Source: Dyella nitratireducens
GTDB taxonomy: Bacteria; Pseudomonadota; Gammaproteobacteria; Xanthomonadales; Rhodanobacteraceae
Assembly: GCF_014642835.1 (NCBI RefSeq)
Contig: NZ_BMJA01000001.1
Coordinates: 564,540 to 628,539 of the forward strand
Direction: 5' to 3'
Length of the DNA: 64,000 nucleotides
Shown here: in pieces, positions 1 to 64,000 of the stretch
Layout of the letters: each line of letters opens with the position of its first letter
Numbering within the stretch: position 1 is the first letter of the stretch
Position numbers and translations under genes: made by a program
The notes under the pieces: generated by a model
The model's database searches: none
The model's input: the letters and a program-made list of their open reading frames with translations, nothing else
What the model was told of the DNA's origin: nothing

Positions 1-2778
<2,778 letters not shown>

Positions 2779-2782
<4 letters not shown>

Positions 2783-4791
2783 CTCCCCGCGCACACACGA
2801 CATCCGACGAACCCGTGCAAACCGACGTCCACGCCCGTGTTCTGCTCGTCGACGATGACGAACGCAATCTGCGTGCGATCAAAACCGTGCTGGAAGACAT
2901 TGCGGAAGTGGTGCTGGCCCGTTCGGGCGAGGAAGCACTGCGGCAATTGCTGAAGGACGAATTCGCGGTCATTCTGCTGGATGTCTACATGCCCGGCATG
3001 GACGGCTACGAAACCGCCAAGTTGATCCGCGCACGCGAACACACCAAGCGCGTCCCGATCATTTTTCTTTCGGCCGTCAACAAGGAGATGGAACACCTCA
3101 TTCGCGGCTACGCGATGGGTGCGGTCGACTATGTGTTCAAGCCGGTCGAACCGATCGTGCTGCAATCGAAAGTTGCCGTGTTCGTCGACCTGTTCATGAT
3201 GCGGCGGGACATGCAGCTGAAGGCCATGCGGGAGCAGCAACTGCGCGACGCCGCGTTGCAAGCCGAGCAGGCGTTGCGCCGCGTCGAACAGCGGCAGATC
3301 GCCATACTCGAATCGCTGCCGATCATGCTGTATCTGGAAAAATATGATCGCTCGCCGCACGCCCCCACGTTTGTGCGCGGCAACTTCAAGGCACTGACCG
3401 GCTTCACGATGGATGAGCTGATGGCCGAACCCGTGCCATGGATGGAACACGTGCACCCGGATGACCGGACACGCGTAACGGCAGAGCTGGCGGCACGCAG
3501 TGACGGCCGCGCCTATGCGGTGGAGTATCGCTGGCGTACGGCCGAGGGACAGTACCGTTATTTTTTGGATCAAGGCGTGCTGCTGCACGACACCCAAGGC
3601 CACGCTTTGGAATACGCAGGCACGCTGCTGGACGTGACCGATCGCAAGGAGCTGGAGTCGCAATTGCTGCACTCACGCAAGATGGATGCACTGGGCCAGA
3701 TCACCGGCGGCATTGCGCACGATTTCAACAACCTGCTCGCCGCCGTGCTAGGTGGCCTGGAGATGCTGGAACTTCGCTTACTCATGGCGCCGGAGCAGAG
3801 CAAGATCTTCAACATCACCCGCCGTGCGGCCGAGCAAGGTGCCGCACTGGTGGCACGCCTGCTGACATTTGCGCGCAAGCAGAAGCTCGAACCGGCCAGC
3901 ATCGACCTCACCAGGTTTTCCACGGCGGTGACGCAATTGCTGGAACACACGCTCGGCGGCCTGGTGATGCTGGACTGGCAGATGGACGAGGGTATTTGGT
4001 ACCCCTATGTCGATGCGGGACAATTGGAACTTGCTTTGGTGAACCTGGCGATCAACGCCCGCGATGCGATGCCGGAGGGCGGCACGATTCGCGTCAAAGG
4101 CCGCAATGCACACGGCGACCATGCCAGTCTTGCCGACGGCGATTACGTGGTGCTGGCCGTATCCGATAGCGGCGTGGGCATTTCGCCGGAAGACCTCGAG
4201 CGAGTCACCGAACCGTTCTTCACTACCAAGGCGCAAGGCAAGGGTACTGGGCTGGGACTGAGCATGGTCTACGGCTTCGCCCGCCAATCCGGCGGCACCG
4301 TACATATCGAAAGCCGGCTCAGCCAGGGCACCACGGTGGAAATCTGGCTACCGCGCGCGACGGAGCTGCCGCAAGTCGCCGTCACATCGTCCGCATCCGC
4401 GATATCGCAAAGCACACCTTCGGACGGATTGCAGCACATTCTGCTGATCGACGATCACGACGGCGTACGCCTGACCACCATGACCCTGCTCGAAGAACTC
4501 GGCTACCGTGTCACCGCCCTGCCCGATGGCGTGCAAGCCGTCGAACTGCCGGATGAAGAACTGGAAGCGGTGGACATGCTGATCAGCGATTACGCCATGC
4601 CGCTGATGTCAGGCTCCGAAGTCATCCGCAAACTGCGCGCAAAGAAACATGCGCTGCCGGCGATCATCATTACCGGCCATGCGGATGCGATCGCGAATAT
4701 CCCGGAGAGTGTGCGTGTGCTCAACAAGCCGTTTACGTTGATGCAGTTGCAGGAGGCGATTGTAGCGGTGGAGGCGATGCAGGCTGCATAA
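2779..4791 (+). CDS. Hybrid histidine kinase REC-PAS-HisKA-HATPase-REC
   Basis: A 670-residue cytoplasmic kinase. The ATG at 2779 is chosen because it overlaps the upstream stop as ATGA; the frame is open further upstream but lies inside the previous gene. It has an N-terminal receiver (VDDDERN, phospho-acceptor Asp68 in LLDVYMPGMDG), a short coiled coil, a PAS/PAC domain (about 175-295, LDVTDRKELE at its end), a HisKA domain with His314 in GGIAHDFNN, an ATPase domain (NLAINARDAMPEGG, GTGLGLSM), and a C-terminal receiver with Asp604 (LISDYAMP). The upstream kinase probably passes phosphate to the N-terminal receiver, making a local phosphorelay; that is inference from the overlap. No DNA-binding output domain is present in either protein. 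Confidence 0.92.
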
Positions 4792-4797
4792 GCCACC

Positions 4798-4870
4798 GTA
4801 GGTTGGGGTGCAAACCCCAACATGGTGCAAGGATAAGCGTGGTGATGTTGGGGTTTGCACCCCAACCTAC
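4798..4870. repeat. Family A palindromic repeat (REP-like), copy 1
   Basis: An inverted repeat with arms GTAGGTTGGGGTGCAAACCC and its complement, separated by about 20 unmatched bases. It fills the space between two convergent genes (kinase on +, MBL hydrolase on -) and could act as a bidirectional terminator or RNA-stabilising hairpin. Confidence 0.9.
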
Positions 4871-4878
4871 ACGTATTG

Positions 4879-5952
4879 CTACCTCGATACCACCTGCAAC
4901 CCCGAATCCTTCCACCGCTCCTGCTCAACCTTGCGCCACCAAGGCTGCACATCTTCCACGAACGCCGGTTCGAACGGCTCGCCCAGCAACGGCATGACCA
5001 ACCCCTCGGGTGCCTTCGCGAACAACACTTCCGCCGGCTCATCCCAGGCATGCATCGCCAGATTGAACGTAGCCCAATGCACCGGCAGAAAGCTTCCACT
5101 GCCTAACTGCTTCCACGCTTTCAAAGCATTGTCAGGCCCCAGGTGCACGCTGCCCCACGAAGGATGAAACGCACCCACCTCCATCATCACCAGATCGAAC
5201 GGCCCGAGCCGCTGACCGATCTCAGTGAAGTGCGGAGCGAGGCCAGTGTCACCGCTGAAGAACACCGAGTGCCGCTCGCCGCGGATCACGAACGACGACC
5301 ATAGCGTCGAATTGCGATCGCGCAATGTGCGGCCTGAAAAGTGATGCGAGGGCGCAGCAGTCATGGTGAGGCCATTCGGCAGCGTCGTACTTTCCCACCA
5401 GTCCAGTTCGATGATGCGTTCGGCCGGAATGCCCCAAGCCTCCAGACGCGCGCCAACGCCAAGCGACGTTACAAAAGGTACGTTCAATGCCGCCAGTGCA
5501 CGTACGCTGACGTAATCCAGATGATCGTAATGATCGTGCGATATCACGATGGCATCGAGTTCAGGCAGTGCATCGATGGCCACCGGCACCGGCTGAAAGC
5601 GCTTCGGCCCCAGAAACGGAAACGGCGAAGCCCGCTTGCCCCAGACGGGATCGGTCAGCACGCGCCTTCCGTCGATGTCCAGCAAGACGGTCGAATGGCC
5701 AAGCCAGGTGGCGCGCAAACCGGACTGCACCCGGCGCGTCCACGCCGCGCGCGGATCGAGCGACGGCAGCGGGCGCGAGGGCACCCGCAACTCCTTCCCG
5801 CGCAACATGAAGTCGACCATGGTCGGCCTGTTTTCCAGTACGCGCACGGCGCTAGGGGTATAGGTGTTGACGAAGCCATCCGCCGCATACTGCCTGGACG
5901 CATGCATGCGCTCGAGCCGAAGCCCGGCAAGCTTTTCGCGAAATGGGGACAT
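4879..5952 (-). CDS. Metallo-beta-lactamase-fold hydrolase (NAPE-PLD/UlaG-like)
   Basis: A 357-residue protein with a metallo-beta-lactamase fold. The zinc motif HDHYDH is at residues 139-144 in SHDHYDHLD, preceded by WLGHSTVLLDIDG and followed by FSGDTG and LPVHWATF, which carry further metal ligands. The layout matches the family related to N-acylphosphatidylethanolamine phospholipase D and UlaG lactonases, which cleave phosphodiester or lactone bonds. The substrate cannot be read from the sequence. There is no signal peptide. The start is supported by GAGG five bases before the ATG. It is transcribed alone, convergent with the kinase operon. Confidence 0.85.
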   Translation of the reverse strand: MSPFREKLAGLRLERMHASRQYAADGFVNTYTPSAVRVLENRPTMVDFMLRGKELRVPSRPLPSLDPRAAWTRRVQSGLRATWLGHSTVLLDIDGRRVLTDPVWGKRASPFPFLGPKRFQPVPVAIDALPELDAIVISHDHYDHLDYVSVRALAALNVPFVTSLGVGARLEAWGIPAERIIELDWWESTTLPNGLTMTAAPSHHFSGRTLRDRNSTLWSSFVIRGERHSVFFSGDTGLAPHFTEIGQRLGPFDLVMMEVGAFHPSWGSVHLGPDNALKAWKQLGSGSFLPVHWATFNLAMHAWDEPAEVLFAKAPEGLVMPLLGEPFEPAFVEDVQPWWRKVEQERWKDSGLQVVSR

Positions 5953-6084
5953 GCCTACCTCGTGGAGAAACCTAAGTTCATGCTGCAGGCACGCGCGAGT
6001 GGCCTGTCTGTGTGACTATGTGTGCGGGGTAAACACTATCAAGTCCTACGAAAATGGAATTCGAGTACATTTTTTTGGATTTGT

Positions 6085-6105
6085 TATATAAGCGCTATAT
6101 AAGCG
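6085..6105. promoter_or_regulatory. Tandem direct repeat TATATAAGCG x2
   Basis: Two exact copies of TATATAAGCG start 11 bp apart, about one helical turn, 52 bp before the small membrane protein at 6157. The spacing would put two protein contacts on the same DNA face, and each copy also contains a TATA-rich -10-like core. The role is unproven. Confidence 0.35.
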
Positions 6106-6156
6106 GATCGAAATGACCATGCGCACGTTCCATGCCAGGCTAAGGGGGGTATCGCC

Positions 6157-6504
6157 ATGGATTTCTCATACATCGTCCACGACGGCCTGATTCCTTTTGT
6201 TGCCGTGGTCGTGACCACCACGCTGGTGGCTCTCGTTTGCCACTACTTCACGAGCGGCTGGCCATCGATCCTTGAATCCCTGTTCTGGGATTTCATCGCT
6301 ACGCTGGCTGCCTGCGGAGCCTTCGCCGCCATTCCTCTCTGGCATCTCTCAGGCGCCTCGTCACTGCCCTGGCCGGGAGGAATGGGACCGACCGAGACGT
6401 ACCGTGCCCTGGTGGAGCTGTCGTGCTTGGGCTCGCTTATCGGCTTCGTCTTGGGGGCGATGCTCATTCCCGTGGCCTGCAGACGCGCGGGCTGGTGGCA
6501 GTAA
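6157..6504 (+). CDS. Small integral membrane protein, unknown function
   Basis: A 115-residue protein with three hydrophobic segments, at about residues 12-30, 41-62 and 88-107. No known domain is recognised. The ATG has a strong ribosome site (AAGGGGGG seven bases upstream). It stands alone between two minus-strand genes and is convergent with the PAP2 gene. The 204 bp before it hold the TATATAAGCG direct repeat. It is accepted as a real gene because of the ribosome site and coherent membrane topology. Confidence 0.6.
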   Translation: MDFSYIVHDGLIPFVAVVVTTTLVALVCHYFTSGWPSILESLFWDFIATLAACGAFAAIPLWHLSGASSLPWPGGMGPTETYRALVELSCLGSLIGFVLGAMLIPVACRRAGWWQ

Positions 6505-6566
6505 CGCCAACGGCCTCCATTAACCAAAAGTTGGCCTGATGAGCTAAAGCGCTGGCAACACGCTGA

Positions 6567-7268
6567 TCATGCGTTTTTCAACAGGAATTCGCCCAGCTTG
6601 CGCAACTCGTCGAATTGGCTTGCCAATTCAAAACTCAACAGAAAAACGGCAGCGTAGAAAACACCCTGGTACTTGATGGACCAATCCAGAGCCGGCGTTG
6701 CGATACGTTCGCGGATCGTGGGGTGGTTGAGTATCAAGCAGATCACGATGCCGAGCACAGCTCCTGCCAATACATCCGTGGGGTAATGCATGCCCAGATA
6801 GATGCGCGGAAAGCAGATGAAGATGATGGTGTAGATGAACGTGACAATCCCCAGCCGCCGTGACGCCAGATAGATGCCGGTTGCCACCGCGCACCACATC
6901 ATCGCGTGATCGCTGGGAAACGAGCTCCAGGTACGTATGACGGGCGCCTTGCACGTGAAGGCATCCGCTGGGAAACGCATCATCAACGTCGGATCCGCCA
7001 TGGGGCGGAGCCGGAATGGCAGGTAATGAGCGAGCAGCCTCCCGATGAACAGGGCAAGAAATGCCGCCACGGTGGTGGCGATGACAATTTCACGATCGCG
7101 CCGCGCGGCCGGGCCATGGCGGAACCAGAGCCACCACAGCAAACAGATCAAACCAAGGCCACGCGTGAAATAGAAACTCTCCATGCCCATGGTCATGCGG
7201 TCAAACAGGGCGGACCGGAAGGCAAAGTGGTTGAAAAACTTGAGAATGGCGAGATCGAAAGGATTCAC
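6567..7268 (-). CDS. PAP2-family membrane phosphatase
   Basis: A 233-residue membrane protein of the type 2 phosphatidic acid phosphatase superfamily, which removes phosphate from lipid pyrophosphates such as undecaprenyl pyrophosphate or from phosphatidic acid. The three motifs are visible: RLRP around 86-89, SSFPSDHA at 116-122, and RIYLGMHYPTD at 155-165 with catalytic His161. There are five or six hydrophobic segments. The start is GTG with no obvious ribosome site, so the exact N-terminus is uncertain. A role in recycling the undecaprenyl carrier is one possibility but is not shown. Confidence 0.88.
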   Translation of the reverse strand: MNPFDLAILKFFNHFAFRSALFDRMTMGMESFYFTRGLGLICLLWWLWFRHGPAARRDREIVIATTVAAFLALFIGRLLAHYLPFRLRPMADPTLMMRFPADAFTCKAPVIRTWSSFPSDHAMMWCAVATGIYLASRRLGIVTFIYTIIFICFPRIYLGMHYPTDVLAGAVLGIVICLILNHPTIRERIATPALDWSIKYQGVFYAAVFLLSFELASQFDELRKLGEFLLKNA

Positions 7269-7567
7269 AGGCGGCAGTATTTGCTACAGAGCAATGACAG
7301 CTCTTCCATCTACTGTTTCAACTGTGCGTCAGACGTGAAAAATGTGCCAAGGCTGTTATCGCGCGCGCGACCAGCCATCATGCATTCATGATCAATGGCA
7401 AGTCGCCCCCAAGTGATCCTCTAGGGATGCCCTGATCTATTCCACGTACCCGGCATGACGTCCAGAGCGTGCCGCGTGGTGCAGCCTGCGGGCCTTCTGG
7501 ACGCCACTCCGTCACTATTTCGCCGGTTGAGGCGTGCGGATGTGCATGTCTGGACGCACCAAGGCAC
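7269..7567. other. Intergenic region without a recognisable gene
   Basis: A 299 bp gap between the PAP2 gene start and the end of the ABC permease, both on the minus strand. Short overlapping frames cross it, but none looks like a known protein or has a convincing ribosome site. It presumably holds the PAP2 promoter and the end of the permease transcript. Confidence 0.5.
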
Positions 7568-8779
7568 TTATTCGGTGCGCGTTGCGACAACCGGCGGCAC
7601 CGCCGCCGCACGAAGCGCTGGAGCAAGCACTGCCAGTTGCCCGAGCAACCAAAGTGCCAGCACGCCGATGGGCAGGTAATACACCGGCAAGCGTGGCAAC
7701 TCGTAGGACAGCATCAACCAAATGTTCAGGCCATACGTGAGCACCATGCCAAGCATCACGCCCATGCTGACGATCAGGAAATTCTCGGTCTGGAAATAGC
7801 GCAGGATGTCGCGCTGGGTTGCGCCCAGCGCACGGCGCACACCGATCTGCTTTCGCCGTTGCGCCACCCAGAAGCTGGCAAGGCCGACGATGCCGAGTGC
7901 CGTGACCAGCAACAACGCGGCGATGACTCCCACAAGGATGCCGGTCATCGCGACGTCCTGTTGAAAGTAGCCGTTGCGCAGTTCACCGATCGTGCGGCTT
8001 TGCTGCTGATCGAGCACGGCTTCGGGAGCGGCTTTGATGGCGGCGGCACGTGCGTCGCGTAGCACGCGCTGCAATGATTCGGGCTGTGCGCGAATCAGGT
8101 AGTTGTCGGCGAAATGTTTGCCTGGAATACCCGGTACAAATACCGACCACTCCCGGGTCGATGGACCGCCCTCGCCGCCACTAGGCCGCGCCAGATGCGC
8201 CACCACGCCCGCAACACGATAGTGGTACCTGTCCATCCAGAATTCGCGGCCAAGCGGATCTTCCCCAGGCCATAGATGTGCAGCCAATGCATGCGTTATC
8301 CATACAGACGCGTCTGCCGGAACAAAGTCATTCAAGGCGCGATAGTCATCCGCCTGAGGTAAGGCGCCTTGTATCAGGTTTAACCCCAATGCCTGGAAGC
8401 TGCCAGGCCCGCCGACATAGAACTCGACCACCCCGCCGGGCTTTTGATTGGCGGCATCCAGATGAATGCCGGCGTCGCCGGCATGCTCCCCAAACGGCAC
8501 CGCGTTGATCACGCTGACCGATTGCACGCCCGGGATTTGCCTCAGTGCGGACAGAACGCGTGCGTTGAGATCGACATCATTGCAGTCGTCACAGTCCAGC
8601 TTGATTTGCGCCAGGGACGCCTCATCCACGCCGCTGTTGATGTGCATCTGGTCGACCCGGCTCGCAATCAGAAAACATGCATTGCATAGCACTGCACAAG
8701 CCAGCGCGATTTCCAGCGCGATAAGCAGGGTAGCCAGGCGATGGCGGCGAAGGGCGGAAAGTATCGGCGCGATATGCAT
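7568..8779 (-). CDS. ABC transporter permease, FtsX/MacB type (second of pair)
   Basis: A 403-residue permease starting MHIAPILSALRRHRLATLLIALEIALA. The ATG at 8779 is chosen over an earlier frame opening because GAGGGG lies nine bases upstream and the start is 10 bp after the upstream permease stop. It has an N-terminal membrane helix, a large periplasmic MacB_PCD-like domain (about 45-260), then three C-terminal helices of the FtsX domain with QRRKQIGVRRALGATQRDILRYF. MacB-type permeases move no substrate through the membrane themselves; they transmit ATP hydrolysis to the periplasm. No ATPase or adaptor gene is beside it. Confidence 0.9.
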   Translation of the reverse strand: MHIAPILSALRRHRLATLLIALEIALACAVLCNACFLIASRVDQMHINSGVDEASLAQIKLDCDDCNDVDLNARVLSALRQIPGVQSVSVINAVPFGEHAGDAGIHLDAANQKPGGVVEFYVGGPGSFQALGLNLIQGALPQADDYRALNDFVPADASVWITHALAAHLWPGEDPLGREFWMDRYHYRVAGVVAHLARPSGGEGGPSTREWSVFVPGIPGKHFADNYLIRAQPESLQRVLRDARAAAIKAAPEAVLDQQQSRTIGELRNGYFQQDVAMTGILVGVIAALLLVTALGIVGLASFWVAQRRKQIGVRRALGATQRDILRYFQTENFLIVSMGVMLGMVLTYGLNIWLMLSYELPRLPVYYLPIGVLALWLLGQLAVLAPALRAAAVPPVVATRTE

Positions 8780-8789
8780 GATCAGCCCC

Positions 8790-10112
8790 TCATAGCGTCT
8801 TGAGCTGCAAGGCTGGTGCCACGCGGCTCGCCCGGAAGGCGGGCAGCAGTCCGGCAAGCAAGGTTGCCGCGACCGCTGCGGTGAACGTCAGCATGAACAT
8901 GGCCAGATCAAGGTGCACCAGATCCGCATAAGCCGTCGGTTGCCGGCGCACGATCCATAACCCGAGCAACGTCAGCAGCCAGCCACCCAAGCCGCCCAGC
9001 AAGCCGACAACAGCAGCCTCCACCAGACACTGCATGAAGACCGCTGCGCGCGTGGCCCCGAGTGCCCGCCGCACACCAATTTCGCCGCCGCGATGCAGGA
9101 ACTTGGCCAACAAAAGCCCGACCGTATTGAACAAACAGATGACCAGAAAGGCGGATGCCAGCCATGTCTGCAACCGCACGTCGCTCGGCACCACATGATT
9201 GAAATCCAGCCATCCCATCAGATTTCTCATGCGGGTATTGCCGGCATGATTGAAACGTCCAAGCGACATTTGCTGGGCGGCATAATCGCCGATGAAGCGC
9301 CGATACGACGACACCTTGGACGCGTCATTCAACTGCACCCACAGGCTCACCCATAAACATGGCCAATTTTGCTGGCTGCCAGTCAGATCGGGGCTATGCC
9401 AGCAGGTGAATTGTTCGAAGTGATTGCGATTGATGTCTTGCCCCGTGGAAAACGGGATCATGATGTCCTCGGGCTTCACGTAGAAGTCCGCGGTATCGCC
9501 ATCCGAAAAGCGCCCGCCGGCCACGTTATAGAACAGCGGTGAGGGACGCCACGGCTTAAGCACACCCACGATACGCAGATCGCTGTCGCGAACCCGCAGG
9601 ATGCGGCCAATGCTATCGGCACCGCCGAAGAGTTTCCTGTTCAAGTCGTCGGAAATCACTACAACCCTCGCCCGACTCGTATCATCCGTTCCACTCCACG
9701 ATTGACCGTACTGGAACGGAACGTCGAACATCGGAAAGAAATCCGCCGTGGTCGCCAACATGCGTATCTTCAGCGCGGGGATATTGGCGTCTGGGGCTAT
9801 GACTCGAATGTCGCCTTTCGCAATGAGCGCTTGGCGATCGGCACGATGAGCAGTCCAGAGATCCACGGCGGAATGAAAATCCATCACGTCGCGAGGTTCG
9901 TGATTATCGCCGTCATTAGGATCGGGGTCGACTTGCGGATAGAAGATGCGCGCGCTCCGCCCCGGAAGCGGATCGCCAGAGAGAATGTGCATCACCGTGA
10001 GCGTGGTCATGCTCGCGCCGATTCCCACAGCAATCGCCAATACCATCAATGCGGTGAGGACTCTGTTGCGTTTCAGGCTTTGAAACGCCAGTAGCAGGTA
10101 GTAACCGAACAT
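8790..10112 (-). CDS. ABC transporter permease, FtsX/MacB type (first of pair)
   Basis: A 440-residue permease starting MFGYYLLLAFQSLKRNRVLTALM, with a first membrane helix at about 18-40, a long periplasmic domain, and a C-terminal FtsX domain with three helices and HRGGEIGVRRALGATRAAVF. It is the promoter-proximal gene of a two-gene operon with the permease at 7568-8779. The two permeases differ in sequence and probably form a heterodimer. In Xanthomonadales such pairs usually sit with a MacA-like adaptor, an ATPase and a sigma-54 activator; none of these is in the window. The leader carries a good sigma-54 promoter match at 10199-10214. Confidence 0.9.
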   Translation of the reverse strand: MFGYYLLLAFQSLKRNRVLTALMVLAIAVGIGASMTTLTVMHILSGDPLPGRSARIFYPQVDPDPNDGDNHEPRDVMDFHSAVDLWTAHRADRQALIAKGDIRVIAPDANIPALKIRMLATTADFFPMFDVPFQYGQSWSGTDDTSRARVVVISDDLNRKLFGGADSIGRILRVRDSDLRIVGVLKPWRPSPLFYNVAGGRFSDGDTADFYVKPEDIMIPFSTGQDINRNHFEQFTCWHSPDLTGSQQNWPCLWVSLWVQLNDASKVSSYRRFIGDYAAQQMSLGRFNHAGNTRMRNLMGWLDFNHVVPSDVRLQTWLASAFLVICLFNTVGLLLAKFLHRGGEIGVRRALGATRAAVFMQCLVEAAVVGLLGGLGGWLLTLLGLWIVRRQPTAYADLVHLDLAMFMLTFTAAVAATLLAGLLPAFRASRVAPALQLKTL

Positions 10113-10198
10113 CCCCTCTCCTTGCTCCCTTCTTCGACTCGCAGGTCAAACCGGCGGCATACCCTGACCACCAACAGCGAAGGCCAACGAGGAGAGAC

Positions 10199-10214
10199 AG
10201 CAAACCATATGCCA
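10199..10214 (-). promoter_or_regulatory. Sigma-54 (-24/-12) promoter match for the permease operon
   Basis: The minus strand reads TGGCATATGGTTTGCT, which fits the RpoN consensus TGGCAC-N5-TTGCW with the invariant GG and GC in the correct phase and only one clear mismatch. Transcription would begin near 10188, leaving a leader of about 75 nt before the ATG at 10112. Confidence 0.65.
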
Positions 10215-10281
10215 CCAAAAAGAAGATCGAGAAGGTGCTTATGCATCAATACGATACATGCAACGTCTCGCTCAGACAGGG

Positions 10282-10314
10282 TGTCCGCGGACATTTACGC
10301 GGACAGGCGGACAC
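10282..10314. promoter_or_regulatory. Candidate enhancer site: palindrome plus GGACA half-sites
   Basis: TGTCCGCGGACA at 10282-10293 is a perfect 12 bp palindrome. It is followed by GGACAGGCGGACA (10301-10313), and another CGGACA lies near 10361-10366. The palindrome is about 95-105 bp upstream of the predicted sigma-54 start site, a normal distance for an enhancer-binding protein. Confidence 0.5.
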
Positions 10315-10439
10315 GGGGGCACGGCGACAACGTCTGCTTCGGGATTACAGATGCAACAGACGGACACAGTTACGCAAAAACTTTGGATATATTGCTCAAA
10401 CCATACACATGGCCTAAGCGACGAAAGAGGTACTGAAAA

Positions 10440-12422
10440 GTGGGTGCGATTTCCATGCTGTTCGGCCAAGTCCGCCCTCTTTTCATAAGCCTTGGTCTGG
10501 CGACCTTGATAACCGTCTCCATCCCGCGCATGGCTACCGCACAGATCGGGTCGGGACCGATGGCCATGCCGCTACCTCCCGCCTTACCTGCTCCGCAAGA
10601 CAGACCTTTCAATGGAGCGATCAGATTGGCCGTCAATGCCGCGGACACCGACCATCAAATTTTTTCCGTTCGCGAGATGATCCCCGTTCAAGAACCCGGT
10701 GACACGGTATTGCTCTACCCGGAATGGGAAACAGCAAGTCATGCACCCACGGCGGGCGTGGCTGAGCTAGCCGGTTTGAGGGTACAAGTCGACAGCACGC
10801 GCTCGGAATGGGTGCGCGATCCGGTGGATATGCATGCCTTCCATATCGACGTGCCCAAAGGCGCTAAATGGATAACGCTGGATTTCCAGTTTCTTGCGCC
10901 AGCCAAGAGTCATTTGCTGCGACCCGATATGGTCGACGTACCTTGGCAACGTGTACTGCTCTACCCTGCCGGTTGGTATGTGCGGGATATTCCCATTGAC
11001 GCCCTGCTCATGCTCCCACACGGTCTTACAGCCTTCACTGCGCTAGCCTTCCAACATGACGGCACTGCACTGGCCTTCCAACATGACGGCGCTGACATGC
11101 TCCGTTTTCAGAGGGTAACGCTTGAGCAATTGGTCGATGCGCCTGTCTATGCCGGTAGATACACCCGCCAGATCGTGCTCAACCAACGTGATGCCAAGGC
11201 GGTGACATTGGATTTACTGGCCGATGCACCGGAAGATATCGCCGTCACTCATGACGACATCGAGCGCATGAAAACGCTGGTCACTCAAAGCCTGAAGACT
11301 TTCGGGGCAGCACCATACCGCCATTACGATGCGATAGTTACGTTGAGCGATGTGCTGTCGCCGGACGGTGGCGGCGGCGGCATCGAGCACTTGGAGGAAG
11401 GTGAAAACAACCTTCCTGCCGCCTACTTCAGCAACGCCACACAACAACTCAATAATCTCGATCTGATCGCGCACGAGTTTGTCCATGCCTGGAACGGACG
11501 ATGGCGCGAACCTGCTGATCTATGGTCGCCCACCTTCAATCAGCCGACCATGGGATCGCTGCTGTGGGTGTATGAGGGTCAAACCGAATTTTGGGGTCGT
11601 GTCCTGGCTGCCCGCGCAGGCCTGCGCGACCGTCAGCAGACCTTGGACAAGCTGGCATTGGACGCCGCCATCGTTGCCAACCGTGACGGTCGAAGCTGGA
11701 AAAATCTGCAGGACAGCACCAATGACGCGATCTATATGGCAGGACATCACGTGTCATGGCGCGATTGGCAGCGCCGAGAAGATTATTATCCGGAAGGGGT
11801 ATTGCTATGGCTGGATGTTGATGCGCGCTTGCGTGAGTTGAGCCATGGCAAGCGTGGTTTGGACGACTTCGCTCGAATCTTCTTCGATGCGCAACAAAAT
11901 CAATCCCGAACCTATACCTTCCAGGATGTCTGCGATGCACTGCACCAAGTCGCGCCAGATGATTGGGCCGCGTTCCTGGATCGCCATCTTCGCAGTCACA
12001 CGGCCGATGACGCGGTCGCTGGGCTGGCACGCGCCGGATGGAAGCTCAGCTATAGCGACGTACCTACCGAAACTTTCCGGCAAGACGAAAAGGAAGCTGG
12101 CGCTATCAACCTCGACTATTCGATCGGACTACAGATCGATACAGATGGCGGCGTTCAATCCGTTCGATGGAATGGCCCGGCATTCTGGGCTGGCTTGTCA
12201 CCCGGCTCACGGGTGATCGACGTGAATGGACAAGCCTTTTCGGATCGTGCGCTTATAGCCGCGGTTCAATCGTCCACATCAGAACCGCTGAATCTGCGCG
12301 TCGATATCAATGGCGACAAACGTGTCGTCAAGATCGACTACCACGGCGGATTGCGCTATCCACATCTTGAGCGTATCGCTGGCACGCCCGACAGGCTGTC
12401 CGCGCTGCTCAACGCGCGATGA
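10440..12422 (+). CDS. M61-family metallopeptidase with C-terminal PDZ domain, secreted
   Basis: A 660-residue protein. The GTG start is chosen because AGAGG lies nine bases upstream; the ATG at 10455 would be too far from it. An N-terminal hydrophobic segment ending in MATAQ looks like a signal peptide. The zinc site is HEFVHAW with His345, Glu346 and His349, and the third ligand is likely Glu379 in VYEGQTEFWG, as in glycyl aminopeptidases of family M61. A PDZ-like domain (IGLQIDTDGGVQSV, GPAFWAGLSPGSRVIDVNG) lies at about 565-635. It contains an in-frame 9-residue tandem duplication (TALAFQHDG twice, 11037-11090). It probably trims peptides in the periplasm. Confidence 0.87.
   Translation: MGAISMLFGQVRPLFISLGLATLITVSIPRMATAQIGSGPMAMPLPPALPAPQDRPFNGAIRLAVNAADTDHQIFSVREMIPVQEPGDTVLLYPEWETASHAPTAGVAELAGLRVQVDSTRSEWVRDPVDMHAFHIDVPKGAKWITLDFQFLAPAKSHLLRPDMVDVPWQRVLLYPAGWYVRDIPIDALLMLPHGLTAFTALAFQHDGTALAFQHDGADMLRFQRVTLEQLVDAPVYAGRYTRQIVLNQRDAKAVTLDLLADAPEDIAVTHDDIERMKTLVTQSLKTFGAAPYRHYDAIVTLSDVLSPDGGGGGIEHLEEGENNLPAAYFSNATQQLNNLDLIAHEFVHAWNGRWREPADLWSPTFNQPTMGSLLWVYEGQTEFWGRVLAARAGLRDRQQTLDKLALDAAIVANRDGRSWKNLQDSTNDAIYMAGHHVSWRDWQRREDYYPEGVLLWLDVDARLRELSHGKRGLDDFARIFFDAQQNQSRTYTFQDVCDALHQVAPDDWAAFLDRHLRSHTADDAVAGLARAGWKLSYSDVPTETFRQDEKEAGAINLDYSIGLQIDTDGGVQSVRWNGPAFWAGLSPGSRVIDVNGQAFSDRALIAAVQSSTSEPLNLRVDINGDKRVVKIDYHGGLRYPHLERIAGTPDRLSALLNAR
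11037..11090 (+). repeat. In-frame 27 bp tandem duplication inside the M61 peptidase gene
   Basis: Two 27 bp units (11037-11063 and 11064-11090) differ at two bases and both encode TALAFQHDG. The near identity suggests a recent replication-slippage duplication in the region between the N-terminal domain and the catalytic domain. Confidence 0.85.
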
Positions 12423-12482
12423 CACTGGCTCAGTCTTTACAAATAACGACTCGTACGCACCCAGTCGCGATGAAGAAGCTCT

Positions 12483-13295
12483 TCAACTTTTCACGGAACG
12501 CGCCTCATCCGCCACCGATTGACCAAAGTATCGCGCAGGCGTCGTTCCAAGCGCAGCGCGAAAGGCTGCAATAAATGCGCTAGGCGTGCTGTAACCGGCT
12601 TCAAGGGCAACGTGAGTCACCTTCGATCCTTCGCCGAGAAGACGCAAAGCGCGCAACAGTCGAAGCTGCTGCCTCCACTTACCAAACGTCATTCCCGTTT
12701 CGTCAAGAAAAAGCCGTTCGATCGTTCTTCGACTGGCACCGCATGCTTTAAAGATTTGCCGGAGCGATGGGTTGCAACCAGACTCAGCCTGCAATGTTTC
12801 GGCAACGCGGAGTGCCCGAGGATCGGTCAAATGGGGCAGTTGCAAAGGCACCATCTGTATGACCTGCAACTGGTCGATGATGATGTCGATAACGTGGCGC
12901 TGCGCGCGAACCTTCGTGTTCAATGACCCGAGTGTACAGGCATGAAAAATAAGCTGTTGCAGCAACGGCGATATGTTTATGACGCCACATTCGTGCGGCA
13001 ACGCCCTCGCACGCCTTGGCTTCAGATAAAGCGTGCGCATCGCCACGTTACCCGACATGGTTATCGCGTGCGGCATGCCCTTGGGGATCCAGACGCCTCG
13101 ATGAGTAGGCACCACCCATGTGCCCTTGTCGGCACGAACCGTCATCACACCACGGGATGCGTAAACCAGCTGGTGACAATCATGCAGATGCAGCGGAATG
13201 GTGTATCCGGCAACGTAATCGCGCGTAAGGGTAACTATCGCGTCCGCGCTGTGGGCGACGCGATCAACGATTACCACTTGTCGCATATTCGACAT
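12483..13295 (-). CDS. AraC-family transcriptional regulator with cupin sensor domain
   Basis: A 270-residue regulator. The N-terminal cupin domain (about 15-110) has HLHDCHQLVYASRG and GVWIPKGMPHAI, a fold that binds small ligands or metals. The C-terminal AraC-type double helix-turn-helix (about 165-260) has SLRQIFKACGASRRTIERLF and VTHVALEAGYSTPSAFIAAFRAALGTTPARYF. The combination resembles NimR-like regulators, which often control adjacent efflux genes; no such transporter is next to it here. It is divergent from the secreted protein at 13375, with 79 bp between them, so it may regulate that gene and itself. Confidence 0.9.
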   Translation of the reverse strand: MSNMRQVVIVDRVAHSADAIVTLTRDYVAGYTIPLHLHDCHQLVYASRGVMTVRADKGTWVVPTHRGVWIPKGMPHAITMSGNVAMRTLYLKPRRARALPHECGVINISPLLQQLIFHACTLGSLNTKVRAQRHVIDIIIDQLQVIQMVPLQLPHLTDPRALRVAETLQAESGCNPSLRQIFKACGASRRTIERLFLDETGMTFGKWRQQLRLLRALRLLGEGSKVTHVALEAGYSTPSAFIAAFRAALGTTPARYFGQSVADEARSVKS

Positions 13296-13374
13296 TTGTT
13301 GTCATTGTATCGATAGCCAACAACGGTCCACAATGGCCATGCTGCGTTACGGAAAACGATGGAGCATCGCGAAA

Positions 13375-13908
13375 ATGACGCAGCAGCTAAGGCAGCTTGT
13401 TCTGGTTTCCGCGGCAACCGTATGCATGGCGCTGACCCCACACGCCTTTGGCGCATCGGCGTCGTCGCCCTGTGCCAACAACACGGAAAGCCGTCAACTT
13501 GACTTTTGGATCGGCGACTGGGCTATTGGCGGGCAAGGTGCGGCGACCAGTGCATCCAGCCATGTTTCTTTGGCGCTGGACAAATGCGCGATCATCGAAC
13601 AATGGGATGGCGGCCGGGGGCATCGTGGCGAAAACATCTTTGCGTACAGCGCAGACGACAAAAACTGGCACGGCATGTTTGTCGATAACGAAGGACGCGT
13701 ACATATCTTTCTGGAAGGAAAAGCATCATCGGATGGCTTGACGTTTTTAGGCCCCGGCATCGGCGCGGATGGCGCTTCGGTGCTCAATCGCGTTCGCATC
13801 ATCCGGATCGGGCCAAACCGGGTGGATCAGCTGTGGGAGAAATCCGCCGATCACGGCAAAACCTGGTCCACGGCGTTTCATGGTGAATACTCGCGAAAGA
13901 ATTCCTGA
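13375..13908 (+). CDS. Secreted protein of the FWIGDW lipocalin-like type, unknown function
   Basis: A 177-residue protein starting MTQQLRQLVLVSAATVCMALTPHAFGAS, a clear signal peptide. The ATG at 13375 is chosen over an in-frame ATG at 13333 because GGAG lies ten bases before it and it starts directly at the signal peptide. The mature part opens with RQLDFWIGDWAIGG, a motif common in DUF1579-like and lipocalin-like proteins of unknown function, and has two cysteines that may form a disulfide. It is transcribed divergently from the AraC regulator. Confidence 0.7.
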   Translation: MTQQLRQLVLVSAATVCMALTPHAFGASASSPCANNTESRQLDFWIGDWAIGGQGAATSASSHVSLALDKCAIIEQWDGGRGHRGENIFAYSADDKNWHGMFVDNEGRVHIFLEGKASSDGLTFLGPGIGADGASVLNRVRIIRIGPNRVDQLWEKSADHGKTWSTAFHGEYSRKNS

Positions 13909-13955
13909 TTTCTCGATGGATTACGCGAGCGGAAGGATCGTTGCAGTTTCTCGGA

Positions 13956-14510
13956 TCACACCTGATACCGGTCGCTACGGAGCAAGCCATAGAGAACGGT
14001 ATCCAATGCCTCCCCACCAATCATCCACCGCTCGCGCAAATACCCTTCGCGCTTGAAGCCCAGACGCTCAAGCAATTGAATCGATGAAAGGTTACGTGGA
14101 TCAACGTCTGCCTCGATGCGGCGCAGGCCTGCATGGTTGAAACCATGCTCGATGAGCGCGTCCGCGGCTTCGGCCATGTATCCGTTTCCCCAGTACCGGC
14201 GCCTCAGGCAGAAACCGATCTCGGCGCGTTGGGAGTGCGCAACGCCACCGAATAACGTGCAGTCACCGAGCACTTCCTTGGTATCCAGCAATTCGATGAC
14301 GCAGATCATGCTGTTGCCATCGCCCAGCGACTGCAGCTTTTCCACGACGCGGGCGTGGGCCTGCTCCATGTTTTGCATCGGCAGAAACGAGAAATAACGC
14401 ATCGCTTCCGGGTCGGACCATACTTCAAAAAAGATGGACGCATCCTCTTGCTGGAGCGGACGAAGCCGAAGGCGCTTGGTGTCGATAGTTACGGGTTCAA
14501 ACATATCCAT
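13956..14510 (-). CDS. GNAT-family N-acetyltransferase (RimJ/RimL type)
   Basis: A 184-residue protein with TKRLRLRPLQQEDA at the start, the hallmark of RimJ/RimL-like acetyltransferases. The acetyl-CoA loop is RRRYWGNGYMAEA, followed by RIEADVDPRNLSSIQLLERLGFKREG. The start at 14510 is chosen because GATGAGG lies about nine bases upstream; an ATG at 14528 is too early for that ribosome site. It is convergent with the secreted protein at 13375. The acceptor (a ribosomal protein N-terminus or a small molecule) cannot be told. Confidence 0.88.
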   Translation of the reverse strand: MDMFEPVTIDTKRLRLRPLQQEDASIFFEVWSDPEAMRYFSFLPMQNMEQAHARVVEKLQSLGDGNSMICVIELLDTKEVLGDCTLFGGVAHSQRAEIGFCLRRRYWGNGYMAEAADALIEHGFNHAGLRRIEADVDPRNLSSIQLLERLGFKREGYLRERWMIGGEALDTVLYGLLRSDRYQV

Positions 14511-14549
14511 GACCACATACCTCATCATGATTCTGATTCAGAGCGAATC

Positions 14550-14666
14550 GTCATTCCGGCGAAAGCCGGAATCCAGTCAAGAATGACGTGCGCAGCACAC
14601 GATATAAAGATATTGTGTGCTGCGCACGATGTATTCCAACTGGATTCCGGCCTTCGCCGGAATGAC
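14550..14666. repeat. Family B palindromic repeat, long form
   Basis: Outer arms GTCATTCCGGCGAAAGCCGG and the complementary TCCGGCCTTCGCCGGAATGAC enclose a second inverted repeat (GTGCGCAGCACAC with GTGTGCTGCGCAC). The nested structure is about 117 bp and fills most of the space upstream of the GNAT gene. Confidence 0.9.
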
Positions 14667-14719
14667 GCGAGGCGGAAAAGCGCCTACGCTAAACCTCAAG
14701 CGTATTCGCCGAACTTTCT

Positions 14720-15910
14720 TTATGGAATTGCCTTAGTCTTGGCCTCATCCACAGGGAACAGCATGGCGCTAGCCGGTACAACACCTTTCGGCGCATGACT
14801 CAACGCCTGAATGATATCCGCTTCCCGCTGGCGATAAGGCGTGCCATCCGCATGCAGCAAATCGTGGAACCAGACCACGGGCGGCTGTTGGGTGTAAGGG
14901 TGCAGCCAGGAATCCCACGGGAAAATCGTTTGCGTTTTTCCTGATACGAAACCCCAGTTGATCATGCCAACGCCAAGTTTCTTGCCGAGCGGCAACACCG
15001 TATCGATCATCGAGCCTGCGCTTCGCGCCATGTATTCGGTGCAGATGACCGGGCGGCCATAAGTGCGCAGCTGCTTCACACGGCGGTAGAAGGATTCGGG
15101 GAAGTCGTAATTGTGAAAGGTAATGACATCGGATTGGGTGAGTTGCGTTTGCTGGATCTCACTCAGCGACTGAAGTTTTGACCAATCGCCCTCATTGGAA
15201 ATAGCACTGGTCAATGGTTGCTGCGGCGATTGGCTACGCGCCCACGCAAACACCTGCGGAAGCAATGGCGCCACACGCTGCATCTTGTCTTTCGGCTCCG
15301 TGGCGTAATTGCTGCTGGGGTCACCGTCGGGCTCGTTCCAGACATCCCACGCAAGAACACGGTCGTCGTGCGCAAAGCTGCCGACGATGTCTTTGACGTA
15401 GGCTTCAAGTTGCGGGTAGTGCGATGGATCGTCCAACACCTTGGCGCCCGGCGCTTGCACCCAGCCGGAGTTATGCACGCCGGGGATGGGCGGATGTTGC
15501 CGACCCAGCACAGGATCAGGATCCCAGCAGGAATCGAACAATACCAAGATGGGCTTGATGTGATGCCGAGCGGCGATCTTCAAAAACGTATCGATGCGCT
15601 GTTTGAAACCCTTAGGATCTTGCTCCCACAGAAGGTTGTGCAGGAATACACGCATGGTGTTCATGCCCAATCCCTGCGCCCATCCCAGTTCCTCATCGAT
15701 GCGCGAGGGATCGAAGCTGCTCGCCTGCCACATTTCCAATTCGTTGATGGCATCGGATGGGATGTAATTGCTTCCCACAAGCCAAGGTTGCCTGGCATAC
15801 CAGGCATTTGCTTTCGCGTCGCTCCATCGCTGCGCGTCGGCAGCATGCGCCATGGGGACAGCCATCACCACGGTAACGAACAACCACGTCATCCAGCCCT
15901 TGTGAATCAT
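14720..15910 (-). CDS. Secreted glycoside hydrolase, GH5-like (beta/alpha)8 barrel
   Basis: A 396-residue exported protein with a signal peptide (MAVPMAHAADA, cleavage near residue 23). The barrel enzyme has candidate acid/base Glu193 in WDVWNEPDG and candidate nucleophile Glu292 in VICTEYMARS, a clan GH-A arrangement. NTMRVFLHNLLWEQD and PILVLFDSCWDPDPV are other conserved barrel strands. It likely hydrolyses a plant or fungal beta-glycan or xylan-type chain in the periplasm. It lies 140 bp downstream of the GH127 gene on the same strand, so both may be read together, although a hairpin lies between them. Confidence 0.85.
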   Translation of the reverse strand: MIHKGWMTWLFVTVVMAVPMAHAADAQRWSDAKANAWYARQPWLVGSNYIPSDAINELEMWQASSFDPSRIDEELGWAQGLGMNTMRVFLHNLLWEQDPKGFKQRIDTFLKIAARHHIKPILVLFDSCWDPDPVLGRQHPPIPGVHNSGWVQAPGAKVLDDPSHYPQLEAYVKDIVGSFAHDDRVLAWDVWNEPDGDPSSNYATEPKDKMQRVAPLLPQVFAWARSQSPQQPLTSAISNEGDWSKLQSLSEIQQTQLTQSDVITFHNYDFPESFYRRVKQLRTYGRPVICTEYMARSAGSMIDTVLPLGKKLGVGMINWGFVSGKTQTIFPWDSWLHPYTQQPPVVWFHDLLHADGTPYRQREADIIQALSHAPKGVVPASAMLFPVDEAKTKAIP

Positions 15911-15999
15911 TGTTGTTCTCGCTCTTTGTTTAAGCGTTGATCATGAAGAATAGTCCGGCATGGCCGGATGCGAGCTTCGCTCGCCTCACCCCACCCCAA

Positions 16000-16023
16000 C
16001 CCTCCCCTGCGCACAGGGGAGGG
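16000..16023. terminator. Hairpin between the two glycoside hydrolase genes
   Basis: CCCTCCCCTG, a 4-base loop, then CAGGGGAGGG form a perfect 10 bp stem 28 bp after the GH127 stop on the minus strand. There is no T-run after it, so termination may be partial or the hairpin may stabilise the upstream message. Confidence 0.5.
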
Positions 16024-16050
16024 AGCACATCGTTGCAAGTGTCATTCATC

Positions 16051-18081
16051 TCAACTAAGCGACGGAAATGCGGTGATGCGCAATTTGGCTCCGGCATAAG
16101 GCACCAGCGTGATCGCTTGTACGGGCTCATCGTTGGATGGTTCCACTTTGGCCGGTACGGGCTCTGCGTTACCCTCCTCGGCCTTCCATGCAGGGACGTA
16201 ACGCCCTTGCAGCGCCAATTGCACCGCAGGCGTGACGCCTGCAAAAGGCTTCTCGCCGATGGGATGTTCGCTCACGACGACAGGCACATCGGGCTCGATG
16301 CCCAGATTCCAGCGCGAACCGGGATAGACCTGCCAATCGTTGGTCGGGCCGCGCTTGCGCCAGATAACCCAGTTTTCCTTGATCGGCAGCACATAGACCA
16401 GAGCTCCTCGGCTGAAACTGAGAGCACCGCTGTAGCCTTGTTCGATTTTTACTCCCGCGTTGAAGCGCACTTCAACGACATCGCCTGGCGCCCAGGTGCG
16501 TTCGATCGTTGTAAAGCCATCTGCAGCCTTGATCGATTTTCCATTGACCGTGATGTGCGTGTCTTGCGACCACGCCGGCATGCGCAGACGCAATGGAAAT
16601 GCCAAGGCACGCTGCGGCTTGATGGTGATAGTGACGGTTTGCCGGAAGGGGTAATCACTCACCTGCTCAACCACCACGGGTACGTCTCGCACCACTGTCT
16701 TGACCATACAAGGTGCATAGCTCATCGCGGCCAAACCCTGATCGGCCGTCGCCATCCACAAGCTGTTGGCGAACTTGGGCCAACCTTGATGGAAATTCGC
16801 CGTACAGCAGCGGAAATTGGGCTCCAGTCCAAACAGGTTCGACTCCGGGCCATCCGTGGTCCACGGTTGGCGATGCAAGCTGCACTCCACCTGGTTGGGT
16901 TGCTGGTTGTACTGATGCGTCCACATGTCGTCGGTCAACGCAGCAGGCAGCGCATTGAACGCGATACGTTCCAGGCGGTCGCCCAGCGCGGCATCGCCGG
17001 TAATCGCCAGTGCCAGCTCCAGCGAAAACATGGTCTCCACGACGGTGCAGAGCTCGGTGCCTTGCGAAGGACTGCGGCCAGCCAGGTGTTCATCGGCGGA
17101 AAACATGCCGTTGGGCAAGCCGTGATAAGTATCGAGCATCAACAATTGATGATGGATCGCATCGCGATCGGTGGCATTGCCGGACACAACCGACCATACG
17201 GGCGATGCTTTCAGCGCCTGCGCATTGTTGACGCCGTGCACTTGCAGGCCGATATCTTCCATGAATGCATCGGTGCCGCCGGCCTGCTTGCGTAGTGCAT
17301 CCGCATCGACCTTTTGCGTGAACCGAAAGCGGGCAAAGTCGCCCTGCCAGTCATAGCCCTGCTGCTTGAGCAACTGCGCCAGCTCAAGCAGCTTGGGATC
17401 GTGCGTGTGCTGATAGAGCCATAGCACCGAGACCAGTTCGTCCTGCCAACGCATGCGGCCCCAGTCGCGCAAGGGGCGCGCCGGCATGGCTTGCAACTGA
17501 TAATGAAAATAGCGCGTCATCAAGGGCATCACGCGCGGATCGACGGTGAGCTCGTGATACTGGGTCAGCACCTTGAGCATGACCATGCGCGGCCACCAAT
17601 CGTCGTTGCTGCGGGGACCGAACATCCCGTTCTCCCACGGATGGTCCAGCGTCCAGTTGATAAAGCGCATTGCCTTGGCTTTGAGCTGAGGCGAATCCAA
17701 CTGCCAAGCCAGCGGCACCAGGCCATCGAGGAAATAAGGACCGTCTTCCCACGACTCGCCTTTGCCGCCTGACCAACCGCTATCCGGCCCCACGATCGGC
17801 CAGAACTCGTCCAAATGGCCGCCCAAACCACTCGCCTGGATTTGCAATTGCCGCAACAACCAGCCACTGGCCTTGATCGAGCCGGTAGGCAGCAGTGCAA
17901 AGAGTTGTGGTGTCAAAGGCGCCTGAGGAAACAACGGTGCTTGCTCCGCGCTACCCGCTAGCGCACCGACCGTCGAACTCTTGGCGGCGTCGAGCGGGCG
18001 GAACGACATCGCACTCATGGCGCCCGCCAAGGCCATGCCTTGCAAAAAGGACCGGCGACTCATCGGGGAAAGCTGGGACAT
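16051..18081 (-). CDS. GH127 beta-L-arabinofuranosidase-like enzyme, Tat-exported
   Basis: A 676-residue protein. The start at 18081 is chosen because AAGGG lies seven bases upstream and it opens on a twin-arginine signal (MSRRSFLQGMALAGAM), implying export of a folded, metal-bound enzyme. The long (alpha/alpha)6 barrel has the GH127 (DUF1680) signature: Glu in SQGTELCTVVETMFS and the paired cysteines RCCTANFHQGWPK (Cys425-Cys426). In characterised members the second-strand glutamate and these cysteines bind zinc, and one Cys is the catalytic nucleophile that removes terminal beta-L-arabinofuranose. The downstream GH5-like gene suggests joint breakdown of a plant-type glycan. The exact sugar is inferred. 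Confidence 0.88.
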   Translation of the reverse strand: MSQLSPMSRRSFLQGMALAGAMSAMSFRPLDAAKSSTVGALAGSAEQAPLFPQAPLTPQLFALLPTGSIKASGWLLRQLQIQASGLGGHLDEFWPIVGPDSGWSGGKGESWEDGPYFLDGLVPLAWQLDSPQLKAKAMRFINWTLDHPWENGMFGPRSNDDWWPRMVMLKVLTQYHELTVDPRVMPLMTRYFHYQLQAMPARPLRDWGRMRWQDELVSVLWLYQHTHDPKLLELAQLLKQQGYDWQGDFARFRFTQKVDADALRKQAGGTDAFMEDIGLQVHGVNNAQALKASPVWSVVSGNATDRDAIHHQLLMLDTYHGLPNGMFSADEHLAGRSPSQGTELCTVVETMFSLELALAITGDAALGDRLERIAFNALPAALTDDMWTHQYNQQPNQVECSLHRQPWTTDGPESNLFGLEPNFRCCTANFHQGWPKFANSLWMATADQGLAAMSYAPCMVKTVVRDVPVVVEQVSDYPFRQTVTITIKPQRALAFPLRLRMPAWSQDTHITVNGKSIKAADGFTTIERTWAPGDVVEVRFNAGVKIEQGYSGALSFSRGALVYVLPIKENWVIWRKRGPTNDWQVYPGSRWNLGIEPDVPVVVSEHPIGEKPFAGVTPAVQLALQGRYVPAWKAEEGNAEPVPAKVEPSNDEPVQAITLVPYAGAKLRITAFPSLS

Positions 18082-18204
18082 GCTCAGGCCCTTGGCTCGT
18101 GAGGGGCCTGAGTGTTGTCCAATCATCCGACAAATTCAAATGCCAAGGGGGAAATTGACGAAAGAGAAGTCGTTGGTAACCAGCAAAGGCTCATGCTGAG
18201 TCGA

Positions 18205-18951
18205 TTACACCTTGGAGCCGCCATCCACACGCAACGTGTCGCCGGTGATCCAGCGGGCATCATCGGAAGCCAGGAAGGTAATGGCACCCGCAATGTCATC
18301 AGGCTGGGCGATGCGCTTGATCGATTGCATCGCCAAGGTGGCGTTTCGGCCTTCATCCGTCTTGGTGAAGTTGGACATGTCGGTTTCCACAACGCCGGGC
18401 GCTACGGCGTTGACGCGGATACCGCGCGAACCCAGCGCCGCGGCAAAGTGTTTGACCATCGTATCGATGGCACCCTTGGTTGCGGCGTAGGCTGAAAGAT
18501 TGCCCACCGCCGCACGCGCCGCCAAAGAGGACGTGAAGATGACGCTGCTGCCCTCGCGCAGCACGCCAAGCAACTGCTGCACCAGGAAGAACGGCGCGCG
18601 CACATTCACCGCAAACAGCTGATCGAAGTCGGCGACCGTCGTGTCTTCGATCGTAGCGGCCCTGAATACGCCAGCGTTGGCAACCAGGATGTCCAATCGG
18701 TCACCGACGATGGCGTGAACTTGCCGGGCCAGTTCATGCGGACCATTCGGCGTGCCCAGATCCGCTCCTACTTTTTCCGCACGGCCACCTGCCTTGCGGA
18801 TTTCTTCCACCACAGCCTCGGCTTCTTTTTGCGCGCTGCCGTAATGGACCAGCACCTGGGCACCGGCTTTGGCAAGCGCCAGCGCGGCGGCACGGCCGAT
18901 GCCGCGGGATGCGCCGGTAACCAGCGCGGTTTTACCCGTGAGATTGCTCAT
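18205..18951 (-). CDS. SDR-family NAD(P)-dependent oxidoreductase
   Basis: A 248-residue classical short-chain dehydrogenase. It has the cofactor motif TGASRGIG, NAGV, catalytic Ser in IFTSSLAA, and Tyr and Lys in YAATKGA, and it ends with the common DGG segment. The ATG at 18951 is chosen because GGAG sits eight bases upstream; the ATG at 18957 would be too close to it. It follows the alpha/beta hydrolase by 45 bp on the same strand, so the two form an operon, divergent from the LysR gene at 20025. The substrate is unknown. Confidence 0.92.
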   Translation of the reverse strand: MSNLTGKTALVTGASRGIGRAAALALAKAGAQVLVHYGSAQKEAEAVVEEIRKAGGRAEKVGADLGTPNGPHELARQVHAIVGDRLDILVANAGVFRAATIEDTTVADFDQLFAVNVRAPFFLVQQLLGVLREGSSVIFTSSLAARAAVGNLSAYAATKGAIDTMVKHFAAALGSRGIRVNAVAPGVVETDMSNFTKTDEGRNATLAMQSIKRIAQPDDIAGAITFLASDDARWITGDTLRVDGGSKV

Positions 18952-18996
18952 GATCATGCTCCAGAAGAAAAGACGGAAGGGTTGAATGCGTGCGCA

Positions 18997-19845
18997 TTAC
19001 TGCGCAAGGAAAGTACTCACGTGTTGCACGAACTGTTCCGGATACTGGTATTGCGAACCGTGGTTGGCATCCGGATATAGAATCAGCTGCGCGTTCGGAA
19101 TGTGCTGCTGCAGGATGTAAGAGTTGACGGTGTAGATGATCACGTCCGTGCCGCCATTCATCACCAGCGTGGGTTGATGAAGATGCTGCAGGTAGTCATA
19201 GGGGTTTTCGCGCGGCGCGCCCCACTTGCCTAGTGCTTCGATCTGCGCTGGGGCGACTTTCTCGCTTACCTCCGGATCGCGCTCCTGCGTACGCAGACGA
19301 AACCGCTTGAGGAAAGCGCGGCCGGCTGCCTGACTGGCTTGCGAATCGGTGAAGAACACTTTCAACCACAGGTGATCGGGTTCGTCGTAGGAGGCGCCGA
19401 AGATGTGCTGCGCTTCGGGTGTGAGCGAGGCCATGCCCTCACCGCTGCGTGGCCCCGTACCGACCAGAATGAGCTTGCGCACCAGCGGTGGCTCATCGAT
19501 TGCCAGCGTTTGCGCCACCAAACCACCGAGCGAAAAACCCAATACGTCGACCTGGGTAAGCCCCAGTGCCTTGATAAAGGTTGCGGCATTGGCAGCCATG
19601 CCTTCGATGGTGGTCGGAACCTCACCGGAGGTACTTGAAATGCCGGCGTTATTGAACAGGATGACTTCGCGATCTTTGGCAAAGCCGTCGGTAATGGCCG
19701 GATCCCAGTGGTCCATGGTGCCGGTGAAATGCATGTTGAGCACCAAGGGCACGCCGCCGGTCTTGCCGAACCGACGATAGGCAAAGCGGATGCCGTTGGC
19801 TGCTACGTATTGGGTGGGTGCAGTCTGGTGAGTATGGGTGGTCAT
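18997..19845 (-). CDS. Alpha/beta hydrolase
   Basis: A 282-residue alpha/beta-fold hydrolase. The start at 19845 is chosen because CGGAG lies eight bases upstream; the open frame further upstream has no ribosome site and overlaps the LysR promoter region. The nucleophile elbow is VLGFSLGGLVAQ, the oxyanion region LNMHFTGTMDHWDP, and the catalytic His is in LYPDANHGSQYQYPE. It resembles chloroperoxidase-like and ester-cleaving members. It is the first gene of a hydrolase-SDR operon divergent from a LysR regulator. Confidence 0.9.
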   Translation of the reverse strand: MTTHTHQTAPTQYVAANGIRFAYRRFGKTGGVPLVLNMHFTGTMDHWDPAITDGFAKDREVILFNNAGISSTSGEVPTTIEGMAANAATFIKALGLTQVDVLGFSLGGLVAQTLAIDEPPLVRKLILVGTGPRSGEGMASLTPEAQHIFGASYDEPDHLWLKVFFTDSQASQAAGRAFLKRFRLRTQERDPEVSEKVAPAQIEALGKWGAPRENPYDYLQHLHQPTLVMNGGTDVIIYTVNSYILQQHIPNAQLILYPDANHGSQYQYPEQFVQHVSTFLAQ

Positions 19846-19991
19846 GATGACAACTCCGGTCATGGAATATCGGTTTGGAACCCTCCACCCGGCCAAGCTT
19901 GTGAGGCATTGCCGTGGAAAGTGCCGTATCGCTTCGAAGCGCAATCTAGGCTTATATGGCGTATTTGAAAAAGACTTAATAAGCTGTCTGT

Positions 19992-20008
19992 CATGCCTAG
20001 AAAGCATG
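19992..20008. promoter_or_regulatory. Candidate LysR box CATGC-N7-GCATG
   Basis: A perfect dyad containing T-N11-A, the LysR-type consensus, ending 17 bp before the LysR start codon in the region shared with the divergent hydrolase gene. It is the best visible candidate for autoregulation and activation. Confidence 0.5.
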
Positions 20009-20024
20009 ATCTAGGAAACCAATC

Positions 20025-20924
20025 ATGGAACTTCGCCATTTGCGGTACTTCATTGCGGTTGCCGAAACAGGAAGTCTCACGATTGCAGCGGAGCGGCGCT
20101 TATATACCTCACAACCTTCACTCAGCCGCCAAATCAAAGATCTGGAAGACCAAGTAGGCGCGGATCTGCTGGCTCGAAGCGCCCGCGGTGTCACGCTGAC
20201 GGAAGCCGGCAAGGTGTTCTTCGATCACGCCAAGATGGTGCTGAGCCAGGTAGACGCCGGCATTGAAGCGGCACGCAAGGCTGCGCAACCCAGCAAGCAG
20301 CGTTTCGCGATGGGTTTTCTCACCGGTCAGGAAATGACGTGGCTGCCCGAGGCCATGCATATTCTTCGCGCTGAACTGCCGAACATCGACGTGACGGTTT
20401 CCAGCGACTACTCACCGGACCTTGCCGACGCATTGGTACGAGGCAAACTGGATCTTGCCTTTCTTCGCGCCGAGCCTGACTACGATCTGATCTATCGCCC
20501 CGTGATGCAGGAGCCCCTGGTCGTCTTGATGCCAAGCGATCACCGTCTGGCATCGCGCGACAAGATCCGCGCCAGGGATCTGCTGGGCGAGCCCTTTATC
20601 GGCATGGGCAACAAGGCCACCGTGCTGCGTGCCGTGATCGATGATTATCTGCGCAGCGCGAAAGTAGACATCACGCCCGGCCAAGTCGTCGACAATCCGG
20701 CCATGGTGATGTCACTGGTCGCTTCGACGCGAGGCGTCACCTTGATCCCGGCGTACGTGCAGAAGCTGATGCCCTGGTCGGTGACGAGCCGTCCGTTGGC
20801 GGGCAAGGCACCGACCATTGATCTGGCGATCGGCTACCGCAGATCAAATCATTCGCCCATCCTGAAAATGTTCTTGTCGCATCTGGATGAATTGATGAAG
20901 CGTGTGTCTGCACCCAAGCATTGA
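20025..20924 (+). CDS. LysR-family transcriptional regulator
   Basis: A 299-residue regulator with the N-terminal winged helix MELRHLRYFIAVAETGSLTIAAERRLYTSQPSLSRQIKDLE and a C-terminal periplasmic-binding-like effector domain (about 90-295). The N-terminus resembles the CatM/BenM/HcaR group, which respond to aromatic acids. AGGA eight bases upstream supports the start. It is divergent from the hydrolase-SDR operon and is likely to control it. Confidence 0.92.
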   Translation: MELRHLRYFIAVAETGSLTIAAERRLYTSQPSLSRQIKDLEDQVGADLLARSARGVTLTEAGKVFFDHAKMVLSQVDAGIEAARKAAQPSKQRFAMGFLTGQEMTWLPEAMHILRAELPNIDVTVSSDYSPDLADALVRGKLDLAFLRAEPDYDLIYRPVMQEPLVVLMPSDHRLASRDKIRARDLLGEPFIGMGNKATVLRAVIDDYLRSAKVDITPGQVVDNPAMVMSLVASTRGVTLIPAYVQKLMPWSVTSRPLAGKAPTIDLAIGYRRSNHSPILKMFLSHLDELMKRVSAPKH

Positions 20925-20940
20925 GTACTTGCTCGGACGA

Positions 20941-22353
20941 TTACGGCATCGCATGTAGCGCGGCACCATAGCCGGAAGGACCGGCCTTGAGCATGGCTGC
21001 GAGTATGCCCAGCCCTTCCTCGACACGCCCGACATGTTCTTCTGCGCTAAAGCACACCCGCACGGCATGCGGCGTCGGCTCACGTCCCGGCACGAAGATA
21101 TCGGTCGGTGCCAGCGAAACACCGAGGTGTTCGGCGTTCGCAACGAACTCATCCACCCGCCACGGTTCGGGCAGTGGAAGCCAGATATGAAAGGCTGGTG
21201 TTGCAGCCGGTACGAAGAACGATGCCAGATGGCGGACGGCCATGCGCTGACGTTCCTGTGCCGCGCGAACACGCCGCTGCATGATCGACGAGGCCGTCCC
21301 GTCGTCGATCCAGCGGCTGGCCATTTCAGCGGCGAGCGGAGGTGTCCAACTCGTCGCGCCGATACAGGAGGCGATGGCGTTGCGTTGCGTGGGTGACGAC
21401 GTCACGACGTATCCGACGCGCAGCCCTGACGCCAGGCATTTCGAAAAGCTGCTGAGATAAATCACCGCTTCGGGCGCCAGTGCCTGCAGTGGCGTTGGCG
21501 TGTCCGTCGCCATGAAGCCCCAGGCATCATCTTCGATGGCCACCAATGCCTGCTCACGCAGAACAGCTGTAATGGCACGGCGCCGGCGCTCGGACATGGT
21601 AAGTGCCGTCGGTGTATGCACGCTGGGCATGGTGTACAGCACGCGCGCGCCAGTGGTTTGCTGCGCATGGACAAGCGCATCGGGCAGGATGCCTTCATCA
21701 TCACCCGCCACGGCAACCAGGCGCAGCTGATGGATGGCCGCAAGCGCTTTGATGCTGGGGCTGGTGAGCGCTTCGGTAAGTACGACGTCACCGGGTGCCG
21801 TGAGCGCCGCCAGCGAAGCCGCCAAGCCATGCTGGACACTGGTACACAGCAACACATCTTCCGCGGTGACAGATAAACCGAAGTGGCGCAGCCATCGCGC
21901 ACCCGCTGCGCGATGTTGCGGGCGGCCTGCATACGGTGAAACACCCATCAGATCGGCCACGTTTCGATCTTGCGACAACTGCATCAGCATCTCGGCCAGC
22001 GGTCGTTCCACGTCGCTTGCCGCCGGATAGTTCAAGGCGAAATTGATCGCAACCGTTTTGCCCAAGCCGGTGCTGTGAATCGCCGCATCACCTGTCGCCG
22101 TAACGAACGTACCGCGCCCTACTTCCGCACTGACGACACCCATGCGTTCCGCGATTGCATAAGCACGATTCACCGTGCCGGGCGTGATGCCCAAGTGTTT
22201 TGCCAGCGCTCGCTGCGTGGGCAATTGGTCACCGGGGCGAAGCCGTCCTGATGCGATGTCTGCAGCGATAGCTTCGGCCAGCCGTTCGGCCCAACGGCCA
22301 CCACCCGGGAGCTCGGGGCGCCAGGTGGATGGGGTTTCGGCTTGTCTTGACAT
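20941..22353 (-). CDS. MocR-type regulator (GntR helix-turn-helix fused to aminotransferase domain)
   Basis: A 470-residue fusion. The GntR-type winged helix covers about 10-80 (DIASGRLRPGDQLPTQRALAKHLGITPGTVNRAYAI), and a fold-type I aminotransferase domain covers about 100-455, with the PLP lysine at about Lys305 in SSFSKCLASGLRVGY. Proteins of this type use PLP as a sensor rather than for catalysis. The ATG at 22353 has GGAG seven bases upstream. It is divergent from the secreted protein at 22458, which is the obvious first candidate target. No PLP-synthesis or amino-acid gene is nearby. Confidence 0.9.
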   Translation of the reverse strand: MSRQAETPSTWRPELPGGGRWAERLAEAIAADIASGRLRPGDQLPTQRALAKHLGITPGTVNRAYAIAERMGVVSAEVGRGTFVTATGDAAIHSTGLGKTVAINFALNYPAASDVERPLAEMLMQLSQDRNVADLMGVSPYAGRPQHRAAGARWLRHFGLSVTAEDVLLCTSVQHGLAASLAALTAPGDVVLTEALTSPSIKALAAIHQLRLVAVAGDDEGILPDALVHAQQTTGARVLYTMPSVHTPTALTMSERRRRAITAVLREQALVAIEDDAWGFMATDTPTPLQALAPEAVIYLSSFSKCLASGLRVGYVVTSSPTQRNAIASCIGATSWTPPLAAEMASRWIDDGTASSIMQRRVRAAQERQRMAVRHLASFFVPAATPAFHIWLPLPEPWRVDEFVANAEHLGVSLAPTDIFVPGREPTPHAVRVCFSAEEHVGRVEEGLGILAAMLKAGPSGYGAALHAMP

Positions 22354-22384
22354 GCCTGCGCTCCGATTGTAGCGTCCATAAATC

Positions 22385-22422
22385 GACACAATTGAATCAA
22401 TAAGACAAATTGTATCGATACA
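22385..22422. promoter_or_regulatory. Candidate MocR operator: direct repeat plus palindrome
   Basis: The 104 bp divergent region contains two related copies, GACACAATTG (22385) and GACAAATTG (22404), 19 bp apart, and the perfect palindrome TGTATCGATACA (22411-22422). MocR regulators often bind direct repeats, so these are candidate sites. Binding is not shown. Confidence 0.4.
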
Positions 22423-22457
22423 TTTCTGCTCCAGCAAGTCCGGCCAGGAGATACCTC

Positions 22458-23093
22458 ATGAAGCGCTTTTCCCTTGCGGCGACGTCTTTGTTTGTTTGCA
22501 CATGCGGGCTAATGAACCCAGCGTGGGCACAGGCGTCTTCCCCTTCTGACATGACCATGCCAGCAACGGCAACCCACCCCAGCAGTGCACAAGAACAGAG
22601 AAACCTTGCCACGTTCGCCAAGATCAAAAACCTTGCCGGCGAATGGAAGGCTCCGCTCGACGACAACGGCACCATGGTGAATATTTTCCGGCCGTTCGCC
22701 TATGGCACCAAAGTGCTCGCGGAAGAATGGGAAAACGGCAGGCACATTACGTCCACCATTTTCTATATGGTGGATGGCGAATTGCGTGCCGATCACTATT
22801 GCGACTATCGCAACGAACCACGCTACACCCTGGAACCGGCAACGAACGACGCCAATACGCTGCAATTCAAATTCCGCTACGCCACCAATCTCGACCGATA
22901 CCCTATCCACTTCCACTCCACGACATGGCGGTTGGTGGACAACAACCATCTCGTCCAGGATTGGTATACCGAGGGTGATAAGAAACCGGTCGCACCGATA
23001 CGGATGGAGTTCACGCGGACGAAGCTGTCGGTGCGGGAAGATGGTTCGCCTACGGTGTTTTCGGTTGATGAAGTTGAGAAGGCGAAGAGTTAG
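22458..23093 (+). CDS. Secreted protein, lipocalin-like, unknown function
   Basis: A 211-residue protein starting MKRFSLAATSLFVCTCGLMNPAWAQ, a signal peptide. The start at 22458 has AGGAG seven bases upstream; an earlier in-frame ATG at 22410 lies in the regulator's promoter region. The mature part has NLAGEWKAPLDDNG and a run of beta-strand-like segments such as KVLAEEWENGRHITSTIFYMVDG, suggesting a barrel of the type seen in DUF1579-like proteins. It is transcribed divergently from the MocR gene. Confidence 0.7.
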   Translation: MKRFSLAATSLFVCTCGLMNPAWAQASSPSDMTMPATATHPSSAQEQRNLATFAKIKNLAGEWKAPLDDNGTMVNIFRPFAYGTKVLAEEWENGRHITSTIFYMVDGELRADHYCDYRNEPRYTLEPATNDANTLQFKFRYATNLDRYPIHFHSTTWRLVDNNHLVQDWYTEGDKKPVAPIRMEFTRTKLSVREDGSPTVFSVDEVEKAKS

Positions 23094-23194
23094 CGTTATC
23101 GCGCTTTGCTTGGTGTCTTAGCCAGATCCATGTTTACTTTGTTGCTGGCTATAGCCATTCAAACTGGGATGAAAGCGAGCGCCCCCTTATTGCC

Positions 23195-23262
23195 GTCATT
23201 CCGGCGAAGGCCGGAATCCATGCTTCGTACTGGCGATGGATTCCGGCCTTCGCCGGAATGAC
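23195..23262. repeat. Family B palindromic repeat, short form, copy 1
   Basis: A 68 bp inverted repeat with arms GTCATTCCGGCGAAGGCCGG and complement. It is identical, base for base as read, to the copy at 49512-49579. It lies between the secreted protein and the GFA gene, which converge. Confidence 0.9.
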
Positions 23263-23351
23263 GACTCGCGCTGAAACAGCCTTAACACAAGCTTCGATTC
23301 TTGCCGGAACGATGGAAAGACATAGGGATATATCAGGGCTTTCATCCCAAC

Positions 23352-23756
23352 CTAGGTGGGATCCTTCTCATACCGCGCCACCCCATCCGGCAACTGTACC
23401 CACGCATGCCGCCGGCACTCGTACACCGAATCCTGCGGCGGCGGAAAATGGGGATCAGCAAAAGCACCTACCGCCACCATGACGTAGTTGTCGTTGCCTT
23501 CTTCCGTATGAAACACATTGCTTCCACACGTAGGGCAAAATCGAAAGCGGTACTTCGAGCCTTGATCGCCAGTGCGAACAAATTCGGTGGCGTTGCCCGT
23601 GACCGTATAAGGCACGGCGAACGCTGCCAGCGCCGCAAACACGCTACCGGTACGCTGTTGGCAGGCGAGGCAGTGGCAAACGCCCGCGCCCAAGGTTTCT
23701 CCGTGAACTTCAATGCTTAGCTGCCCGCAATAGCAGGAAGCCGTTTTGCTCGACAT
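23352..23756 (-). CDS. GFA/CENP-V-family zinc protein
   Basis: A 134-residue protein of the glutathione-dependent formaldehyde-activating enzyme-like family. The zinc-binding cysteines are in SCYCGQL, CHCLACQ and CPTCGSN, the standard spacing for the family. Most members have no proven reaction, so the formaldehyde label is nominal. AAGGGA lies five bases before the ATG. The TAG stop lies in CCTAGGTTGGGATGAAAG, which resembles one end of a family A repeat. Confidence 0.9.
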   Translation of the reverse strand: MSSKTASCYCGQLSIEVHGETLGAGVCHCLACQQRTGSVFAALAAFAVPYTVTGNATEFVRTGDQGSKYRFRFCPTCGSNVFHTEEGNDNYVMVAVGAFADPHFPPPQDSVYECRRHAWVQLPDGVARYEKDPT

Positions 23757-23821
23757 GGCGATCCCTTATGAAGGTTGGCGTGGCCGCAAACGTTGCGGAT
23801 GGTACGCCTTCTTTCACGCCG

Positions 23822-23851
23822 AGTGCCGGCCGGTTCGAACCGGCCGGCACT
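23822..23851. terminator. Perfect 30 bp palindrome downstream of the aldo-keto reductase
   Basis: Bases 23822-23851 equal their own reverse complement (half AGTGCCGGCCGGTTC). It begins 16 bp after the aldo-keto reductase stop on the minus strand. It has no unpaired loop beyond the central TTCGAA and no T-run, so it may be a factor-assisted terminator or a protein site upstream of the GFA gene. Confidence 0.5.
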
Positions 23852-23866
23852 GGAGCACGGCATCGA

Positions 23867-24751
23867 TCAGTGCTGTTCGCCTTGCTGGCGAATGGCATCG
23901 AGTTCTGCCAGAACGTGTTGCGGCAGCTGCAATGCAGCGGCTTGCAGGTTTTCGCGCAAGTGTTGCAATGAGGAGGTGCCGGGAATCAGCAGGATATTGG
24001 GTGCGCGTTGCAGCAACCAGGCAAGCGCAACCTGCATCGGCGTGGCGCCAAGCTCAGCGGCAATCCTGGATAGCCCGGATGACTGGATCGGCGTAAAGCC
24101 ACCCAGCGGGAAGAATGGCACGTAAGCGATGCCCTTCTGTGCCAGCTCGTCAACCAGCGCGTCATCTTCCCGTTGCACCAGGTTGTATTGGTTCTGCACA
24201 CAGACGATTTCTGTAATGCCTTGCGCTTCGGCGACTTGCGCTGATGTGGCGTTACTCAAACCGACGTGACGGATGAGACCCTGCTGCTGCAGTTCGGCCA
24301 GTGCTTCGATCTGTCTGGCAATCGAACCTTCACTGGGCGAATGCACGTTGCCCATGATGCGCATATTGACCACATCCAGCACATCCAAGCCAAGGTTGCG
24401 CAGGTTGTCGTGCACGCCACGCTCGAGGTCTTCCGGCGTCTGCGCCGGCAACCACGAAGCGTCTGCGCCACGCACGGCGCCGAGCTTGGTGACGATCAAC
24501 AAATCTTGCGGATACGGATGCAGCGCTTCGCGAATGATCTGGTTGGTGACGTGCGGCCCATAGAAATCGCTGGTGTCGATATGGTTGACGCCGGCCGCTA
24601 CCGCTTCGCGCAAAACCGCGATAGCCGTGTTGCGGTCCTTGGGCGGACCGAAAACGCCGGGGCCGGCGAGTTGCATGGCGCCATAACCCATCCGGTTCAC
24701 GGTGCGGCCGGCGAACGAGAAGGTGCCTGCGGCGGAAACGAGCTTGGACAT
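23867..24751 (-). CDS. Aldo/keto reductase family oxidoreductase
   Basis: A 294-residue TIM-barrel reductase that uses NAD(P)H to reduce carbonyls. Asp and Tyr are in NHIDTSDFYGPH and Lys is in LLIVTKLGA. The fourth tetrad position, normally His in a QLHR-type strand, falls in LDVVNMRIMG, so it appears to be Met or Asn; other members of this subgroup seem to share that change. The cofactor phosphate loop is LLIPGTSSLQHLREN. AGGAG six bases before the ATG supports the start. It is divergent from the LysR gene at 24847. Confidence 0.9.
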   Translation of the reverse strand: MSKLVSAAGTFSFAGRTVNRMGYGAMQLAGPGVFGPPKDRNTAIAVLREAVAAGVNHIDTSDFYGPHVTNQIIREALHPYPQDLLIVTKLGAVRGADASWLPAQTPEDLERGVHDNLRNLGLDVLDVVNMRIMGNVHSPSEGSIARQIEALAELQQQGLIRHVGLSNATSAQVAEAQGITEIVCVQNQYNLVQREDDALVDELAQKGIAYVPFFPLGGFTPIQSSGLSRIAAELGATPMQVALAWLLQRAPNILLIPGTSSLQHLRENLQAAALQLPQHVLAELDAIRQQGEQH

Positions 24752-24846
24752 GAGGATCTCCTGGGTGGGTACCCATCTACTATGCCGTCAACGCGTTTGT
24801 TAGATAATCCGCCGCAATGTGCACGGGCTGTGCGAATAACTGAACA

Positions 24847-25767
24847 ATGGCCGTAGAGATCAACGACCTTGCCGCCTTCCTGTCCGTGGCTCGCGCCGGC
24901 GGTTTTCGCGATGCGGCCCGGGTGAGCGGCGTGTCTGCATCCGGCTTGAGCGCGGCGGTACGCCGGCTGGAAATGAAGCTCGGCGTGCGGTTGCTCAATC
25001 GCACCACACGCAGCGTCGCACCTACCGAAGCGGGGCTGCGCCTGATCGAGCGACTGGCGCCGGCGCTGGCTGAAATGGAAGCCGCGCTGGATGTACTGAA
25101 CCGGTTCCGCGATCGCCCGGCAGGCACGCTGAAACTCAACGTACCGGCGGGCGTTGCGCGCGTCATATTGCCGCCCATCATCACGGCGTTTCTGAAAGCC
25201 TACCCGGACATTCGCATGGAGACGGTGGTGGAGGACAGCTTCGTCGATGTGCTTTCCGCGGGATGCGATGCCGGCATCCGCTACGACGAGCGGCTTGAGC
25301 AGGACATGGTGGCGATTCCGATTGGTCCACGCGTGCAACGCTTTGCCACCGCCGCGTCACCAGGCTATCTGGATCAGCATGGCCGCCCGCAACATCCGCG
25401 CGACTTGCTTGCCCACGCTTGCTTGCGCGGACAATTTTCAAGCGGTGCCATGCCGGCGTGGGAATTTGAACGCGATGGCGAAGTGATTCGCGTGGACACG
25501 ACCGGACCGTTGCTGGTGCGGCCTGGTCCGGCCTTCGATCTCGCCATCAGTGCTGCCATCGGCGGGCTCGGCATTGTGCACTTGTACGAGGACTGGGTGC
25601 GTCCGCAACTCGACAGTGGCGTGCTCGAACCCATTCTGCAGCCCTGGTGGCAGAACTTTGCCGGACCGTTTCTGTATTACCCGGGACATCGTCACTTGCC
25701 GGCGCCGCTGCGTGCGTTTGTGGATTTCGTGAAGGAAAGCAATGCGTCGAGCTTCGCGATGCGCTGA
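24847..25767 (+). CDS. LysR-family transcriptional regulator
   Basis: A 306-residue regulator with an N-terminal winged helix (EINDLAAFLSVARAGGFRDAARVSGVSASGLSAAVRRLE, then RTTRSVAPTEAG) and an effector domain of the CrgA/DmlR group (FRDRPAGTLKLNVP). It is divergent from the aldo-keto reductase (95 bp between them), the likely target. It is followed on the same strand by a nitronate monooxygenase after 124 bp. Its N-terminus lacks a clear ribosome site. Confidence 0.9.
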   Translation: MAVEINDLAAFLSVARAGGFRDAARVSGVSASGLSAAVRRLEMKLGVRLLNRTTRSVAPTEAGLRLIERLAPALAEMEAALDVLNRFRDRPAGTLKLNVPAGVARVILPPIITAFLKAYPDIRMETVVEDSFVDVLSAGCDAGIRYDERLEQDMVAIPIGPRVQRFATAASPGYLDQHGRPQHPRDLLAHACLRGQFSSGAMPAWEFERDGEVIRVDTTGPLLVRPGPAFDLAISAAIGGLGIVHLYEDWVRPQLDSGVLEPILQPWWQNFAGPFLYYPGHRHLPAPLRAFVDFVKESNASSFAMR

Positions 25768-25891
25768 AGCGCGAAGCGATTCTTTCGTTTGGCGGAAGGC
25801 TGCCTGCCGTGCTGCATGGCTTCGGTCCATCTGTCAACGCGCGTAAAGTTGTGCGCGTCTCCCGCCTTCCCCAGCACAGGAGTCTTCGATC

Positions 25892-26968
25892 ATGGCGACA
25901 CTCCCCTCTTCGCCCTTGCTTGACCGCATTGGCATGCGATTGCCCATCATTCAAGCGCCCATGGCCGGCGTTTCCTCGCCTGCCATGGCAGCGGCAGTGA
26001 GCAACAACGGTGGCCTCGGCTCGCTCGGCGTAGGCGCCATGAATGCGGCGCAAGCGCGGGAAGCGATTCATCAGTTTCGTACGCTGAGCCAAGGGCCGCT
26101 CAACGTGAACGTGTTCGTGCATCGGCCGGCACAGGCCAATACGCAGAAGGAAGCCGCGTGGCTCAAGCGCTTGCGTTCGGAGTTTGATCGTACCAAGGCG
26201 CAACCGCCGGAAAATTTGCGGGAAATCTATACCTCGTTTCTTGTCGACGACGAGATGCTTGCCATGCTGGTGGAGGAAAAGCCGAAAGTGGTGAGCTTTC
26301 ACTTCGGCCTGCCACGCCCGGATCAGATCGCAGCACTGCACCAGGCCGGCATCGTGCTGCTGGCGTCCGCCACTAATGCACAGGAAGCCAAGGCGCTTGA
26401 AGCGGCGGGCGTCGACGCGATGGTGGCCCAGGGTTATGAAGCAGGCGGGCATCGCGGCGTATTCGATCCGGATGTCGACGATAGCCGCATGGGTACGTTT
26501 GCACTCACGCGTGTCTTGGTGCGAACGCTTGGCATTCCGGTGATTGCGGCGGGCGGCATCATGGACGGTGCGGGTATTGCTGCGGTGTTGAAGCTTGGTG
26601 CGGTTGCTGCACAACTGGGAACGGCATTCGTGGCTACTGATGAGTCGCTGGCGGACAAGGGATTTCGTGCCCTGCTGTTTAGCGATGCGGCGCATCACAC
26701 GGTGATGACGCGCGTGATTTCGGGACGGCCTGCGCGCAGCTTGGCGAATGACTTTACGCGCTGGGGTGCGGATGTGCCGGATGATGTGGTGCCGGATTAT
26801 CCCGTGACGTATGACGCGGGCAAGGCGTTGAATGCGGCAGGGAAGGCTGCGGGATTGAGTGGATATGGTGCGCAGTGGGCAGGGCAAGGAGCGCCGTTGG
26901 CGCGGGCGTTGTCTACAGGGGCGTTGATGAAGGCGTTGGAGAGTGAGGTTGAGCAGGCCTTGGGTTGA
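25892..26968 (+). CDS. Nitronate monooxygenase (NPD-like flavoprotein)
   Basis: A 358-residue FMN-dependent TIM-barrel enzyme. It starts with LDRIGMRLPIIQAPMAGVSSPAMAAAVSNNGGLGSLG, has the catalytic His in VAQGYEAGGHRG, and shows the phosphate-binding IPVIAAGGIMDG and AAQLGTAFVATDES. The family oxidises nitronates such as propionate 3-nitronate, which protects cells from nitro toxins. GGAG nine bases upstream supports the start. It could share control with the upstream LysR gene. A family A repeat follows the stop by about 50 bp. Confidence 0.9.
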   Translation: MATLPSSPLLDRIGMRLPIIQAPMAGVSSPAMAAAVSNNGGLGSLGVGAMNAAQAREAIHQFRTLSQGPLNVNVFVHRPAQANTQKEAAWLKRLRSEFDRTKAQPPENLREIYTSFLVDDEMLAMLVEEKPKVVSFHFGLPRPDQIAALHQAGIVLLASATNAQEAKALEAAGVDAMVAQGYEAGGHRGVFDPDVDDSRMGTFALTRVLVRTLGIPVIAAGGIMDGAGIAAVLKLGAVAAQLGTAFVATDESLADKGFRALLFSDAAHHTVMTRVISGRPARSLANDFTRWGADVPDDVVPDYPVTYDAGKALNAAGKAAGLSGYGAQWAGQGAPLARALSTGALMKALESEVEQALG

Positions 26969-27020
26969 ATTTCCCCAGCCTTGACTCTCTTGCCACGTTG
27001 TCAGTCCGGCGAAGCACTGC

Positions 27021-27092
27021 GTAGGCTGGGGTGCAAACCCCAGCATTGGATTGCATGAGCATATCGATGTTGGGGTTTGCACCCCAACCTAC
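27021..27092. repeat. Family A palindromic repeat, copy 2
   Basis: Arms GTAGGCTGGGGTGCAAACCC and TGGGGTTTGCACCCCAACC; the left arm has a C for T change against the family. It lies between the nitronate monooxygenase and the next LysR gene. Confidence 0.88.
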
Positions 27093-27150
27093 TAGCTGTA
27101 GCAAACTCCTCCGCAGCCGCCGTTCAACTCACCACCACGAGGCACGCCTT

Positions 27151-28122
27151 ATGGACCGCATCGACGCCATGAAAGTCTTCGTTACGGCGCTGGATGAAGG
27201 CAGTCTCGCTGGCGCAAGCCGAAAAACCGGGCGATCTGCCGCGGCAGTGAGCCGGGCGATTGCCTTTCTGGAAACCCATGTCGGTGTGCCGCTGCTGCAC
27301 CGGACCACCCGCTCCATCAAGCTGAGCGAAGCCGGCGAACGCTATGCCATGGCGTGCCGAAAGATGCTTGCGGATCTGGAAGAAGCAGATCGTCAAGCAG
27401 CGGGAGAAAAGTCGGTGCCGCACGGCACGTTGACCATTACCGCTACCGTTTACTCGGGCGTGGAATTGCTGCGTCCGATCGTGGATGCGTTCATGGAGCA
27501 ATACCCGACCGTCAATGTGCGCATGTATCTGCTGGAAAGGCCGGTCAACCTTATCGACGAAGGTATGGACTTGGCGTTGCGCATTACGCATCTGCCCGAT
27601 TCGACGCTGGTTGCGCATCGCGTCGGTGAGGTGCGCAGGGTGGTGGTGGCATCGCCGCGTTATCTGGCTACGCATCCCTGCATTGATGAACCGGCGCACC
27701 TGTCCAAGCATCCGGTGGTTGCCTTGCAGCATGGCGGCATCGATTCGTGGACGTTTCCGCCGCAGGAAGGTTCATCGGTACCACTGGCTGTTCCCATCAC
27801 GCCTCGCCTGGTGGTGAATAACGTGCGTGCAATCATCGCGTCGGTCGTCGATGGGTATGGCGTGACGCGCCTGCTTTCGTATCACGTGGCGGCAGAAATC
27901 AAGCAAGGCTTGTTGCGCATCGTGCTTGCCGACGCGGAACCGGCGCCGATTCCCGTTCACCTCGTTGCGCCGTATGGACGTCTTTCTGTACCGAAGGTGC
28001 GTGCCTTTGTGGACTTCGCCCTGCCCCGCCTGCGCGCGCAATTTGCAAGCCTGGCCAAGGCGGCGGAGATGAAGCCGGATGCGACGATTCCACCGCGCCG
28101 CGGAAGAGTGTCTGCCGGATAG
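27151..28122 (+). CDS. LysR-family transcriptional regulator
   Basis: A 323-residue regulator of the CrgA/DmlR group. The ATG at 27151 is chosen because MDRIDAMKVFVTALDEGSLAGASRKTGRSAAAVSRAIAFLE is the normal N-terminus; the frame is open upstream only because it runs through the family A repeat. RTTRSIKLSEAG follows the helix-turn-helix, and the effector domain begins near 90 (PHGTLTITA). The three genes downstream (SDR, tautomerase, beta-propeller) are on the same strand with short gaps and may be in its transcript. Confidence 0.9.
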   Translation: MDRIDAMKVFVTALDEGSLAGASRKTGRSAAAVSRAIAFLETHVGVPLLHRTTRSIKLSEAGERYAMACRKMLADLEEADRQAAGEKSVPHGTLTITATVYSGVELLRPIVDAFMEQYPTVNVRMYLLERPVNLIDEGMDLALRITHLPDSTLVAHRVGEVRRVVVASPRYLATHPCIDEPAHLSKHPVVALQHGGIDSWTFPPQEGSSVPLAVPITPRLVVNNVRAIIASVVDGYGVTRLLSYHVAAEIKQGLLRIVLADAEPAPIPVHLVAPYGRLSVPKVRAFVDFALPRLRAQFASLAKAAEMKPDATIPPRRGRVSAG

Positions 28123-28226
28123 CAGGGATTCGCTATCGCACATGATGAGCCTAGATTGAAGGCGTCGGCGCTCCCCACTGATTCGGTAGCGCGCTGGCTT
28201 CCCTTCCTTCTAGCGAGATCGACATC

Positions 28227-28937
28227 ATGAGCAACTCACGCAAAGTCGCCATCATTACCGGCGCATCCCAAGGTATCGGCGCAGGCCTGGTCAAGGCATT
28301 CCGCGATCGCGATTACCGCGTCGTCGCCAACTCACGCTCGATCAAGCCGTCCAGCGATCCCGACGTGCTTGCCGTGGCTGGCGATATTTCCGATCGCGCG
28401 GTGGCCGAACGCATCGTCAAGGAAGCATTGGCGCGCTTCGGCCGCATCGATACGCTGGTCAACAACGCGGGCGTGTTCGTCGCCAAACCGTTTACCGCCT
28501 ATACCGTCGAGGACTACGCCAACATCTTGGCCACCAACCTCAATGGCTTTTTCCATATCACCCAGTTGGCCGTCGCCGAGATGGAAAAGCAGCGCAGCGG
28601 CCACATCGTCAACATCACCACCACGCTGGCCGAGTACGCCATCGATGGCGTGCCGTCGGTGTTGGCGTCGTTGACCAAGGGTGGCCTCAATGCGGCAACC
28701 AAGTCGTTGGCGATCGAATATGCCAAGCGTGGCGTTCGCGTCAACGCGGTGGCGCCCGGCGTGATCAAGACGCCGATGCATGGGCCGGAAACACACGCTG
28801 CGCTGGCTTCGCTGCATCCGGTCGGTCGCATGGGTGAGATCAGCGATATCTCGGATGCGGTGCTGTTTCTGGAATCCGCCGGTTTCGTCACAGGCGAAAT
28901 CCTGCACGTCGATGGCGGCCAGAGCGCGGGTCATTGA
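28227..28937 (+). CDS. SDR-family oxidoreductase lacking the catalytic tyrosine
   Basis: A 236-residue short-chain dehydrogenase-fold protein. The cofactor motif TGASQGIG (near 13-20) and NNAGVF are intact. Where a classical member has Tyr-x3-Lys, this one has ALA-SER-LEU-THR-LYS (Ala147 to Lys151 in VLASLTKGG), and the usual catalytic Ser region reads NITTTLAEYA. The fold and the Lys survive, but proton-donor chemistry by Tyr147 is not possible. It is followed after 54 bp by the tautomerase, suggesting a shared small-molecule pathway. Confidence 0.9.
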   Translation: MSNSRKVAIITGASQGIGAGLVKAFRDRDYRVVANSRSIKPSSDPDVLAVAGDISDRAVAERIVKEALARFGRIDTLVNNAGVFVAKPFTAYTVEDYANILATNLNGFFHITQLAVAEMEKQRSGHIVNITTTLAEYAIDGVPSVLASLTKGGLNAATKSLAIEYAKRGVRVNAVAPGVIKTPMHGPETHAALASLHPVGRMGEISDISDAVLFLESAGFVTGEILHVDGGQSAGH

Positions 28938-28991
28938 TCGCTTTGGGGCGAGCGCAACGCTCGCCCCCCCGGCTAATTGAGGAGAACCATC

Positions 28992-29222
28992 ATGCCTATC
29001 GTCAACATCAAGGTGACCCGCGAGGGTTCGAGCCCCGGCCAAAGTGTGGTCACGGCAGAACAAAAGGCCGCACTGATCAAGGGAGCCAGTCAGCTGTTGC
29101 TGGATGTGCTCAACAAGCCGCTCGAATCGACCTTCGTGGTGATCGACGAAGTGGAACTGGAGAACTGGGGCTGGGGCGGCCTGCCGGTTCCCGAGTATCG
29201 AAAGCAGTTGCAGGCCAAATAG
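28992..29222 (+). CDS. 4-oxalocrotonate tautomerase-like protein
   Basis: A 76-residue protein. GGAG lies seven bases before the ATG at 28992. After Met removal it begins PIVNIKVTREG, giving the N-terminal catalytic proline of the tautomerase superfamily. VVIDEVELENWGWGG corresponds to the conserved segment around Trp50. Members isomerise enol and keto acids. It lies downstream of the SDR and upstream of the beta-propeller, in a probable operon. Confidence 0.9.
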   Translation: MPIVNIKVTREGSSPGQSVVTAEQKAALIKGASQLLLDVLNKPLESTFVVIDEVELENWGWGGLPVPEYRKQLQAK

Positions 29223-29323
29223 AGGTCACGGCGTTCTGATGTTTGAAGCTTTTCGTAAGGTTGGGCGCGGCATCATTGGCTGGATGTCAGGTTTTGCCAG
29301 AACACCACCATGGGAGTCGTCAC

Positions 29324-30325
29324 ATGAAGAAGAAAGTCGCGCAGGCACTTGCCCTGGCAGGGCTGCTCTGCACGCCGCTGTGGGCCGGGGCGCAAAGCTC
29401 GGATGCCTATAAGGTCACGCATCAATATGAACTGGGCGGCACGGGAGGGTGGGATTATCTGTCACTCGACCAGGACGCCCACCGCCTGTTTATTGCGCGC
29501 AACGACCACGTGATGGTGGTCGACCCGGCCAGCGGCAAGGTACTGCAGGAAATTCCGGGCATGGAGCACGTGCACGGCGTGGCGCTGGTCCCCAGCCTGC
29601 ATCGTGCCTATGCCAGCAATGGCCACGGCAACAACGTCAGCGTGATCGATCTCAATACCCTCAAGGTGGTGGGCCATATCGCCGTCAGCGGCAAGGACCC
29701 GGACGCCATCATCTACGATCCGGCCACGTCGCACGTGCTGACCATGAATGGCGACAGCAACAACATCAGCGTGATCGATCCGGTCAGCGGCAAGGAACTG
29801 ACCACCATCGCGCTGGCCGGCAACCCCGAGTTCGCGGCGAGCGACGGCCAAGGGAATGTCTACAACAACATCGAAGACAAGGCCGAACTGGCGCATATCG
29901 ATATCAAGACCGGCAAGGTGCTGCACACCTGGTCGCTGGCGCCGTGCGAAGGCCCGACTGGGCTGGCGGTGGATGTAGCGAACAAGCGCGTGTTTTCCGC
30001 ATGCGCCAACGGCTGGCTGATCGTGACCGATGCGACGGATGGCCACCAGGTGGCCAAGCTGCCGATCGGCAAGCGGCCCGATGCTGCCGCCTACAACCCG
30101 CAGACGCATGAAGTGTTCGCCTCCAGCCGCGATGGCGTGCTGAATGTGTATCACCAGGATTCGGCGGATCAGTACTCCAAAGTGGTGGACGTGCCGACCA
30201 TGAAGAGTGCGCGCACCATGGCGCTGGATGCGGCGTCGAACCAGGTTTACCTGGTGGGCGCGAAGGTGGCGGAGAAAGGGAAGCCGGTGAGTGGGTTTAC
30301 GTTGTTGGTGGTGGGGAAGCCGTAA
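29324..30325 (+). CDS. Secreted YncE-like beta-propeller protein
   Basis: A 333-residue protein starting MKKKVAQALALAGLLCTPLWAGAQ, a signal peptide; GGGAG lies seven bases before the ATG. The mature part repeats blades of the type VSVIDLNTLKVVGHIAVSG and ISVIDPVSGKELTTIALAG, each about 40-45 residues, typical of seven-bladed YncE/YVTN propellers found in the periplasm. Its function is unknown; some relatives bind DNA, metals or quinone cofactors. It is the last gene of the LysR-SDR-tautomerase run. Confidence 0.88.
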   Translation: MKKKVAQALALAGLLCTPLWAGAQSSDAYKVTHQYELGGTGGWDYLSLDQDAHRLFIARNDHVMVVDPASGKVLQEIPGMEHVHGVALVPSLHRAYASNGHGNNVSVIDLNTLKVVGHIAVSGKDPDAIIYDPATSHVLTMNGDSNNISVIDPVSGKELTTIALAGNPEFAASDGQGNVYNNIEDKAELAHIDIKTGKVLHTWSLAPCEGPTGLAVDVANKRVFSACANGWLIVTDATDGHQVAKLPIGKRPDAAAYNPQTHEVFASSRDGVLNVYHQDSADQYSKVVDVPTMKSARTMALDAASNQVYLVGAKVAEKGKPVSGFTLLVVGKP

Positions 30326-30375
30326 GAGCAATGCGCTGAGCTTGAAGTTCGCCGAAAGGCACTGTCCCACCTGAT

Positions 30376-30495
30376 GTCATTCCGGCGCAGGCCGGAATCC
30401 AGTTTGAATGCATCGTGCGAAGCACACGAACTGCTTTTAATGTTGTGTGCTGCGCACGCCATGCTTGACTGGATTCCGGCCTGCGCCGGAATGAC
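30376..30495. repeat. Family B palindromic repeat, long form, copy 2
   Basis: A 120 bp nested inverted repeat: outer arms GTCATTCCGGCGCAGGCCGG and complement, inner arms GTGCGAAGCACACGAAC and GTTGTGTGCTGCGCAC. It has the same plan as 14550-14666 with a different arm sequence. It lies between convergent genes. Confidence 0.9.
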
Positions 30496-30540
30496 GATTC
30501 GCTCTGAAACAGCATCACCAGGCATATTGAGTTCCTACAC

Positions 30541-31620
<1,080 letters not shown>

Positions 31621-31638
31621 TCATCAATGTCGCCGCAC

Positions 31639-31710
31639 GCAGGTTGGGGGTAAACCCCAACATGGCGCGATGACATGCATGGCGACGTTGGGGTTTACAC
31701 CCCAACCTAC
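31639..31710. repeat. Family A palindromic repeat, copy 3 (supplies a stop codon)
   Basis: Arms CAGGTTGGGGGTAAACCCC and GGGGTTTACACCCCAACC. On the minus strand its outer GTAGG contains the TAG stop of the LysR gene 31707-32606. It sits between that gene and the aldo-keto reductase. Confidence 0.88.
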
Positions 31711-32606
31711 GGTGATCTTTCGTAACGCAGTGCGTCGATCACCACCGCCATGGCGCGCGAGGATTGGCGCCGGCTCGGGTAATAAAGGTGGTAGCCGGGA
31801 AACGATGAACACCAGTTTTCGAGCACGCGCTCCAGACGCCCATCGACAATGTGCTGCAAGACCATGTCCTCAGGCAGGTAAGCCAGGCCGCATCCGGCCA
31901 GACACGCCCTGAGAATATGCGAGCTGCTGTTGAATACCCATTGGCCATCGACGCGGGCTTTCAGCTCCTGCCCTTTCTTGTCGAACTCCCAGGCAAGCAA
32001 GCCGCCATGTGTCGGCAGGCGAAGATTGATGCAATTATGGGCGGCCAGATCGCGTGGTGTGCGGGGACGCGGGTGCTGTACGAAGTAGGCCGGCGTTGCC
32101 ACCACCGCCATGCGCATATCCGGCCCGATGCGCACCGCAATCATGTCTTTCTCAACCTGGTCCCCCAGGCGTACACCTGCGTCGTAACGCTGCGCGACGA
32201 TATCGGTCATGCCGTAGTCAATGGTGATCTCGAGGTTGATATCCGGGTAATGCGGCATAACCTTCGAGAGCTTGGGCCACAGGATGGTGTTGGCGGCATG
32301 CTCGGCGGTGGTGATGCGGATGGTGCCGGCCGGTTTGTCGCGAAACTCGCTCAAGGCCGTCAGCTCTGCTTCGATTTCCTCAAAGCGCGGCCCGATGGTG
32401 CGCAACAGGCGCTCACCTGCTTCGGTGGGTGAAACACTGCGCGTGGTGCGCGTGAGCAAACGCAAGCCAAGCCGCGATTCCAGCGCGCGGATGGTATGGC
32501 TCAACGCCGACTGGGATACGCCAAGCTGCGCCGCTGCGCGCGTGAAGCTGCCCTCCCGTGCCACCGCGAGAAAGGCGAGCAGATCGTTGAAGTTCTCGCG
32601 CGGCAT
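31707..32606 (-). CDS. LysR-family transcriptional regulator
   Basis: A 299-residue regulator of the CrgA/DmlR group with FNDLLAFLAVAREGSFTRAAAQLGVSQSALSHTIRALE, RTTRSVSPTEAG and FRDKPAGTIRITT. AGGG lies seven bases upstream of the ATG. The final codons RYERSP are followed by a TAG that lies within the terminal GTAGG of the family A repeat, so the insertion or selection of the repeat defines the C-terminus. It is divergent from the ClpP-fold protein (136 bp between) and may control it or the aldo-keto reductase downstream. Confidence 0.92.
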   Translation of the reverse strand: MPRENFNDLLAFLAVAREGSFTRAAAQLGVSQSALSHTIRALESRLGLRLLTRTTRSVSPTEAGERLLRTIGPRFEEIEAELTALSEFRDKPAGTIRITTAEHAANTILWPKLSKVMPHYPDINLEITIDYGMTDIVAQRYDAGVRLGDQVEKDMIAVRIGPDMRMAVVATPAYFVQHPRPRTPRDLAAHNCINLRLPTHGGLLAWEFDKKGQELKARVDGQWVFNSSSHILRACLAGCGLAYLPEDMVLQHIVDGRLERVLENWCSSFPGYHLYYPSRRQSSRAMAVVIDALRYERSP

Positions 32607-32621
32607 TCATGAGCCCTGTTC

Positions 32622-32649
32622 ATGGGAGCATACGGATTATACGTCCCAT
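32622..32649. promoter_or_regulatory. Dyad and minus-strand -10 element upstream of LysR gene
   Basis: ATGGGA at 32622 and TCCCAT at 32644 form an inverted repeat whose centre contains TATAAT on the minus strand (32636-32641), a good -10 for the LysR gene. The dyad could be an autoregulatory site. Confidence 0.35.
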
Positions 32650-32742
32650 CCCGCACCGACCAGTCCCTGTTCACACGCAGGACATCCGGAACCAGTGAGA
32701 CTCTTCGGTTTCAAAGCACCATCCAGCCTCAAGAAACAGGGA

Positions 32743-33861
32743 ATGCTCGTGCCGTACCGCCATATCTTTCGACGTTCTTTTCACCCTTTGGCCTGCCTGC
32801 TGCTGTCGGCCACCTGCCTGGGCCTGATGCATCCGGCGCAAGCGCAAAAAAGAGCGACGCGCGAGCAAGGCGCCGGCCAGCTCAACATCCAGGTGAACGA
32901 CGATCGCATGACGCTGAGCATGGCGCGCGTGCCGCAGATTTACCTCTACGGCCCGATCGATGCCGATGCACCGCAACGCTTCGAATCCTTGATGAGGTCG
33001 GGTCGCATCAAACAAGGTTCGGACGTCTATTTGAATTCGCCGGGCGGCAGTGTCGATGCCGGCATCGCACTGGGCCGCCTGTTCCGGCAAGGCTCGATCG
33101 TGACGCACCTGGGTGTGCCGCGGCTGCCCAAGCAAACGAGCACCTTCAACCGATCCGCGATGTGCGAAGGCGCCTGCGCCTACGCCTACCTCGGCGGCCT
33201 GTATCGCTGGGCAGTAAGCGGCAGCGATCGCATCGGTTTCCCTACCTATCGTGATCAGCAGACGCCAGCGGAGGTCACGACGTATCTGAAGGACATGGGT
33301 ATCGATCTTGCGACGCTCACGACAACCGCAAGCGGAACCGCCCCTGCTGGATCCGCGCCGGATCCCACGCTTTGGCCCAACGGCGACGAGATGATCGCCA
33401 AGGGCCTGGCCAACAACGGCCGGCAGAATCTGATCGCCACCTATAAGTATTTGCAAGACCAGCCTTATCTCGAACTCAAGCAGCAGGATCGCAACGGCGA
33501 GCACAAGATCACTTTCATGTGCAAACCGGGCGGCGCCGAACTCACCACCTACAACACGATCGGTGCCGTACGCGCCCGGGGAATCGTGACACGCGAACAG
33601 CACTCGTATTTCGAGATCAACCAGCAGGAAACGCTGCCGCAAGAGCGCGGTGGCGTGAGCGTGGTGGATGAATCCGTGGTGATGCAACGCATCTATCCAT
33701 TGAATCAATTGCAGCAACTGGCTTCAGCCAAGGCGATGGGAGCATGGGTGCGTGATCGCGCGGGCATACGCTACGGTTTTGCGTTCGAAGTAACCGGTGT
33801 GAAAAAGATACTCAACGATTTCTACGACGCTTGCACATGGACGACGCAGCAACATTCTTGA
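32743..33861 (+). CDS. Secreted ClpP-fold (COG3904-like) protein, nucleophile replaced
   Basis: A 372-residue exported protein; the N-terminus MLVPYRHIFRRSFHPLACLLLSATCLGLMHPAQAQ is a signal peptide. A GTG at 32749 has a better-placed GGGA and is an alternative start. The body has the ClpP/crotonase-type core: LNSPGGSVDAGIALGRLFR (the oxyanion glycines) and SAMCEGACAYAYLGGLYR, where relatives have Cys-Ala-Ser-Ala-Cys. Here the residue aligned to the nucleophilic Ser is Gly143, so peptidase activity is doubtful. A C-terminal part of about 180 residues (from about 190) is unrecognised. It is divergent from the LysR gene. Confidence 0.75.
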   Translation: MLVPYRHIFRRSFHPLACLLLSATCLGLMHPAQAQKRATREQGAGQLNIQVNDDRMTLSMARVPQIYLYGPIDADAPQRFESLMRSGRIKQGSDVYLNSPGGSVDAGIALGRLFRQGSIVTHLGVPRLPKQTSTFNRSAMCEGACAYAYLGGLYRWAVSGSDRIGFPTYRDQQTPAEVTTYLKDMGIDLATLTTTASGTAPAGSAPDPTLWPNGDEMIAKGLANNGRQNLIATYKYLQDQPYLELKQQDRNGEHKITFMCKPGGAELTTYNTIGAVRARGIVTREQHSYFEINQQETLPQERGGVSVVDESVVMQRIYPLNQLQQLASAKAMGAWVRDRAGIRYGFAFEVTGVKKILNDFYDACTWTTQQHS

Positions 33862-33899
33862 AATAGTTTTTGCCCCACTAGCTTGCGCTTACCTGACAT

Positions 33900-33932
33900 A
33901 GCCATGGCTGCCTGATCAGCCATGGCTTTTTT
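33900..33932 (+). terminator. Rho-independent terminator after the ClpP-fold gene
   Basis: AGCCATGGCT appears twice, at 33900 and 33918, eight bases apart. Because each copy is itself a palindrome the two can pair as a 10 bp stem, followed by six T residues. It is 39 bp after the stop. Confidence 0.8.
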
Positions 33933-34150
33933 ATCGGCGCTACTAAGCATCCCCTAAGGCTTGCAATAGAAGCGAGCTAGTGCCGCTTCACGCAGTCACT
34001 CTATATAGACAAAGGCGCGACCACAGCCTGGCGTGACGTCGATCAGCGCCCCGCACGTCATCGTTTTGCAACAAGACACGCCATTCGGGCTGCACGCATG
34101 ACGAACCGGTCCGCATCCGACCATCACTGCGTCTTTGAGGGATTTTTTAA

Positions 34151-36511
34151 ATGAGCACACGCAAGCATGGCCAAAAGATTTTGGCTGCACTGATTGCCGT
34201 CGCCCTGATGGGTGGCAGCTTTGCAACACCTGTCTACGCTGATGACCAAGGCACCGCTGCGCCAACGCAGGATGTCACTTCAGGTCAAAACAGTTCGCAG
34301 CCGACAACATCCTCGACGCAAAGCGATGTCAGGCAGCTCAAGCAGGTTTCCGTTAGCGCCACGGTACAGACCGTTCCGCTTACCGCTGCCTATACCCAGG
34401 GCCTGATCGACGAGGACACGCTGCGCAATCTATCGCCTGCGCCCACCGTCACCGTACAGACCATGCTCAATCAGCAGCCTTCGATCTTCGCGTATGCCAA
34501 TGGCCCGAATGGCGTGGAGACCACGATCTATCTGCGCGCGTTCAATTCCAGCCAGTTCTCCGAGACTTTCGACGGCGTGGCGCTGAATGACCTGTTCAAC
34601 GGCGGCGTCACCGGCCAGGCCGAAAATCGCAACAACGTATTGCTGATTCCAGGCAACCTGCAATCAGTGGAGATCTATCGCGGCATCAACAACCCGGCGG
34701 TCAACTCCTATAACTCGCTGGGCGGCACCATCAACTTCGTGCCGCGTGAACCGGACGAGACGATGGGCGGCAGCGTTGGCGCCAGCTATGGCAGCTTCAA
34801 GAGCTGGGACTATCACGCCACGTTCAACACCGGCGACTGGAACGGCATCAAGCAGGTGTTTTCGTTCGACCATTCGGCCAGCCGCGGCTGGATCGACAAC
34901 ACCGGCGACCATAACAACAATTTCTACTGGGGCCTGAGCTACGACTTCAACGACAACAACCATCTGTCGAACTACCTGCTGTTCAACAACAACAAGGGTT
35001 TTTCGCCGTACAACATGCCGGCGCCGCTGCAGCAACAGTACGGCCGCAACTATCAGTGGCCGCTGAGCTGGACGAATGCGCCGATCAAGGACACCAACTG
35101 GATGGACATCATCGACTTCAAGTCGAACGTCAGCGAGGACATCCTGTTCCAGAACAAATTTTTCTTTGGCCGCAACGACTATCTGCGCACTTCGTTCTCG
35201 AACCCGATCTTCCAGCAGAGCGCAACCCAGCCTTACAACCTGGAAGATGATCCGAGCTCATCCGCGTTCTGGCTTGGCAATCCTTACGGGCCCACCTACG
35301 ACCCGACCGCTGCATTCGGTTCGGCGGAAAACGGCACCGACTATCACTTCTACGGCTACACCACCAAAGGCGTGGGCGACTCGCCGAGCCTTACGCTGAA
35401 GCTGCCACAGAACGAGATCGTCATCGGCGCCAATGCCACCTATGGCGAGCTTTACTCGCGCGAATATTGGTATGGGTCTTCGCCCGTACCGAAGATCCTT
35501 GGTTACAACGATACATGGGACGAACACGATCGCCGCACGCTGACCTCGTTCTTCGTGCAAGACACCATCAGCCTGTTCGACAACACCCTGCATCTCACGC
35601 CGGGTGTGAAGTACATCTATGCCAGCACGACGGATCGCGACTCCGTAGGCATCTACTACCCCATTCCAGGCGAAATACACGACACCGAGCACTTTCTGTC
35701 GCCCACCTTCGGCATCAACTACCAGCTTATCGAAGGTTTGAACCTCTACGCCTCATACGGCAAGAACTTCAAGTTGCCCGACATATCGGCCTACTACGGC
35801 GCTTTTCAAGGTAACTCCATCGTTCCACCACACGCAAAACCCGAGTACGTGCAGGACTATGAAATCGGCGCACGCTATCAGATCGACGGCTTCAGCGTGA
35901 TGGCGAACGGCTATCGCGAAAACTTTCAGAACACTTTCGTCACTGTCACCGATCCAAATACCCAGCTGAGCTTGTTCACCAACGGCGGCGCCTCCCGCTA
36001 TCAGGGCGCGGAACTGCAATTGCAGAACAACTTCGGTTCGGTAGGTGTGGGTGATCTCAGCGCCTACTTCAACTACGCGCACAACCAGGCCAAGTTCACC
36101 TCCAGCTTCACGTCCGATTACGCCGGACAGGTCAACGCCGGCCAGCCGCTTGCCGGCGTGCCGCAGAATTTGATCAGCGCCGGTTTCGTGTGGAAGTACG
36201 AAGGCTGGCGTTTCAATATGGATGCGCGTTTCGTCGACAAGCAATACCTCGACCAACTCTATGCCGGCACGCCGACCGCTTCGACGATCAAACCGTATAC
36301 GGTGGTCGACCTGGGTATCAGTGACACGATCCGCCTGCGGGATTCAGGCTTCGGCAAGCAGATTCGCGTGGGTTTGAATGTCGACAACCTGCTCAACCGC
36401 GAGTATTTGAATACGGCGTACACGGATACGGATTACTTCGGCAACAGCTTCATACGTGGGGTGATTGCACCGCCGCGGTCGATTACGGGAAGTGTTGACG
36501 TGGATTTTTAG
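34151..36511 (+). CDS. TonB-dependent outer-membrane receptor 1
   Basis: A 786-residue receptor. MSTRKHGQKILAALIAVALMGGSFATPVYA is a signal peptide. A plug domain follows (about 75-200: VTVQTMLNQQPSIFAYANGPNG, IYLRAFNSSQFSETFDGVALND, SVEIYRGINNPAVNSYNSLGGTINF), then a 22-strand barrel rich in aromatic residues that ends in SITGSVDVDF, a terminal Phe typical for outer-membrane insertion. No STN signalling domain is seen. The ligand is unknown. It stands alone on the plus strand; GAGG is ten bases before the ATG. The adjacent NCS2-type permease suggests, but does not prove, a shared small-molecule uptake route. Confidence 0.92.
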   Translation: MSTRKHGQKILAALIAVALMGGSFATPVYADDQGTAAPTQDVTSGQNSSQPTTSSTQSDVRQLKQVSVSATVQTVPLTAAYTQGLIDEDTLRNLSPAPTVTVQTMLNQQPSIFAYANGPNGVETTIYLRAFNSSQFSETFDGVALNDLFNGGVTGQAENRNNVLLIPGNLQSVEIYRGINNPAVNSYNSLGGTINFVPREPDETMGGSVGASYGSFKSWDYHATFNTGDWNGIKQVFSFDHSASRGWIDNTGDHNNNFYWGLSYDFNDNNHLSNYLLFNNNKGFSPYNMPAPLQQQYGRNYQWPLSWTNAPIKDTNWMDIIDFKSNVSEDILFQNKFFFGRNDYLRTSFSNPIFQQSATQPYNLEDDPSSSAFWLGNPYGPTYDPTAAFGSAENGTDYHFYGYTTKGVGDSPSLTLKLPQNEIVIGANATYGELYSREYWYGSSPVPKILGYNDTWDEHDRRTLTSFFVQDTISLFDNTLHLTPGVKYIYASTTDRDSVGIYYPIPGEIHDTEHFLSPTFGINYQLIEGLNLYASYGKNFKLPDISAYYGAFQGNSIVPPHAKPEYVQDYEIGARYQIDGFSVMANGYRENFQNTFVTVTDPNTQLSLFTNGGASRYQGAELQLQNNFGSVGVGDLSAYFNYAHNQAKFTSSFTSDYAGQVNAGQPLAGVPQNLISAGFVWKYEGWRFNMDARFVDKQYLDQLYAGTPTASTIKPYTVVDLGISDTIRLRDSGFGKQIRVGLNVDNLLNREYLNTAYTDTDYFGNSFIRGVIAPPRSITGSVDVDF

Positions 36512-36521
36512 CAGCCTTTGT

Positions 36522-36548
36522 CCCCTCTCCCACAGAAAGGGAGAGGGG
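36522..36548 (+). terminator. Hairpin after TonB receptor 1
   Basis: CCCCTCTCCC and GGGAGAGGGG form a perfect 10 bp stem 11 bp after the stop, followed by TTG. There is no T-run. A family A repeat follows within 15 bp. Confidence 0.55.
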
Positions 36549-36558
36549 TTGCTCTAAC

Positions 36559-36630
36559 GTAGGTTGGGGTGCAAACCCCAACATCGTCATGCCCATGTAT
36601 CCTGATGTTGGGGTTTGCACCCCAACCTAC
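36559..36630. repeat. Family A palindromic repeat, copy 4
   Basis: Standard arms GTAGGTTGGGGTGCAAACCC and complement. It lies between convergent genes (TonB receptor on +, V4R protein on -). Confidence 0.9.
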
Positions 36631-36636
36631 GCGAGC

Positions 36637-37626
36637 TCAGTCCATCAACGCCAATACACACTCATCCGCACCGCAACTGCGGCAGCACACGGCGAAGATC
36701 GACAGGCCCTGCGACGCCACCACCGGCCCGATCAAGCCTTCCAGATAACCGCTGAAAAACTTGCAGCTCGAACGCCCATCTTCGGTGCACAAAGGGCTGT
36801 TGCGGATGTGCAGCTGGTTGCCGGAATAATCCACTTCCGCCAGCGCGCGCAAGGCCGGCACGCCGATACGTTCCATCGCTTCGTCCACCCCCATCTTCGC
36901 CGTCACGGCGTGGTTGCGCTCGAACAGCCAGGTGCCGATGCGCTGACCGGCGAGCGACAATGATGATTCGCGTGCGCCCTCTTCCACCGCTTGCTCCAGC
37001 TTTTTCAGCAATGGGAGGATTTGCGGGTAGTCGCTCATCAGTTTTGGCAGCAGCTTTTCCACCGCTGCCTGGTCGGCATCCAACTGGATCAGTTCCTTGA
37101 AAGGCTCTGCTGGCGCCGGAGGTGGTGCTGGCGCGGGAGTGCGCACAAAGACGAATTCGGGCTCCGGTTCCGGTTCGGACTGCAGCAATGGCTGCGGTTT
37201 TACGAAGGGTTGTACCGGTTCCGGTGCAGCCGGCGTGCGGCTTACGACTTGCGCGATCACATCGGATGCCTTCGGCGAACGATTGGCTTCCGCCGGCTTG
37301 GGTGTTTCGGCAGGTGGCGCAGGCGGCGGAGGTGGTACGTAGCCGGCCGACACCGAACGCGAGGCCGCGAAGTGCGGCTTCGGCTGCCCTTCCACGACCG
37401 GAGAAATTTCGAAGCTGATGATGCGCTCGAGTTTATCCAGTGCGGTTTCCAGCGTGCGCTGATTGCGTGCCAGCCCACGCACGACCATGGTAAGCAATGT
37501 GCCGTTGCGATCATCGGCCAGGCGCTGGCGTACCAGCGCAAAACCGCATGCCGCGGCGCAGCGTCCGACATCGATAAGCAGACCCTCGCGCGACAGCGCG
37601 AGCGCCTGTATTTCCAGCTCGATCAT
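36637..37626 (-). CDS. Protein with C-terminal V4R domain and proline-rich linker
   Basis: A 329-residue cytoplasmic protein with three parts. The N-terminal 80 residues (IEIQALALSREGLLIDVGRCAAACGFALVRQ, then RTLETALDKLERIISFEISPV) look like an ACT-type small-ligand domain. Residues about 95-175 are rich in proline and glutamate (PPPPPAPPAETPKPAE, SEPEPEPEFVF). The C-terminal 150 residues end in CKFFSGYLEGLIGPVVASQ and CRSCGADECVLAL, the pattern of the 4-vinyl-reductase (V4R) domain, which binds hydrophobic ligands or metals through cysteines. AGGGGGG just before the ATG supports the start. No partner with an output domain is adjacent. It could be a sensory adaptor; its function is unknown. 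Confidence 0.75.
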   Translation of the reverse strand: MIELEIQALALSREGLLIDVGRCAAACGFALVRQRLADDRNGTLLTMVVRGLARNQRTLETALDKLERIISFEISPVVEGQPKPHFAASRSVSAGYVPPPPPAPPAETPKPAEANRSPKASDVIAQVVSRTPAAPEPVQPFVKPQPLLQSEPEPEPEFVFVRTPAPAPPPAPAEPFKELIQLDADQAAVEKLLPKLMSDYPQILPLLKKLEQAVEEGARESSLSLAGQRIGTWLFERNHAVTAKMGVDEAMERIGVPALRALAEVDYSGNQLHIRNSPLCTEDGRSSCKFFSGYLEGLIGPVVASQGLSIFAVCCRSCGADECVLALMD

Positions 37627-37798
37627 TAGGCCCCCCTGTGTTCGATGCTGGTGATTGAGTGAAGCCTAAAGGATGAATGGTTGCGTCGGAAATTACCGTG
37701 ATGCGTCTCAAGCACCATGCAACGACGCTGAACACATTCGCTGCATACCGCGCCAGCGCCTGTCTTTCAGGGCCAGCATCTGCCTTGTTTGACTCCTG

Positions 37799-39394
37799 CT
37801 AAGCGTGATCCGGAGCTGGCTCCCCGCGCCAAAAGGAAAATACCAGCAACACGGCGGCTAATGCCAAATAGGCACCCGCAAACTGGAAGGCGATCGTGCG
37901 CATCGCCGGATCAAGTGTCCATGGCAGATACAGATTGCCGGCCGGCATGACGGAGTGGATGATGCCGAACAAGGTCAGCCCGCCGCCCAGCAATGCGATC
38001 CATGCTGCATGACGCGGTTTGTGATCGATCATCGCAACGACGAAGCTGGCCCAGATCATCGAGGTAATGATGAAGCCATTGCCCAACACGTTAATCACAG
38101 CCAGTTCGGAAATACCTTGCGAGGCATCGTTGTAGAGCGCCATGAAATGATCCGGCGCAACATAGGTAGGATCGCCCAGCTTGATCGCGACCATGCGCGC
38201 GATGGCGGGAAAGAAGCTGAACACCACGGCCGCCGCGTAGCGTAGCGGCGTTGCTTCGAACGCCTGCGTGGTGATGCTGATGGCGATGAAGATCAGGATC
38301 GGCGCAAGCACCGCCAGCGGCAGCATTTCCACCAGGTTGGAGAGGTAGCCGAAGATGCCGCCCAGACCCACCACGATGCCGGTGATCAGGGTATAGCCCG
38401 TGCGTGCACCCATCGCGCGAAACGCCGGCTGGCCGATGTACGGCGTGGTTTGCGCCACGCCGCCGCAGAAGCCGGCAGCCAGCGTGGCCAGTGCTTCCAC
38501 CAGCAGGATGTCGCGCGTGTTGTAGTCGTCGCCAGCGGCACGAGCGCTCTCGGTGACGTTGATGCCGCCCACCACCATCAGCAATCCGAACGGCAGGATC
38601 AACGATAGATACGGAATCGTCAGCGGCAGGCCATGCAGCCATGCCAGCGTCGGCCACGGCAAGGCAAAGCGCCACTGCCACGCGGCCATCGGGTGATAGC
38701 CATGCCCCAGCCAGCCCAGCGGCCCCAGCACTTCATACAGCAGCACGCCGACGACGAAAGCCACCAGCACGCCAGGCAGGTTCCATGGCATATGTCCGCG
38801 TGCCACCAATGCATACAGCACCACGCCAAGGCCGGCGAAACCGACCACGGGCACTTTCATGATTTCCACCAGCGGCAGAAAACCCATCAGCACCAGCGCA
38901 ATGCCGGCAATGGAGCCAAGCAAACCTGCGCGCGGCACGTGCCGCTGAACCATCGGGCCGAAAAACGACAGCACGGTCTTGAGCACACCCATGACTACCA
39001 GCGAGGCCATGCCGAGCTGCCAGGTGGCGATCGCCGCGGCGTGCTCGTCCATGCCGGACTGCTTGTAATGCAGAAAGGCCGGACCGAGCACCAGCAGCGC
39101 CATGCCGATGGTGGTAGGTGCATCGACACCCAGCGGCATGGCCGTGGTTTTTGCGTTGCCGGTGCGCCTGGCCACACGGCGCGCCATCATCGTGTACGCA
39201 AGATTGCCGAGCAGGATACCCAGCGTGGTGCCGGGGAACATGCGCGTGTAAACCAGGTCGGCGGGGAAGCCGAAGATGCCGATCAAGGCTGTGGCGAGGA
39301 AAGCCATCACGGACAGGTTGTCCACCAGCAGGCCCAGGAAGCCGTTGAAGTCGGCGCTGACGACGTGGGGGAGTTTGCTGGTGGGTTGGGTCAC
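37799..39394 (-). CDS. NCS2-family (xanthine/uracil-type) permease
   Basis: A 531-residue inner-membrane protein with about 12 hydrophobic segments. The GTG at 39394 is chosen; the open frame to 39475 runs into the family A repeat and has no better start. It resembles nucleobase permeases (NNLAYTMMARRV region, TTAMPLGVDAPTTIGMALLVLGPAFL, GGINVTESARAAGDDYNTRDILLVEALATL, GGVAQTTPYIGQPAFRAMGARTGYT). The NVTES and ARTGYT segments correspond to the conserved half-helices of NCS2 proteins. Transport of a purine or related compound by proton symport is the likely role; the substrate cannot be read. Confidence 0.82.
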   Translation of the reverse strand: MTQPTSKLPHVVSADFNGFLGLLVDNLSVMAFLATALIGIFGFPADLVYTRMFPGTTLGILLGNLAYTMMARRVARRTGNAKTTAMPLGVDAPTTIGMALLVLGPAFLHYKQSGMDEHAAAIATWQLGMASLVVMGVLKTVLSFFGPMVQRHVPRAGLLGSIAGIALVLMGFLPLVEIMKVPVVGFAGLGVVLYALVARGHMPWNLPGVLVAFVVGVLLYEVLGPLGWLGHGYHPMAAWQWRFALPWPTLAWLHGLPLTIPYLSLILPFGLLMVVGGINVTESARAAGDDYNTRDILLVEALATLAAGFCGGVAQTTPYIGQPAFRAMGARTGYTLITGIVVGLGGIFGYLSNLVEMLPLAVLAPILIFIAISITTQAFEATPLRYAAAVVFSFFPAIARMVAIKLGDPTYVAPDHFMALYNDASQGISELAVINVLGNGFIITSMIWASFVVAMIDHKPRHAAWIALLGGGLTLFGIIHSVMPAGNLYLPWTLDPAMRTIAFQFAGAYLALAAVLLVFSFWRGEPAPDHA

Positions 39395-39415
39395 GATGCG
39401 TCTCGATGTGCGGAT

Positions 39416-39485
39416 GTAGGTTGGGGTGTAAACCCCAACATGGGATGCCAAGCATGGCGATGTTGGGGTTTGCACCCCAACCTAC
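39416..39485. repeat. Family A palindromic repeat, copy 5
   Basis: Arms GTAGGTTGGGGTGTAAACC and TGGGGTTTGCACCCCAACC. It lies in the 5' leader of the permease gene and downstream of the DUF3574 lipoprotein, both on the minus strand. Confidence 0.88.
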
Positions 39486-39497
39486 GATGAGATGCCG

Positions 39498-39950
39498 TTA
39501 GAACGACACATCCGCCGGCTGCGTCACCCGCAACACCGACTGGTCGCCCGTACGCTGTTTCCACGCTGCGCGAATCGCGTCGATCTTGCCGCGGTTGTCG
39601 CTCGTATCGGGGTAATAGATCACCAGCATTTTCGAATGCAGGCGTTCGGGCGTGGATTCCTGTTTACCCTGCCATTGCCCGTACACGTCGATAACCGTCA
39701 GGCCATCGGGAAAACGCGGCGTGACTTCCTTGTCGAGAAAGGCGCGCCATTGCGCTTCGCTGATGCCCTGCTCCGGGTGATCCGCCGGGCCAAGGCCGAA
39801 AAAGAGCTTGGTATCCACCCAGCCTTGCGTTTGCGCCGGATGCGCTGCATCCCCTTGCAAGGTGGAAGAGGTGACGGGTGCCGAGGTGGTGGCACAGGCA
39901 GCGAGCTGGAACGCAAACACGGCGGCAAGCAGCGAACGGTGAATCTTCAT
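39498..39950 (-). CDS. DUF3574 lipoprotein
   Basis: A 150-residue protein starting MKIHRSLLAAVFAFQLAAC, a lipoprotein signal with the lipid-accepting Cys19. The mature part has TKLFFGLGPADHPEQGISEAQWRAFLDKEVTPRFPDGLTVIDVYGQWQG, the conserved core of DUF3574, whose function is unknown. It is divergent from TonB receptor 2 and upstream of the permease gene on the same strand (about 100 bp between), with a family A repeat between. Confidence 0.85.
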   Translation of the reverse strand: MKIHRSLLAAVFAFQLAACATTSAPVTSSTLQGDAAHPAQTQGWVDTKLFFGLGPADHPEQGISEAQWRAFLDKEVTPRFPDGLTVIDVYGQWQGKQESTPERLHSKMLVIYYPDTSDNRGKIDAIRAAWKQRTGDQSVLRVTQPADVSF

Positions 39951-40404
39951 GCACTCCCCTTCAAAACGTTTGGACGTCCAGACGGTGCGTCCTGCCCGCG
40001 AGTATTGATGACGGGTCGCCGCCTTCGCAACCTGCCACGACGGCTCGAGGCCACCGATGTTTCAAACAAACCCATCGCAATTTGTTGCGTCAGCACACCG
40101 TAAGCCATCTCGCCTTATAGGCATAGCACCATTGGTAAAAAATTTCTTCCAACTGGTTTATTGACGCAAATTCAAAGGCCTTGGTTGGCATATCTCGACC
40201 CGGTATGCACTGCGCGGTTTTTGCGATCTAGACAAGCCCGCGTCATTACGATAAAAAATTTGTTACATCGCAGCATTGGGAGGGAGCCGGCGCTTAGATC
40301 GGCTTCTGCGATGTTTTCCATTTGTCATGACAGGCCATCCAAGTACCAGCAAAGACTGGGCGCGCGCTGTTTGTCGGCACATTTCGTTCCGGGGAATACC
40401 AGGC
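39951..40404. other. Long divergent region upstream of TonB receptor 2
   Basis: A 454 bp region with no convincing gene. It has the dyad CGCAA-TTTG-TTGCG at 40076-40089 and two A/T tracts of the form TAAAAAATTT at about 40136 and 40252, 116 bp apart, in otherwise GC-rich DNA. These are probably control elements for the receptor or the lipoprotein. Confidence 0.5.
40076..40089. promoter_or_regulatory. Candidate operator dyad CGCAA-N4-TTGCG
   Basis: A perfect 5 bp inverted repeat with a 4 bp spacer, 126 bp from the lipoprotein start and about 315 bp from the TonB receptor start. GACGCAAATTC at about 40162 repeats part of it. It could be a regulator site; none is proven. Confidence 0.3.
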
Positions 40405-42789
40405 ATGCATAGATCCGCAGTTCGTCGTCACAAACCGCTTTGGCTTGCACTGGCCACGGCCCTGATACTTGGCACGGTCGGCACCGCACACGCGGACGAC
40501 ACACCGCAATCATCCAGCAACAGCAACAGCGGCACGAACGACAAGACCCGCAAGAGCACCACGCTTTCCACCGTCAGCGTCAATGCGCAGTCGCTGGCTG
40601 GCGGCTTGATGGCCGTCCAGGACCAGCCCAAGCAGGTGTCGACGATCACCGCGCAGGCGATCGCCGAGGTGCCGATCACGGCGGATTACACGCAGATGAT
40701 CAACAGCGCGCCAGGCGTGAACTCCGCTTCCAGCGATGGCTTCGGTCTTACCGATGCCAGCAGCTATACGATCCGCGGCTTCAACGCGAGCGAGATCGGC
40801 GTCACGCTCGACGGCGTGCCGGTGAACGATGCGGGCAACTACGTTCCCTACGCCTCGGAATACGGCGAGGCGCGCAACTACGAATCCATCAACGTATCGC
40901 AAGGTTCGGCCGACCTGGACATGCCCGATCTCGGTGCAGTGGGCGGCCATATCAGCTTCATCACGCGCACACCGACTGAGAATTTCAACGTCTACGCGGG
41001 CCAGACGTTCGGCAGCAACGATGCGCGAAGCACCTACCTGCGCTTCAACACCGGTGCGATCGGTCCGGTACGCAGCTGGATTTCGATATCGCGCAACTCG
41101 GATGACAAGTGGCGTGGCGGCGGCTACAACCACATCGACCGTATTCAGGCCAAATCGGTGTGGACGATCGACGACAACAACAGCGTTACCGCCAACTTCA
41201 ATCTCAACCGCGAACACAATTATTTCTACATGCCGCTGACCAAGGCGCAGGCGGCGCAGTACGGCTACAGCTACGACTACGGCACGACCTGGACGCCCAC
41301 GCCAGCCGGCGGCTTCCCCGCCAGCGCGCTTTACAGCGATCCGGCCACGCTAACCCAGGTCAATTACTACCGGCTGTTCCAGAACCCGTTCAAGTCATGG
41401 GTGGCGAGCGTGAACGGCGAGTTCAAGCTCAGCAACAATCTTTCGCTTTCCGTCATTCCCTACTTCCAGTTCGGTGACGGCAACGGCAGCTTCGGTGGAT
41501 TCCTGCCGCTGCAGTTCAATGCGAAGGGGCAGCCGATCGTACAGTCCAACCAGTTCGCGGATGGCCAATACACGGTGTATGAAGCGTATCGCCCGATCAC
41601 CTATCGCCCGGGTATCAATGCGAAGTTCACGCTGGAACTGGGATTGGACAACACGCTCGACTGGGGCATCTGGTACGAGCGCTCGCGCCAGCTGGAATAC
41701 ATTGATGCGTCGTACGTCGATCCGAATACCGGCATACCGGTATCTGTGTGGGGCGACAAAGATCTGCTTACGTATAGCAACGGACAGGTCTGGAAAAACT
41801 ACTCCGAGTACGACGTCACCACGGTGAAGAAGGCGTTCGTGGAAGACACCTGGACGCCCAACGATGCATGGACGTTCAACGCCGGCGTAGCCTATCTGCA
41901 TACAGAGCGCGCCAATCAGTTCGTGCTGTATCCCGGCAATCCCGATCCGGTGGATTGGACGTCCTACCAGAACTCCGACGACCGCTATCATCGCTTCCTG
42001 CCGACGGCGGGCGCTTCGTGGAAGCTGGATGACAACAACCAGCTTTACTACAGCATCACCCGCACCTTCCGCGCGCCACCGGACGATGCCACATTCGGCA
42101 ACTCGCGGCTCGGCCTGCCGCCGCCGATGCCGGAAAGCGCATGGTCGAACGAGATCGGCTGGCGCTTCACGCAAGGACCGCTCACGCTGCACACCGATGC
42201 GTACCTGGCCAACATGGGCAATCGCACGGCCGTGGGCCTGGACCCCAACACCTTCATCAACTACTACATCAACGCCGGTCGCGTGCGCATGGCTGGCGTG
42301 AATGCCGAAGGCAACCTGGACCTGGGGCACGGCTTCACGCTGTACAGCTCGTACACCTATACGCAGGCGAAGGTGGAGCAGGATCTGAACCTGCCAGCCA
42401 CCCCGGATACCGCTGCTGCGTTCTACGACACCAAGGGCAAACAGTTTCCTGGCACACCGCGCAACATGTCGTACCTTGGTGCACGCTATTCGGCGAACGG
42501 CTTGACGTTGAACCTCAACGGCAAGTTCACCGGTAGCGAGTACGGCGACTTCTTGAACACGGAGCGCGTGTCGTCAAACTTCACCTTGAACGGCAGCGCC
42601 AGCTACGAACTGCCGGATTTCAGCGTGCTGCACAAGCCGACGATCGCCATCAATGCGCTGAACCTGCTCAACCGGCGCTATTTGATGCTGCCGTCGAGCC
42701 CGACGCTGTCGGCGGGGCAATCGTCGCCGACGTATTACGTGGGGGCGCCGCGGCAGTGGTATGTGACGCTTAGTACGGAGTTGTTCTGA
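40405..42789 (+). CDS. TonB-dependent outer-membrane receptor 2
   Basis: A 794-residue receptor. The ATG at 40405 starts directly at a signal peptide (MHRSAVRRHKPLWLALATALILGTVGTAHA). The plug (about 50-190) has VSTITAQAIAEVPITADYTQMINSAPGVNSAS, YTIRGFNASEIGVTLDGVPVNDAGN and SINVSQGSADLDMPDLGAVGGHISF; the barrel ends in VTLSTELF with terminal Phe. It is unlike receptor 1 in sequence beyond the family core. Aromatic-rich, long extracellular loops are typical of Xanthomonadales receptors. The ligand is unknown. It is divergent from the DUF3574 lipoprotein. Confidence 0.92.
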   Translation: MHRSAVRRHKPLWLALATALILGTVGTAHADDTPQSSSNSNSGTNDKTRKSTTLSTVSVNAQSLAGGLMAVQDQPKQVSTITAQAIAEVPITADYTQMINSAPGVNSASSDGFGLTDASSYTIRGFNASEIGVTLDGVPVNDAGNYVPYASEYGEARNYESINVSQGSADLDMPDLGAVGGHISFITRTPTENFNVYAGQTFGSNDARSTYLRFNTGAIGPVRSWISISRNSDDKWRGGGYNHIDRIQAKSVWTIDDNNSVTANFNLNREHNYFYMPLTKAQAAQYGYSYDYGTTWTPTPAGGFPASALYSDPATLTQVNYYRLFQNPFKSWVASVNGEFKLSNNLSLSVIPYFQFGDGNGSFGGFLPLQFNAKGQPIVQSNQFADGQYTVYEAYRPITYRPGINAKFTLELGLDNTLDWGIWYERSRQLEYIDASYVDPNTGIPVSVWGDKDLLTYSNGQVWKNYSEYDVTTVKKAFVEDTWTPNDAWTFNAGVAYLHTERANQFVLYPGNPDPVDWTSYQNSDDRYHRFLPTAGASWKLDDNNQLYYSITRTFRAPPDDATFGNSRLGLPPPMPESAWSNEIGWRFTQGPLTLHTDAYLANMGNRTAVGLDPNTFINYYINAGRVRMAGVNAEGNLDLGHGFTLYSSYTYTQAKVEQDLNLPATPDTAAAFYDTKGKQFPGTPRNMSYLGARYSANGLTLNLNGKFTGSEYGDFLNTERVSSNFTLNGSASYELPDFSVLHKPTIAINALNLLNRRYLMLPSSPTLSAGQSSPTYYVGAPRQWYVTLSTELF

Positions 42790-42861
42790 TCTGGCACCCA
42801 TGACTCCCTCTCCCGGTTGGGGTGAGGGACACGGCTGGATTCGAACCCCAGTCGAAACTGC

Positions 42862-42938
42862 GTAGGTTGGGTTAGCGCAACGTAACCCAACATATTCGAA
42901 GCGGCCTTGTTGGGTTACGCTGCGCTAACCCAACCTAC
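42862..42938. repeat. Family A repeat variant with GGGTTAGCGCAACG arms
   Basis: The same GTAGGTTGGG ends as the family, but the inner arm reads TTAGCGCAACGTAACCC instead of GTGCAAACCCC. It lies between convergent genes (TonB receptor 2 and NDH-2). Confidence 0.85.
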
Positions 42939-42949
42939 GCGCTACAGAC

Positions 42950-44212
42950 TCAGGACTTGCGGCTAAGAATGATCCTCGCCCCACGGTCTCCCTTGATGTA
43001 AAGCCACAACCAATTCAACGCCACCATCAAGCGATTGCGCACACCGATCAAGAAATAGATGTGCGCCAGCGCCCACATCGCCCACGCTACCCGCCCGCGC
43101 AGTTTCACCTTCCCGAAATCCACCACCGCCGTGTGCTTGCCGATGGTGGACAGGTTGCCGTAGTTGCGATAACGGAAAGGACGCGGCGCCGGACGGTTGT
43201 GTAACCGCGCCTTGATCAATTCCGCTACGTACTGTCCTTGTTGCTTGGCGGCGGGAGCGAGACCGGGAACCGGCTTGCCGTTTTCCTGCTCGACCAGGGC
43301 CGTATCGCCGATCACGAAAATGTCTGGGTGCGCGGCAACGTGGAGATCGCCTTCCACCTTGACGCGACCGGCTCTATCCGCCGGCACGTTCAACCATTGC
43401 GCCGCCGGCGATGCGCGCACGCCAGCCGCCCAGAACACCGCGCCGGCATCGATGCGCTTGTCGTTGCAAACGACACCATCGGCGTGGCATTCGGTCACCG
43501 GACAATTCAGCATGACCGTGACGCCGATGTGCTCCATGGTCTTTAGCACGTAATCGGACAGCGGCTCCGGGAAGCTGGACAATACCCTCGACGCGGCTTC
43601 AACCACGATGACGCGTGCCGTGCGTGTATCGGCGTGTCGAAAATCCCCGGGCATTTCTTCGAGCGCCAGTTCAGCGATGGTGCAAGCCAATTCCACGCCC
43701 GTAGCACCGGCACCAATCACCACGAAGGTCTGCAGCTTCTGCCGTTTGTCCGGATCGGGTTCGCGCTCGGCCTGTTCGAACACCGTCAGCAGATGCTGCC
43801 GGATCGACAAGGCATCGCCCAAGGTTTTCAGCCCTGGCGCAAACTGCGCCCACTCGTCATGGCCGAAGTAAGCATGCGTGGCACCGGTGGCGATCACCAG
43901 CGTGTCGTACGGTATGCGCTTGCCATCGGTGAGCCGCACGGTCTTGGCGGTCGTGTCGACACCGTCCACCTCGGCCATCAGTGTGGTGACGTTCTTGAAG
44001 CGACGCAGCACATGCCGGATCGGCCATGCGATCTGGGAAATATCCAGGGCAGCGCCCGCCACCTGGTAAAGCAGCGGTTGGAAGACATGATGATTGCTGC
44101 GATCGATCACCGTGACGTCCACGGGTTGATGGCCTAGGTGCCTGGCGGCTTCCAAGCCACCGAAGCCGGCGCCGATGATGACGACGCGATGCAGAGGTGA
44201 GGTGGCCTTCAA
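42950..44212 (-). CDS. Type II NADH dehydrogenase (NDH-2-like FAD oxidoreductase)
   Basis: A 420-residue flavoprotein that passes electrons from NADH to quinone without pumping protons. The TTG at 44212 is chosen because AAGGAG lies exactly seven bases upstream; ATG at 44239 is an alternative. Features are the FAD motif VVIIGAGFGGLEAARHLG, the NAD motif VVIGAGATGVELACTIAEL, and VFWAAGVRASPAA and FVIGDTALVEQENG near the flavin. The C-terminal WALAHIYFLIGVRNRLMVALNWLWLYIKG is the amphipathic membrane anchor of NDH-2. It lies downstream of the GlxA regulator with a family A repeat between. No co-transcribed partner is visible. Confidence 0.9.
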   Translation of the reverse strand: MKATSPLHRVVIIGAGFGGLEAARHLGHQPVDVTVIDRSNHHVFQPLLYQVAGAALDISQIAWPIRHVLRRFKNVTTLMAEVDGVDTTAKTVRLTDGKRIPYDTLVIATGATHAYFGHDEWAQFAPGLKTLGDALSIRQHLLTVFEQAEREPDPDKRQKLQTFVVIGAGATGVELACTIAELALEEMPGDFRHADTRTARVIVVEAASRVLSSFPEPLSDYVLKTMEHIGVTVMLNCPVTECHADGVVCNDKRIDAGAVFWAAGVRASPAAQWLNVPADRAGRVKVEGDLHVAAHPDIFVIGDTALVEQENGKPVPGLAPAAKQQGQYVAELIKARLHNRPAPRPFRYRNYGNLSTIGKHTAVVDFGKVKLRGRVAWAMWALAHIYFLIGVRNRLMVALNWLWLYIKGDRGARIILSRKS

Positions 44213-44283
44213 ATGACTTCTCCTTGGCTTGCCGAACATAACCGTTCGAGGATACATGGCGCCGTACATAGCGCACGTGCTTT

Positions 44284-44357
44284 GTAGGTTGGGGTGCAAA
44301 CCCCAACATTGCCATGCCTGTGCAGGTGGCGATGTTGGGGTTTGCACCCCAACCTAC
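44284..44357. repeat. Family A palindromic repeat, copy 6 (supplies a stop codon)
   Basis: Standard arms with outer GTAGG ends. Its right-hand end provides the TAG stop of the GlxA regulator (44354-44356). It sits between the two minus-strand genes. Confidence 0.9.
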
Positions 44358-45319
44358 ATAGCGATGGGCATGTAACGCTTGCGATACTCGGCCGGTGTCA
44401 CACCCACATGCTTGGCAAACACGCGCCGGAACGTATCGATGTTTTGGAAACCGCATTTCGCAGCCACCTGCTTCGGCGCCGCGTGACCGCCTTCAAACAG
44501 CGCGCGAGCCGCCGCAATGCGTGCCGCTTCGACCCATGCTGCCGGCGTGCTGCCTACTTCGGTATGGAACAGTCGTGCAAAATGACGTGGACTGAGGCCT
44601 GCTCGCTCGGCAAGCTCCGGAACACTGTGGTCCAGCTCGGGATGCGCCACGATCCAACGTTGCACTTCCTGCAATACCGAACGTCCTGCAGGCCGTGTTT
44701 CACCGCTTCGGCTGAACTGCATCTGCCCACCCGGCCGCTTGAAAAACATGACCAGTTGGGAAGCGACGCGCATGGCAATGTCGCGGCCCAGGTCTTCTTC
44801 GACCAGCGATAGCGACAGGTCCAACCCCGCCGTCACGCCTGCCGCCGTGCGTAATTTTCCGTCGCGCACGTAAAGTGCGTCTTCGTCGACGGTGACTGAG
44901 GGATGTTCCTGCCGCAGACGTTCTGCGGCTGCCCAATGCGTGGTGATGTGCTTTCCGCGCAGCAAGCCAGTGCCGGCAAGCACGAATGCGCCGGTGCAGA
45001 CCGAGCCATACCGACGTGCGCGGACCGCCATGCCGCACAGCCAGCTGAGCGTTGCATCCGGCATCGCATAGTCGGCGGCGTGCGGGGCACCTGCCACCAG
45101 CAAGGTATCGACACGTTCGTCTGATTCGCCTGCCACCCGGTCCGGCAGCAGGCGCACGCCGGACGAACTGATCAGTGGACCGCGCTTGCAAGCCATCACC
45201 TGCAGCGCGTAGAACGCCTGCCCCGCCTCAATATTGGCCTGGGCAAAGACGTCGAGCGGACCGGAAACATCCAGCAACTGCACGCCGGGTAGCGCCAGCA
45301 AAGCGATCGTCTTGGCCAT
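44354..45319 (-). CDS. GlxA-type transcriptional regulator (DJ-1/PfpI domain plus AraC HTH)
   Basis: A 321-residue regulator. The N-terminal DJ-1/PfpI-like domain (about 3-185) has TIALLALPGVQLLDVSGPLDVFAQAN and YGSVCTGAFVLAGTGLLRGKHITTHW, with a Cys in the nucleophile-elbow position. The C-terminal AraC helix-turn-helix pair covers about 215-318 (SVPELAERAGLSPRHFARLFHTEVGSTPAAWVEAARIAAARALFE and VAAKCGFQNIDTFRRVFAKHVGVTPAEYRKRY). AGGAG lies six bases before the ATG at 45319. Such regulators often sense small metabolites. It is divergent from the HD-domain protein (115 bp). The TAG stop lies in the family A repeat. Confidence 0.92.
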   Translation of the reverse strand: MAKTIALLALPGVQLLDVSGPLDVFAQANIEAGQAFYALQVMACKRGPLISSSGVRLLPDRVAGESDERVDTLLVAGAPHAADYAMPDATLSWLCGMAVRARRYGSVCTGAFVLAGTGLLRGKHITTHWAAAERLRQEHPSVTVDEDALYVRDGKLRTAAGVTAGLDLSLSLVEEDLGRDIAMRVASQLVMFFKRPGGQMQFSRSGETRPAGRSVLQEVQRWIVAHPELDHSVPELAERAGLSPRHFARLFHTEVGSTPAAWVEAARIAAARALFEGGHAAPKQVAAKCGFQNIDTFRRVFAKHVGVTPAEYRKRYMPIAM

Positions 45320-45434
45320 GCCTGACTCCTGTGTCCGTGATGCGCGGAGGATGGCAGTATATGACGTATTACGCCATTTGATGACATGCGCGATGCGAAT
45401 GACACTGGGCTTGCTTCCTCTCAGGAGACTTCCC

Positions 45435-46076
45435 ATGGCACTCACCATCAATGGCATCGGCATTCCCGACAGCCAGCTCGCACGCGAAATCACCGATCTG
45501 GTGCGCGATACCGCATCGCCGCTGCTGTTTCACCATTCAAGCCGCGTCTATTACTTTGGCGCACTGGCCGGCAAGCGCCGCGGCCTTTCGTTCGATGCCG
45601 AATTGCTGTACGCAGGCGCGATGTTCCATGACATGGGGCTTACCCCGCTGCATCGCAGCCCCGACCTGCGCTTTGAAGTCGACGGCGCCAACGTCGCGCG
45701 CGACTTCCTTCACCGCCATGGCATTGCCCAGGCGGACATCGATACGGTTTGGACGGCTATTGCCCTGCATACCACGCCGGGCATTCCGGAGCACATGCAC
45801 CCTGTGGTTGCGCTGGTGACGGCCGGTGTGGAAATGGACGTGCTTGGCATCGACTATCAGCGTTTCGGCGCGCAGGAACGCGAGGCGGTGGTGCATGTGC
45901 ATCCGCGTGGCAGCCACTTCAAGGAAGCCATTATCCAGACCTTCTACGACGGGATTCACCACAAGCCGGAGACGACATTCGGCAACGTAAAAGGCGACGT
46001 GATTGCGGATAAGCAACGCGGTTTTGTCCCCGGCAATTTCTGCAGCGTGATCCGCGGCTCGGCGTGGCCCGAGTAG
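45435..46076 (+). CDS. HD-domain phosphohydrolase-fold protein, cyanamide hydratase-like
   Basis: A 213-residue protein. AGGAG lies seven bases before the ATG. The HD core has FHHSSRVYYF (first His), AMFHDMGLTPLH (the His-Asp pair), and ALHTTPGIPEHMHPVVALV, the spacing seen in the HD family that includes fungal cyanamide hydratase and its bacterial relatives. These proteins bind a metal ion and hydrate small nitrile-like compounds such as cyanamide. The conserved EMDVLGIDY segment is also present. The GlxA regulator is divergent and likely controls it. The exact reaction is inferred. Confidence 0.82.
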   Translation: MALTINGIGIPDSQLAREITDLVRDTASPLLFHHSSRVYYFGALAGKRRGLSFDAELLYAGAMFHDMGLTPLHRSPDLRFEVDGANVARDFLHRHGIAQADIDTVWTAIALHTTPGIPEHMHPVVALVTAGVEMDVLGIDYQRFGAQEREAVVHVHPRGSHFKEAIIQTFYDGIHHKPETTFGNVKGDVIADKQRGFVPGNFCSVIRGSAWPE

Positions 46077-46171
46077 CACTGCTTCGGCGTGATGCGTACT
46101 GCCAATGGGACTACGCATCACGGGGTGTCTCTGTTACCGTCACGCAGCCGACACCTATGGGGAAACCGTTT

Positions 46172-47116
46172 ATGCGCCTGCGCCGTCTTTCTGCCGGTCT
46201 GCTTATCGCAATGGGCCTGCTTGCGTTGCCTGCCATGGCGGATACGCCGAAGGCCACGCCCACTGCGAAGGAACTGATTGCCAAATCCAAAGCGGACGAA
46301 TGGCGCACGCCCGATCCCAATAACCTGCTGTACATGCAGTTGCCGCAAGGACGCGTGGTGATTGAGCTGGCGCCCGACTTCACGCCGCTGCACGCCGCCA
46401 ACATCCGCACGCTGGTGCGGGAGCATTATTTCGATGGGCTGGCGATCATTCGCGTGCAGGACAACTTCGTCACGCAATGGGGCGATCCCAATGACGACGA
46501 CAGCGGCGATAAAAGCAAGATCAAGCCACTCGGCAACGCCAAGCGCACGTTGCCGCCGGAGTACACGCGTTCGATCGATCCCAAGTTGCCATGGACGCCC
46601 CTGCCCGATGGCGATGTCTACGCACCACAGGTAGGTTTCAGCGAAGGCTTTCCCGCGGCACGCGACCCAGCCGGCGGACGCGAATGGCTGGTGCACTGCT
46701 ACGGCATGGTCGGCGTGGCGCGCGACGTGGCGCCGGACAGCGGCAGTGGCAGTTCCTTGTATGTAGCCATCGGCCAGGCGCCGCGGCAGATCGATCGCAA
46801 TCTAGCGATTGCCGGCCGCGTGCTGGAAGGCATGCCGTATCTGTCAGGGCTGCCGCGCGGTACCGGGCCGCTGGGGTTCTACACACAGGCAGCACAGCGC
46901 ACGCCGATCCTGTCGGTGAAACTGGCGGCCGATCTGCCACCGGCACAGCGTGAGAAGCTTGAGGTGTTGCGTACCGATAGCGCCACCTTCACCGCCATCA
47001 TCGAGGCCAAGCGCAACCGTCACGACGCGTTCTACACATTGCCGGCCGGGAAGATCGATATCTGCAATATCGACGTGCCGGTGCGTACGGAACCGCCGGC
47101 GAACGCCGCTCATTGA
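46172..47116 (+). CDS. Periplasmic cyclophilin-type peptidyl-prolyl isomerase
   Basis: A 314-residue exported protein with a signal peptide (MRLRRLSAGLLIAMGLLALPAMADT). The ATG at 46172 has GGGGAA about nine bases upstream; earlier in-frame ATGs have no ribosome site. The cyclophilin domain is VVIELAPDFTPLHAANIRTLVREHYFDGLAIIRVQDNFVTQWGDPN with LYVAIGQAPRQIDRNLAIAGRVLEGM later. Some family motif residues differ, and the protein is longer than simple cyclophilins. It should speed proline isomerisation in periplasmic proteins. Confidence 0.85.
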   Translation: MRLRRLSAGLLIAMGLLALPAMADTPKATPTAKELIAKSKADEWRTPDPNNLLYMQLPQGRVVIELAPDFTPLHAANIRTLVREHYFDGLAIIRVQDNFVTQWGDPNDDDSGDKSKIKPLGNAKRTLPPEYTRSIDPKLPWTPLPDGDVYAPQVGFSEGFPAARDPAGGREWLVHCYGMVGVARDVAPDSGSGSSLYVAIGQAPRQIDRNLAIAGRVLEGMPYLSGLPRGTGPLGFYTQAAQRTPILSVKLAADLPPAQREKLEVLRTDSATFTAIIEAKRNRHDAFYTLPAGKIDICNIDVPVRTEPPANAAH

Positions 47117-47243
47117 TGAGATAACGTGCCCGACGAACGGTGCGGGCACGAAAACTACACACGATCTTCGCTTCAGCCGTAGTTAGTTGAGCCGGGCAGA
47201 CGCTAACCGCACCTCGAGCGGTGACTGGCAAAGGCAGGGAGTG

Positions 47244-49355
47244 ATGCGACTCAGTCTGAAAATACTCGCTTGGATCGTGGGTGTGCTGCTGGTACTGGTG
47301 CTTGCGCTGGTGCTGTTCGTGGCGCTGTTCAACTGGAACCGGCTCAAGCCGACGATCGACGACAAGGTCAGTGCGGCGATCGGCCGTCCCTTCACGATCA
47401 ACGGGGACATCACTGCGGCATGGCGGCGCGAACCGAGCGAGCCTAGTTTGCGCAGCTTGATACCTTGGCCAACCTTTACGGCGCGCGACATCCGTATCGG
47501 CAATCCATCGTGGACCAAGCAACCGCAGCTGGTGCAGCTCGATGCGCTGCAATTCCGGATTTCGCCACTGCCGTTGCTGCTCCATCACATCTATGTACCT
47601 TGGGTGCAGTTGTCCAATCTGCACGTGGATCTGGAGCGCAACAGCCGAGGCCAGGCCAACTGGCAGCTTGCCCTGCAAAACAACCAGCAGCCCTCAAGCT
47701 GGAAACTCAGCATGGGCACGATGGGCCTCGACAAGGGTGAGATCGCGCTGGACGACGTGCAGACACGTTCGAAGCTGCGGATCGGCATGACGCCACTGCA
47801 GCAGGCGATCCCTTATGACCAGCTCGTGGCGCAGGCCACCAGCGAATCGCGCGCCGATGTGGGGCATGACGTGGGCCGCGTGGCGAACAGCGCCGAGACC
47901 AATCCCGATCTTTCCAATAACGCCAAACGCACTGCCTACCAGTTTGCTTGGAGCGTTAACGGCACCTACAAGGGCGCGCCGGTGAGTGGGGACGGCAAGA
48001 CTGGCGGGGTACTAGCACTGGAGAGTGCCACCCAGCCATTCCCCATCCAGGCGCGCGTGCATATCGATACCAGCAAGATCGCCGTGGTCGGCACGCTGAC
48101 CGATCCCATGCACTTGTCTGCATTGAATATGCGCGTGTGGTTTGCCGGCGCAAGCATGGCGAAGCTCTATCCAATTCTTGGCATCACGTTGCCGGATACG
48201 CCGCCCTTTGCAACGGAAGGCCATTTGTCCGCGGAAGTGCATATGCAAGGCAGCCGCTATAGCTACCGCAACTTCCGCGGCCGTGTCGGCGGAAGCGACA
48301 TCGGCGGCAATCTCGAGGTGGTGACGGGCGGGCCGCGCATGACATTGACCGGCGATCTGCACTCGCAGGTGCTGCGCTTCGCCGACCTTGGCGCACTGGT
48401 CGGTGCAGGCAACCCGGCGCAGAAACAAGAGCGCGGCGATACCACGCCGCAGCCCGGAAACAAGGCGCTGCCGGTGGAGCAGTTCCATACCGATCGCCTG
48501 AAGACCATGGATGCCGATGTCAGCTTCGACGCGGCTCGCATCGAGCATCCGAGCTCCTTGCCGATCGATGCACTCAGCACGCACGTTCACCTGGACAACG
48601 GCGTGCTGAAGCTCGATCCACTGCATGCGGGCGTCGCAGGTGGCACGATTGATGGAAATGTGCAGCTAGACAGCAATGCCCAGCCCATCCGCACCGCCCT
48701 CGATCTGCGCGCTCGCCATCTGCAACTGAAGCAGTTGTTCCCGACCGTGCCATCCATGCAGAACAGCCTCGGTGAGATCAATGGCGATATCACCATGAAT
48801 GGAGCCGGCAGTTCTGTGTCGGGCTTGCTCAGCAATGCGAACGGCGAAGCCAAAATGCTGATGAACAACGGCATGATCAGCAAAACGCTGCTGGAAATGG
48901 CCGGCTTGAACGTCGCCAACGTGGTGGTCCGGAAATTGTTCGGCGACCAGACCGTGAAGATCAATTGTGCTGCGGCCGACATGACTGGCGACAACGGCCT
49001 GTTCACCAGCCGCCTGTTCGTGCTGGACACGTCGGACGCGATCATCAATGTGAGCGGCACCATCAACTTCCACGACGAACATCTGGATCTGGATGTGGTA
49101 CCGCATACGAAGGGGCTGCGCGTGTTCTCGCTGCGCTCGCCGCTTTACGTGAAGGGTACTTTCAAAGATCCCGACGTAGGCGTGAAGCCGTGGCCGCTGA
49201 TATTGAGAGGCGGCGGCGCAGTCGCGCTGGCGGTGTTGGCGGCGCCTGCGGCAGCCTTGCTGGCGGTGGTCGTGCCCAGTCGCGGTCAGCACAATGATTG
49301 CCAGCAAGTGTTGACGCAGTTGCGCAACGCGCCGCAGGGGAATGTGAAGCAATAG
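47244..49355 (+). CDS. AsmA-family protein
   Basis: A 703-residue envelope protein. The start MRLSLKILAWIVGVLLVLVLALVLFVALFNWNRLKPTIDDKVSAAIGRPFTINGDI combines a membrane anchor with the N-terminal chorein-like AsmA segment. The ribosome site is weak (AAAGG about nine bases upstream). The C-terminal AsmA_2 region (about 450-640) has INGDITMNGAGSSVSGLLSNANGEAKMLMNNGMISKTLLEMAGLNV. Members form a periplasmic bridge that moves phospholipid to the outer membrane or controls its composition. It follows the cyclophilin by 127 bp. Confidence 0.87.
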   Translation: MRLSLKILAWIVGVLLVLVLALVLFVALFNWNRLKPTIDDKVSAAIGRPFTINGDITAAWRREPSEPSLRSLIPWPTFTARDIRIGNPSWTKQPQLVQLDALQFRISPLPLLLHHIYVPWVQLSNLHVDLERNSRGQANWQLALQNNQQPSSWKLSMGTMGLDKGEIALDDVQTRSKLRIGMTPLQQAIPYDQLVAQATSESRADVGHDVGRVANSAETNPDLSNNAKRTAYQFAWSVNGTYKGAPVSGDGKTGGVLALESATQPFPIQARVHIDTSKIAVVGTLTDPMHLSALNMRVWFAGASMAKLYPILGITLPDTPPFATEGHLSAEVHMQGSRYSYRNFRGRVGGSDIGGNLEVVTGGPRMTLTGDLHSQVLRFADLGALVGAGNPAQKQERGDTTPQPGNKALPVEQFHTDRLKTMDADVSFDAARIEHPSSLPIDALSTHVHLDNGVLKLDPLHAGVAGGTIDGNVQLDSNAQPIRTALDLRARHLQLKQLFPTVPSMQNSLGEINGDITMNGAGSSVSGLLSNANGEAKMLMNNGMISKTLLEMAGLNVANVVVRKLFGDQTVKINCAAADMTGDNGLFTSRLFVLDTSDAIINVSGTINFHDEHLDLDVVPHTKGLRVFSLRSPLYVKGTFKDPDVGVKPWPLILRGGGAVALAVLAAPAAALLAVVVPSRGQHNDCQQVLTQLRNAPQGNVKQ

Positions 49356-49781
49356 CTCCGCACCTATTCTTCGATTGAAGTACAACCCTGATATATCCCC
49401 ACGTTTTTGGTAGCTCCGGGGTGCCATTCGCCGCGAAAAACGTCAATCTTGCCTCGACGTCATTCCGGCCTTCGCCCACTGCTGTCCGGGGAAGTTTCGT
49501 AACACCTCACCGTCATTCCGGCGAAGGCCGGAATCCATGCTTCGTACTGGCGATGGATTCCGGCCTTCGCCGGAATGACGATAAGGCAAGATTGAAGGCT
49601 ATGGTGAAAACAAGTTCCTCGCTGCATTCCTTTGCAAAAAGCGCTATAGAGCGGCAATTTTCTGAGTTTCGACAAAATCTTCCCCGGACAGCAATGGGCC
49701 TTCGCCAGAATGACGACTCGCTCTAAAAGGGAACAACGCATCGTCATAGAATAGGCTCCTTCCCCACTAGCCCACCGCCCC
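49356..49781. other. Intergenic region with family B repeat and its fragments
   Basis: A 426 bp gap without a supported gene. It contains a full short family B repeat (49512-49579), a half copy GTCATTCCGGCCTTCGCC at about 49460, and a degraded end (GCCTTCGCCAGAATGACGA) near 49699. It also holds CCCTGATATATCCC (about 49386), whose complement recurs at about 23325. It seems to be a site of repeated insertion and decay. Confidence 0.6.
49512..49579. repeat. Family B palindromic repeat, short form, copy 2
   Basis: A 68 bp element identical as read to the copy at 23195-23262, about 26 kb away. Confidence 0.9.
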
Positions 49782-50708
49782 ATGCAGCCCGTCACCAAGG
49801 CCCGCCTGCAAATTCATTTCTGCGTACTGCTATGGGGCTTCACCGCCATCCTCGGCAAGCTGATCACGTTGCCTGCGTTGGCCCTGGTAGGTTGGCGCAT
49901 GCTGCTGGTGGGCGGCAGTTTGCTGCTGATGCCGCGCGTCTGGCGCGGTTTGCGCAGCATGCCGATGAAGTTGCGCCTGGCGTACGCGGGTATTGGTGTG
50001 CTGGTGTCGCTGCACTGGCTGACGTTCTACGCGGCCATCAAGCTGGCCAACGCTTCCGTCGGCGCCACCTGCATTGCGCTGGGGCCGGCGTTCCTGGCGT
50101 TCGTCGAGCCGTGGATCGCACGGCGGCGTTTCGATCCGCGCGAATTGTTGATGGCGATTGCCGTAGTGCCTGGTGTCGCGATGGTGGCGGGCGGTGTGCC
50201 GGGGCATATGCGCATCGGCATTGCGGTAGGCGTGGTATCGGCGCTGTTCGTCGCGTTGTTCGGTTCGCTCAACAAGCGCATGGTCGAGCATGGCGATCCA
50301 TTGACCGTGACCTGCATCGAGCTGGGTACGGGCGCGCTATTCCTAGCGTTGCTCGCGCCATGGATGCCGCATACGGGTTCGGCCTTTCCCGTGCCGAATC
50401 TGCATGACGCCGTGCTGCTGTTGCTCCTGTCGTTCGGCTGCACGCTGTTGCCGTTCTCCCTGGTGTTGGTCGCGCTGCGTCACGTCAGCGCGTTCGCGAT
50501 GCAGATGATCACCAATCTGGAACCGGTCTACGCCATCGTGCTGGCCATGCTGTTGCTGGGCGAGCAACGGCAATTGGATGGCTGGTTCTATGCCGGTGTG
50601 GTGGTGATTCTTGCGGCGGTGTTTGCGCATCCGCTGCTGCACCGGAACGAGCAAGCGCCGGTGCAGCCGGAGCTACTGGGGACGGCGGAGAGTCATAATC
50701 TGGATTGA
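49782..50708 (+). CDS. DMT-superfamily (EamA) transporter
   Basis: A 308-residue inner-membrane protein with ten hydrophobic segments arranged as two EamA repeats (LQIHFCVLLWGFTAILGKL and a second from about 150). LALVGWRMLLVGG, and NLEPVYAIVLAMLLLGEQ in the second half, are family signatures. Such carriers export amino acids, nucleotides or other small metabolites. It ends eight bases from the end of the convergent LysR gene. The start has no clear ribosome site. Confidence 0.88.
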   Translation: MQPVTKARLQIHFCVLLWGFTAILGKLITLPALALVGWRMLLVGGSLLLMPRVWRGLRSMPMKLRLAYAGIGVLVSLHWLTFYAAIKLANASVGATCIALGPAFLAFVEPWIARRRFDPRELLMAIAVVPGVAMVAGGVPGHMRIGIAVGVVSALFVALFGSLNKRMVEHGDPLTVTCIELGTGALFLALLAPWMPHTGSAFPVPNLHDAVLLLLLSFGCTLLPFSLVLVALRHVSAFAMQMITNLEPVYAIVLAMLLLGEQRQLDGWFYAGVVVILAAVFAHPLLHRNEQAPVQPELLGTAESHNLD

Positions 50709-50716
50709 TCTGGCGC

Positions 50717-51610
50717 CTACCGTTTCGCCAACCGGTCGCGCATGAAATCAATGAACGCCCGCACTTTTGCCGGCGGCTGCGGATCGGGATACACGGCGTG
50801 GATGCCGCCTTCCTGCAGTCGATATGGCGCAAGCAGCACCTGCAGGCGTCCGGCCTGGATGTCTTCCTGCACCAGATAATCGGGCAACACGGACACACCG
50901 GCTCCTGCGAGTACCAGCGCGCGAATCGCTGCCGCGTTGTTCGCCTGCATCACCTGGCGCATGCGTACGATGCGGCGGCTGTTGCCGCGCGTGAACGTCC
51001 AGCGCAAAGGCGTAGCCAGCGCGGACATCGCAATCCAGCCGTGCATGGCAAGATCCTCCGGCCGGCGTGGTGTGTCGTGCTCGGCCAGATAAGCCGGGCT
51101 GGCCATGACCAGCTGGCGGAAGCTGCCGAGCCGCGTAGCACGCAGGCTGGAATCGCGCAGCCAGCCGATACGGATGGCCAGATCAAAGCGCTCGGCGATC
51201 AGGTCATTGATCTGGTCGTCGATCACAAGGTCTATCTGCAGCGACGGATACAGGCGCCGAAATTCACTCAGTGCCGGTGCAACCACCGCTGCGCCGTAAT
51301 CGGTGGAAGTGGTAAGACGCAGCGTGCCGGTAGGCTTGCTGCGCTGATCACCGATGCGCTCGATGGCGGCCTGCGCCTGTTCCAGCAATTGCACACAATC
51401 GGCGTGAAAGACCGCACCCGCTTCGGTCAGGGCCATGCGCCGCGTGCTGCGCACGAGCAACGTCACCCCCAACTCGCGTTCCAGACGCAGCAGGTGCTGG
51501 CTGACCATGGCCTTGGTCATCCCCAAGTGTTCTGCTGCAGCCGTAAACGAGCCCGCGCGCACCAGCGCCACGAAAACGGCCAATCGGTTGAGATTCACGT
51601 CGCGTCCCAT
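50717..51610 (-). CDS. LysR-family transcriptional regulator
   Basis: A 297-residue regulator with VNLNRLAVFVALVRAGSFTAAAEHLGMTKAMVSQHLLRLE, then RSTRRMALTEAG, and an effector domain beginning RSKPTGTLRLTTS. It belongs to the large CrgA/DmlR-like group. No ribosome site precedes the ATG, so translation may start on a leaderless message. It is divergent from the NAD(P)-binding protein at 51723. Confidence 0.9.
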   Translation of the reverse strand: MGRDVNLNRLAVFVALVRAGSFTAAAEHLGMTKAMVSQHLLRLERELGVTLLVRSTRRMALTEAGAVFHADCVQLLEQAQAAIERIGDQRSKPTGTLRLTTSTDYGAAVVAPALSEFRRLYPSLQIDLVIDDQINDLIAERFDLAIRIGWLRDSSLRATRLGSFRQLVMASPAYLAEHDTPRRPEDLAMHGWIAMSALATPLRWTFTRGNSRRIVRMRQVMQANNAAAIRALVLAGAGVSVLPDYLVQEDIQAGRLQVLLAPYRLQEGGIHAVYPDPQPPAKVRAFIDFMRDRLAKR

Positions 51611-51621
51611 GGGCGAATGAT

Positions 51622-51640
51622 TGTCAACCTTTTCTTGACA
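51622..51640. promoter_or_regulatory. Candidate LysR operator TGTCAA-N7-TTGACA
   Basis: A perfect 6 bp inverted repeat separated by 7 bp, 12 bp upstream of the LysR start and 82 bp from the divergent gene. The right arm TTGACA also fits a -35 element for the plus strand. It is likely a shared control site. Confidence 0.5.
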
Positions 51641-51722
51641 GTCAATTCCGTATTAGTCGGCTTATCGAACCGACGGCATGCGCGCATGCTGATGCACCGC
51701 TGCTTTCCTGACGGAGATATCC

Positions 51723-52364
51723 ATGAAATTGGTTCTATTCGGCGCCACCGGGCATATCGGCCATGCCATCCTCGATGAAGCGCTGGCGCGCGGGCACGAC
51801 GTTACCGCTATCGTGCGTGATACCAGCCGCTTGAAGCTGAGCCACGACCGGCTGCACGTGGTGGAAGGCACGGTGGAAGAATCATCGCTCTGGCTTGCTT
51901 ATGCCAAACATGCGGATGCCGTGATCGCCAGTATTTCTCCGCGCCGCGATGGCAACAGCAACACGCTACCGAACGCTGCCCAGACGCTGCTCGACACACT
52001 CGATGGCACCAACATCAAGCGTCTGCTGTGGGTGGGCGGCGCCGGCACCCTGGAGATCGCACCGGGGAAGCAGCTGATTGATGATCCGCACTTTCCCGAA
52101 GCCTGGAAGGCGGAGGCGCAATCCATGGGGCGTGCTCTGGAGGTGTTCCGCGCCAGCAAGGCCAACGTCGATTGGACCTTCATCAGCCCGGCCGCCCTGA
52201 TCGAAGATGGCGAACGTACCGGCAAATACCGCGTCGGTGGCGATCAGCTACTGGTGGATGCGAAGGGTGTCAGCCGCATCAGCGTGCCGGATTATGTAGC
52301 AGCGCTGCTGGATCAGCTCGATAACAGCGATACGTTCAGGAAGCGGATCACGGTGGCGTATTGA
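51723..52364 (+). CDS. NAD(P)-dependent epimerase/reductase-like protein (NAD(P)H-binding)
   Basis: A 213-residue Rossmann-fold protein starting MKLVLFGATGHIGHAILDEALARGHDVTAIVRD, the glycine motif GATGHIG of atypical SDRs. LLWVGGAGTLEIAPG and TFISPAALIEDGERTGKYR are typical of the YwnB/NmrA-like group, which binds NAD(P)H and can act as a redox sensor or reductase. GGAG lies six bases upstream. It is divergent from a LysR gene, the common layout for this family. Confidence 0.88.
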   Translation: MKLVLFGATGHIGHAILDEALARGHDVTAIVRDTSRLKLSHDRLHVVEGTVEESSLWLAYAKHADAVIASISPRRDGNSNTLPNAAQTLLDTLDGTNIKRLLWVGGAGTLEIAPGKQLIDDPHFPEAWKAEAQSMGRALEVFRASKANVDWTFISPAALIEDGERTGKYRVGGDQLLVDAKGVSRISVPDYVAALLDQLDNSDTFRKRITVAY

Positions 52365-52373
52365 GGCTCATGA

Positions 52374-52399
52374 GCATGTTGGGGCTTGCTCCAACATGC
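52374..52399. terminator. Hairpin between NAD(P)-binding gene and rlmJ
   Basis: GCATGTTGG and CCAACATGC form a 9 bp stem with an 8-base loop, starting 9 bp after the stop. The sequence ATGTTGGGG...CCAACAT suggests a shortened family A element. There is no T-run. Confidence 0.5.
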
Positions 52400-52448
52400 G
52401 GATGGCGGGCTGGGATTTATACTGGCGCATCCCAGCCTGCCGACCGCC

Positions 52449-53381
52449 ATGAACTACCGCCACGCCTACCACGCAGGCAACTTTGCCGACGTTCTCAAGC
52501 ACAGCGTGCTGTTTGCGCTGATCGAAGCCTTGAAGGCGAAGGACACGCCGTTTGCCCTGATCGACACGCACGCCGGCAGCGGCTGCTACGCACTCGATAG
52601 CGAAGAGGCCGGCAAGACCGGCGAATACCGTGATGGTATCGCGCGCCTGCTGTTTCCCGATTTGCAGCAGACCCGACAACACGGCGCGCTGCCCCCGCTG
52701 CTACGCCATTGGCTCGACACCATCCTCGCCCTGCCCGGCAATGAGCATGGCTTGAAGTTGTATCCCGGCTCGCCGCTGCAGGCTGCGCAAGCGATGCGCG
52801 CGACCGACAGCGCGCAGCTATGCGAACTGCATCCGGAAGAAGTTTCGCGCTTGCGCGAACTGTTTCGCCATGATCAGCGCGTGCACGTGCATCACCGCAA
52901 TGGTTACGAAGCGCTGAAAGCACTGCTTCCGCCGAAGGAAAAACGCGGTCTGGTGCTGATCGATCCGCCTTACGAAGCACAAGAAGACGAATTCCGCCTG
53001 GTCGAAGCTGCATTGAAGATGGCGCTGCAGCGTTGGCCAAACGGTATCTACGCGATCTGGTATCCGATCAAGCTGCGCAGCCAGGTGCAGCCGTTCCTGC
53101 GCTGGCTGCAACGCTGCGGCGCACGACGCGTGTTGCAAGCGGAACTGCTGGTGCATCCGGATGACTCGCCGTTGCGTTTGAACGGATCGGGCATGGCGAT
53201 TCTCAACGCGCCCTGGAATCTCGATCAGATACTGCGTGAACCGCTGCAAGCGATGGCGCGTTTGCTATCGCAAGAGCATGCGGCGACTTGGCGGTTGGAC
53301 TGGCTGGTGCAGGAAGGCGAAACAGCAGGCTCACAAGCGCATCACACTCGGCCGCTACCGCAATCCAGGCGTCCCCGCTAA
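52449..53381 (+). CDS. rlmJ: 23S rRNA (adenine(2030)-N6)-methyltransferase
   Basis: A 310-residue methyltransferase that modifies A2030 of 23S rRNA using S-adenosylmethionine. MNYRHAYHAGNFADVLKHSVL is the conserved N-terminus, DTHAGSGCY the cofactor loop, and the catalytic motif is Asp172-Pro-Pro-Tyr in VLIDPPYEAQEDEF. The C-terminal PWNLDQ segment is also conserved. The start at 52449 has only a weak ribosome site, but the conserved MNYRH start makes it likely. It is followed by the Slp lipoprotein after 34 bp. Confidence 0.95.
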   Translation: MNYRHAYHAGNFADVLKHSVLFALIEALKAKDTPFALIDTHAGSGCYALDSEEAGKTGEYRDGIARLLFPDLQQTRQHGALPPLLRHWLDTILALPGNEHGLKLYPGSPLQAAQAMRATDSAQLCELHPEEVSRLRELFRHDQRVHVHHRNGYEALKALLPPKEKRGLVLIDPPYEAQEDEFRLVEAALKMALQRWPNGIYAIWYPIKLRSQVQPFLRWLQRCGARRVLQAELLVHPDDSPLRLNGSGMAILNAPWNLDQILREPLQAMARLLSQEHAATWRLDWLVQEGETAGSQAHHTRPLPQSRRPR

Positions 53382-53415
53382 GCTCGAATCCGCTTCGTGC
53401 TGAAAGGACATCGCC

Positions 53416-53922
53416 ATGCATCTGCGCACTGTTTTCCGCCTGTTCGCGCCGCTCGCACTACTGCTGTTGGCGGCTTGTGCGCCTGCGCCCATCTACAAAG
53501 CCGCGCCCGGTACCGTGACGCCGCTACCTATGCAGGTCGCGCACGCGCCGGAGCAGTACGGCAATAGCTCGGTGATCTGGGGTGGCAGCGTGGTCGCCGT
53601 ACGCAACTTCCCTGGTCATACCGAGATGGAAATCCTGGGTTACCCGCTGGATTCCTCGCAGCGCCCGCAACCGAATGCGCAGGGCATTGGGCGCTTCATC
53701 GCGGTGTTTCCTGGCTATCTGGAAGCCTTCAATTACCCGAACGGCAGCCTGGTCACGCTGACCGGGCAACTCAGCGGCACACGTACAGGTTCAGTGGACC
53801 AGGCGGCTTACACCTATCCGGTGGTAAGCGTGGCGCAATCGCATCTTTGGACCCAGGCCGAATTGCGCCAGGGGCATCCGAACGTGAGCTTTGGTGTCGG
53901 CGTGGGCGTCGGCATCCATTGA
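53416..53922 (+). CDS. Slp-family outer-membrane lipoprotein
   Basis: A 168-residue lipoprotein. The signal MHLRTVFRLFAPLALLLLAAC has lipid-accepting Cys21. The mature part has VIWGGSVVAVRNFPGHTEMEILGYPLDSSQRPQ, GRFIAVFPGYLEAFNYPNGSLVTLTGQLSGTRTG and YTYPVVSVAQSHLW, the core of the Slp/YeaY family of starvation-linked lipoproteins. AAGGA lies seven bases before the ATG. It is probably read from its own promoter or with rlmJ. Confidence 0.9.
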   Translation: MHLRTVFRLFAPLALLLLAACAPAPIYKAAPGTVTPLPMQVAHAPEQYGNSSVIWGGSVVAVRNFPGHTEMEILGYPLDSSQRPQPNAQGIGRFIAVFPGYLEAFNYPNGSLVTLTGQLSGTRTGSVDQAAYTYPVVSVAQSHLWTQAELRQGHPNVSFGVGVGVGIH

Positions 53923-54081
53923 TCACATGAGCATGGCGGACTAGATGCGGCGCCTTGTCGCAACGCAACATATTCAGTAGGCCGGCTGGATCGACGATCT
54001 ATTGATAACCTTAAATAGGCTCGGAACAACCATCCTAGCGTCCATGCTGCAGCGCAAACAATACGCTATAGTACGGGCATT

Positions 54082-54699
54082 ATGCCTACAAGCCCTGTCC
54101 GCAATTTCGACGCCTACCCCCACCACACCGAACTGCCGCCACGCAGCCGTGAGCGGTTTACGCCTGCGCCTTCGCCCTTGTCTGGCAAGCCGCGTGGCGA
54201 AGCGGTGCGTACTGCCGATGGGCGCGAACTGATCCTGCGCAGCGTCGAACCCGGCGACGTCACTGCCATCCAGCGCTGCTTCAAGCGCCTGCCGCAGGAG
54301 GACGTGCGCCGCCGCTTCATGCACGCCATGTCGGAGTTGCCCGCACCGATGGCGCAACGACTGTGCCGTATCGACCCGGAATTGGAAGCTGCCTACGTGT
54401 TGATCGACGAAGCGGTGAAACCAGCCGAGTTGCGTGGTGTGGGCCGCATCTTCGTCGACGTGGCTGCCAACACAGCCGAGTTCTCAGTGCTGGTGGAACG
54501 CGAATGGACGCGCATCGGCCTCGGGGCGCTGCTGATGCAGCGACTGGTGGACGAATGCCGCCGCCGCGGCCTGGATGAAATCTGGGGCTACGTACTGATG
54601 GAAAACCGGCCGATGCTGCAGTTGTGCAAGGAGATGGGCTTCGTCGCCACCATGGTGCCGGGTGAAGGTAGCACGGCGCAAATTCGCCTTAAGCTCTGA
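54082..54699 (+). CDS. GNAT-family acetyltransferase
   Basis: A 205-residue protein with the acetyl-CoA region FSVLVEREWTRIGLGALLMQRLVDECRRRGLDEIWGYVLMENRPMLQLCKEMGF in its C-terminal half. GRELILRSVEPGDVTAIQRCFKRLPQEDVRRRF near 45-75 is typical of the GNAT domain found at the end of large protein-acetylating enzymes (PatZ-like), here as a stand-alone unit. A -10-like TATAGT lies just upstream of the ATG, so the message may have a very short leader. A family A repeat follows the stop by six bases. Confidence 0.85.
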   Translation: MPTSPVRNFDAYPHHTELPPRSRERFTPAPSPLSGKPRGEAVRTADGRELILRSVEPGDVTAIQRCFKRLPQEDVRRRFMHAMSELPAPMAQRLCRIDPELEAAYVLIDEAVKPAELRGVGRIFVDVAANTAEFSVLVEREWTRIGLGALLMQRLVDECRRRGLDEIWGYVLMENRPMLQLCKEMGFVATMVPGEGSTAQIRLKL

Positions 54700-54705
54700 C
54701 CATCG

Positions 54706-54777
54706 TAGGTTGGGGTGCAAACCCCAACATCGCTATGCCAATCATCACGCCATGTTGGGGTTTGCACCCCAACCTAC
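54706..54777. repeat. Family A palindromic repeat, copy 7
   Basis: Standard arms. It fills the space between the convergent GNAT and methyltransferase genes. Confidence 0.9.
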
Positions 54778-54781
54778 GCGA

Positions 54782-55444
54782 CTATCGGGCCGTAAAACAG
54801 ACCACTTTGCCGTGCTGCGCAAGCTCCACTTCGGCGAAGTGTTTACGTAGTGCCTTGTCCAAGCCATCCAGCGTATCGGCCCGATTCCCGAAGATGCCTT
54901 TCTTGTTGTAGACGTCCATCAGCTTGCGGCCGAACGCGTTATGTCCGGCTGCATCACCCAGGATGGTCGCGCCATACAGCACGCCGCCTTCGGCGAGATG
55001 CGGTTTCAAGTTGGCAAACACGCGCGCCTTGTCCGCCATGTCACCCGGCAGGCAGTGCAGCAAGTAGAACAGCGCCATCGAGTCGTACTTGCGCTCGCCC
55101 AGGGCAGTCACCGGCTGCATGACGTCCTGCACGAATCCACTCACGCCGGAGCGTCCCAGGCGATGCGCGGCAGTGCGCAGGCTGTTTTCGTTGAGGTCAA
55201 GCAAGCCCAGCTGCTGGTCGGCGCGAAATCCGGCGTGCTTCAGATAGAAACCCGTGCCGACACCGACATCCAGGTGCCTAGGCCCGATGAGTCGTCGATA
55301 GAACGGCAATAGCACATCCTGCGTGGAGCATTGCCACGCCCAGCGGTTGGAGACGCTCAGCACCCACCAGTCGTAAAGCTTTAGTACCCAAGGCGAGTAC
55401 ACGGCGGCGCCCGCCTGGGTGTCGAGGGTGGTTTCGGTGGACAT
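54782..55444 (-). CDS. SAM-dependent methyltransferase
   Basis: A 220-residue class I methyltransferase starting MSTETTLDTQAGAAVYSPWVLKLYDWWVLSVSNRWAWQCS. HLDVGVGTGFYLKH is the cofactor motif, LGLLDLNENSL the second, and SMALFYLLHCLPGDMADKARVFANLKPHLAEGGVLYGATIL the later core. The N-terminal aromatic segment may be a substrate lid. The target is unknown; small-molecule or lipid-like substrates are typical. The start at 55444 is the better of two candidates but has no strong ribosome site. It is divergent from mfd. Confidence 0.85.
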   Translation of the reverse strand: MSTETTLDTQAGAAVYSPWVLKLYDWWVLSVSNRWAWQCSTQDVLLPFYRRLIGPRHLDVGVGTGFYLKHAGFRADQQLGLLDLNENSLRTAAHRLGRSGVSGFVQDVMQPVTALGERKYDSMALFYLLHCLPGDMADKARVFANLKPHLAEGGVLYGATILGDAAGHNAFGRKLMDVYNKKGIFGNRADTLDGLDKALRKHFAEVELAQHGKVVCFTAR

Positions 55445-55620
55445 GGGTGGGATCTGTCTCAGGGAAAAAAGCCGGCGAAAGTTTGCATGAGGCGTGTTGA
55501 AGTGCAATGACCCGGCGTCCACCTCTCGAAGCACTTGATGGGTCCCAACCGTCCAACGCGCTAAACTTGCGCGCTCGATTGGCCCAGGCACCCCGCCAGC
55601 GCCCTCCACGCTCGATCCCC

Positions 55621-58600
55621 ATGCCTACCCTGATCAGTCACCCGCCCCTGCCTACCAGCCCCAAGCAACGCCGTTTCTGGACGCCTCCGCACGGCTCCGC
55701 CCGTGCTTTGCTGGTGGTCGAAGCTGCGCGTTCGCATGATGGCCTGATGGTTGTGGTCACGCGCGATACGCAGCGTGCCCACGCCTTGGAAGACGAGCTG
55801 CGCATTTTTGCAGGCACGTTGCCGGTACTGCACTTCCCGGATTGGGAAACCTTGCCCTACGACGTCTTCAGCCCGCATCCGGACATCGTCTCTCAGCGCG
55901 TCGCCACGCTCTACCAATTGCCGGGCGTGAAACGTGGCGTGCTGGTGGTACCGGCGGCCACGCTGATGCAACGCATTGCGCCGCGTACGCATATCGCCGG
56001 TTCCGGCCTGATGCTGCGCAAGGGACAGAAGCTCGATCTCGCCAACGAACAGCGCCGACTGGAAGCCTGTGGCTACCGGCACGTGCCGCAAGTAGCCGAA
56101 CCGGGCGATTTTGCGGTGCGCGGCGCATTGATCGATATCTATCCGATGGGTGCAGGCGAGCCATACCGCATCGAACTGTTCGACGACGAGGTGGAATCGA
56201 TCCGTAGCTTCGATCCGGAAACGCAGCGCTCGCAGCAGCAGGTGGAGAAGGTGGAGCTGCTGCCTGCGCGCGAATTCCCCGTCACCGACGAGGCCGCCAA
56301 GGCATTCCGCAATCGTCTGCGCGAACGCTTTCCCATCGACGTGCGCCGCTGCCCGCTTTACCAGGACATGAAGGAAGGTGTGACGCCCGGCGGCATCGAG
56401 TATTACCTGCCGCTGTTTTTCGACAACACCGCCACGTTGTTCGACTATCTCGCCGACAACGCACTGTTCGTGCTCGGCGAAGGCACGCACGAAGCGCCGG
56501 AGCAGTTCTGGGTGCAGACGGCCGAACGTTACGACCAGCGCGCGCACGATATCGAACGTCCGGTGCTGCCTCCGGCCGAGCTGTATCTCTCGCCTGAGCA
56601 GTTGCGCGAGCAGCTCAACAAGCGCTTGCGCGTGGAAGTGGTCGACAGCGGCCACGAGCACGCCGTTGATGCGGGCACGCAGCCGGCGCCGGAGGTTCCG
56701 CTCAATCGCAAGGGTGAGGAACCAGGCACCTCACTGCGGCATTTCATCGAAGCGTATCCCGGACGCACGCTGATCGCTGCCGATTCGGCCGGACGCCGTG
56801 AAGCGTTGCTCGAACAATTGGCCACCGTGGGCCTGCGCCCGCAGAACGTCGACGGCTGGACGGCATTTCTCGCGGACGCGAAGTCACTCGCGATCACCAT
56901 CGCTCCGCTTGAGCAGGGTTTTGCGCTGAAGCAACCGGCCATCACCGTGCTGACCGAGCGCGAACTGTTCGGCGAGCGAGTGCGCACCGAACGCCGACGC
57001 AAGCGCGGTGCGGCACGCGATCCGGAAACGATCATCCGCGACCTGACCGAGCTTTCCGTCGGCGCACCGATCGTGCACGTCGATCACGGCGTGGGTCGCT
57101 ATCAGGGCCTGGTATCGATGGAACTGGGCGGCATGACCGGCGAGTTCCTGGTGATCGAATACGCCAAGGGCGACAAGCTTTATGTCCCGGTGGCACAACT
57201 GGGCCTGGTCAGCCGCTACTCCGGCACCGCACCGGAGCTGGCGCCACTGCATTCATTGGGCGGCGATGCGTGGGAACGCGCGCGCAAGAGAGCCGCCGAG
57301 AAAGTGCGCGACGTCGCGGCGGAACTGCTGGCGATCTATGCGCAACGTGAAGCGCGCGGCGGTGAATCCTTGCCGATCGATCGCCAGATGGTGGAAGAAT
57401 TCGGTAGCAGCTTCCCGTTCGAGGAAACGCCAGACCAGATTACGGCGATCGATGCCGTGCTCGGCGATCTTGCCCGGCCGCGCGCGATGGATCGCGTGAT
57501 CTGCGGCGACGTGGGCTTCGGCAAGACCGAAGTTGCCTTGCGCGCCGCCTTCGCCGCCGCCACTGCCGGCAAGCAGGTCGCGCTGCTGGTACCCACCACC
57601 CTGCTGGCGCAGCAGCACTACCGTAACTTTGCCGATCGCTTTGCGGACTGGCCGGTGAAGGTGGACGTGCTGTCGCGTTTCCGTTCCACCAAGGAAGTCA
57701 ACGAAGCGCTCAAACGCCTGGCAGACGGCCAGATCGACGTGATCATCGGCACGCACAAGCTGCTGCAGTCGGATATCAAGTTCAAGAATCTGGGATTGGT
57801 GATCGTCGACGAGGAACAGCGCTTTGGCGTACGGCAAAAAGAGCAGCTGAAAAAGCTGCGTGCGGAAGTGGACCTGCTCACCATGACCGCCACGCCGATT
57901 CCCCGCACGTTGAACATGGCGATGAGCGGTCTGCGCGATCTCTCGCTGATCACCACGCCACCCGCGCATCGCATGGCGGTGCGCACCTTCGTATCCACCT
58001 GGGAGCCTGCGCTGATCCGCGAAGCCTTCCAGCGCGAGCTGCAGCGCGGCGGCCAGGTGTATTTCCTGCACAACGAAGTGGAAAGCATCGAGCGCACCGC
58101 GCGTGAAGTGCAGGAACTGGTTCCTGATGCGCGCATCGGCATCGCGCACGGCCAGATGCCGGAGCGCGAACTGGAACAGGTGATGGCGGATTTCCATCGC
58201 CAGCGCTTCAACGTGCTGATATGCACCACCATCATTGAAACCGGTATCGATATTCCGACCGCGAATACGATCATCATCGATCGCGCGGATCGTTTCGGTC
58301 TGGCGCAGTTGCATCAGTTGCGCGGTCGCGTAGGGCGTTCGCATCATCGTGCCTATGCGTATCTGATTGTGCCGGATCGCCGTGCCATCACTGCCGACGC
58401 GGAGAAACGCCTGGAGGCACTCGCTTCGCTGGAAGAACTCGGCGCCGGCTTTACGCTGGCCACGCATGACCTGGAAATCCGCGGTGCTGGCGAACTGCTC
58501 GGCGACGAGCAATCCGGCCAGATCCAGGAAATCGGCTTCGGTCTCTATACCGAATTGCTGGAACGTGCGGTACGCGCATTGAAATCCGGCAAGGTGCCCG

Positions 58601-59070
58601 ACTTCGATCTTTCCAGCGAGCACGAAACTGAAGTGGAATTGCATCTGCCCGCGCTGATTCCCGACGACTATCTGCCCGACGTGCATGCACGTTTGACCCT
58701 GTACAAGCGCATCGCCAGCGCGCGTGATGACGAAAGGCTGCGCGAACTCCAAGTGGAAATGATCGATCGCTTCGGCTTGCTGCCCGATGTCGTGAAGAAC
58801 CTGTTTGCCGTCGCCGGCCTGAAATTGATGGCCACGCCGCTGGGCATCCGCAAACTGGATCTTGGCGCCAGTGGTGGGCGCATCACTTTCCGTGACAAGC
58901 CCGACATCGATCCGATGGCGATCATTCGCCTGGTGCAGAACTACCCGCGCGTGTACAAGCTGGATGGGCAGGACAAGTTGAAGATCAATCTGGAGTTGCC
59001 CGGGGTCAGTGAGCGGGTTCGGGCGGCGCAGGATCTGCTTGGAAGACTTGGGGCTCGCAAGGCCGCGTAG
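55621..59070 (+). CDS. mfd: Transcription-repair coupling factor
   Basis: A 1149-residue DNA translocase. It displaces RNA polymerase stalled at DNA damage and recruits UvrA. The N-terminal UvrB-like region has PDWETLPYDVFSPHPDIVSQR, the RNA polymerase-interacting domain is around IVHVDHGVGRYQGL and GDKLYVPVAQLGLVSRY, Walker A is GDVGFGKTEVALRAAF (near 630), the DEEQ box is near 729 (VIVDEEQRFGVRQKE), and the TRG motif with HQLRGRVGRSHHRAYAYL follows. The C-terminal TRCF domain begins at about 980. The ATG at 55621 is the standard start; an upstream in-frame ATG at 55507 is not supported. The TAG stop lies in a family A repeat. Confidence 0.97.
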   Translation: MPTLISHPPLPTSPKQRRFWTPPHGSARALLVVEAARSHDGLMVVVTRDTQRAHALEDELRIFAGTLPVLHFPDWETLPYDVFSPHPDIVSQRVATLYQLPGVKRGVLVVPAATLMQRIAPRTHIAGSGLMLRKGQKLDLANEQRRLEACGYRHVPQVAEPGDFAVRGALIDIYPMGAGEPYRIELFDDEVESIRSFDPETQRSQQQVEKVELLPAREFPVTDEAAKAFRNRLRERFPIDVRRCPLYQDMKEGVTPGGIEYYLPLFFDNTATLFDYLADNALFVLGEGTHEAPEQFWVQTAERYDQRAHDIERPVLPPAELYLSPEQLREQLNKRLRVEVVDSGHEHAVDAGTQPAPEVPLNRKGEEPGTSLRHFIEAYPGRTLIAADSAGRREALLEQLATVGLRPQNVDGWTAFLADAKSLAITIAPLEQGFALKQPAITVLTERELFGERVRTERRRKRGAARDPETIIRDLTELSVGAPIVHVDHGVGRYQGLVSMELGGMTGEFLVIEYAKGDKLYVPVAQLGLVSRYSGTAPELAPLHSLGGDAWERARKRAAEKVRDVAAELLAIYAQREARGGESLPIDRQMVEEFGSSFPFEETPDQITAIDAVLGDLARPRAMDRVICGDVGFGKTEVALRAAFAAATAGKQVALLVPTTLLAQQHYRNFADRFADWPVKVDVLSRFRSTKEVNEALKRLADGQIDVIIGTHKLLQSDIKFKNLGLVIVDEEQRFGVRQKEQLKKLRAEVDLLTMTATPIPRTLNMAMSGLRDLSLITTPPAHRMAVRTFVSTWEPALIREAFQRELQRGGQVYFLHNEVESIERTAREVQELVPDARIGIAHGQMPERELEQVMADFHRQRFNVLICTTIIETGIDIPTANTIIIDRADRFGLAQLHQLRGRVGRSHHRAYAYLIVPDRRAITADAEKRLEALASLEELGAGFTLATHDLEIRGAGELLGDEQSGQIQEIGFGLYTELLERAVRALKSGKVPDFDLSSEHETEVELHLPALIPDDYLPDVHARLTLYKRIASARDDERLRELQVEMIDRFGLLPDVVKNLFAVAGLKLMATPLGIRKLDLGASGGRITFRDKPDIDPMAIIRLVQNYPRVYKLDGQDKLKINLELPGVSERVRAAQDLLGRLGARKAA

Positions 59071-59140
59071 GTTGGGGTGAAAACCCCAACATCGTTATTC
59101 AAACTGGCATGGCAATGTTGGGGTTTTCACCCCAACCTAC
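59067..59140. repeat. Family A palindromic repeat, copy 8, supplying stop codons of both mfd and egtD
   Basis: Arms GTAGGTTGGGGTGAAAACCC and complement. The outer GTAGG on each strand contains the TAG stop of mfd (59068-59070, plus) and of egtD (59137-59139, minus). The two convergent genes therefore both end inside one 74 bp element. Confidence 0.93.
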
Positions 59141-60108
59141 GCGGCACGTGTGAGGTATTGGAGGCTGAACATCCGCTCCGGATCAAACCACACGTGCTGC
59201 ACGGCCAACCCGGCTGTCGCCGCCATCGCTGCGAAATCCTGCAACGAATACTTGCAGCTGTATTCCACCAGCATGGCCTCTTCCTCGCGAAACAGCACCT
59301 GCAAGCGGCCTACGCGAACACGTTGATCGCGTTCGCTGAGAATGTGCGTCTCGATCCTTCCCGCCATCGCGTTGTAGCGCGCACGATGGCGGAAAGCGCT
59401 TAGATCAAAATTGCAGCCAAGTTCACGGTTCAGGCGCACCAGCATGTTGAGCGTGAATGCTGCGGTGACACCGGCGCGATCGTTGTACGCCGCCTCGATC
59501 GTTGCGCGATCTTTCTTCAAGTCCACGCCGACCAGGATGCCGCCGTTGTCGCCCATTTCTCCACGCATCTTGCGCAGCAACTGCGCGGCTTCGCGATCTT
59601 CGAAGTTGCCGATGGTGGAGCCGGGGAAGTACACCACGGTGCGGCGCGGCGCACGCGGCGGTACCGGCAACCGCAACGGGCGGGTGAAGTCCACCGCCAG
59701 TGGCTGGATCGGCAGGTGCGGAAAATAGCCGGCCATGCGTTCCATGCTGTGTCGCAAGGGTTCGGAGGACAGCTCGATCGGCACCCATGCCACCGGTGTG
59801 GCCAGATGCTCCAACAGCGAACGCGTTTTGATCGCATGGCCGCTGCCGTATTCGACCAGGCGCACGTCGGGGCCGAGCACCTCGGCAATGTCACCGGCGT
59901 GCTGATTCAGCAGTGCGATCTCGGCGCGGGTCAGGTAATACTCGGGTTGCTCGCAGATCTGTTCAAACAGGGCGGAGCCCCGTTCGTCATAGAACAACCA
60001 GGAAGGCAGGCGTTTGGGCTGCGAGCGCAGGCCACGCTGCACGACTTGCAGTAGCAAGTTATCGGGTGGGCGTTGTTCGTCACGTACTGCATAAGCTTGA
60101 ACACTCAT
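59137..60108 (-). CDS. egtD: L-histidine N-alpha-methyltransferase (ergothioneine pathway)
   Basis: A 323-residue enzyme that trimethylates histidine to hercynine with three S-adenosylmethionines. FYDERGSALFEQICEQPEYYLTRAEIALLNQHAG is the family start, LVEYGSGHAIKTRSLLEHL the cofactor loop, and VVYFPGSTIGNFEDREA and AYNDRAGVTAAFTLN are conserved parts of the substrate pocket. The start codon overlaps the egtB stop as ATGA, so egtB and egtD are co-translated. The TAG stop is inside the family A repeat. Numbering and motifs match Mycobacterium-type EgtD. Confidence 0.95.
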   Translation of the reverse strand: MSVQAYAVRDEQRPPDNLLLQVVQRGLRSQPKRLPSWLFYDERGSALFEQICEQPEYYLTRAEIALLNQHAGDIAEVLGPDVRLVEYGSGHAIKTRSLLEHLATPVAWVPIELSSEPLRHSMERMAGYFPHLPIQPLAVDFTRPLRLPVPPRAPRRTVVYFPGSTIGNFEDREAAQLLRKMRGEMGDNGGILVGVDLKKDRATIEAAYNDRAGVTAAFTLNMLVRLNRELGCNFDLSAFRHRARYNAMAGRIETHILSERDQRVRVGRLQVLFREEEAMLVEYSCKYSLQDFAAMAATAGLAVQHVWFDPERMFSLQYLTRAA

Positions 60109-61355
60109 CGGTCCTGTCCCAGTCGAATGCCCGCGAATTGCCAGCGGGCATGGGGCGGAAAAAAATTGCGGTAACTGGCCCGAATGTGATCACGCGGCGT
60201 CGCACACGAGCCACCACGCAAGACCCATTGGCCATTCATGAATTTGCCGTTGTATTCGCCAAGCGCACCGGGCAAAGGCTTGAATCCTGGATAGCTGACG
60301 TAGGGTGAAGCGGTCCACTCCCACACATCGCCATACATCTGCAAGAGACCCTCGCCCAGCGGCACGGCGTTGGGTTGAAAACGGAGGCTTTCCTGGAAAT
60401 TGCCGTGGATCGGCAACTGCGCCGCGGCGTCTTCCCACTCGGCTTCGGTAGGCAGGCGCGCACCGGCCCAGCGGGCAAACGCGTCCGCTTCGAAATAGCT
60501 GATGTGGCACACCGGCGCATGCGGGTCCAGCGGGTGTACACCGGCCAGCGTGAATTCGCTGGCCAGGTCTTCCTGCCAATACAGCGGCCGCTGCCAGCCT
60601 TCGCGCTGCACCTGCGCCCAGCCATCAGACAGCCACAAGCCTGCTTCTTGATAACCGCCGTCGCGCACGAAGGCGAGGTATTCGGCATTGGTTACCAGGC
60701 GATTGGCGAGCGCGTGTGAGGAAAGCCAGGTGGTATGACGCGGCGTTTCGTTGTCGTAGGCAAAACCATGGCCTTCGTGACCCATGTCGACCGGCCCTTC
60801 CCGCCCAGGCAAGAAACGCAGGGGCGAGGTTTTGCTTTGGTTTGGCGCCGACATGTTGCGATATGCCGGCAGCAGCGGATTACAGGACAACATGTGCTTG
60901 ATGTCGGTAAGCAGCAGTTCCTGATGCTGTTGTTCGTGATGCAAACCAAGTTCGATGCGTGCGGCAAGTTCCGTCGTGACGCCACGCAGCAGGAGTTCGC
61001 CTACTGCTTCGTCGATGTTTGCGCGGTAATCGAAAATCTCATCGAGCGTCGGCCGCGACAACAGACCGCGCTGCGGACGCGCATGCATCGGCCCGACCGA
61101 TTCGTAGTAGGAGTTGAACAGGTAATACCACTCAGGATTGAGTGACCGGTAGGCCAGGTCGTGACCCAGCACGAATTGCTCGAAGAACCAGGTGGTATGG
61201 GCCAGATGCCATTTGCCGGGACTGGCATCCGGCATCGATTGCACTTGCAGGTCTTCGCCGCTCAATCCCGTGCATAGCGCCAGCGTCTGCCGCCGTATGC
61301 GCATGAACCGCGCAACGGCATCCTCGGTATACACGGTGAATGTAGGCACATTCAT
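60105..61355 (-). CDS. egtB: Ergothioneine biosynthesis sulfoxide synthase
   Basis: A 416-residue iron enzyme that joins hercynine to a thiol using oxygen. The N-terminal DinB-like domain has iron ligands in GKWHLAHTTWFFEQF and HHEQQHQELLLTD (the HxxxH pair), and the C-terminal FGE-sulfatase domain (about 180-410) has DMGHEGHGFAYDNETPRH, WAGARLPTEAEWEDAA and GDVWEWTASPYVSYPGF. The start at 61355 (MNVPTFTVYTEDAVARFMRIRRQTLALC) is likely but lacks a clear ribosome site. Whether cysteine or gamma-glutamylcysteine is the thiol cannot be read here. It overlaps egtD; no egtA, egtC or egtE is beside it. Confidence 0.93.
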   Translation of the reverse strand: MNVPTFTVYTEDAVARFMRIRRQTLALCTGLSGEDLQVQSMPDASPGKWHLAHTTWFFEQFVLGHDLAYRSLNPEWYYLFNSYYESVGPMHARPQRGLLSRPTLDEIFDYRANIDEAVGELLLRGVTTELAARIELGLHHEQQHQELLLTDIKHMLSCNPLLPAYRNMSAPNQSKTSPLRFLPGREGPVDMGHEGHGFAYDNETPRHTTWLSSHALANRLVTNAEYLAFVRDGGYQEAGLWLSDGWAQVQREGWQRPLYWQEDLASEFTLAGVHPLDPHAPVCHISYFEADAFARWAGARLPTEAEWEDAAAQLPIHGNFQESLRFQPNAVPLGEGLLQMYGDVWEWTASPYVSYPGFKPLPGALGEYNGKFMNGQWVLRGGSCATPRDHIRASYRNFFPPHARWQFAGIRLGQDR

Positions 61356-61522
61356 GACGCATGCTCGATAGGGGCGAACGTGCTGCGAGACACCTTGTGG
61401 AGCGCGGTATAGCGGGCGATCATACAACCACCATGCCGCAGCGATTGTTCATATTCTGTGATGTGGACATGGCAGGAATATGGCTTGCACTCGGGCATCC
61501 CAGACAGCGTGAGGTGACTTCC

Positions 61523-61966
61523 ATGAAAATCGTCATGTCTGCAGCAATGGCTTTGACGCTTGCCGCCATCGCAACGTCCGCATGGGCGCAATCGATGCCC
61601 GCACGCAACTCCCTACCCTATAAGGATTGCATTCGCACCGACCAGATCAACGAATGGCACGTCGTGGATCCGCAAACGGCGATCGTGCGTACCGGCCCAT
61701 ATCAGCGCTATCTGGTGAAATTGACCGCGAGCTGCGACAAATTGGGCATCGGCAATCCGGGCCTGATGTTTGTGCCCAGCCAATCCGACAAAGCCACGGC
61801 GCCGTTTCGCATCTGCGGCGGTGTAGGCGAAAAAGTGAGATCAAGATATCAGCCCGGCTGTGCGATCCAATCGGTCAGCCTGATCGATGAAGCAACCTTT
61901 GATGGTTATCGCAATCACGCCAAGTACCACAGCGTGACAACGCAACAGCCAAGCAAAAATCCGTGA
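61523..61966 (+). CDS. Small secreted protein (DUF6491-like), unknown function
   Basis: A 147-residue protein with a signal peptide (MKIVMSAAMALTLAAIATSAWAQS). The ATG at 61523 has GAGGTG about nine bases upstream; the upstream open frame belongs to the egtB promoter side. The mature domain has KDCIRTDQINEWHVVDPQTAIVRTGPYQRYLVKLTASCDKLG, with the pattern of a small secreted family common in Xanthomonadales, tentatively DUF6491. Four cysteines in the mature part could form disulfides. It is divergent from egtB. A strong terminator follows. Confidence 0.7.
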   Translation: MKIVMSAAMALTLAAIATSAWAQSMPARNSLPYKDCIRTDQINEWHVVDPQTAIVRTGPYQRYLVKLTASCDKLGIGNPGLMFVPSQSDKATAPFRICGGVGEKVRSRYQPGCAIQSVSLIDEATFDGYRNHAKYHSVTTQQPSKNP

Positions 61967-61980
61967 GGCGCACAAAACAA

Positions 61981-62009
61981 AAAAGAGCCCGGCAGTGCCG
62001 GGCTCTTTA
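61981..62009. terminator. Bidirectional Rho-independent terminator
   Basis: AAAAGAGCCCGGCA and TGCCGGGCTCTTT form a long GC-rich stem with A-run and T-run flanks, lying between convergent genes (61523-61966 on + and 62035-62433 on -). It should work in both directions. Confidence 0.85.
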
Positions 62010-62034
62010 GTCTTCGCCTTGAGTCACATCACGA

Positions 62035-62433
62035 TCACTGGGCCGGACCGACGTAGCGTGTCTGGTACGGATCCGTCGTAATCACTGTGGTGGTCACCAC
62101 CGGCGGCGGCGCGGCCTGGTAAACCACCGTACCCGGCGTATAGACCACGGTCGGCGGGGGTGCGTAATACACCGGCGGGCCTGCTACGGCGCCAGCGACA
62201 ACACCCGCTACCGCACCACCGATGATAGCGCCGGCAATCCAGCGGCCACCGCTCCAATAACCACCGCGATAGCAGCAGCCGCCACGGTAGTAGCCGCCAC
62301 CGTGCCAACCATAACCACCATGCCAACCCGGGCCGCCCCAGGGATGCGCCGAAGCGCTGAGCGGCAATGCAGCCCCGGCTGCCGCCAAGGCCAAGCCAAC
62401 CGCAACGAACTTGCCGACACTACGTTTGAACAT
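62035..62433 (-). CDS. Small secreted glycine/tyrosine/proline-rich protein
   Basis: A 132-residue protein with a signal peptide (MFKRSVGKFVAVGLALAAAGAALPLSASA). The mature part is low-complexity: a Gly/His/Tyr-rich stretch (GYGWHGGGYYRGGCCYRGGYW), a glycine-zipper-like helix (IAGAIIGGAVAGVVAGAVAG), then Pro/Tyr/Val-rich repeats (YYAPPPTVVYTPGTVVYQ). The zipper suggests membrane association or oligomerisation. A perfect ribosome site (GGAGG six bases upstream) confirms expression potential. Related short proteins are common in Xanthomonadales, with no known role. Confidence 0.78.
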   Translation of the reverse strand: MFKRSVGKFVAVGLALAAAGAALPLSASAHPWGGPGWHGGYGWHGGGYYRGGCCYRGGYWSGGRWIAGAIIGGAVAGVVAGAVAGPPVYYAPPPTVVYTPGTVVYQAAPPPVVTTTVITTDPYQTRYVGPAQ

Positions 62434-62497
62434 GGCACACCTCCGTCTGTATGGTGTGAATGGTGGTCTTGAGGCGCTTAATCTGTACTGAAGGGTT

Positions 62498-64000
62498 TCA
62501 TTTCTTAACGCGTGCGTTTTCCCACGGATTTACCTGCTCCTCAGCCGCGTGCGGACGCAACAGCCAGCAATCGTGAATATTTGCGCGCCGCGAAAAATCA
62601 AACGGAATGCTGCCTGCTCCCCACGCCTCAATCGCAAGGTGTGGCGACAGTGCTTCGTGATCGAGCGAGAAGCGGCGGAAGTTGTTGGAAAACAGAATCA
62701 CGCCATCGTGCGTGAGACGATCCGCGCAAGCCAAGAGCAGCTTGACATGATCGCGTTGCACGTCGAAATCGTCGGCGCGCTTAGAGTTGGAGAAAGTCGG
62801 CGGATCGACATAGATCAAGCCGTAACGCTCGTGCGTGCGCTGCAGAAAACTGGTGGCATCCGCTTGCATCAAGCGATGTTTTTCGCCAGTGAACCCATTC
62901 AGCGCAAGATTGCGCGATGCCCATTCCAGATAAGTGCCCGACAGATCGACGCTGGTCGTATCACGCGCGCCACCGGCTGCTGCGTAGACACTGGCTGTGG
63001 CGGTATAGGCAAACAGATTGAGAAAACGCTTGCCTGCCGCCAGTTCGTGCACTTTCGCGCGAACCAGCCGATGGTCGAGAAACAGGCCGGTATCCAGGTA
63101 ATCGTAGAGATTCACCAGGAATGTCAGGCCACCTTCTTCGACCTCGATGAATTCGCCGCGCTGATCGAACTGGCCGTACTTGGAACCACCTTTACCACGC
63201 TCGCGTGTCTTGATGGCGATGCGCGCGCGCGGTGTGTCGAAGACTTCGCCGGCCACGCGCGCAATCTCGCGTAGACGCATACGCGCCAGCTCGGCCGGCA
63301 CATCCGCGGGTGCGCGGTATTCCTGGATATGCAAGTGCGTGCTGCCGGAGGTATCGGCATACACGTCGATCGCCGCTGCATATTCCGGCAGATCCTGATC
63401 GTACGCGCGCCAGGCATGAACGCCTTCGCGTTCCAGCCGTTTGCGCAGGTGCTTGACGTTCTTTTCCAGTCGGTTCTTCAGCATCTCTGCGCCAGGTGAA
63501 AGCGGCGGCCTTTCGCGCAACGTTTCGTTGCGTGGATGCAGTTCGAAGATCAACAGCACGGTTTCCAACGCGCCGTTGTAAAGCGCGTATTTCTTTTCCG
63601 CACGCAACGTCATGGTGCGGCCCAGCTCGGCATCGCCGGCAAGCACGGCCGCGCGCCAGCCGGTGAAATGATCGCGCAGGGTTTCGCCCAGGCTGCGGTA
63701 TAGCTTAGGCAGGCTTTCGCGCTCACCCAATCGCTCGCCATACGGCGGATTGGTGATCACCAGCCCTTGCGCGAAGCCGGATGGCGGGCGCACGTGCTGC
63801 GCGTCATGGCGATCGAGCGTAAAGAACCCGGCCACACCGGCTTCCTGCGCGTTGCGCTTGGCCATCTGCACCATGCGCGCATCCGTGTCGGAACCGAAGA
63901 AGCAACTGCGCAGCGCAGGCAAGCCGGTTTCCGCGCGCTTGTTCGCTTCGTCGAGCAAGCTTCGCCACAGGGCGATGTCATGCTGCTTCCAGCCGAGAAA
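62498..64000 (-). CDS. rlmKL: Bifunctional 23S rRNA methyltransferase RlmKL (5' part lies beyond the window)
   Basis: The frame is open to the window edge, so the protein's N-terminus (THUMP and first part of the RlmL domain) is missing; about 500 residues are visible. The RlmL half has SDTDARMVQMAKRNAQEAG and the catalytic NPPYGERLGERESLPKLY (guanine 2445 N2). The RlmK half (guanine 2069 N7) has FLDHRLVRAKVHELAAGKRFLNLFAYTATASVYAAAGGA, VDLSGTYLEWASRNLALNG and YVDPPTFSNSKRADDF. The fusion of both activities is typical of gammaproteobacteria. Confidence 0.95.
   Translation of the reverse strand, partial: FLGWKQHDIALWRSLLDEANKRAETGLPALRSCFFGSDTDARMVQMAKRNAQEAGVAGFFTLDRHDAQHVRPPSGFAQGLVITNPPYGERLGERESLPKLYRSLGETLRDHFTGWRAAVLAGDAELGRTMTLRAEKKYALYNGALETVLLIFELHPRNETLRERPPLSPGAEMLKNRLEKNVKHLRKRLEREGVHAWRAYDQDLPEYAAAIDVYADTSGSTHLHIQEYRAPADVPAELARMRLREIARVAGEVFDTPRARIAIKTRERGKGGSKYGQFDQRGEFIEVEEGGLTFLVNLYDYLDTGLFLDHRLVRAKVHELAAGKRFLNLFAYTATASVYAAAGGARDTTSVDLSGTYLEWASRNLALNGFTGEKHRLMQADATSFLQRTHERYGLIYVDPPTFSNSKRADDFDVQRDHVKLLLACADRLTHDGVILFSNNFRRFSLDHEALSPHLAIEAWGAGSIPFDFSRRANIHDCWLLRPHAAEEQVNPWENARVKK

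Follow-up and report, generated by a model that had tools for sequence, protein, structure and literature searches.

A candidate sigma-54 promoter with an upstream palindrome precedes an orphan MacB-type permease pair in Dyella nitratireducens and probably belongs to a dedicated NtrC-type regulon

The window analyzed here is a 64-kb stretch of the genome of Dyella nitratireducens. Two adjacent permease genes are encoded on its minus strand. The first gene behind the promoter described below encodes permease 1 (8790–10112, 440 aa), with MacB_PCD and FtsX domains, and is followed by the gene for permease 2 (7568–8779), a protein of at most 429 aa with FtsX and MacB_PCD domains. The likely start codon of permease 2 is not the TTG at 8857 but the ATG at 8779, which is preceded by GAGGGG. 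In both proteins the matches to PF12704 (MacB periplasmic core) and PF02687 (FtsX-like C-terminal part) are above the cut-off. No ABC_tran match was found in either permease, and thus neither carries the fused ATPase of a MacB-type protein. A tblastn search of the 64-kb window (E 1e-3) returned no relatives of the ATPase and adaptor of the main cluster described below. The pair is therefore orphan in the sense proposed by an earlier sequence-only reading of this DNA, and the Pfam and NCBIfam matches support its assignment to an envelope ABC system. The divergent neighbor is an M61 peptidase gene on the plus strand (10440–12422).

Upstream of permease 1 an exact match to the sigma-54-type (−24/−12) promoter pattern, TGGCATATGGTTTGCT, is found on the minus strand at 10199–10214, with GG at −24 and GC at −12 separated by 10 bases. 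The palindrome TGTCCGCGGACA, also an exact match and the presumed site for an enhancer-binding protein (EBP), occupies 10282–10293. Two accessory GGACA half-sites, which read TGTCC in the direction of transcription, follow at 10301–10305 and 10309–10313 (plus strand). A weak IHF-like site (10244–10256, plus strand) lies between the presumed activator site and the promoter, with two mismatches to WATCAANNNNTTR, which we take to be the IHF consensus. The gap from the palindrome to TGGC is 67 bp, and the center of the palindrome is thus expected about 100 bp upstream of the start predicted from the −12 element. The palindrome and half-sites fall at the ~80–150 bp expected of the upstream sites of sigma-54 promoters. 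Each element that the sequence-only reading had placed here, namely the minus-strand RpoN-type promoter and, ~100 bp upstream, the palindrome with its GGACA half-sites, was recovered at these positions.

Neither the promoter pattern nor the palindrome carries much weight when taken singly. With up to one mismatch allowed the promoter pattern has 11 matches in the window versus 12.65 expected, and chance is not rejected; two other exact matches (7644–7659 and 8806–8821) lie inside the permease genes. The palindrome is the sole match to TGTCCGCGGACA in the window at up to one mismatch (mean of 0.30 in shuffled sequences, at least one match in 27 of 100 shuffles). Orthologues of permease 1 were found in three other genomes (loci L164, L173, and L185, with 79, 86, and 75% identity, respectively). 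The palindrome, half-sites, spacing, and promoter are all kept upstream of these three genes, where TGGCATATGGTTTGCT, including the GG and GC elements, aligns at the same position and the TGTCC half-sites are likewise aligned.

The genome was scanned for the composite of the TGTCCNNGGACA palindrome followed by TGGC-N8-TGC at a gap of 55–80 bp. Five composites were found, with gaps of 67 (the window), 66, 67, 67, and 67 bp, and none with the reversed control; the chance expectation is ~0.04 (from base composition, for a gap range of the same order, 45–75 bp). The palindrome by itself occurs six times in 5.68 Mb (reversed control 0; ~0.6 expected from the base composition of the window). The window site stands above chance because palindrome and promoter are paired at a fixed distance. 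When a single half-site was combined with the promoter, 27 matches were obtained (control 5), five of which are the known composite sites. In two more, L226 and L230, the gap is again 67 bp, the palindrome differs at one position, and a 28-aa ORF is present. The remaining 20 were assessed from their match lines, together with the surroundings for L218 and L225. The genome scan suggested by the sequence-only reading, for the palindrome upstream of TGGC-N8-TTGC promoters, thus yields five exact composites and two with one palindrome mismatch.

The sixth palindrome (L009:8001) precedes pcm-tolC and has no recognizable −24/−12 element at the usual distance. It was initially regarded as a chance match on that account, a reading that was dropped once pcm-tolC was seen downstream, and it is left as a possible degenerate or partial member. 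A copy of TGTCCGGGCGGACA at C1:2175553 (L010) was set aside because no TGGC-N8-TGC is found at the usual distance. Among the six permease-1 genes that lie outside the main cluster, one has the site and the other five do not in the 420 bp upstream.

The composite is widely distributed among relatives. Of the 197 family genomes, 153 have it at a gap of 45–75 bp, with the reversed control in two (G052 and G126); the strict composite is absent from the other 44. In the order it was detected in 83 of 250 genomes (gap of 48–76 bp; control in 5), mostly from families f1 and f2. A survey of the class gave four matches in 274 genomes (control 1): the Dyella genome, a second member of its order, and two genomes of a distant genus, the last two near-identical in sequence and the only ones among the 271 class genomes outside the order. 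On the genome count, the family count, the reversed controls, and the expectation, chance is rejected for the composite.

From the fetched loci, 96 distinct sites with gaps of 50–70 bp were collected; all were chosen to have TGGC-N8-TGC, and up to 40 came from stretches hand-picked from the match list. The gaps fall into two classes, 64–68 bp at 75 sites and 52–56 bp at 21. Two features that the search did not force are nearly invariant: the fifth promoter base is A at 92 sites, and the central CG of the palindrome is present at 95. At least two extra half-sites occur within 40 bp upstream at 77 of the 96 sites versus 0.15 in base shuffles, and an IHF-like match with up to one mismatch is found in the spacer at 46 versus ~3.0, contrasts that overstate independence because the sites are related by descent and partly hand-picked.

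The sequence-only reading had postulated an unseen enhancer-binding activator. RpoN is encoded in the genome (PF04552, E 1.0e-69), and a sigma-54 response regulator was found at the end of an ABC cluster led by the same motif. The cluster spans 27 kb (C1:914573–941568; loci L005, L023, and L021), lies entirely on the minus strand, and is headed by a composite site at C1:941660. It encodes a MacA-type adaptor (C1:941568–940264), a separate ATPase (C1:940261–939515), eight consecutive split MacB/ADOP-like permease pairs (C1:939288–918549), an NtrC-type response regulator designated EBP1 (C1:917515–916160), and, beyond EBP1, a histidine kinase (C1:915943–914573). EBP1 is composed of a receiver, a sigma-54 AAA+ domain with Walker motifs and a GAYTGA loop, and an HTH_8 (Fis-type HTH) domain. 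Ten proteins of the genome match PF00158 (sigma-54 activator), seven of them strongly. Adjoining the macA promoter, an asparagine-synthase-like ORF (507 aa) stands beside a 185-aa ORF (L005:6880–9369, minus strand); these two presumably resemble a lasso-peptide gene pair.

The site and EBP1 are linked across genomes. In 38 of the 47 genomes compared, a site and the EBP1 orthologue share a strand, with the site 8.4–26.0 kb upstream; in the remaining nine the listed sites are on contigs other than that of the EBP1 orthologue. Of 79 loci from named relatives, 49 have a same-strand EBP1 relative (at least 60% identity), 41 have the adaptor, and 34 have both. The strict composite is present in 21 of the 79 and lies just upstream of the adaptor in all 21. 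The annotated start of the adaptor is too early (a GTG, 12 codons before MIRDTS), and the distance of 64–103 bp for these 21 was measured from the first base of the palindrome to the extrapolated start. The strict composite is absent from 20 of the 41 relatives' loci that have the adaptor. Among eight regions from family genomes lacking the strict composite, seven keep arrays of TGTCC half-sites and a TGGCA-type promoter before the adaptor. In the eighth (L208, genome G032), the 19.9 kb that precede the EBP1 orthologue hold no relative of the adaptor, ATPase, or permeases, and the linkage is thus not seen. EBP1-like matches at 1e-60, paralogues included, were obtained in 196 of the 197 family genomes. 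On this sequence evidence, EBP1 is likely the regulator of the window site.

A genome with seven strong EBPs invites the question of whether the site, if sigma-54 dependent, is activated by another of them. The chief candidate is EBP2 (L022:9000–10481, minus strand), also a response regulator, whose recognition helix ITRQALYRR is close to the LSRQALYRR of EBP1 and which lies, beside fused ADOP-type permeases, in a separate MacA-ATPase-permease cluster with a TGGCACGGCGATTGC promoter ahead of it. However, no TGTCC-N0..6-GGACA was found in the 19 kb around EBP2, the dyad upstream of its cluster, TCCGAAAACGGACA, is spaced differently, and the loop of EBP2, GAYTDA, departs from the canonical motif. 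The linkage of the palindrome in those 38 of 47 genomes is to EBP1. Activation by EBP2 or a further EBP is consequently considered unlikely. The EBP2 cluster itself (L022:7676–17408, minus strand) comprises MacA, an ATPase, ADOP permeases, the response-regulator EBP, a kinase, and a TGGC-N8-TGC promoter.

It is less probable still that an ordinary repressor or a sigma-70 activator uses the palindrome as its operator and that the TGGC-N8-TTGC match is incidental. Perfect palindromes are generally typical of repressor operators, and the one-mismatch promoter pattern is no commoner in the window than chance would give. The palindrome, however, does not overlap the promoter but lies ~100 bp ahead of the start, and it keeps two narrow classes of spacing to TGGC-N8-TGC across the 96 sites. 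The half-site arrays and IHF-like spacers at the collected sites, and the linkage to an EBP gene, also argue against an ordinary operator. A role for the site in expression of the divergent M61 peptidase, whether alone or in addition to that of the permeases, is very unlikely: the site does lie in the intergenic region between the peptidase gene and permease 1, but the promoter element is directed towards the permeases, no TGGCAN6TTGCW (up to one mismatch) faces the peptidase in this region, and at other inspected sites most of the genes behind the promoter encode ABC components or small membrane proteins. Control of the permease pair by EBP1 and RpoN is the reading preferred here.

The inspected sites are followed by the adaptor gene, by permease pairs encoded apart from it, by pcm-like genes, by small ORFs, or by one of a few unassigned genes. 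In genus g24 a pcm-like gene is found behind a full composite, and in L109 and L114 a TolC-like gene lies farther downstream (both genes named by resemblance). The small ORFs form a family of 28–73 aa, apparently one-helix membrane proteins, encoded behind an activator site and a sigma-54-type promoter. The 28-aa class is exemplified by MKFETLMLNSFFAACVAICVSTLAAMLV (L008), and its relatives of 51–73 aa have in many cases a C-terminal CALP...C segment. In the Dyella genome, 28-aa genes lie behind composite-type sites at L007:7785–7871 and L008:4137–4223 (both minus strand), and behind the sites with one palindrome mismatch at L226:1367–1453 (minus strand) and L230:1630–1716 (plus strand); a pair of 68- and 58-aa ORFs follows a composite-type site in L006. 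Relatives were found in L121–L132 and L164–L193. The copies differ mostly synonymously; among 11 sequences of the 28-aa class, 390 synonymous versus 87 non-synonymous single-base codon differences were counted (pairwise, uncorrected for descent). The family has no Pfam match at E 1 and no NCBIfam match above the cut-off, the best being that of the L226 protein to YoaI (15.2 bits versus a cut-off of 45). The 28-aa gene of L007 is followed by a gene for a beta-lactamase-fold protein (PF00144).

A conserved stretch, roughly AAATGGC...TATGCGG, is present in the spacer of the promoters of 28-aa and 51-aa ORFs (L007, L008, L226, L230, L122, L171, and others). A loose pattern recovered its first part at 11 of the 13 sites that precede 28-aa ORFs and at both of the two that precede 51-aa ORFs; of the remaining sites, none of the 20 in front of ORFs of 58–73 aa and 1 of 43 others matched. 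By these counts the stretch is not confined to the 28-aa class.

Taken together, the sites, their spacing, conservation, linkage, and gene content, all read from sequence, make it highly probable that the window site is one output promoter of a dedicated EBP1/RpoN sigma-54 regulon for the production of an envelope export system. In the proposed mechanism, the histidine kinase would presumably phosphorylate EBP1, which would bind TGTCCGCGGACA and the neighboring half-sites ~100 bp upstream of the start. The spacer DNA, with the IHF-like sites seen in this class, would bend and allow EBP1 to contact RpoN-RNA polymerase at TGGC-N8-TGC, and the promoter would be opened by ATP hydrolysis. We infer the binding of the site by EBP1, the sigma-54 dependence, and the kinase-EBP1 partnership from these comparisons. 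The products of the regulon would be the MacA-type adaptor, one separate ATPase, the array of split permease pairs, and the tiny membrane proteins. The window pair would constitute a ninth permease pair that would need to borrow, and may share, the ATPase and adaptor of the main cluster. With the palindrome before it, pcm-tolC may also belong to this picture. The system may export peptide-like or other envelope-damaging compounds.

A more speculative extension, which we regard as possible but doubtful, is a modular exporter in which interchangeable split permease pairs share one ATPase, adaptor, and TolC, and in which the one-helix microproteins (28–73 aa, with an MKFETLML-like start) are modulators or cargo. 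If this is true, EBP1 would activate a pump and its microprotein partner jointly, through sites dispersed along the chromosome. For a sigma-54 regulon that extends across two related families, the analysis predicts the DNA site, the activator, and the targets. The shared control would tie ATPase-less permeases to their probable ATPase and adaptor. The analysis also brings to light a family of tiny membrane proteins for which neither Pfam nor NCBIfam gives a match above the cut-off.

Two-component sigma-54 regulons of the NtrC type are exemplified by NtrBC and ZraSR. The proposed regulon resembles these in its response-regulator AAA+ Fis-HTH activator, −24/−12 promoters, sites ~100 bp upstream, and IHF-like spacer sites, whereas EBP1 is far below the cut-off of every named-activator model among the NCBIfam matches listed (25 of 101). 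The palindrome sequence was not found in the open-licence PMC papers searched, and no report of the palindrome and gene set as a regulon was found among the titles and abstract openings of that literature. With MacAB-TolC and DarBCDE the system shares an adaptor that scores above the cut-off of the RND_mfp subfamily model, a general one, and more weakly against MacA and DarC, an ATPase close to DarD, MacB, and LolD, and MacB_PCD-FtsX permeases; the palindrome also stands before a TolC-like (OEP) gene. It differs from MacAB-TolC and darobactin-type exporters in its separate ATPase and in its permeases, which are split pairs in an array of eight, and its matches to the equivalog models for MacA, MacB, and Dar all fall short of the cut-off. 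Permeases 1 and 2 match, in order, the N- and C-terminal halves of ADOP (TIGR03434; 7–400 and 410–803 of 803) but are two genes rather than one protein of ~800 aa, with 149.4 and 166.1 bits versus a cut-off of 622.3.

The regulator of BceAB-type modules is of the OmpR type, whereas EBP1 is NtrC-type with a sigma-54 AAA+ domain and a Fis HTH. As described in passages of PMC5985334, the BceAB permease has ten membrane helices and coevolved with its two-component system, BceRS. An association of permeases with a two-component system is likewise found here, with the difference that these permeases are of ~400–440 aa with a MacB core. The smaCDEF system of Stenotrophomonas (PMC11356428) could be a related pump. 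In a comparative study from 2025 (PMC12316311), COG0577 permeases of Gammaproteobacteria are reported to be enriched for sigma-54 control, and the study presents this as the earliest evidence for the link. Its main text does not contain the words Xanthomonadales, Lysobacter, or Dyella, and its passages on these permeases, unlike the present case, give no such activator site, activator, or regulon. What those passages likewise predict is sigma-54 control of the same class of permease.
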